A stretch of DNA of 32,519 nucleotides from Gammaproteobacteria bacterium (GTDB lineage: Bacteria; Pseudomonadota; Gammaproteobacteria; Acidiferrobacterales; UBA6901): the NCBI GenBank assembly GCA_016218345.1, contig JACREH010000014.1:1-32519 (forward strand). Reading direction: 5' to 3'. Positions within the stretch are counted from its first letter, which is position 1; each line of letters begins with the position of its first letter. Positions 1 to 32,519 of the stretch are shown here, piece by piece. Below the pieces are notes generated by a model that made no database searches, was not told the DNA's origin, and saw only the letters and a list, made by a program, of their open reading frames with translations. The position numbers and the translations under genes are program-made.

Positions 1-1
1 G

Positions 2-268
2 CTTACCGACGGCGGCGCGCCGGACCAAAAGCGCGAGGCGCTCGGGCGGTTTTTATTGCTGCGGCCGGGTTATCTGGAGACGGTGGATTTCGCGCCCGGA
101 CGGGCGGTGACGGCGGTCGGCGCGATCCAGGAGACGCGCCGACTGCGCATCGACGACAGTGAGTACACCGTGCCGGTGCTGAGCGCCGAGCAATTGCAAC
201 TCTGGCCGCGGGGCTATGACAGCGAGCCGCAACTGCGCTTCGGCATCGGCATCAGTATCGGCCGCTGA
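2..268 (+). CDS. C-terminal part of a Slp-family outer membrane lipoprotein (5' truncated by window edge)
   Basis: Open frame from position 2: LTDGGAPDQKREALGRFLLLRPGYLETVDFAPGRAVTAVGAIQETRRLRIDDSEYTVPVLSAEQLQLWPR...FGIGISIGR*. The 'F(A)PGRAVTAVG' and 'LWP' motifs and terminal 'FGIGxxxG' resemble Slp/YeaY. Confidence 0.65.
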   Translation, partial: LTDGGAPDQKREALGRFLLLRPGYLETVDFAPGRAVTAVGAIQETRRLRIDDSEYTVPVLSAEQLQLWPRGYDSEPQLRFGIGISIGR

Positions 269-282
269 GCACACGCTCAGCG
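263..282. terminator. 8-bp perfect stem / 4-nt loop hairpin between convergent genes
   Basis: CGCTGAGC-ACAC-GCTCAGCG overlapping the stop codon of the upstream gene; no clear U-tract. Confidence 0.35.
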
Positions 283-298
283 ACGCCGCCGGGCGGGC

Positions 299-592
299 TT
301 ACTTTTTCTTCTTCTTGAGCGCGTTCAGTTCGGTCTTGAGCTTGTCGCGCTCGGCGGTCACGGAGTCGATCTGCAACTGCGCCTGCTTGGCCTTCTGTTC
401 GGCGGCGTCGGTCGCGGTGCGCAACTCGTTCAAGGTCGCGTCCTTGGTCGCGAGCTCGCCGGTGAGTTTGGCGACCTGCGCCTCGAGGCTCGCCACCTTG
501 GTTTTCAATTCCTCGCGTTCGCTGGCACCGCAACCGGAAAGGCCAATCAATAACACGCCCGCTGCCAGCACCATCGCTGCCTGACGCTTCAT
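299..592 (-). CDS. Small coiled-coil lipoprotein
   Basis: MKRQAAMVLAAGVLLIGLSGCGASEREELKTKVASLEAQVAKLTGELATKDATL...: signal peptide with LSGC lipobox and heptad-like coiled coil; start at 592 preferred to the ORF-track start at 640. Confidence 0.7.
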   Translation of the reverse strand: MKRQAAMVLAAGVLLIGLSGCGASEREELKTKVASLEAQVAKLTGELATKDATLNELRTATDAAEQKAKQAQLQIDSVTAERDKLKTELNALKKKKK

Positions 593-669
593 GTCGTCTC
601 CTCTATCATAGCGTTTAGGGGGAAATGCGCAGCGAATCATACCGGCCGGCGAGACGCTGTCAACGATTA

Positions 670-698
670 GGGAACCTCTGATTAAGTCAGAGGTTCCC
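670..698. repeat. Perfect 12-bp inverted repeat with 5-nt loop
   Basis: GGGAACCTCTGA-TTAAG-TCAGAGGTTCCC in the intergenic gap between two minus-strand genes. Confidence 0.8.
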
Positions 699-734
699 GT
701 CCAGCCACGGTCGCTGCGGCGGCCTCGACACCGC

Positions 735-956
735 TCAGCGACTGAAATTATGACCCCAGTGATCCGAGACCGTCGTGCGCCGGTCCCTGGCGGCGCGGCG
801 GTCGGCCTTGCCGGGCTCCCAGCGCACCATATCGCGCCGATCGTTGGTGATGCGACGCTGACCGTGCCGGCGCTCCGGGCCGATGTGTCGGGGATTGTTG
901 GCCGCCGTCACGGGATGGCCCCAGGGATCGATACGACCCTCTTCTTTAAAAGACAT
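735..956 (-). CDS. Small Arg-rich conserved-looking hypothetical protein
   Basis: 73 aa MSFKEEGRIDPWGHPVTAANNPRHIGPERRHGQRRITNDRRDMVRWEPGKADRRAARDRRTTVSDHWGHNFSR; strong upstream Shine-Dalgarno (GGAGG on the minus strand just before the ATG). Confidence 0.6.
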   Translation of the reverse strand: MSFKEEGRIDPWGHPVTAANNPRHIGPERRHGQRRITNDRRDMVRWEPGKADRRAARDRRTTVSDHWGHNFSR

Positions 957-1052
957 GCCTGTCCTCCGTTTTTTCGAATATGCGGTTGGCTTGCGGCCGA
1001 ACTATTGTGCCCACAACCCGGAAAAAAAACCAACCGCCGTCCGTCCGCAGCC

Positions 1053-1877
1053 TCACGGCCCGCATAAATCCAGTACCCGGACCGTCGGCCGGCCGGCCGG
1101 CCCGGCCAGGAATTCGGCCAGCGGCGGCAGGGTGGTGCGCAGCGTATCGAGCAGTTTCCACGGCGGGTTGACGAGCACATAGCCGCTGCCGTTGAGGCGC
1201 TGCTCGACACCCGCCGGCAGCGTCAGAAACTCGACGGCCGCGGCCTCCAGGCCGAGGGCGCGCACCGCCGTGTGCAGGCGCTCGATCGGCCGGCGCTGCT
1301 TGACCGGGTACCAGGCCAGATAGCCGCCGTTGCGCCATTGCCGGGCGCCGACGGCCAGCGCCCCGGCCAGCGCCTCGAAATCGTCCGGCTGTTCGTAGGG
1401 CGGGTCGATCAATACCAGGCCGCGGTTCTCGCGGGGCGGCAGCGCCCCGCGCAGCGCGTTCCAACCGTTCACTTCCTGGACCGCCGCGCGCGGCGCGCGC
1501 GCCAGTTCGCGCGCGAGCCGCGCGCATTCCTCGGGGTTGAGCTCGAAAAACAGCGCGCGATCCTGAGGACGCAGAAATTTCTGAATGATCAGCGGCGAAC
1601 CCGGATAATACTTGAGCGCCCCGGGAGGATTAACCGCCGCGACCGCGTCGAGATAGCCGGCGAGGTCCGGCCAGGCGGCGCGCCGCGGCCACAACCGGCC
1701 GATGCCGTGCTCGAACTCGCCGCCCTTGTCGAGCCGGTAACGGCCGGCGCCGGCATGGGTATCGATAGCGCAAAACGGCGTGTCCTTCCTGTGCAGGGCG
1801 GCCAGCGCCAGGGTAAGGACGTAATGTTTGAACACGTCGGCGATATTGCCGGCATGGCGGCTGTGACGGTAGTTCAT
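1053..1877 (-). CDS. rlmJ: 23S rRNA (adenine(2030)-N6)-methyltransferase RlmJ
   Basis: MNYRHSRHAGNIADVFKHYVLTLALAALHRKDTPFCAIDTHAGAGRYRL... and LIDPPYEQPDDF motif; start at 1877 rather than 1913. Confidence 0.93.
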   Translation of the reverse strand: MNYRHSRHAGNIADVFKHYVLTLALAALHRKDTPFCAIDTHAGAGRYRLDKGGEFEHGIGRLWPRRAAWPDLAGYLDAVAAVNPPGALKYYPGSPLIIQKFLRPQDRALFFELNPEECARLARELARAPRAAVQEVNGWNALRGALPPRENRGLVLIDPPYEQPDDFEALAGALAVGARQWRNGGYLAWYPVKQRRPIERLHTAVRALGLEAAAVEFLTLPAGVEQRLNGSGYVLVNPPWKLLDTLRTTLPPLAEFLAGPAGRPTVRVLDLCGP

Positions 1878-2127
1878 GCGCGGGCCGGACGCTCGGCTTG
1901 CATCGGCGGGCACGGCCGACTATTTAGAATAAGCACGGACGGGTTCAACGCCGGGCGGTGAGCCGAGCGACCCCGCCGCCACGGTTCGCGTCGTCCGTTC
2001 ACCGCATATATATGGATTCCCGCGCCGCTCATCGGAACCTTTTCCCCGCCGGTCACGCCATGAGGGTTCGCTTTCACGCGCGCCAGAACTTATGATGTAT
2101 CCTGGCAAATAGCAAGATTCCAGGCCC

Positions 2128-3180
2128 ATGGCCAGCTCCAAGCCCCAAGAGACAACCTTCCTCCCCGACTTCGGCTCGTTCGGCGTCGCCATCCGTATTC
2201 TGGTGCTGGCGGTGATGATTGCCATCATCATCACCATCGCCCGCAACAGCACCTTCAACCAGGAGGCCTGGCAGGACCTGACGCTGCTGTCGCTGTATGT
2301 CGCGGTGATTTCGCTGTTCGGACTGGTCGTGCTGCGTTTCGCGTCGCCGTTCATCGCCCGGCTCTCGCCGATCCTGGGATCGATCGCGATCCTGCTGGTG
2401 TTGCTGGCGGCAATCGCGATCGGCACCGAGGTCTTGTTGTTTGCGCTCCACCAACTCGGGCTCATACCCAAGCGCTGGCCGGACTGGCATCTGTCGGCGT
2501 TGGCCAGGAGTCTGTTGATCGGCGCAATCATCGGCGGCTTCAGTTTGCGCTACCTGGTGCTCGCGCACCGCGCCGAGAAGGACGCCAAATCCGAACAAGA
2601 GTCGCGCATGCAGGCGCTGCAATCGCGCATCCGCCCGCATTTTCTGTTCAACAGCATGAACAGCATCGCCAGCCTGACACGCAGCGATCCGGCGCGTGCC
2701 GAGGCGGCGCTCCAGGACCTGGCGGATCTGTTCCGGGTACTGCTCGCCGACGCGCGCAAGCTGGTGCCGATCTCGGCCGAGCGCGAGATCGCCCGCCAAT
2801 ATCTCGAGATCGAGAAACTGCGCCTCGGCGACCGCCTCAAGGTCGTCTGGAACGTCAATAACGTGCCGCGCAGCGCCATGATCCCGGCGCTTACCCTGCA
2901 ACCGCTGTTGGAGAACGCCATCTATCACGGCATCGAGCCGCGTTTCAGCGGCGGCACCGTCAAGATCGAGTTGTGGGGCGAGGGCGACACGCTCAACGCC
3001 TTGATCTCCAACCCGTTGCCCGAGGTGCGCAAGCAGGACCATCACCGCGGCAACAAGATCGCGATGGATAACATCCGTCAGCGCCTCGCCAGCCACTTCG
3101 GCGACGCCGCCCACTTGCAAAGCTTCGAGGAAGCCGATCACTATCACGTCAAACTCAGGCTTCCGATTCTAAGAGGCTGA
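2128..3180 (+). CDS. LytS/AlgZ-family sensor histidine kinase, copy 1
   Basis: Multiple N-terminal TM segments; His_kinase motif RPHFLFNSMNSIASL; LTLQPLLENAIYHGIEP; GNKIAMDNIRQRLASHFG. Confidence 0.9.
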   Translation: MASSKPQETTFLPDFGSFGVAIRILVLAVMIAIIITIARNSTFNQEAWQDLTLLSLYVAVISLFGLVVLRFASPFIARLSPILGSIAILLVLLAAIAIGTEVLLFALHQLGLIPKRWPDWHLSALARSLLIGAIIGGFSLRYLVLAHRAEKDAKSEQESRMQALQSRIRPHFLFNSMNSIASLTRSDPARAEAALQDLADLFRVLLADARKLVPISAEREIARQYLEIEKLRLGDRLKVVWNVNNVPRSAMIPALTLQPLLENAIYHGIEPRFSGGTVKIELWGEGDTLNALISNPLPEVRKQDHHRGNKIAMDNIRQRLASHFGDAAHLQSFEEADHYHVKLRLPILRG

Positions 3181-3181
3181 G

Positions 3182-4309
3182 ATGGAGTTAACTAAAGAGC
3201 GCCTGCGCGCGGGAATAACCGGGATGCTGGCGCGATTGCGCGCCTACCTCTACCCGGGCCTGGAGGACGAGGCCGACGACGGCGGCTTCCTGCCCGATTT
3301 TTGCAACGGCCTGACCCTGCTCAACGTGGTCGTGATCGCCGAAATGCTGGCGATCGTGGTCACACTGGTGACGCGCCGCATTTCCGCGAGCATGTTCGAG
3401 GATCTGTTTCTCATCTCGATCTTCGTTCAATGGATCGCCTTGAGCAGCGCCGCCGCCATGTGCGCGCTGCGCAAATACCTGAATCGCCTGCCGAACACAC
3501 GCGCCTTCGGCATGGCCTACCTGCTGTTGCTGTGCATCACCTGGGCGGTGGGCGAGGCGGCGGTCTGGCTCCTGTGGCTGTTCGGCAAGACCGCCAGCCC
3601 GCACCCCGAATGGTACGCGTACTTCCATATCCAGAACCTGTCGGTCGCGGCCATCGTGGTCGCGCTGGCGTTGCGCTACCTGATGGCGCGCCAGCAATTG
3701 CGCCGGCGCACCCAGTCCGAGGCGCGCGCCAAGGCGCAGGCGCTGCGCGCGCGCCTGCGCCCGCATTTTCTGTTCAACAGCATGAACATCATCGCCAGCC
3801 TGACGCGCAGTGCGCCCACCAAGGCCGAGGCCGCGATCGAGGACATGGCCGACCTGTTCCGCATGATGCTGGGCGACGACGAGAACCTGGTGCCGGTCAA
3901 GAACGAGATCGCCCTGGCCAAGAAATACCTGAGCCTCGAGGCGCTGCGCCTGGACAACCGCCTGAACGTCGACTGGGATATCGGTAAAGTCCCGCTCCGG
4001 GCGATCATGCCGATCCTGACCCTGCAACCGCTCCTGGAAAACGCCATCCAGCACGGCATCGAGGCGCTGCCCGCGGGCGGGACGATCGGCGTGCGCCTGT
4101 GGGAGGAGAACGACAACATCGCCATCCGCGTCACCAACCCGACGCCGGCCGCGGCGCCCAAGCCTAAAAAAACCGGTCCCAGCACGTTGGATGACATCCG
4201 CCAGCGCCTGGCCAGCCACTACGGCGATTCTGCTAAACTTGAAATCATCGAAGACAACGGGAGATTCACCGTGACCGTGACATTGCCAATGCGTGGAGGT
4301 AACCCATGA
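3182..4309 (+). CDS. LytS/AlgZ-family sensor histidine kinase, copy 2 (tandem paralogue)
   Basis: RPHFLFNSMNIIASLTRSAPTKAEAAIEDMADLFRMML...LTLQPLLENAIQHGIEALPAGG...DDIRQRLASHYGD; starts 2 nt after the end of copy 1. Confidence 0.9.
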   Translation: MELTKERLRAGITGMLARLRAYLYPGLEDEADDGGFLPDFCNGLTLLNVVVIAEMLAIVVTLVTRRISASMFEDLFLISIFVQWIALSSAAAMCALRKYLNRLPNTRAFGMAYLLLLCITWAVGEAAVWLLWLFGKTASPHPEWYAYFHIQNLSVAAIVVALALRYLMARQQLRRRTQSEARAKAQALRARLRPHFLFNSMNIIASLTRSAPTKAEAAIEDMADLFRMMLGDDENLVPVKNEIALAKKYLSLEALRLDNRLNVDWDIGKVPLRAIMPILTLQPLLENAIQHGIEALPAGGTIGVRLWEENDNIAIRVTNPTPAAAPKPKKTGPSTLDDIRQRLASHYGDSAKLEIIEDNGRFTVTVTLPMRGGNP

Positions 4310-5040
4310 GGGTGCTTATCGTAGACGACGAGAAATTGGCGCGCGATCGTTTACGCGAACTGTTGATGGAGATCGGCAATCACGTCATTGTCGGCGAAGG
4401 CCGCAACGGCAATGAGGCGGTGGAGCGCACCATCGAGCTCAACCCGGACGTGATCTTGATGGACATCCGCATGCCGACCATGGACGGCCTGGAGGCGGCC
4501 ATGCACATCATGGGCATGGAAAACCCGCCGAGCGTGATCTTCACCACCGCCTACGATCAGCACGCGCTCGACGCCTTCGAGCTCAACGCCGTCGACTATC
4601 TGTTGAAACCGATCCGCAAGGACCGCCTGGCCAACGCCCTGTCCAAGGCCCACAAGCTCACGCTCCAGCAACTGCAACAGGTGAACGAGGCCCAGGACGA
4701 GCCGATGGTGCGCAGCCACATCAGCGTGCACATGCGCGGCAACATCCGCCTGGTGCCGGTGAAGGACATCATCTATTTCATGGCCGACAGCAAATACGTC
4801 ACGATCCGTACCGCCGGCGAGGAACACCTGGTCGAGGACTCGCTGGTGAACCTGGAGAAGGAATTCGGCGAAAAGATGTTTCTACGCATTCACCGCAACG
4901 CGCTGGTGTCCACCGACCACATCAAGGGCATCGAGAAGACCCCGGCCGGCACCTGGCAGGTGGGGTTGAAGGACTTCGACAAGAAGCTCGACGTCAGCCG
5001 CCGGCACGTATCGTCGGTGCGGCGCTGGGCGAGGCGCTAA
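4306..5040 (+). CDS. algR: LytTR-family response regulator, AlgR-like
   Basis: REC domain MRVLIVDDEKLARDRLRELL...VILMDIRMPTMDG...VDYLLKPI; LytTR domain ...DIIYFMADSKYVTIRTAGEEHLVEDSLVNLEKEFGEKMFLRIHRNALVS; 4-nt overlap with upstream kinase. Confidence 0.92.
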   Translation: MRVLIVDDEKLARDRLRELLMEIGNHVIVGEGRNGNEAVERTIELNPDVILMDIRMPTMDGLEAAMHIMGMENPPSVIFTTAYDQHALDAFELNAVDYLLKPIRKDRLANALSKAHKLTLQQLQQVNEAQDEPMVRSHISVHMRGNIRLVPVKDIIYFMADSKYVTIRTAGEEHLVEDSLVNLEKEFGEKMFLRIHRNALVSTDHIKGIEKTPAGTWQVGLKDFDKKLDVSRRHVSSVRRWARR

Positions 5041-5078
5041 ACTCGGCTCTTTTGAAATTCAACCGGGTATGATTTCTT

Positions 5079-5143
5079 GCCGCAGAGACGCAGAGGACGC
5101 AAAGAAAAGCTTTTTTCATATTTAAACCTCTGCGTTCTCTGCG
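5079..5143. repeat. Intergenic inverted repeat with tandem-unit arms (CGCAGAG family)
   Basis: GCCGCAGAGACGCAGAGGACGC (5079-5100) ... CCTCTGCGTTCTCTGCG (5127-5143), inverted with one indel; between convergent genes. Confidence 0.85.
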
Positions 5144-5215
5144 TGATGTACAGGGATGTACGAATGCCGCGTAAGCGCAGGACGCGCGGCGGCGGCCTCC
5201 GCGGCAAAAACTATT

Positions 5216-5716
5216 TCAAAATCTCTTCTGCAGACCAGATAGCGTCGTCGGGGCGCGCAGTTTGGTGAGCGCGCTACCGATCGCCTCGTCCAGGTAGGCA
5301 CCGTAGAAATCGCGGGTCGTCAGCCCGACCAGCCCCGGCACCAATTCCACCCCGTCGGCGTCGAGCATCTTGATGGTCGGCGTGAAACTCACGCCGTAAC
5401 GGCGCGCGAACGCGCCATGGTCGGTGCGGCGGTCGCGGAAATCGCGCAACGGCAGCGCGCCGTCGGTGTACACCACCCGCATGATGACCTTGTCCCGGTA
5501 TTCGCCGCTCGCCAGCCGCGGCTTCAGATACAGTTCCTCGACCTCGTAGCAATACGGACAACTGTGCGAGGCGAAAAACACCAGGATCGGCAGGCGCTCG
5601 CGCCGCGCCTGGTCGCCGTCCATGCGCAGATCCGCGGCCACCGGCAGCTCCGCCGCCAGCGCGATCGCCGGCCCGGCCGCCAGCCATAACAGTAACGCCA
5701 CCACCACTCGTCGCAT
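5216..5716 (-). CDS. Secreted thioredoxin-fold protein
   Basis: MRRVVVALLLWLAAGPAIALA signal peptide; ILVFFASHSCPYCYEVEELYL (CPYC active-site motif); GVSFTPTIKMLDADG. Confidence 0.82.
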   Translation of the reverse strand: MRRVVVALLLWLAAGPAIALAAELPVAADLRMDGDQARRERLPILVFFASHSCPYCYEVEELYLKPRLASGEYRDKVIMRVVYTDGALPLRDFRDRRTDHGAFARRYGVSFTPTIKMLDADGVELVPGLVGLTTRDFYGAYLDEAIGSALTKLRAPTTLSGLQKRF

Positions 5717-5800
5717 GCGTGAGTCCCGCGGGTGCGCCCCGCTCAAGTTTGCTTTAGGATAGCGATTTTAGCCCATAGTTCCGCATATCGCCCGGTCCCG

Positions 5801-6727
5801 TTGAAAACCCTGCGCATCGGCACCCGTCAGAGTCAGCTGGCCTTGTGGCAGGCCGAGGACGTGCGCGCCCGGCTCATGCAATTGTCGCCCGGTCTGGACA
5901 TCGAGCTCGTCAAGATGACCACCCAGGGCGACAAGCTTCTCGATACCAGCCTGGCCAAGGTCGGCGGCAAGGGGCTGTTCATCAAGGAACTGGAACAGGC
6001 GTTGCTGGATGGACGCATCGACCTGGCGGTTCATTCCACGAAAGACGTCACCGTGACGCTGCCGGACGGCCTGCACCTGGCCGCGATCTGCGCGCGCGCC
6101 GACGCGCGCGACGCGTTTGTTTCCAACAGCCATGCGGATTTGAATGCGTTGCCGGCCGGGGCGCGGGTCGGCACCTCGAGCCTGCGCCGTCAATGCCAGT
6201 TGCGCGCCAATTTTCCGGCGCTGCGCATCGTCGAACTGCGCGGCAACGTGAACACCCGCCTCGCCAAGCTCGATGCCGGTGGGTTCGACGCCATCATCCT
6301 GGCGGCGGCCGGTTTGGAGCGGCTGGGCTTGGCGGCGCGCATCCGCGCCCGGCTCACGCCGACCGACAGCCTGCCGGCGGTCGGCCAGGGCGCGGTGTGC
6401 ATCGAAGCGCGCGCCGCCGACCGCGAACTGAACGCCCTGCTCGCGCGCCTCGATCACGCCCCGACTGCCGGCTGCGTGCGCGCCGAGCGCGCCCTGAACG
6501 CGGCGCTCGACGGCGGCTGCCAGGTGCCGATCGCCGGCTACGCCGAACTGGCCGGCGACGAATTGCATCTGCGCGGGCTGGTCGGCGCGCCCGACGGCAG
6601 CCGCATCCTGCGCGCCGAGATTCGCGGCCCGGCCGGGCAGGCCGAGGAACTGGGGCGCGCACTCGGCGCGCAACTGCTCGCCCAGGGCGCCAAGCAGATT
6701 CTGGATCGCGTCTACGGCCGTGGTTGA
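5801..6727 (+). CDS. hemC: Porphobilinogen deaminase (hydroxymethylbilane synthase)
   Basis: [25 protein letters not shown]...[30 protein letters not shown]...[10 protein letters not shown] start at 5801 fits the family N-terminus better than ATG 5732. Confidence 0.95.
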
Positions 6728-7508
6728 GCAGTTGCTCCGCGGGCTGGGGATACTGGTCACGCGCCCGGCCCACCAGGCCGGCGCGCTCATCCAGATGATC
6801 GAAGCCGCCGGCGCGCGCGCCTGGCACTACCCGATGGTGGAGATCGTCGGGCTGGGCGACCCCGCCAAACTGAGCGCGCTCATCGACCGCCTCGATGAAT
6901 TCGATTTCGCCATCTTCATCAGCCCCAACGCCGTGCGCCACGGCTTGGCGCTCGTCCACGCGCGGCGCGCCTGGCCGGCGCGGGTGAGGATCGCCGGCGT
7001 CGGGCCGGGCACCGGCCAGGCGCTGGCGGACGCCGGCCATGCCGATGTCGTCTTGCCGCGCACGCGCTTCAACAGCGAGGGGCTGCTCGCGCATGAGGAG
7101 TTCACCCGGGTGGCCGGAAAAAACATCGTGATCTTCCGCGGCCACGGCGGACGCGAGCTGCTGGCCACGGTGCTGCGCGAGCGCGGCGCGCGCGTCGAAT
7201 ACGCCGAGTGTTACCGGCGCATCCGGCCGGCGGTCGACGACGCGGCCTTGCGGCGGTTGTGGACCGACGCCCAGGTGCAAGTCGCGATCGCCGCCAGCCC
7301 GGATGCCTTGCGCAATCTGGTCGCGGCCGTGGGGCCGGCCGGCCGCGCGGCCTTGCTGGCCACGCCGCTCGTCGTGGTCAGCCCGCGCCTGGCCGAGCAC
7401 GCGCGCGAACTGGGGTTTAGCGGCGCGATTCAGCTCGCACGTGACGCCGGCGATGCCTCGCTGGTGGCGGCGCTCGGGGCATGGCGTGCCTCGCAAAATT
7501 CCCTATAA
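6720..7508 (+). CDS. hemD: Uroporphyrinogen-III synthase
   Basis: GTG start overlapping the hemC stop; [33 protein letters not shown]...[15 protein letters not shown]; immediately downstream of hemC. Confidence 0.92.
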
Positions 7509-7574
7509 TGAACCGCCTGCCCCCATTTCTGCGTCCGACGAATCCTTAAGCCGGGCAGAACAGGCCAAATCGCG

Positions 7575-7692
7575 AACCACGGGGACACGGGGAAAATCGG
7601 GATGCGCAAAAACCCGATCTTGATTGTTGGGGCGGTCTGCCCCTATGTCGCCACGGAGAAATTTTGCACTTACCCCGTGCTCCCCGTGGTTT
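7575..7692. repeat. Intergenic inverted repeat with tandem-unit arms (CCACGGGG family) and nested hairpins
   Basis: AACCACGGGGACACGGGG (7575-7592) ... ACCCCGTGCTCCCCGTGGTTT (7672-7692); nested ATCGGG/CCCGAT (7596-7618) and GGGGC/GCCCC (7629-7643). Confidence 0.85.
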
Positions 7693-7726
7693 AACATTCA
7701 TATCGTTACATGTCCTAAGACATATC

Positions 7727-8740
7727 ATGGCTAAGATCGAAACTGATACCCCGGGCAAGGCCGCGTCCAAATCCAAAAAAACCGGCGTACCTGCGAGCGG
7801 CGCGCTGACCGGCGGGCTCGCCTTGATTCTGGCCTGCATCGCCCTGGGGATCAGCGCCTACCTCTGGTACAGCCTGACGTTGCGCCAGGGGCTGTTCACC
7901 AGCGAGGCGTCCGCGCGCCTGGGCGAGGCCGAGAAGCAATCGGCGCAGTTGCGCGAAAACCAGACAACCCTCGAACAACAGTTGGACGCGCTCCAGGAAA
8001 CCCAGGACACGCTCAAGACCGGCATGGAGAAGATTTACAGCGACCTCGGCAAGGGCCGCAGCGACTGGGTGCTGACCGAGACCGAGCAGTTGCTGATCAT
8101 CGCCAACAACCGCCTGCAACTGGCGCGCGAGATCGGCATGGCGCTGGCCGCGTTGCGCGCCGCCGACAAGCAATTGAAGGATCTGGCCAACCCGGCGATG
8201 CTGCCGGTACGCAAGATACTGGTCGAGGAAATCGGCGCGCTCGAGGCCTTGGCGCGCGTCGACATCTCGGGCATGGCGCTGCGCCTCGGCGCGCTGGCGG
8301 CACGCGTCGAGCGGCTGCCGCTGGCCACGCCGACCCACTACAGCGAGGCGCCGGCCGCCGACAACGGCGACGGCGGCCGGGTGTTTCCGCGCGAGTTGTG
8401 GAAGGACCTCATCAGCCTGGTTCGCATCCGCAGCCACGGCGAGGCGCGCAAACCGCTACTGCCCCCGGAACAGCAATATTTCGCCCGCGAAAACCTGCGC
8501 ATGACCTTGTACGGCGCGCAGTTAGCGCTGCTGCACGGCGACGCCGCGACCTTCGAGCAGAACACCAAGTCCGCCCGCCAGTGGCTGAGCGATTACTACG
8601 ACACCGGCTCGCAAGTCGTGGTCGCCGCGCAGGACGAACTCGACGCCATGCTCAAGGCGAACATCAAAGGCACGCTGCCCGACATCTCGCGCTCGCTCGA
8701 AACCCTGCGGCGCATCACCGGGCGCCGCACCGGTTCATGA
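7727..8740 (+). CDS. hemX: HemX-like uroporphyrinogen-III C-methyltransferase-family membrane protein
   Basis: MAKIETDTPGKAASKSKKTG...GLALILACIALGISAYLWYSL... long coiled coil, TEQLLIIANNRLQLAREIGMALAALRAADKQL; between hemD and hemY. Confidence 0.88.
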   Translation: MAKIETDTPGKAASKSKKTGVPASGALTGGLALILACIALGISAYLWYSLTLRQGLFTSEASARLGEAEKQSAQLRENQTTLEQQLDALQETQDTLKTGMEKIYSDLGKGRSDWVLTETEQLLIIANNRLQLAREIGMALAALRAADKQLKDLANPAMLPVRKILVEEIGALEALARVDISGMALRLGALAARVERLPLATPTHYSEAPAADNGDGGRVFPRELWKDLISLVRIRSHGEARKPLLPPEQQYFARENLRMTLYGAQLALLHGDAATFEQNTKSARQWLSDYYDTGSQVVVAAQDELDAMLKANIKGTLPDISRSLETLRRITGRRTGS

Positions 8741-9984
8741 AGATACTGGGTTTCATCATTCTGACGTTGTTCGTCGCGGCGGCGCTGGCCCTGCTGGCAC
8801 TCGACAATCCCGGCTATGTGCTGATCGCGCGCGCGCCGTGGAGCATCGAGATGACGCTGGTGGTGTTCGTCGCGCTGCTAGTGCTGGCGGTACTCGGCCT
8901 GTACCTGCTCTGGCTGCTGCTGGTGCGCATCTGGAAGACCCCGGGCGAGGTCGCCGAGTGGCGCCAGCGGCGCAAGGCCCGCCGGGCGCACGCGGCGTTG
9001 GTGAGCGGTCTGATCAATCTCGCCGAGGGCAGTTGGGCCAAGGCTGAAAAACAGTTGCTCTCCGGCCTGCACGACGGCGCGACGCCGCTGCTGAACTACC
9101 TGGGCGCGGCCTGCGCCGCCCAGGAACAGGGCAAGACCGAGAAACGCGACGAATACCTGGCGCTCGCCCACCAGCATGCGCCCGAGCAGGGTCTCGCGAT
9201 CGGCATGTTGCAGGCGGTATTGCAATTCCAGGCGCGCCAATACGAGCGCGCCCTCGCCAGTCTGGCGCAATTGCGGGTGAATTCACCCAAGCACCCACAC
9301 ACGCTTTTTCTGCTGGCCACGGTTTACCGCGAACTGCGCGATTGGGAAAGTCTGGCCAATCTGATTCCCGACCTGCGCCGCGCCAAGGCCGCGAGCGCCT
9401 CTGAGATCGAGGCCTTCGAGTGGCAGGCGCATCGCGAACTGCTGATGCTGCCGCCGCCGGCACGCGGCGGCGGCGTGCTCAAACAAGCCTGGAACGCCGT
9501 GCCCAACCCGTTGCGCCACAAGTCCGAATTCGTCGCGCTGTACGCGCGCCAGCTGATCGCCCAGGAGGCCATGGACGAAGGCGAGGCGCTCATCAGTACC
9601 GCGCTCGAGCGCGGCTGGAGCGACGAGTTGGCGCGCCTCTACGGTCTGACGCGCACCGCCAATCCGGCGGCGCAACTCGAAACCGCCGAGGCCTGGCTGC
9701 AGATGCACACCGACAATCCGGAGCTGCTGCTGACACTCGGGCGTCTGGCGCGCCGCGCCAAGCTCGACGGCAAGGCGCGCGTCTATCTCGAGCGCGCCGT
9801 GGCGCTACGCGCCGGCCTGGAGGCATCGTTCGAACTCGCGCAGTTGCTGGAACAGGCCGGCGAGCGCGAGCAGGCCCTGGACTGCTATCGCCAGGCGCTC
9901 GAACGCCACGGCCAGGAGCCCGCGAGCGCCGTTACGCCCACCGCCAGCCAGCGCCGTGCCGGCGGCGCGGCCGGCTCTCTATAA
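8737..9984 (+). CDS. hemY: HemY-like TPR membrane protein
   Basis: MKILGFIILTLFVAAALALLALDNPGYVLIARAPWSIEMTLVVFVALLVLAVLGLYLLWLLLVRIWKTPGEVAEWRQRRKARRAHAALVSGLINLAEGSWAKAEKQLL; ATGA overlap with hemX; start at 8737 instead of ORF-track 8398. Confidence 0.92.
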   Translation: MKILGFIILTLFVAAALALLALDNPGYVLIARAPWSIEMTLVVFVALLVLAVLGLYLLWLLLVRIWKTPGEVAEWRQRRKARRAHAALVSGLINLAEGSWAKAEKQLLSGLHDGATPLLNYLGAACAAQEQGKTEKRDEYLALAHQHAPEQGLAIGMLQAVLQFQARQYERALASLAQLRVNSPKHPHTLFLLATVYRELRDWESLANLIPDLRRAKAASASEIEAFEWQAHRELLMLPPPARGGGVLKQAWNAVPNPLRHKSEFVALYARQLIAQEAMDEGEALISTALERGWSDELARLYGLTRTANPAAQLETAEAWLQMHTDNPELLLTLGRLARRAKLDGKARVYLERAVALRAGLEASFELAQLLEQAGEREQALDCYRQALERHGQEPASAVTPTASQRRAGGAAGSL

Positions 9985-10032
9985 AATACCGAATCTTTAC
10001 TAACGCGGGCTTTCACCCAGTGTCCGATTTGT

Positions 10033-10057
10033 TTTGCATTGCCTGCGGCGATGCAAA
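10033..10057. terminator. 11-bp stem / 3-nt loop hairpin between convergent genes (candidate bidirectional terminator)
   Basis: TTTGCATTGCC-TGC-GGCGATGCAAA, directly adjacent to the stop codon of the minus-strand reductase; one G/T position in the stem; no obvious U-tract. Confidence 0.5.
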
Positions 10058-11071
10058 CTATCCGACGGCATTCTCGAACGAATCGTAAAACAAACACTCC
10101 TCCGGCAGGCCGTGCGCGCTGAACGCCTGCTTGGCGGCCTTGATCATCGGCGGCGGGCCGCTCATGTAAATCTCGTGGCCGCTCAGGTCGGGATAGTCGC
10201 CGACCACCGCCTCGTGCACCCAGCCGCCGCGCCCGGTCCAACGGTCGTCCGGCGCAGGCGCGGACAGCACCGGCGTGTAGCGGAAGTTGGCATGCGCCTT
10301 CTCCCAATCCAGCACGAGATCATGCAGGTATAAATCCTGCTTGGCGCGCCCGCCCCAGAATAAATGCAGCGGCCGGGTCACGCCCAGGTGAAACGCGTGT
10401 TCGAGGATGCCCTTGATCGGCGCGAAGCCGGTGCCGCCGGCCATGAGAATCGCCGGCCGCGTGGAATCTTCTCTCAGAAAAAAGTTTCCGAACGGCCCCT
10501 CGAAGCGCAGCAGGTCTTTTTCCTTGAGCGCGTTGAACACATGCCCGGAGAACAGGCCGTTCGGCACGTGCTTGATATGCAGTTGCAGGAATTCATCGTC
10601 GTGCGGGGCGTTGGCCAGCGAGAAACTGCGGCGCTTGCCGTCGCGCAGCAGAATATCGATGTACTGGCCGGCCAGGAATTGCAGGCGGTCGTTCTGCGGG
10701 AGCTTGAGCGACAGGCCCATGACGTCGGGCGCGAGCCGCGCCAGCCGGACCACGCGGCACGGCAGGATGCGAATGCGGATGTCCTTGGCGGCGGCGATCT
10801 CGCGCACTTGAATGGTCAGATCGGCGAGCGGCTTGGCGCGGCAAAACAGCGCCTGGCCGCGCGCTTTTTCAGAAACGCTCAGCGCCTGTGGCTGATAGTC
10901 GCCGTAATCGACCGCGCCGGCGACGATCGCGCCCTTGCAGGTGCCGCACAGGCCGCTGCGGCAACTGTACGGCAGGTGGACGCCGTTCCGGAGCGCCGCC
11001 GCCAGCACGGTCTCGCCGGCCTCGGCGGTGAATTCGTGGCCGCTCGGTTGCACATGTATTTTATAAGTCAT
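10058..11071 (-). CDS. 2Fe-2S ferredoxin-domain / FAD-NAD(P) oxidoreductase (CDP-6-deoxy-delta-3,4-glucoseen reductase-like)
   Basis: MTYKIHVQPSGHEFTAEAGETVLAAALRNGVHLPYSCRSGLCGTCKG (2Fe-2S CxxxxCxxC), GQYIDILLRDGKRRSFSLANAP (FAD), MAGGTGFAPIKGILEH (NAD). Confidence 0.88.
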   Translation of the reverse strand: MTYKIHVQPSGHEFTAEAGETVLAAALRNGVHLPYSCRSGLCGTCKGAIVAGAVDYGDYQPQALSVSEKARGQALFCRAKPLADLTIQVREIAAAKDIRIRILPCRVVRLARLAPDVMGLSLKLPQNDRLQFLAGQYIDILLRDGKRRSFSLANAPHDDEFLQLHIKHVPNGLFSGHVFNALKEKDLLRFEGPFGNFFLREDSTRPAILMAGGTGFAPIKGILEHAFHLGVTRPLHLFWGGRAKQDLYLHDLVLDWEKAHANFRYTPVLSAPAPDDRWTGRGGWVHEAVVGDYPDLSGHEIYMSGPPPMIKAAKQAFSAHGLPEECLFYDSFENAVG

Positions 11072-11110
11072 GCCGGTCTCGCGTGAGGAAGGCGTGCCAT
11101 TGTCGCCGAA

Positions 11111-11136
11111 GCGGGGCGCGCGCAAAAGCGCCCCGC
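11111..11136. repeat. Perfect 8-bp inverted repeat upstream of the ABC operon promoter
   Basis: GCGGGGCG-CGCGCAAAAG-CGCCCCGC in the divergent intergenic region. Confidence 0.6.
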
Positions 11137-11138
11137 CA

Positions 11139-11167
11139 TTGACAAAGTCGGGGCGTCTGCCTTTAAT
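11139..11167 (+). promoter_or_regulatory. Candidate sigma-70 promoter for the ABC/Gld-like operon
   Basis: TTGACA (11139-11144), 17-nt spacer, TTTAAT (11162-11167), 46 nt upstream of the ATG at 11214. Confidence 0.65.
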
Positions 11168-11213
11168 GGCGGCCCATGCGTTATCGGCTCGATTTCTGCG
11201 TCATCCCCCACAC

Positions 11214-12161
11214 ATGAGCGGCGAGATCCTGGTGCAGGTGGACGGCGTGTCGCGCCGCTACGGCGACATCGAGGCCGTGAAGCATGTCAGTTTCAGCCTG
11301 CGCCAGGGCGAGGTGCTGGGCTTCCTCGGCCCGAACGGCGCCGGCAAGACCACCTGCATGCAGATGCTGACCGGCAACCTCGCCCCGAGCGAGGGGTGCA
11401 TCGCCATCGCCGGCCACGATCTGCTCGACGACCCCAAGCCCGCCAAGCGCGCTATCGGTTACCTGCCCGAACAGCCGCCGGTGTACCGCGACCTCACGGT
11501 CGACGAATACCTGCGGTACTGCGCGGCGCTGCGCGTCATCCCGCGCGCCCGGCGCGCCGCGGCCTGCGAGGCGGCCAAACAGAAATGCACACTGACCGAC
11601 GTCGGCCGGCGGTTGATCGGCAACCTGTCCAAGGGCTATCAGCAGCGCGTCGGGCTGGCGCAGGCGATCCTGCACCTGCCGCCGGTGATCGTGCTGGACG
11701 AACCGACCGCCGGACTCGACCCGATTCAAATCCGCGAGATGCGCGGCCTGATCCGCGCGCTCGGCCGCGACCATGGCGTGATCCTCTCGACCCATATCCT
11801 GCCGGAGGTGCAGGCCAGTTGCGATCGCGTGCAGATCATTCACAACGGCGAACTGGTGTTGAGCGACGATATCGCCGGCCTGTCGCGGCGCATGCAGTCC
11901 TCGGTCTTGCTGCTCGGCCTGCGCCGCCCGCCGGCGCTGGCGGCGTTGCAGGCCATCGCCGGCGTGACCGCGATCGAGGCGGCGGACGACGGCCGGCTGC
12001 GGGTGTTTTATGAAGCCGGTAACGACCCGAGCGAGGCGCTCACCCGCCAGGCGCACGTCCACGACTGGGGGTTGTACGAACTCAGCCCGCAACACGCCAC
12101 CCTCGAGGACCTGTTCGTGAAACTCACCGCCGCGGACGCGGCGACCGCGGCGCCGCCGTGA
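11214..12161 (+). CDS. ABC transporter ATP-binding protein (GldA/NatA-like)
   Basis: VDGVSRRYGDIEAVKHVSFSLRQGEVLGFLGPNGAGKTTCMQMLTG (Walker A), NLSKGYQQRVGLAQAIL (signature), VIVLDEPTAGLDP (Walker B); ATG 11214 preferred to ORF-track start 11070. Confidence 0.93.
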   Translation: MSGEILVQVDGVSRRYGDIEAVKHVSFSLRQGEVLGFLGPNGAGKTTCMQMLTGNLAPSEGCIAIAGHDLLDDPKPAKRAIGYLPEQPPVYRDLTVDEYLRYCAALRVIPRARRAAACEAAKQKCTLTDVGRRLIGNLSKGYQQRVGLAQAILHLPPVIVLDEPTAGLDPIQIREMRGLIRALGRDHGVILSTHILPEVQASCDRVQIIHNGELVLSDDIAGLSRRMQSSVLLLGLRRPPALAALQAIAGVTAIEAADDGRLRVFYEAGNDPSEALTRQAHVHDWGLYELSPQHATLEDLFVKLTAADAATAAPP

Positions 12162-12907
12162 TTGTCACCATCGCCTTGCACGAATTGCGGCGCATGTTCC
12201 TGTCGCCGCTCGCCTGGACGATCCTGGCGGTGGTGCAGCTGATTCTGGCGTTCCTGTTTCTCGGCCACATCGAGTATTTCCAGCAGGTGCAATCGCAGTT
12301 GCTCGGCATGGACAACCCGCCCGGCCTGACCGAGATCGTGGTCGCGCCGCTCCTCGGCAACGCCGCGATCGTGCTGTTACTGGTGGTGCCGCTCGTCAGC
12401 ATGCGGCTGGTGAGCGAGGAACGCCGCAATAAAACCCTCAGCCTGTTGTTCAGCGCGCCCATCTCCATGACCGAGATCGTGCTCGGCAAGTACCTGGGGC
12501 TGGTGGCGTTTCTGTATATTCTGCTGGCGCTGATCGCGCTCATGCCGCTGGCGCTGCTGCTCGGCGGCAGCCTCGATTTCGGCATGCTGGCCGCCGGCCT
12601 GCTCGGCCTGATGCTGCTGCTCGCCGGCTTCGCGGCGGTCGGGCTGTTCATGTCCACGCTCACCCAGCACCAGACGGTCGCGGCCGTGGCGACCTTCGGC
12701 ATGCTGCTGTTGTTCTGGATACTGGACTGGGCCGGCGAGGGCCTGGCCGGGGCCGGCGTGTTGGGCCAGCTGTCGCTGCTCAATCACTACGAGCCGTTCC
12801 TGAAGGGCGTGTTCGACACCGCCGACCTGGCCTATCACCTGCTGTTCGCCGCCACCTTCCTGACGTTCGCGGTGCGGCGCCTGGACATGGACCGGCTGGG
12901 GGGCTGA
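12158..12907 (+). CDS. ABC-2 type permease (GldF-like)
   Basis: GTG start overlapping upstream stop; MIVTIALHELRRMFLSPLAWTILAVVQLILAFLFL..., six-TM-like hydrophobic profile. Confidence 0.88.
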   Translation: MIVTIALHELRRMFLSPLAWTILAVVQLILAFLFLGHIEYFQQVQSQLLGMDNPPGLTEIVVAPLLGNAAIVLLLVVPLVSMRLVSEERRNKTLSLLFSAPISMTEIVLGKYLGLVAFLYILLALIALMPLALLLGGSLDFGMLAAGLLGLMLLLAGFAAVGLFMSTLTQHQTVAAVATFGMLLLFWILDWAGEGLAGAGVLGQLSLLNHYEPFLKGVFDTADLAYHLLFAATFLTFAVRRLDMDRLGG

Positions 12908-12908
12908 C

Positions 12909-14252
12909 GTGAAGATTACCCGCCAATCCCGTCTGCAACTGCGCCTGGCCGGCGCGAGCTTCGCGCTGCTGTTCCTGACGGCCGTGGGCCTGGCGCTGTG
13001 GCTGACGCGCGACTACCACGCGCAGATCGATTTGAGCCGCGCCGGACGCAACAGCCTGTCGGAGGCGAGCGTTGCGCTGCTCGCGACCCTCGACCGGCCG
13101 GTGACGATCACCGCCTATGCCAGCGAGCGCAAGGACCTGCGCAAGGCGATCCGCGAGCTGATCGGGCGCTACCAGCGTCACAAGCCCGACATCGCGCTCG
13201 AATTCGTCAGCCCCGACGCCGAACCGGCGCGGGTGCGCGCTGCCGGCGTGCGGCTCGACGGCGAACTGATCGTCGAATACGGCCAGGCGCGCGAGAACCT
13301 CCAGCGCCACAGTGAGGACAGCCTGACCAATGCGCTCGCGCGTCTGGCGCGCGGCAGCGAACGCTGGCTGGTGTTCGTGACCGGCCACGGCGAGCGCAGC
13401 CCGGAGCGCCAGGCCAATCACGACCTGTCGTTGTGGGCCGGGGAGCTCGCCAAGCGCGGCATCAAGACCCGCAGCCTGGCACTCGGCGGCGACGCGCAGA
13501 TTCCCCAGAACACCGCGGTGCTGGTGATCGCCGGGCCGCAGGCCCGGTTTCTGCCGGGCGAGGTCCGAAAACTCGAAGACTATATCGGTCGCGGCGGCAA
13601 TCTGCTGTGGCTCGCCGACCCCGGACCGCTGCACGGCCTGGAGCCGCTGGCCGAGCGGCTGGGCGTGGAATTTCAGCGCGGCGTGATCGTCGATCCGGTG
13701 TCGCAGGCGATCACCGGCGCGTCCGCCACGTTTTATGCCGCGACCGAATACGGCCCCCACCCGATCGTGCAGCAGTTCACCCTCACTACGCTGTTCCCGG
13801 ACACGGTCGCGCTGGTTGCACGCGCCCCCAAGGACTGGCGCGCCCAGGAGTTTCTCCAGACCGGCACCAACGCCTGGTCGGAAACCGGCGCGCTCACCGA
13901 CAAAATCCAGTTCGACAAGGCCAGGGACATTCCCGGACCGTTGACCTTCGGCGTCGCGCTCACCCATAAACTCGAGAACAGCGAGCAGCGCGTGGCGGTG
14001 ATCGGCGACGGCGATTTTCTGTCCAACACCTTCCTCGCCAACGGCGGCAATCTCGAGCTCGGCAACAATCTGGTGAATTGGGCGGCGAGCGACGACCGCC
14101 AGTTGAATCTGCCGGCACGCATCGCGACCGATCTACGCCTCGATCTGTCGCAACCGGCGCAGATCGCGATCGCACTCGGGTTTTTGATCGTACTGCCGCT
14201 CGCGCTGGTCGGCGCCGGCGTGTTCATCTGGTGGCGCCGGCGGCGCGCATGA
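12909..14252 (+). CDS. GldG-like ABC-type transport auxiliary protein
   Basis: N- and C-terminal TM segments; LDRPVTITAYASERKDLRKAIRELIGRYQRHKPDIALEFVSPD...VFVTGHGER...GGNLLWLADPG. Confidence 0.87.
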   Translation: MKITRQSRLQLRLAGASFALLFLTAVGLALWLTRDYHAQIDLSRAGRNSLSEASVALLATLDRPVTITAYASERKDLRKAIRELIGRYQRHKPDIALEFVSPDAEPARVRAAGVRLDGELIVEYGQARENLQRHSEDSLTNALARLARGSERWLVFVTGHGERSPERQANHDLSLWAGELAKRGIKTRSLALGGDAQIPQNTAVLVIAGPQARFLPGEVRKLEDYIGRGGNLLWLADPGPLHGLEPLAERLGVEFQRGVIVDPVSQAITGASATFYAATEYGPHPIVQQFTLTTLFPDTVALVARAPKDWRAQEFLQTGTNAWSETGALTDKIQFDKARDIPGPLTFGVALTHKLENSEQRVAVIGDGDFLSNTFLANGGNLELGNNLVNWAASDDRQLNLPARIATDLRLDLSQPAQIAIALGFLIVLPLALVGAGVFIWWRRRRA

Positions 14253-15103
14253 ACCGGCGCTGGTGGCTGAATCTTGGCCTGCTGACCGCGATCGGCATTC
14301 TGGCGGCGATCGCGGTATTCAAGCCCGGTACCGAAAAACCTATCCCCAAGCCGGCGCTCACCGCGCTCCGCGCCGAGGCCGTCCAGAAGATTTCGATCGA
14401 GCGTCCCGGCCAGCCGCCGGTCGTCCTGGAAAAGGCCGGCGAGCAGTGGCGGCTGACCGCGCCGCTTGGCGCGCGCGCCAGCCGCTACCGGGTCGAGAAC
14501 CTGGCGCGCATCGCCGGCGCCGAGAGCGAGGCACGCCTGCCGCTCGACGAGGCGGCGCTCGGCCAATACGGCCTCGATAAACCGCTGGTGAGTGTGCGCC
14601 TCGACGACGAGCTCATCCAGTTCGGCGGCCTGCATCCGCTCAACCAACAGCAATACGTCCGCTACCGGGACGGCGTTCATTTGATCGGCGCGCACTACCT
14701 GCAAGCGGCGGCGGCCGGATTCACCGATTTCATCGACACCGCGCTCTTCGAGGACGGGCGCGAGCCGACGGCGTTCCGCCTGCCGGGCCTGACGCTCACG
14801 CGCGTGGACGGCCGCTGGAAACTCGCGCCGGAAAACAGGGACATCGGCAGCGACCGTGTCATGCAGTTCGTCAAGGAATGGCAGCACGCGCGCGCGCTGA
14901 GCGTGAGCCGCTATGACGGAAAACCCGCCAAGCAGCGCGTGACCATCGAATTCGCCACCGCTGAGCCGGACAAGCGTCATACGCTCGAAATCGGCATCGT
15001 CGCGCGTACCCCGCAACTGATCCTGGCGCGCAAGGACGAAGGCCTGCAATACCATTTCCCCGCGGACGCCGCCACGCGCATCTTGAACATCAGTGAAAAG
15101 TGA
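14249..15103 (+). CDS. DUF4340-like protein
   Basis: MNRRWWLNLGLLTAIGILAAIAVFKPG...VQKISIERPGQPPVVLEKAGEQWRLTAP...; ATG overlaps upstream stop; position after GldG-like gene. Confidence 0.82.
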   Translation: MNRRWWLNLGLLTAIGILAAIAVFKPGTEKPIPKPALTALRAEAVQKISIERPGQPPVVLEKAGEQWRLTAPLGARASRYRVENLARIAGAESEARLPLDEAALGQYGLDKPLVSVRLDDELIQFGGLHPLNQQQYVRYRDGVHLIGAHYLQAAAAGFTDFIDTALFEDGREPTAFRLPGLTLTRVDGRWKLAPENRDIGSDRVMQFVKEWQHARALSVSRYDGKPAKQRVTIEFATAEPDKRHTLEIGIVARTPQLILARKDEGLQYHFPADAATRILNISEK

Positions 15104-15187
15104 TGAGTGATGAGTGATGAGTTTAAAGTTGTACCGACGGTGTTGATAGCCGACCGCCTTTAACTCATCACTCATCACTCATCACTT
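15098..15187. repeat. Perfect 26-bp inverted repeat with arms of tandem GTGATGA units
   Basis: AAGTGATGAGTGATGAGTGATGAGTT (15098-15123) / 38-nt spacer / AACTCATCACTCATCACTCATCACTT (15162-15187). Confidence 0.95.
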
Positions 15188-15211
15188 ATAACTTATCGCT
15201 GCTTTTAAACA

Positions 15212-16027
15212 ATGCCCGAGCTGCCCGAGGTTGAAACCACACGCCGCGGGATCGAGCCGTTCCTGCGCGGCCGGAGAATCCGCGCGCTGGTGGTGCGCAA
15301 CCGCAAGCTGCGCTGGCCGATTCCGGCCGGTCTCGGCGCCAAGCTGGCCGGTCAGCGCATCCAGGCGGTCGCGCGCCGCGCCAAATATTTGCTGCTCACG
15401 CTCGAGCGCGGCACGCTGATCGTTCACCTCGGCATGAGCGGCAGCCTGCGGGTGGCGCCGGCCGGCAGCGCGCCACAGCAGTTCGATCACGTCGACCTGG
15501 TACTGGAAAGCGGCGCGTGCCTGCGGCTGCGCGACCCGCGCCGGTTCGGGGCGCTGCTCTGGACCGCGGGCGATGCCGCGCACCACAAGCTCCTCAAACA
15601 CCTCGGGCCCGAGCCGTTCGACCCGGCCTGCGACGGCGACTACCTGCACCGCGCGGCACGCGGCCGCCGGGTCGCGATCCGCGATCTGCTGTTGAACGGC
15701 CGGATCGTCGCCGGCATCGGCAACATCTACGCCAACGAAGCGCTGTTCGCCGCCGGCATCCGCCCGCAACGGCCCGCCGGCCGCCTCAGCCGGGCGCGCT
15801 GCGCGCGCCTCATCAAGGCGGTGCGCGCCACCCTCGCCCGGGCGATCGCCGCCGGCGGCACCACGTTGCGCGACTTCCAGCAGGCCGACGGCAAGCCCGG
15901 CTATTTTCGGCAGAAATTGACGGTTTACGGCCGCGAACACCAACCCTGTCGGCGTTGCCGGCGGCCGATCCGGGCGGCCCGGCTCGGCCAGCGCCGGGTG
16001 TTTTACTGCCCACATTGCCAAAACTAG
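15212..16027 (+). CDS. mutM: Formamidopyrimidine-DNA glycosylase
   Basis: MPELPEVETTRRGIEPFLRGRRI; ELPEV catalytic N-terminus, IGNIYANEALFAAGI, C-terminal zinc finger CRRCRRPIRAARLGQRRVFYCPHCQ. Confidence 0.97.
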   Translation: MPELPEVETTRRGIEPFLRGRRIRALVVRNRKLRWPIPAGLGAKLAGQRIQAVARRAKYLLLTLERGTLIVHLGMSGSLRVAPAGSAPQQFDHVDLVLESGACLRLRDPRRFGALLWTAGDAAHHKLLKHLGPEPFDPACDGDYLHRAARGRRVAIRDLLLNGRIVAGIGNIYANEALFAAGIRPQRPAGRLSRARCARLIKAVRATLARAIAAGGTTLRDFQQADGKPGYFRQKLTVYGREHQPCRRCRRPIRAARLGQRRVFYCPHCQN

Positions 16028-16228
16028 TCTAGACTTAAGGTGGCATATAACTTGCTGTCATTACTACCTTGATTAGATTGGTTTTCCGGCAACATTGAAC
16101 CGAACCTTCACTTCCCTGGGCGCCACCGTCGGTCGGGGAGAATGAAGCGTTTATCCGTTTCCGGCCAATTACTCGACGGCTACGATCAAGCAGTGGTGAC
16201 AGACAGTTCGGGAGCGCAAGGGGACGAC

Positions 16229-18205
16229 ATGACCAACAACCGCATCGAAGCGCAATTTTCCGCCTACAGCGACTGGCGCCAGGGGCTGTTCACCTCGATC
16301 AGCGACCTGCGCGCCTGGCTGCAGGCCCAGGAGCTCTCGAACGTCCAGATCGATCAGCGCATCGAGCAGATCCTCTCGACGCTGCGCGACGACAAGCTGT
16401 ACATCGCGTTCGTGGCCGAGTTCTCGCGCGGCAAGTCGGAGCTCATCAACGCCATCTTTTTCGCCAACTTCGGCCAACGCATCCTGCCGTCGAGCGCCGG
16501 CCGCACCACCATGTGCCCGACCGAGCTCATGTACGAACCGGGCAGCGAGCCGGTGCTGCGACTGCTGCCGATCGAGACCCGCGCCGGTGGCGGTGCGGTC
16601 TCGGAACTGAAGGGCTTCCCCGACGAGTGGACCGCGATCCCGCTCAATACCCGCTCGCCGGACGATCTCGCCCAGACATTGCAACACATCGTCGAGGTCA
16701 AGCACGTCACCAAGGAAGTCGCCCAATCGCTCGGTCTGCACATCGCCCAGACCGAAACCGAGGCCGGCGTGCAGTTCACCGAGGACGGCCTGGTGGAGGT
16801 CCCGCGCTGGCGGCACGCCATCATCAACTTCCCGCATCCGCTGCTGGAACAGGGCCTGGTGATCCTCGACACCCCGGGGCTCAACGCCCTCGGCGCCGAA
16901 CCGGAGCTGACCCTGAACCTGCTGCCGAGCGCGCACGCGGTGCTGTTCGTGCTCGCGGCCGACGCCGGCGTAACCAAATCCGACATCGAGGTCTGGCACA
17001 ACCACATCAGCAACGGCAAGGGCGGCCCGAGCCGCGGCCGGCTGGTGGTGCTCAACAAGATCGACGGGCTGTGGGACGAACTGCGCGATTGGAACGAGGT
17101 ACAAAACGAGATTCAGCGCCAGATCCGCGAGACCGCCCGCCAGCTCAACATCGACGACAGCCAGATCTACCCGGTGTCGGCGCAGAAGGCGTTGCTCGGC
17201 AAGATCAAGGGCGACCGCAAGGTTCTGGAGCGCAGCCGCATCGATGCCCTCGAGGACGCGCTGGCCAACGAGCTGGTGCCATCCAAGCGCGAGATCGTGC
17301 GCGAGAATATCAGCGCCGACATGGCCGAGATCCTAAAGGGCATGCGCATCGTCATCATGCAGCGTCTGAAAGGCGTGTACGAGCACATGGACGAACTCGG
17401 CGGACTGAACGGCAAGAACATGGACGTGATCGACCACATGATGAAGAAGGTGCGCGTCGACAAGGAACATTTCGAGAAAAGCCTGCAACGCTTCCAGGCG
17501 ACCCGCAGCATCTTCTCGAAGCAGACCAATATCCTGTACACCCACCTGGACATGCAGGCGCTGGACAAGATCATCGCCGAAACCAAGCGCGACATGGAGA
17601 TCAGCTTCACCACCTCCGGGCTGGGAACCAGCATGGACAAATTCTTCACGCAGGTGCGCGGCACCATGGAGAAGGTCACCGACCAGGCCCAGGAGATCAA
17701 GGACCTCATGGAGGGCGTGTACAAGAAGTTCCAGGACGAGCACGGCCTGTCCAACATCAAGCCGAGCGGTTTCTCGGTGATGAAATACCTGCGCGAGATC
17801 AAGCGCATCGAGGCCAAGAATCAGCAGTTCCTGAACGGCATGACGCTGTTCAAGACCGAGCAGCGCGCGGTCGTCAAGAAATTCCTGGAGTCGGTCGTGG
17901 CCAAGGTGCGCGGCGTGTACGTGCTCGCCAACCGCGACGCCGACGCCTGGCTGAAGACCATCATGTCGCCGATGGAATCGCAAGTGCGCGAACATCAAAT
18001 CCAGTTGCGCCGCCGTCTGGAGAGCATCAAGCGCATCCACCAGGCGAGCGATACCCTGGAAGACCGCCTGAACGAACTCAAGCACATCCGCGACGGCATC
18101 CGCGAGCAGGAGAAGGCCTTGGAACTGAAGGCCGAGCGCATCAACCAGATCCTGAGCCACGACGATGCCGCGCCGGACGTGATCCGCCTCGAAGGCCTGG
18201 CCTGA
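16229..18205 (+). CDS. Bacterial dynamin-like GTPase
   Basis: VAEFSRGKSELINAIF (G1), VILDTPGLNA (G3), VVLNKIDGLWDE (G4), followed by a long helical region; start 16229 has a GGGGA RBS, alternative 16142. Confidence 0.85.
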   Translation: MTNNRIEAQFSAYSDWRQGLFTSISDLRAWLQAQELSNVQIDQRIEQILSTLRDDKLYIAFVAEFSRGKSELINAIFFANFGQRILPSSAGRTTMCPTELMYEPGSEPVLRLLPIETRAGGGAVSELKGFPDEWTAIPLNTRSPDDLAQTLQHIVEVKHVTKEVAQSLGLHIAQTETEAGVQFTEDGLVEVPRWRHAIINFPHPLLEQGLVILDTPGLNALGAEPELTLNLLPSAHAVLFVLAADAGVTKSDIEVWHNHISNGKGGPSRGRLVVLNKIDGLWDELRDWNEVQNEIQRQIRETARQLNIDDSQIYPVSAQKALLGKIKGDRKVLERSRIDALEDALANELVPSKREIVRENISADMAEILKGMRIVIMQRLKGVYEHMDELGGLNGKNMDVIDHMMKKVRVDKEHFEKSLQRFQATRSIFSKQTNILYTHLDMQALDKIIAETKRDMEISFTTSGLGTSMDKFFTQVRGTMEKVTDQAQEIKDLMEGVYKKFQDEHGLSNIKPSGFSVMKYLREIKRIEAKNQQFLNGMTLFKTEQRAVVKKFLESVVAKVRGVYVLANRDADAWLKTIMSPMESQVREHQIQLRRRLESIKRIHQASDTLEDRLNELKHIRDGIREQEKALELKAERINQILSHDDAAPDVIRLEGLA

Positions 18206-18296
18206 CCTCCGCGGCGCGGGGCCGTCGACCGCGCCCGGCCGCTTCCACCTCCGTCAACCGCCCGCCCGCTCCGTCGGGCTGGGCGCTATTCGCGGT

Positions 18297-18998
18297 TCAC
18301 GCCATGCTCGCCGACAACTCGTAGTCCGCCAGCAACTCCTCGAACATTTCCGGGTGTTGTTCCTTCAGTTCGATGGCGTGATCGAGGAAACTGCGCACGC
18401 CGTCGCCCAGCACCTTGTACAGCTTCTCGCCCAACTCCCGGCGACGTTGGGCCTCGGCGACGAATAGGCCGTCCGGGTGGCGCCGCTTGAACAACTCGAC
18501 GTCCTGAATGAAGTTGAGGACGTAAATCATGCCGTGAAAGATGGTCTCGAAATCGTGGGTAATCGCCCATTCCATGAAGTCACGGAAGACATCCCGGGCC
18601 TTGAGGTATTCCATGACTACCGCCTCCACCTTTTCATCCGAGCCATACTCGACATGCTCGGCGCGCCGACGCATGTCCCGCAACTCGGCCAGGCCGGCCC
18701 GGCGGATTTCCGGGATGGCCAGCACGGGCTGCTTGAGCGCCTGGAGATCGGCGATGAACAGCCCGCACATCACCCCGCGAAAGTGATAGCTCTTGATGTG
18801 CACGAGTTGTCGCCGGCGCTCGGCCTTTTCGCGCCGCTCGAGGAATCTCTCCACCAACAGGGCACCGAGCAGAATCTCGAGCGGGATCGCCGCGAGGTGC
18901 AGGAGAAACTCGACGTGCGTGAGCTGCTGGAGAACCAAAAACAGCGCCGAGGCGGCAATCAGCGCGGCATACAGGCCGAGGTGTTTTATCGTTATCAT
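18297..18998 (-). CDS. Hypothetical membrane protein
   Basis: 233 aa; N-terminal MITIKHLGLYAALIAASALFLVLQQLTHVEFLLHLAAIPLEILLGALLVERFLERREKAERRR (two probable TM helices) then soluble alpha-helical domain. Confidence 0.75.
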   Translation of the reverse strand: MITIKHLGLYAALIAASALFLVLQQLTHVEFLLHLAAIPLEILLGALLVERFLERREKAERRRQLVHIKSYHFRGVMCGLFIADLQALKQPVLAIPEIRRAGLAELRDMRRRAEHVEYGSDEKVEAVVMEYLKARDVFRDFMEWAITHDFETIFHGMIYVLNFIQDVELFKRRHPDGLFVAEAQRRRELGEKLYKVLGDGVRSFLDHAIELKEQHPEMFEELLADYELSASMA

Positions 18999-19220
18999 CG
19001 AACGGCTCCGGGGTAGGCTGGCGCCGCCAAGCTTACCAGCAGACCCGGGCGGCGGCGAACGGCGGCGACTTCACGCGCTCGTTTACAAATTCGCGCGTCG
19101 GTTTTACATTGACCGTTCGGCCCCGGCTCCAGGCACGACGATGGTTATGCGCGACAAGCGGACGATTTTCCCACGGCCACCCCGGCAGCGCGGCAACCGG
19201 TTCGGCCTGCTGCCGATCCC

Positions 19221-20642
19221 ATGACTGCGCGCCGCCGCAGATCTACGCCCGCCGGCAGGCGCGCGCCGCCCGTCCGCCGCGGCGCGCGCCTGGCCGGGTT
19301 TCGGATCGACGCGCTGCTGCACGAGGGCGGCATGGCGCGCATCTACCGGGTTACGCATCCGCGCCATTCGCTGCCGATGGTGATGAAGCTGCCGCGCCTC
19401 GAACCGGAGGCGCCGGTCTCGACCCTGAACGCCTTCGAAAACGAGTGCCGGATACTGCAACGCCTGCATGGACCGCACGTGCCGCGCGTCATCGCCGCCG
19501 ACGACAACGCCGATCGCCCGTATCTGGTCATGGAGTTCATCGAGGGCGACCGGCTCGCGCAGGCCGCGCGGCGCGCGCCGCTCGCGGTCGCGGAGCTGGC
19601 CGCGCTGGCCATGCCGGTGTGCCGGGCGCTGCACGACCTGCACCGCCAGAACGTGATCCACCTCGATCTCAACCCCGGCAACCTGCGCAACCGCGCCGAC
19701 GGCGAAGCGGTGTTGATCGATTTCGGCCTGGCCCATCACGCCGCGCTGCCGGACGTGATGGACGCGGCGTTCGGCGAGGACGAGGGCACGGTCGCCTATA
19801 TCGCGCCCGAGCAGATCCGCCACCTGCGCAGCGAATCGCGCAGCGACATCTATGCGCTCGGCGCGATCCTCTATCAACTGGCGACCGGCCATTACCCGTT
19901 CGGCCGGCCCAACATGATCTCGCTCAAACGCCGCCTGGTGCAGCCGCCGCTGCCGCCGCGCTTTTACAACCCCCAGCTTCCCGCCTGGCTGCAAGAGATC
20001 GTTCTGCATTGCCTGGAAATCCGCCCCGATCATCGCTACCCCACCGCCAAGCGGGTCGCCTACTTGCTCGCCCATCCGGAGGCGGTCGCGCTCACGCGCC
20101 GCGCCCATCGCCTGCGCCCGGACGATCGTTGGACGCGCGCGTGGCTGTGGTTACGCTCGCTCTATCGGGTGTTCGAAACCACCCCGCCGCTGCATCCGCA
20201 CGAACGGCTGGCGTCCAGCCCGCATGTGCTGGTGGCGTTCGACCCGGCGCGCACCAATGCGGCGCTCGACGAGGCCATGCGGCGCGCGGTCGAGCGAATC
20301 GCACGCCACGAAAAACACAGCTACTTCACCTGCCTGGCGGTCGCGACCGGCAAGGAACTCGAGACCAACGCCGACGCGCTGCTCGAGCACCAGATCGCCA
20401 TGCGTCGCTGGGCCAAGCCGCTGCGCCTGCCGCCGGAGCGAATCGTATTTCACGCGCTGGCCGGCGGACCGGCCGACAAAATCGTCGAATACGCCCGGCA
20501 ACATGTCGTCGACCAGATCATCATCGGTGAACGTCGCGGGAGCGGCGCGGCGCGCCGGTTTCTCGGCGGCCTGTGCTCGAAAGTCACCGCCCAGGCACCG
20601 TGCACCGTCACGGTCATGCGGCCGCGCCATGCCGGCGCTTGA
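19221..20642 (+). CDS. Ser/Thr protein kinase with C-terminal universal stress protein (UspA) domain
   Basis: Kinase: LLHEGGMARIYRVTHP, VMKLPR, NVIHLDLNPGNLRN, VLIDFGLAHH, VAYIAPEQIRHL, SDIYALGAILYQLATGHYPF. Usp: VLVAFDPARTN ... VVDQIIIGERRGSGAARRFLGGLCSKVTAQAPCTVTVMR. Confidence 0.88.
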   Translation: MTARRRRSTPAGRRAPPVRRGARLAGFRIDALLHEGGMARIYRVTHPRHSLPMVMKLPRLEPEAPVSTLNAFENECRILQRLHGPHVPRVIAADDNADRPYLVMEFIEGDRLAQAARRAPLAVAELAALAMPVCRALHDLHRQNVIHLDLNPGNLRNRADGEAVLIDFGLAHHAALPDVMDAAFGEDEGTVAYIAPEQIRHLRSESRSDIYALGAILYQLATGHYPFGRPNMISLKRRLVQPPLPPRFYNPQLPAWLQEIVLHCLEIRPDHRYPTAKRVAYLLAHPEAVALTRRAHRLRPDDRWTRAWLWLRSLYRVFETTPPLHPHERLASSPHVLVAFDPARTNAALDEAMRRAVERIARHEKHSYFTCLAVATGKELETNADALLEHQIAMRRWAKPLRLPPERIVFHALAGGPADKIVEYARQHVVDQIIIGERRGSGAARRFLGGLCSKVTAQAPCTVTVMRPRHAGA

Positions 20643-20672
20643 TCGCTCGTCCACCAACCAGGAGGATCGTCC

Positions 20673-21242
20673 ATGAAAACCCGGCTGTTGATTATTCTGC
20701 TCGCGCTCTCGACCCTGTCCTTGCCGACACACGCCGTGGACGTGGGCGGCGTGCCGATCGCGCCGACCGCGGAGGTAAGCGCTAACGGACCGGCGCTGAC
20801 GCTGAACGGCTCCGGCGTACGCAAGAAGTTCTTCATGAGCGTCTATGTCGGCGCGCTCTACCTGCCCGCGAAGGCCGTGACTCCCCAGGAGGTGTTCGCC
20901 CAGCCCGGGCCGAAGCGCATGTTGCTGCACTTCGTGTACGACGAACTGAGCGCCCAAAAACTGGTGGACGCCTGGAACGAGGGGTTTGCGGCCAACACCA
21001 GCGACGCCGAACTTGCGGCGTTGCGCACGCGCATCGGTCAATTCAACGCGCTCTTCGTCACCACCCGGAAGGGCGATGTCATCGCGCTCGACTACCTGCC
21101 GGGCGAGGGCACGCGCGTGAGTCACAACGGCCAGGCCAAGGGCACGATCCCGGGCGAGGATTTCAACAAGGCGCTGCTCAAGATCTGGCTGGGTGACAAG
21201 CCCGTGACCGAGGAGCTTAAAAAGGCACTGCTCGGCGGCTGA
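20673..21242 (+). CDS. Periplasmic chalcone isomerase-like domain protein
   Basis: Signal peptide; VDVGGVPIAPTAEVSANGPALTLNGSGVRKKFFMSVYVGALYLP...MLLHFVYDELSAQKLVDAWNEGF. Confidence 0.85.
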   Translation: MKTRLLIILLALSTLSLPTHAVDVGGVPIAPTAEVSANGPALTLNGSGVRKKFFMSVYVGALYLPAKAVTPQEVFAQPGPKRMLLHFVYDELSAQKLVDAWNEGFAANTSDAELAALRTRIGQFNALFVTTRKGDVIALDYLPGEGTRVSHNGQAKGTIPGEDFNKALLKIWLGDKPVTEELKKALLGG

Positions 21243-21250
21243 TTTTTTCT

Positions 21251-21358
21251 CCTTCCCCCTTCAAGGGGGAAGGTTGGGATGGGGGTGAGATGCGTCAGCT
21301 TATGCCTGCCGTTCACGCTTCGACCCCCACCCTTGCCCTCCCCCTTCCAGGGGGAGGG
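21251..21358. repeat. Inverted repeat of CCCCCTT/AAGGGGG-type units
   Basis: CCTTCCCCCTTCAAGGGGGAAGGTTGGGATGGGGGT ... ACCCCCACCCTTGCCCTCCCCCTTCCAGGGGGAGGG; arms inverted and each internally palindromic. Confidence 0.85.
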
Positions 21359-21385
21359 AAATACTTTTTGCGACCGTCGCACAGA

Positions 21386-21413
21386 GCCTGCCCCCGCGAA
21401 GGCGGGGGTCGAA
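21386..21413. repeat. Short hairpin repeat (CCCCCGCGAAGGCGGGGG)
   Basis: GCCTGCCCCCGCGAAGGCGGGGGTCGAA. Confidence 0.75.
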
Positions 21414-21424
21414 CCTCAGTGAGT

Positions 21425-21443
21425 CCCCCGGCTGAGCCGGGGG
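21425..21443. repeat. Short perfect hairpin CCCCCGGCTGAGCCGGGGG
   Basis: 8-bp perfect stem with 3-nt loop, followed by TTTA. Confidence 0.75.
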
Positions 21444-21459
21444 TTTACCTTTGTGAATT

Positions 21460-21522
21460 AACCGCCAAGGACGCCAAGGCGGGAACCCAAGAAAATCGTC
21501 ATTCTTGGCGTTCTTGGCGGTT
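21460..21522. repeat. Intergenic inverted repeat with tandem-unit arms (CCGCCAAG family), copy 1
   Basis: AACCGCCAAGGACGCCAAGG (21460-21479) ... TTCTTGGCGTTCTTGGCGGTT (21502-21522). Confidence 0.9.
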
Positions 21523-21535
21523 CAAGATGGATTTA

Positions 21536-22711
21536 TCAGGCGATCGCGCGGCTGGCACTGCTCGCCGCCACGCCCTGCTTGACCGGCGCGCGCATGTCGG
21601 CGAGCACCGCCTCGAGCGCGCCCAGGCAGTACAGCACGTTCTTCAGGTTGGCGCCGTAACCCATCAGGCCGATGCGCCAGATCTTGCCGGCGAGCGCGCC
21701 GAGGCCGGCGCCGATTTCGAGGTTGTAGTCCTGCAATAGCCGTGCGCGCACTTCGGCCTCGTCCACACCCGCCGGCACGGTAACGGCGTTCAACTGCGGC
21801 AGGCGATGTTTTTCCGCTACGTAGAAGCCGAGGCCCATGGCCTCGATGCCGGCGCGCAACGCGAGGTGATACTTTTGGTGACGCGCCCAGGAATTTTCCA
21901 GGCCCTCCTCCTGCAACATCACCAGCGCCTCGTGCAGGCCGTATAACGGGTTGATCGGTGCGGTGTGATGATAGGCGCGTTTGCCGCTGCCCCAGTAACC
22001 CATCACCAGATTCAAATCCAGAAACCAGCTCTGCACCTTGGACTTGCGATTCCTTATCTTGTCGGCGGCACGCTCATTGATGCTCACCGGCGACAGCCCG
22101 GGCGTGCACGACAGGCACTTCTGCGATCCGGAATACACGGCGTCGATGCCCCATTCGTCGAGCTTGAGCGGCGTGCCGCCGAGCGAGGTCACGGCATCGA
22201 CGATCGTGAGACAACCGTGCTTGCTGGCCAGCGCGGCCAGTGTTTTGGCGTCGGACTGAACGCCGGTCGAGGTCTCGGCGTGCACGAACGCGACGATCTT
22301 GGCGTCGGCATGAGCCTTGAGCGCGCGCTCCAGTTTGTCGGGATCGATCGGCGTGCCCCAGGCGTCCTCGACCATCACCGCCACACCGCCGGTGCGCTCG
22401 ACGTTTTCCTTCATGCGACCGCCGAACACGCCGTTCTGGCAGACGATCACCTTGTCACCCGGTTCGACCAGGTTCACGAAACAAGTCTCCATGCCGGCCG
22501 AACCGGGCGCGGAAACGGCGATGGTGAGCGCGTTCGTGGTTTGAAAGGCGTACTGCAGCATCGCCTTGACCTCGTCCATCATCGCCACGAACGCCGGATC
22601 GAGATGACCGATGGTCGGACGGCTCATGGCCGCGAGCACGCGCGGATGCACGTCCGAAGGGCCTGGCCCCATGAGCGTGCGCAGCGGCGGAACAAACGAT
22701 TGGATCGTCAT
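21536..22711 (-). CDS. Class V aminotransferase, alanine/serine-glyoxylate aminotransferase-like
   Basis: [58 protein letters not shown]...[40 protein letters not shown] (PLP Lys region); start 22711 rather than 22981. Confidence 0.92.
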
Positions 22712-22880
22712 GAAAACCCCTATGTTTAGCGAGCGAATTGGCGACGCGGACGCGACAGTATACGTGCAGAAAAATCCCGCGAGCAACCGCCGCGCCCGGT
22801 GTGCTGCCACCCGCGAATCGTGTATCGTGGCCGCGCCCAAACAATAACCCTTCGAGCAGAGGGAATTAAAAAAATGTTGC

Positions 22881-24092
22881 ATGCAAACCACGCTGGCTGA
22901 TTTCATTCGCACCACCGCCAGCGGCCGCGAGGCCGAGGCGATTCTGCGTAGCTGCGTGCACTGCGGCTTTTGCAACGCCACCTGCCCGACCTACCAGTTG
23001 CTGGGCGACGAGCTCGACGGTCCGCGCGGGCGCATCTATCTCATCAAACAGCTGCTCGAAGGCGCGGCCGTCACCCGCCACACCCTCGCCCACCTCGACC
23101 GCTGCCTGACTTGCCGGAACTGCGAGACTACCTGTCCCTCGGGCGTCCGTTATGGGCGGCTGCTCGACATCGGGCGCGAGCTGATCGAGGCCAAGGTCGA
23201 GCGCCCACCGGCCGACCGGCTGGCGCGCTGGCTGCTGCGAAAGATCATCCCCTATCCCGCGCGCTTCACGCCGCTGCTGCGCCTCGGGCAAGTTCTGCGG
23301 CCGCTGCTGCCCGCCGGCCTCGAGCGTCGCATACCGGCGTATCAACCCGCGGCCGACCGGCCGGCGGCGCGCCAGGCGCGCACGATGTTGCTATTGGAAG
23401 GCTGCGCGCAGCCGGCGATCGCCCCCGCCATCAACAGCGCCGCCGCGCGCGTGCTGGACAAGCTCGGCGTTTCGTTGCTGACCGCGCCCGGTGCCGGTTG
23501 CTGCGGCGCGCTCTGCCACCACACCTCCGGGGTGAACGAGGGACTCGATTTCGCGCGCCGCAACATCGACGCCTGGTGGCCGCATGTCGAGACCGGCGTT
23601 GAGGCGATCGTCGCGACCGCGAGCGGCTGCGGGGTGCACGTCAAGGACTACGGACAACTACTCAAGCACGACCCTGTCTATGCGGACAAGGCCGGGCGAG
23701 TGTCGGATCTCACTAAAGACATCGGCGAGGTGCTGGCGAGAGAGGATTTATCGAGACTCAAGACCAACGTACGGCCAACGCTCAAGGTCGCCTTCCAATC
23801 GCCCTGCACCCTGCAACACGGCCAACGACTGAACGGAGTGGTTGAGGCGATTCTGGCCGACCTCGGTTTCGAGCTGACGACGGTGCCGGAGCCGCATTCC
23901 TGTTGCGGCTCGGCCGGCAGCTATGCGCTGTTGCAGCCGGAACTCTCGCGGCGGTTGCGGGAACGAAAGCTCGCTGCGCTCGCAAGCGGAAGGCCGGATG
24001 TCATCGTGACCGCAAACATCGGCTGCCTGACCCAATTGCAGCAATCGGCGGGAACGCCGGTGCGGCACTGGGTGGAATTGCTCGCCGACTAG
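22881..24092 (+). CDS. glcF: Glycolate oxidase iron-sulfur subunit
   Basis: CVHCGFCNATCPTYQLLGDELDGPRGRIYLIKQLLEG...CLTCRNCETTCPSGVRYG; two CCG-type motifs (GCCGALCHH, SCCGSAGSYALL). Confidence 0.94.
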   Translation: MQTTLADFIRTTASGREAEAILRSCVHCGFCNATCPTYQLLGDELDGPRGRIYLIKQLLEGAAVTRHTLAHLDRCLTCRNCETTCPSGVRYGRLLDIGRELIEAKVERPPADRLARWLLRKIIPYPARFTPLLRLGQVLRPLLPAGLERRIPAYQPAADRPAARQARTMLLLEGCAQPAIAPAINSAAARVLDKLGVSLLTAPGAGCCGALCHHTSGVNEGLDFARRNIDAWWPHVETGVEAIVATASGCGVHVKDYGQLLKHDPVYADKAGRVSDLTKDIGEVLAREDLSRLKTNVRPTLKVAFQSPCTLQHGQRLNGVVEAILADLGFELTTVPEPHSCCGSAGSYALLQPELSRRLRERKLAALASGRPDVIVTANIGCLTQLQQSAGTPVRHWVELLAD

Positions 24093-24102
24093 CGACTCGC
24101 CG

Positions 24103-24510
24103 TCAGGCGCGCCCGGCCTTGAGCAGATCGCGAATCTCCGCGAGCAGCTCCTGCTCGCGGCTGGGCGGCGGCGTGGCCTCGCCCTTCTTGGTCTTCATCA
24201 CCCAGCCGAGAAACTTGACGATGAACAGGAACACCGCCAGCGCCACGACCAGAAAATTCACCACCTCGCCGAGAAACAGCCCGTAGGGAATCTCCTGACC
24301 AATAATGACCAGCTTCCATCCCAGATAGCCCTGCTCGCCGGGCAGGAGCAGGCCGAGCACCGGCATGATCAAGTGCTTGACCAGCGACTCGATGATCTTG
24401 CCGAACGCCGCGCCGATGATCACGCCGACGGCGAGATCGATGACATTGCCTTTCAGGGCGAATTTCTTGAACTCTTCGATCAGGCTGAACGATGTCTCCA
24501 GGGGTTTCAT
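24103..24510 (-). CDS. mscL: Large-conductance mechanosensitive channel
   Basis: FSLIEEFKKFALKGNVIDLAVGVIIGAAFGKIIESLVKHLIMPVLGLLL...FLFIVKFLGWVMKTKK. Confidence 0.95.
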   Translation of the reverse strand: MKPLETSFSLIEEFKKFALKGNVIDLAVGVIIGAAFGKIIESLVKHLIMPVLGLLLPGEQGYLGWKLVIIGQEIPYGLFLGEVVNFLVVALAVFLFIVKFLGWVMKTKKGEATPPPSREQELLAEIRDLLKAGRA

Positions 24511-24564
24511 TCACGATCTCCCGGTTATCAGGTTTGTTGGTCGGGTAATTTTACCGCCAGACCC

Positions 24565-25626
24565 TCAAGAAACCATCGCTCGATTCAGAATAGCGTGCGG
24601 ATCGAATGCTTGTTTCAGGTTGCGGTGCAGCGGAACAAGCTCGGGCGCCAAGGCAGCGGGGCCGGGGCCGGTCCCACGCCCTTCGGCGGCGCCAACCATG
24701 GCGGCATGGCCGCCGACCTGTTCGGCGGCATCGTGGATCTCGGCGGCGGGTGCCTGGGTCTTGATCCAGCGCTGTCCGCCGCCCCAGTCGATCAGCCACT
24801 TGCCGGGTAGCTTCAGCGGCGGCACGGCGGGCGGCACCGAGAGCCGCCAGAGCGGCGCGTCGTCCCGGAAAAATCCGCGGCGGTGCTCGCGCAGTTCGCG
24901 CCAGAATTCCTCGCCTTTCTCCACGACCTCGCCGCCCAATTTGGCATGCGCGGCCTGAACGGCCTGGGCGGCGCCGGACAGGCGGATGGCCAGCGTATCG
25001 CCGGAGTGGCTGGCGGCCGACAGCGGCAGCGGCCGGCCGGCCCAGGTGTTCATGGCGACGATCGCCCGGTCGGCGGGCAGCTCGAACATCAGGGTGATTT
25101 CGCTGGCCGGTTTCGGCAACACCTTGAGCGACACCTCCAGCAGCACCCCGAGCGTGCCAAGCGCGCCGACCATCAGGCGCGAGAGGTCGTAGCCGGCGAC
25201 GTTTTTCATCACCTGCCCGCCGAACGCGAGTATTTCACCGCAGCCGTTGATCATCTTCACGCCCAGCACGTGATCGCGCGCCGCCCCGGCATACGGCCGG
25301 CGCGGCCCGGACAACCCGCAGGCGATAGTGCCGCCGAGTGTCGCGTCCGCGCCGAAATGCGGCGGCTCGAAGGCCAACATCTGGTTGTGTTCGGCGAGGC
25401 GCGCCTCGATCTCGGCCAGCGGCGTGCCGGCGCGCGCGCTAACCACGAGTTCGGTCGGTTCGTAGCTTACGATGCCACGGTGGCCGGTGACATCGAGCGG
25501 TTCGCCGCCAAGGTCGCCGATAAAAAAGCGCTTCGTGCCGTTGCCGTGAATGGCGAGCGGTTTATTGCGTTCCGCCGCCTCGCGGACGGTTTCGGCAAGC
25601 GTTATCGAAATGTCAGTGTTGTTCAT
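24565..25626 (-). CDS. glcE: Glycolate oxidase FAD-binding subunit
   Basis: PLAIHGNGTKRFFIGDLGGEPLDVTGHRGIVSYEPTELVVSARAGTPLAEIEARLAEHNQMLAFEPPHFGADATLGGTIACGLSGPRRPYAGAARDHVLGVKMING. Confidence 0.93.
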   Translation of the reverse strand: MNNTDISITLAETVREAAERNKPLAIHGNGTKRFFIGDLGGEPLDVTGHRGIVSYEPTELVVSARAGTPLAEIEARLAEHNQMLAFEPPHFGADATLGGTIACGLSGPRRPYAGAARDHVLGVKMINGCGEILAFGGQVMKNVAGYDLSRLMVGALGTLGVLLEVSLKVLPKPASEITLMFELPADRAIVAMNTWAGRPLPLSAASHSGDTLAIRLSGAAQAVQAAHAKLGGEVVEKGEEFWRELREHRRGFFRDDAPLWRLSVPPAVPPLKLPGKWLIDWGGGQRWIKTQAPAAEIHDAAEQVGGHAAMVGAAEGRGTGPGPAALAPELVPLHRNLKQAFDPHAILNRAMVS

Positions 25627-25655
25627 TTAACGGTTTTAACCGGGAAAAATGTTTT

Positions 25656-25680
25656 CTCTGCGTCTTTGCGCCTCTGCGTT
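25656..25680. repeat. Solitary half-arm of the CGCAGAG repeat family
   Basis: CTCTGCGTCTTTGCGCCTCTGCGTT in the glcD-glcE gap; no inverted partner seen between 25627 and 25716. Confidence 0.65.
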
Positions 25681-25716
25681 AAAAAATCATACAAACTCTC
25701 CCTTCATGATCTATTT

Positions 25717-27201
25717 TCAGAATCTTTCGATACCCGGAAACGCCAGCTTGCCGCCGTGCACGTGCATGCGCCCGAACTCGGCACAGCGCGCCAGCGTCGG
25801 CACCGCCTTGCCGGGATTGAGCAGGCCGTGCGGGTCAAATGCCCGTTTCACGGCGTGGAACTGGGCCAGCTCGGCGCTCCCGAACTGTGCGCACATCTGG
25901 TCGATCTTCTCGACGCCGACGCCGTGCTCGCCGGTGATGGTGCCGCCGGCCGCGATGCACAACTCCAGGATCTTGCCGCCCAATTCCTCGGTGCGCGTCA
26001 GGTCCCCGGGCTTGTTGGCGTCGTAAAGTATCAACGGGTGCAGGTTGCCGTCACCGGCGTGAAAGACGTTGGCGACCGGCAGGCCGTATTCGCGCGACAG
26101 CGCGCTGATTTGCGCCAACACGCCGGCCAGATGTTTCCGCGGGATGGTGCCGTCCATGCAGTAGTAATCCGGCGCCAGCCGGCCGACCGCCGGAAACGCC
26201 GCCTTGCGCCCGGCCCACATTTTCAAGCGCTCGGCCTCGTCCCGGGCGGTGCGCACCTCGGTGGCGCCGTGTTCGAGCAACAGCTCGCGCACCCGCAAAA
26301 TGCCGTCAGAGACTTCCTCGTTGGTGCCGTCGAGCTCGCACAATAGAATCGCCGCCGCCCCGACCGGGTAACCGGCGTGCACGAAGTCCTCGGCGGCACG
26401 GATCGCCAGCCGGTCCATCATCTCCAGGCCGGCCGGAATAATGCCGGCGGCGATGATCGCGGCCACCGCCCCGCCGGCGTTTTCGAGGTCGTCGAACGCC
26501 GCCAGCATCACCTGGGCGCGTTCCGGCCGGGGGAGAAGTTTGACGGTGATCTCGACGATCACGCCGAGCATGCCTTCCGAACCGGTCAGGAGCGCGAGCA
26601 GATCGTAGCCCGGGGCGTCGAGGGTCTTGCCGCCCAGTCGGATCAACTCGCCGTCGCTGGTGAGAAACTTGAGTCCCAGGACGTTGTGCACCGTAAGCCC
26701 GTATTTCAGACAATGCACGCCGCCGGCGTTTTCGGCGACATTGCCGCCGATCGAGCAGGCGATCTGCGAGCTTGGGTCGGGCGCGTAATACAGACCGTGG
26801 GGGGCGGCCGCCTCGGAGATCGCCAGATTGCGCACGCCGGGCTCGACCGTGGCGGTGCAGTTCAAAACGTCGATTTCCATGATGCGGTTGAGTCTGGCGA
26901 GACTCAACAGCACGCCTTCGCTGTGCGGCAACGCGCCGCCGGAAAGCCCGGTGCCGGCGCCGCGCGCCACCACCGGAACTCGGTGGTGCGCGCAGAGTTT
27001 AAGGGTCTGCGCCACCTGTTCGACGGTTTCGGGCATGACCACCAGCCCGGGCACGCGCCGGTAGGCCGAGAGCCCGTCGCATTCGTACGGGCGCAGCTCC
27101 TCGTCGGCGGTCAGCAGCGCGGCCGCCGGCAAGAACGCGCGCAGCTTCGGGACCAGGAATTCGCGCAGGCCAGCGGGTGTGAAAGAATGAACGACGTTCA
27201 C
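25717..27201 (-). CDS. glcD: Glycolate oxidase FAD-linked subunit
   Basis: PVVARGAGTGLSGGALPHSEGVLLSLARLNRIMEID...GGNVAENAGGVHCLKYGLTVHNVLGLKFL...NVFHAGDGNLHPLILYD...GEHGVGVEKIDQM. Confidence 0.95.
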   Translation of the reverse strand: MNVVHSFTPAGLREFLVPKLRAFLPAAALLTADEELRPYECDGLSAYRRVPGLVVMPETVEQVAQTLKLCAHHRVPVVARGAGTGLSGGALPHSEGVLLSLARLNRIMEIDVLNCTATVEPGVRNLAISEAAAPHGLYYAPDPSSQIACSIGGNVAENAGGVHCLKYGLTVHNVLGLKFLTSDGELIRLGGKTLDAPGYDLLALLTGSEGMLGVIVEITVKLLPRPERAQVMLAAFDDLENAGGAVAAIIAAGIIPAGLEMMDRLAIRAAEDFVHAGYPVGAAAILLCELDGTNEEVSDGILRVRELLLEHGATEVRTARDEAERLKMWAGRKAAFPAVGRLAPDYYCMDGTIPRKHLAGVLAQISALSREYGLPVANVFHAGDGNLHPLILYDANKPGDLTRTEELGGKILELCIAAGGTITGEHGVGVEKIDQMCAQFGSAELAQFHAVKRAFDPHGLLNPGKAVPTLARCAEFGRMHVHGGKLAFPGIERF

Positions 27202-27229
27202 GGCCTAACAGCCCCTAAAAATGAAAGCC

Positions 27230-27290
27230 ACCGCCAAGACGGCAAGATGGAAATTTTCAATGCACAGCCTTTCTTGGCGGCCTTGGCGGT
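27230..27290. repeat. Intergenic inverted repeat with tandem-unit arms (CCGCCAAG family), copy 2
   Basis: ACCGCCAAGACGGCAAGA (27230-27247) ... TTTCTTGGCGGCCTTGGCGGT (27270-27290). Confidence 0.88.
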
Positions 27291-27304
27291 TCAGGACCAT
27301 CGTT

Positions 27305-27841
27305 CTACTGCTGCCGCTTCATGATTTCGTTCATGTTGATGCCCGGCATCCCCGCCGGCATGCCGGGCATGATGATGTCGCCCGGCTTCATGCCCGGCTT
27401 GCACGGCCCGGTCCACTTCGCCTCGATGAGCATATTCGCCTCCTTCATGCCCATCATCGGCGGCTCATAGGTGGTGTGGATGTCGGCGCGGTAATCCGAG
27501 TCGAACTTGCCGGCGAACACCATTTCGCTGGTCGCGACGGTCTGACCGAACTTGCAGACCGAGTGGATGACCAGCCGGTTGCCGTCGCGCCGCAGGTCCT
27601 TCTGGGTGCATTGGCTCTCGCCCTTGGCCGACTGGCGCATGAGATCGTCGGTCTTTTCGTCGATGCAGTGCTGGGCCGCCGGACGGGTCGTCGGTTGCCG
27701 GTCCTTCATGGTCGTCTTGATTTCCCACAGCCCGGACTTGCGCTTGGGCATGTCGATGGCCGGGGCCGCGACAGCCGTGACAGTGAAATCCGCCGTCAAC
27801 ACGGCGGCGGCGAGGGAAAGGGTAATCCGGCTGGGTTTCAT
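27305..27841 (-). CDS. Secreted DUF3617-like protein
   Basis: MKPSRITLSLAAAVLTADFTVTAVAAPAIDMPKRKSGLWEIKTTMKDRQ...QHCIDEKTDD; signal peptide plus 'GLWEIKT' motif; Met/Pro/Gly-rich C-terminus. Confidence 0.75.
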   Translation of the reverse strand: MKPSRITLSLAAAVLTADFTVTAVAAPAIDMPKRKSGLWEIKTTMKDRQPTTRPAAQHCIDEKTDDLMRQSAKGESQCTQKDLRRDGNRLVIHSVCKFGQTVATSEMVFAGKFDSDYRADIHTTYEPPMMGMKEANMLIEAKWTGPCKPGMKPGDIIMPGMPAGMPGINMNEIMKRQQ

Positions 27842-27939
27842 GGTCGGTTCTCCGCCGTCGATGGGGGTAAGGCTGTTATCGCTTCGCGAAAAGTCTAACA
27901 CCGCTCACTCGGCGAAAGCACGCACCGCCCCGAGGATTT

Positions 27940-30228
27940 ATGGCGTTATCGGACCTGCCTGCGGGAGGTGGACCGGGATTCGGCATGGCATCCATCGTCC
28001 CCGACGGTTACACTGTAAAACAGCCCGGCGGTCGTGCCGCCGCGGCCTTCCCCATGCAAACCGCGCGCGATCTCTTTTCCTACCGTAAGTTCTGGGCCAA
28101 ACGCTTCGGGCCGGCGCCGTTCCTGCCGATGACGCGCGCCGAGATGGAGGCGCTCGGCTGGGATTCCTGCGACATCGTCCTGGTCACCGGCGACGCCTAC
28201 GTGGACCACCCGAGTTTCGGCATGGCGCTCATCGGGCGGGTGCTCGAGGCCCAGGGCTTTCGCGTCGGCATTCTCGCCCAACCCGACTGGAAAAGCGCCG
28301 AGGCCTTCCGGGCGCTCGGCCGGCCGAACCTGTTCTTCGGCATCACCGCCGGCAACATGGATTCGATGGTCAATCGCTACACCGCCGACCGGCGCATGCG
28401 CTCGGACGACGCCTACACGCCGGGCGGCGCGGGCGGCAAGCGCCCGGATCGCTCGGTGATCGTCTACGCGCAGCGGGCGCGCGAGGCGTTCGGCGACGTG
28501 CCGATCGTCATCGGCGGTATCGAGGCATCGCTGCGGCGCATCGCCCATTTCGATTATTGGTCGGAGAAGGTGCGGCGCTCGCTGTTGCTCGACGCCAAGG
28601 CCGACTTGTTGGTGTACGGCAATGCCGAGCGCCAGATCAGCGAGATCGCCCATCGCCTCGCCGCCAGGGAGCCGATCAGCGCCATCACCGATGTGCGCGG
28701 TACCGCGTTTGTCCGCGACCGGCTGCCCGAGGGCTGGAGCGAAATCGACTCGACGCATCTCGACACGCCCGGATCGCTCGCTCCGCCCGCCAATCCCTAT
28801 GCCCCGGAACAGGAGCGGCGCCCCGCCGCGGGCTCCGCGCCGGCCGCGAACCGGGTGCAGTTTCATCGGCGCGTACCGCGGCTCGACCCGGAACGTACCG
28901 TGATCCGCCTGCCGTCGTATGACGACGTGGCGGCCGACCCGGTGCTCTACGCCCATGCCTCGCGCATCCTGCACATGGAATCGAATCCCGGCAATGCCCG
29001 CGCGCTGGTACAGCGCCACGGCGATCGCGACCTGTGGCTGAACCCCCCGCCGCTGCCGCTCGCCACCAAGGAAATGGATGCGATCTACGAGCTGCCCTAT
29101 CGGCGCGTGCCGCATCCCGTCTACGGCAAGGAAAGGATTCCGGCCTACGAGATGATCCGTTTCTCGATCACCATTCAGCGCGGCTGTTTCGGCGGCTGCA
29201 CGTTCTGTTCGATCACCGAGCACGAGGGCCGCATCATCCAGAACCGCTCGGAGGACTCGGTCATCCGCGAGATCGAAACCGTGCGCGACGACATGCCCGG
29301 CTTCACCGGCGTGATCTCCGATCTCGGCGGGCCGACCGCCAACATGTACCGCATCGCCTGCAAGTTGCGCGCGATCGAGTCGGCCTGCCGCCGGCCGTCG
29401 TGCGTCTATCCGGGAATTTGCCACAACCTCGATACCGACCACGGCGCGCTCATCCATCTCTATCGGCGGGCGCGCGCCCTGCCGGGCATCAAGAAGGTGT
29501 TGATCGGCTCGGGGGTGCGCTACGACCTGGCCATCGAATCGCCGGAGTACGTCAAGGAACTGGTCACGCACCACGTCGGCGGCTACCTGAAGATCGCCCC
29601 CGAGCACCTGCGCGAGGGCCCGCTGTCCAAGATGATGAAGCCCGGGATGGGCGCGTATTACAAGTTCAAGGAGCTGTTCGACAAATTCTCGAAAGAGGCC
29701 GGCAAGGAGCAATACCTCATCCCCTACTTCATCGCCGCCCATCCCGGCACCACCGACGAGGATATGCTCGAACTGGCGATGTGGCTCAAGCAAAACGGTT
29801 TTCGCGCCGATCAGGTGCAGGCGTTCCTGCCGGGCCCGATGGCGGTCGCCACCGCCATGTACCACAGCGGCAAGAACCCGCTGCGCAAGGTCACGGCCAC
29901 GAGCGAGGACGTGTATATCCCGAAGGGGCTGAAGCAACGCCGCCTGCACAAGGCGTTCCTGCGCTACCACGATCCCGACAACTGGCCGATGCTGCGCGCC
30001 GCGCTGCGGCGCATGGGCCGCGGCGATTTGATCGGCAACGCCAGACACCAACTGATCCCGTCCTACCAGCCGCCCGGCACCGGGCTAGCGCACAAAACTC
30101 CGCGCCAGGGAAAACGATTCAAAACCCGGCACACCGGCCTGCCGCGCGTCAACTCGCCGAAAGCCTCCAAGCGCCCGGCGCGCAACCAGCGACCCGGCAG
30201 CCCGACCGGTGCCGGCAAGCGCGGATAA
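27940..30228 (+). CDS. YgiQ family radical SAM protein
   Basis: [85 protein letters not shown] (CxxxCxxC). True start may be 27985 or 28054. Confidence 0.93.
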
Positions 30229-30275
30229 CTGAAAACGCCGGCGCTCAGCCGCCGGTCATGTAGGCCGTTGGGATG

Positions 30276-31181
30276 TTACAACCCGAGCTGCTTTTCGAGA
30301 TCGCTCTGATCCTTCTTGAATTGCTGCTGACGCTTGCCCTCGTCCTGGCGCTGCTTTGCTTGTGTGCGCTTCTTGAGTTCCTCGGCCTCGGCCTGCAGAC
30401 CGGCGATTTCATAGTATTCGGCCGCCACCTCGCCCTCGCCCTTGCGCGCATGTGCGTCGCCCAGGGTCTTGGCCTTGTCGCGGACTGTCTTGATTTTCTG
30501 CGGCTTGTCCGCGAACTGGTAGTAGGCGATGGCCTGCCGGAGCAGGTGACGCGTGGTCTCGGCCGCGAGCGTATCGCCGCGTTTCTCGGCGCGCTCGGCG
30601 GCCTTGCGGTTCTCCGGCGCCTCCAGGTAGTGGAGCCATTCTTTGGCCTTGGACAAATCGGCGAGCGAATCGCGGGTCGCGGCAAAACGCTTTTCTTCGG
30701 CGGCGAGCGCCTGCGCCGCGTGCTTCGCAGCCAGGTCGCGCAACTCCTTTATCTGCGCGGCTGCGCCGCGACGCTTGAAGTAATCGAAGGCACCGCCGAA
30801 CATCGAGCGGTCGTCCGGTTTGGCCTGGACACGCTTCATCATCACCCGGTCCGCGTCGGCGGTATTGCCCGTGCCGTCGAACCACGTGAACGCCTCCTTG
30901 AGCCGGCCGTTCTTTTCCTCCTCGTCGCCGATCTGCTTACCGATCCTGCGATTCAGGGCGCGCAACCGCTGATCGCCGTTGCCGCTCAAACAGTCGGTTT
31001 CGATCTTCGACGCGCTCGCGCTGGCCGCGCGCGCGTTGCCCGCGTTCGCGCTCCGCTCGGCCTCGGCGAGCAACGCCTCGGCCCGTTTCTGGTCCTGCGC
31101 GCTCGGGCAGAGCGAGTCGGCAAGGACGGCCGGCGCGGCGGCCAACAACAGTGAAAAAACCAGCGCCCTTTTATTTGTCAT
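30276..31181 (-). CDS. Secreted helical/coiled-coil protein of unknown function
   Basis: Signal peptide MTNKRALVFSLLLAAAPAVLA; Ala/Lys/Glu-rich helical repeats; strong RBS (GGAGAG) upstream. Confidence 0.75.
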   Translation of the reverse strand: MTNKRALVFSLLLAAAPAVLADSLCPSAQDQKRAEALLAEAERSANAGNARAASASASKIETDCLSGNGDQRLRALNRRIGKQIGDEEEKNGRLKEAFTWFDGTGNTADADRVMMKRVQAKPDDRSMFGGAFDYFKRRGAAAQIKELRDLAAKHAAQALAAEEKRFAATRDSLADLSKAKEWLHYLEAPENRKAAERAEKRGDTLAAETTRHLLRQAIAYYQFADKPQKIKTVRDKAKTLGDAHARKGEGEVAAEYYEIAGLQAEAEELKKRTQAKQRQDEGKRQQQFKKDQSDLEKQLGL

Positions 31182-31230
31182 AGATTCGCTCTCCTTTCTG
31201 CAAGCGTCGGGCTATTCGCGGATAGCCGGA

Positions 31231-31848
31231 CTACTTGCGAGAACCCATGCCCCCGAGCCCCATCATGCCGCCCATGTCCATCTTTGTGTAACCGGCGGGG
31301 ATTTCGAACAGCGCGGGTTCCTGGCGGCCGACCTTGAGATTGGTGAGGTCCATCTTTACGCGCATCTTGCTGCTCTTGTCCACCGCGATGACATCGGTCT
31401 TGACGCCGATCCCGTCCCGGGTGGTCCACATGAAGCCGCCCATCTTGGCACCCTTGGAGTCGGTCATGATGACCTTGTACTTGGTCGTACTCACGCCATT
31501 CACCGTTTCCGGCCCAACTGTGGTCTGCTCGATCTTGTAGCCGGAGAGATCGTCCTGCGTGCGCTTCTGGTCGGGGTTCATTTCCATGTACATCTTCTGC
31601 TCGGGCATCAGCATCCATATGACCTTCTTGTCGTGGCGCTGAATCGTGATTATCTTCTCGCCACCTTGGATCATTTCGCGTCGCTCCCGGGTCGGGGTGG
31701 AATACACGCGTCCTTTCATCGAACCCTCGGCCGTCTCCATCGTCGAATCGGCGGAATACTCGACCTGCGGCCTCTGGGGTTGCTGCGAAAATGCCGCGTT
31801 GTTGGCCAACAGCAGCACTGCGGCGACCAGAAATAATCTCGTTCTCAT
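31231..31848 (-). CDS. Secreted DUF4412-like protein with Met/Gly-rich C-terminus
   Basis: Signal peptide; VEYSADSTMETAEGSMKGRVYSTPTRERREM...VIWMLMPEQKMYMEM...FEIPAGYTKMDMGGMMGLGGMGSRK; RBS GGAG. Confidence 0.75.
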   Translation of the reverse strand: MRTRLFLVAAVLLLANNAAFSQQPQRPQVEYSADSTMETAEGSMKGRVYSTPTRERREMIQGGEKIITIQRHDKKVIWMLMPEQKMYMEMNPDQKRTQDDLSGYKIEQTTVGPETVNGVSTTKYKVIMTDSKGAKMGGFMWTTRDGIGVKTDVIAVDKSSKMRVKMDLTNLKVGRQEPALFEIPAGYTKMDMGGMMGLGGMGSRK

Positions 31849-32163
31849 CGGTCCATCTCCTTCATTTTATCGTCAGGCGATCATGCTATCCGTTTACCGA
31901 TCCGACCGTCAAATGTTACGCATCGTCTCGCTCCGCCCCCAGGGTGGCCGAAATGCGCACCCGACCCAACGGATTGTTTTGTCGGATGAACGGGTTAGCC
32001 GTGAGTGGACAATCTTTGTCATCCTTACGCAACAGCAATGCGCAGGACGTGGAACTGCGATTTTCCTCGCAAGGCGGTTGTCACGCGAAGAAGATCGCGA
32101 TCTAATTCAGGTTTCTCCGCAACCCTTCGGCCTTTCACCGCTCAATAAGGAGCTCACACTGAC

Positions 32164-32519
32164 ATGCCGATACAACCATTGCACCTTTCCCATATCGCCA
32201 AGGGATTGCTGATCGGTGGAACACTGGCGGCCAGTCTGGCTGCGCTGGCAACCGCCGTCGCCGCTCAAGAACTGCCGAGTTTCCGCAAGGGGATTTGGGA
32301 ATTCAATCGGACCGTCGACAGCGGCGCCGGCAAGCCGCAAACGCTCACGACCAAGAAGTGCGCCAGTCCGACCGACGACATGCGGAAGCAGAACGAGATG
32401 CTCGCGAAAGCCGGCTGCAAGTTCTCCCCAGCCACCAAGAGCGGGGCTTCCTACAGCTTCAGCTCGCAGTGCACCGTCAACGGCGTCTCGGCCCAGTCGA
32501 AGAGCGTGATCACGGTTGA
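32164..32519 (+). CDS. Secreted DUF3617-like protein, truncated by window end
   Basis: Frame open to the last base: MPIQPLHLSHIAKGLLIGGTLAASLAALATAVAAQELPSFRKGIWEFNRTVDSGAGKPQTLTTKKCASPTDDMRKQNEMLAKAGCKFSPATKSGASYSFSSQCTVNGVSAQSKSVITV. Absent from the supplied ORF track, apparently because no stop is reached. Confidence 0.72.
   Translation, partial: MPIQPLHLSHIAKGLLIGGTLAASLAALATAVAAQELPSFRKGIWEFNRTVDSGAGKPQTLTTKKCASPTDDMRKQNEMLAKAGCKFSPATKSGASYSFSSQCTVNGVSAQSKSVITV

Follow-up and report, generated by a model that had tools for sequence, protein, structure and literature searches.

Most palindromes stacked between two convergent genes of a gammaproteobacterium very probably belong to a non-autonomous IS200/IS605-derived element that has lost its right end

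The locus described here raises a simple question: whether a dense run of palindromes, packed between two convergent bacterial genes, accumulated piece by piece or belongs to one element. The window (the whole stretch of DNA that was analysed, 32,519 nucleotides in length) comes from an environmental gammaproteobacterial assembly of 1.85 Mb in 122 contigs, which is 80.6% complete. Within it, a plus-strand chalcone isomerase-like gene (20673-21242; Chalcone_3, PF16036, 183.8 bits, with the domain complete at positions 1-165 of 165), whose stop codon ends at 21242, converges on a minus-strand class-V aminotransferase gene (21536-22696; PF00266, 91.3 bits), whose open reading frame ends at 21536 and whose start is not settled. 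Relatives of the aminotransferase are 71-80% identical, and the nearest named ones include groundwater gammaproteobacteria and Candidatus Muproteobacteria.

Between these genes lie the palindrome CCTTCCCCCTT/AAGGGGGAAGG (21251-21273) and its partner CCCTCCCCCTTCCAGGGGGAGGG (21336-21358), within a 37-nt inverted pair that is 78% complementary (21250-21286 / 21323-21359); the palindrome CCCCCGCGAAGGCGGGGG (21391-21408); the hairpin CCCCCGGCTGAGCCGGGGG (21425-21443); and the arms AACCGCCAAGGACGCCAAG and CTTGGCGTTCTTGGCGGTT (21460-21478 / 21504-21522), which are 95% complementary. All of the palindromes that a sequence-only reading had listed in 21251-21522 are thus present, and 21243-21535 folds far more strongly than shuffled sequence does (-157.8 kcal/mol versus -113.0, sd 5.3; z -8.4). 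Neither an Rfam family nor a tRNA was found in the window, and a literature search by repeat sequence matched nothing relevant. Elsewhere in the window, an inverted repeat of TGATGAG-type heptamers (ATCAGTGAAAAGTGATGAGTGATGAGT...ACTCATCACTCATCACTCATC) lies between two genes at 15083-15209.

A search of the same genome with the palindromic block returned eight further copies of most of it (contigs C39, C48, C104, C83, C56, C78, C54 and C18), such that 21243-21460 recurs as a single block in nine copies whose flanks are unrelated. Identity is 93-98% among the window copy and L002-L005, L006 is 84-88% identical to these, and L007-L009, at 67-83%, are more divergent. The complete copies (L002-L006) measure about 285 bp (289 bp for L003, flanking bases included), and, read in the orientation of the window, they run from a CCCCCGGCAAAGCCGGGGG hairpin near the left end through a GGCGCC hairpin, GCCGCCTGAAGGCGGC and a T-run to the CTCCTTCCCCC inverted repeat, GCGACCGTCGC, a second CCCCCGGC hairpin and finally TTTACCTTTGTG. 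The CCCCCGGCnnnGCCGGGGG hairpin that lies near both ends of these copies is confined, in a genome-wide pattern search, to the composite loci, where it is usually paired, save for three weak places with two mismatches; nearly all of the roughly 15 distinct CCCCCGGC hairpins in the genome likewise fall within composite copies (the genome-wide repeat counts rest on pattern and BLAST searches). Because 21243-21460 recurs as a block and its hairpins are confined to the copies, the window palindromes in that interval are parts of one element, and not families stacked independently at the junction. The proposal of a ‘nest’ of different families is mostly overturned by this ninefold recurrence, an outcome of the kind that the sequence-only reading had itself set as its refutation, although seen within one genome rather than across genomes. 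A degree of layering does survive, in that a shell, an inner inverted repeat, a 23-bp insert and an adjoining CCGCCAAG repeat can be told apart, although most of the palindromes belong to one element.

The composite element extends over 21234-21460 on the minus strand, an assignment that draws on the nine copies and on ends that match IS200-type elements with tnpA in three related genomes (G021, G004 and G005); in this orientation, its left end (LE) lies at the high coordinate. The LE of the IS200-derived shell (21407-21455, minus strand) is made up of the hairpin CCCCCGGCTGAGCCGGGGG at 21425-21443, which had been described as ‘perfect’ and is a left-end, transposase-type hairpin on the minus strand, and a tip at 21444-21455; it is adjoined by a putative target pentanucleotide, TAATT (21456-21460, minus strand). 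Inward of the LE, a 23-bp insert with most of the CCCCCGCGAAGGCGGGGG palindrome (21384-21406, its edges ambiguous by 1-2 bases), found only in the window copy and L007, breaks off an LE-side shell sequence, GCGACCGTCGCACA (21370-21383, minus strand), which is shared with other copies and resembles sequence upstream of tnpA in G021 and G004. The place of tnpA itself is occupied by the inner inverted-repeat element (CTCCTTCCCCC...GGGGGAGGG; 21250-21359), with its 37-nt arms. All that alignment of the copies identifies of the right end (RE) is a remnant at 21234-21249 (minus strand), consisting of the second arm of the GCCGCCTGAAGGCGGC hairpin and the T-run and overlapping the last codons and TGA stop of the chalcone isomerase-like gene; the homology of the window copy starts at GGCGGCTGATTTTTT, where that gene stops, and the outer 75 bp or so of the RE, the RE hairpin included, are absent. 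On the other side, a separate CCGCCAAG-type inverted repeat (21460-21525), of a kind that is dispersed in the genome and adjoins the LE in three of the nine copies, supplies the target through its GGTTAAT tip.

This anatomy also bears on a question of present function, which does not compete with any reading of origin: whether the block now acts as a bidirectional transcription terminator for both convergent genes. That role is possible but rather unlikely. The block folds strongly, and two terminator-like hairpins are called on the plus strand (21336-21358 and 21425-21443) where 0.8 would be expected, which is only a slight excess; however, the T-runs are interrupted, no terminator-like hairpin is called on the minus strand, and the hairpin and T-run of the complete copies (GCCGCCTGAAGGCGGC) is broken in the window copy.

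The origin of the shell can be traced through related genomes. Two members of the same family (G004 and G005) contain the element's left 88 bp and right 66 bp at 85-87% identity and about 480 bp apart, with a minus-strand transposase gene, frameshifted or decayed, between them; in a member of another family of the same order (G021), both ends match at 90% and the enclosed transposase gene is intact. The G004 protein scores 82 bits for Y1_Tnp and 92.7 bits on the IS200/IS605 equivalog model (cut-off 55), while the G021 protein matches the solved IS608-type TnpA (1.4e-16), with the motifs HVH and YIRNQ falling opposite HIH and YIEEQ in the best alignment. Comparison with these relatives shows that the ends of the element belong to an IS200-type insertion sequence, one whose tnpA is retained in the relatives. 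In IS orientation, the hairpin stands about 17 nt from the tip at the LE and about 10 nt at the RE, its 5' foot being TAAG or TAAA at the LE and TAAG in most REs (some REs deviate); another hairpin spans the likely ribosome-binding site of tnpA, and all three fold as DNA. Such hairpins, foot tetranucleotides and ribosome-site hairpins are described for the IS200/IS605 family (PMC6006769; PMC7290912).

Because the same ends flank an IS200/IS605-family transposase gene in three relatives, with one copy intact, 21234-21460 is very probably a copy, truncated on the right, of a palindrome-associated transposable element (PATE) that is non-autonomous and derives from IS200/IS605. Complete copies carry subterminal palindromes related to IS200/IS605 ends near both termini (the window copy keeps only its LE); at about 285 bp, they have no transposase gene, are too short to encode one and hold an inverted repeat as their interior; the parent element encodes a Y1 HUH TnpA; and TAAY precedes most LE tips, in line with the joining of PATEs to the 3' side of a defined tetra- or pentanucleotide. 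A Y1 (HUH) TnpA supplied in trans would recognise the CCCCCGGC hairpins on the minus strand, excise the element as single-stranded DNA and join it 3' of a TAAYT pentanucleotide, in this instance the tip of the CCGCCAAG repeat. We infer the boundaries of the element and its lack of a target duplication, as we do its present-day mobility. Two observations weigh against this reading: no matching tnpA was found in the assembled genome (80.6% complete), and the right end is missing from the window copy.

The putative landing rule can be followed from copy to copy. Of 14 left ends taken from several genomes, 12 have TAAY immediately ahead of the LE tip, and sequences resembling TAAYT lie beside both tips, as a target together with an RE tip would lead one to expect. 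In three of the nine copies (window, L002 and L008), the TAA comes from a CCGCCAAG repeat whose tip reads GGTTAAT or nearly so, and in three others (L003, L006 and L009; positions read from sequence) it is the stop codon of a gene that reads towards the left end. No more than four copies (window, L008, L009 and probably L002) have convergent genes on their two sides, and others lie between tandem genes, with genes around the copies called from ORF length and codon composition only. A TAAYT landing explains the location of the element beside gene ends and another repeat without recourse to a special tolerance site. What remains of the ‘preferred landing site’ put forward in the sequence-only reading is the preference of an IS end for a pentanucleotide; a convergent junction is not required, since several copies lie between tandem genes. 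The chalcone isomerase-like gene was not found near the aminotransferase gene in six genomes of the same family, nor in 80 named loci.

A second CCGCCAAG-type inverted repeat occurs in the window at 27230-27296, without an IS200-derived shell. Separate landings of the shell on CCGCCAAG tips would be favoured over joint dispersal of repeat and shell, because the CCGCCAAG repeats beside the window copy and L008 have one loop type that is also present away from the shell, and the repeat beside L002 differs.

A readable order of events can be proposed for the remaining parts. In each of the nine copies, the CTCCTTCCCCC... inverted repeat, about 110-135 bp long, stands in place of tnpA at an identical position, and the same composite exists in a genome of another family (G042); this shared position would be explained most simply if the CTCCTTCCCCC-type repeat replaced tnpA before the copies spread. 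An IS200-type element would thus have lost tnpA to the inverted repeat, and the composite would then have spread, after which a 23-bp piece with CCCCCGCGAAGGCGGGGG would have entered the window copy and L007, the only two of the nine copies in which the CCCCCGCGAAGGCGGGGG hairpin is found in this genome. Loss of this piece from the other copies, or recombination, may account for its distribution instead of a late gain, because L007 is otherwise a divergent copy. In a final step, the outer right end would have been lost from the window copy, which for that reason is probably immobile now. The right-end GGCGCC hairpin of both L005 and L009 is interrupted by a further insert (GGCAACTGCTCCCGGCGTTGCTCTACCTCC...), so that this piece, too, was copied with the shell. 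Relatives of the inner repeat found elsewhere stand alone or in other shells. Another repeat family of this genome (L011, L012, L013, L014, L016, L020, L021 and L022), with outer arms close to TAAGARCGCCTAACAAAATGA and TCATTTTGATAGGCGTTCTTA, surrounds the CCCTCCCCCTTCCAGGGGGAGGG core that the window element also has, so that one core occurs in different shells. A different repeat in G054 (L222-L224), beginning AGCAGGTTGCTGAAAAAG, contains the exact CAGAGCCTGCCCCCGCGAAGGCGGGGG 27-mer that the window has at the 23-bp insert.

Set against this history, the view that several unrelated palindromic repeat families inserted successively at a tolerant convergent junction is improbable. It has to its credit the presence of four different palindromes, two layers of which (the 23-bp insert and the CCGCCAAG repeat) do not belong to the shell; but nine loci carry the block as one piece, the terminal hairpin forms no independent family in this genome, and several copies lie away from convergent junctions.

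Dispersal of REP/BIME elements by a REP-associated (RAYT) transposase is more improbable still. The hairpins are GC-rich and lie between genes, and the sole Y1 transposase found in the assembled genome (222 aa; positions 1474-2142 of L202, on contig C92) is of a different type, outside the IS200 group of the shell. Against this, the hairpin occurs only within the composite, in about 15 distinct instances and not the more than 100 of REP elements, and the shell transposase of G004 reaches just 20.5 bits on the REP-associated model (cut-off 80) and passes that for IS200. The L202 transposase gene is flanked on either side by sequence resembling GGGGACATTCTACTTTTC, and about 1.9 kb upstream of it lies a partial repeat. 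A classical MITE of a DDE transposon was rejected, as the tips, read from the copies, are not mutual inverted copies (TCACAAAGGTAAA versus AGTTAAATGA), and the transposase of the parent is of the Y1 type.

On the preferred reading of a truncated PATE, what looked like a nest of unrelated palindromes becomes a single mobile element that can be traced to a known parent and whose history can be read step by step, and it offers a bacterial example of a biology described so far mainly in haloarchaea. A simple TAAYT rule, often satisfied by a stop codon or by the tip of another repeat, could explain the pile-up of palindromes at gene ends. A more speculative extension, offered tentatively, is that of a modular non-autonomous IS200 derivative that carries small repeats as fixed cargo, taking them along with the shell from family to family within one order, and that lands by TAAYT on TAA stops and CCGCCAAG tips, where it would provide gene ends with ready-made hairpin terminators.

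Among known systems, the nearest are the PATEs of Haloquadratum walsbyi, which have IS605-type ends, subterminal palindromes and no transposase gene, are often invaded by inverted repeats of about 110 bp (SMR-A) and also exist as terminal-only, core-deleted forms (PMC3119063). The present element is like these, and like the PATE-like element of Halanaerobium hydrogeniformans (PMC7290912), in its IS200/IS605-type ends, its subterminal palindromes, its lack of a transposase gene and the short inverted repeats within it. The core-deleted forms have a counterpart in two terminal-only forms of G044 (L039 and L225), in which one CCCCCGGC hairpin remains together with both tips, the product to be expected if the sequence between the end hairpins were deleted. 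Unlike those PATEs, the present element has a proteobacterial host, and its inner inverted repeat, in contrast to an occasional secondary insertion, is found in all copies and so was propagated together with the shell; bacterial cases of PATEs may be under-reported. With the IS200 group of IS200/IS605 (tnpA only), the element shares hairpins, a target-like flank and, in relatives, tnpA between the same ends, whereas the window element itself has neither tnpA nor a right end. REP sequences with RAYT transposases (PMC2817692; PMC6006769) offer a likeness in their short, GC-rich intergenic hairpins and related single-strand mechanism, but the hairpins of the window are neither solitary nor high-copy, and the transposase of their shell is of the IS200 type.
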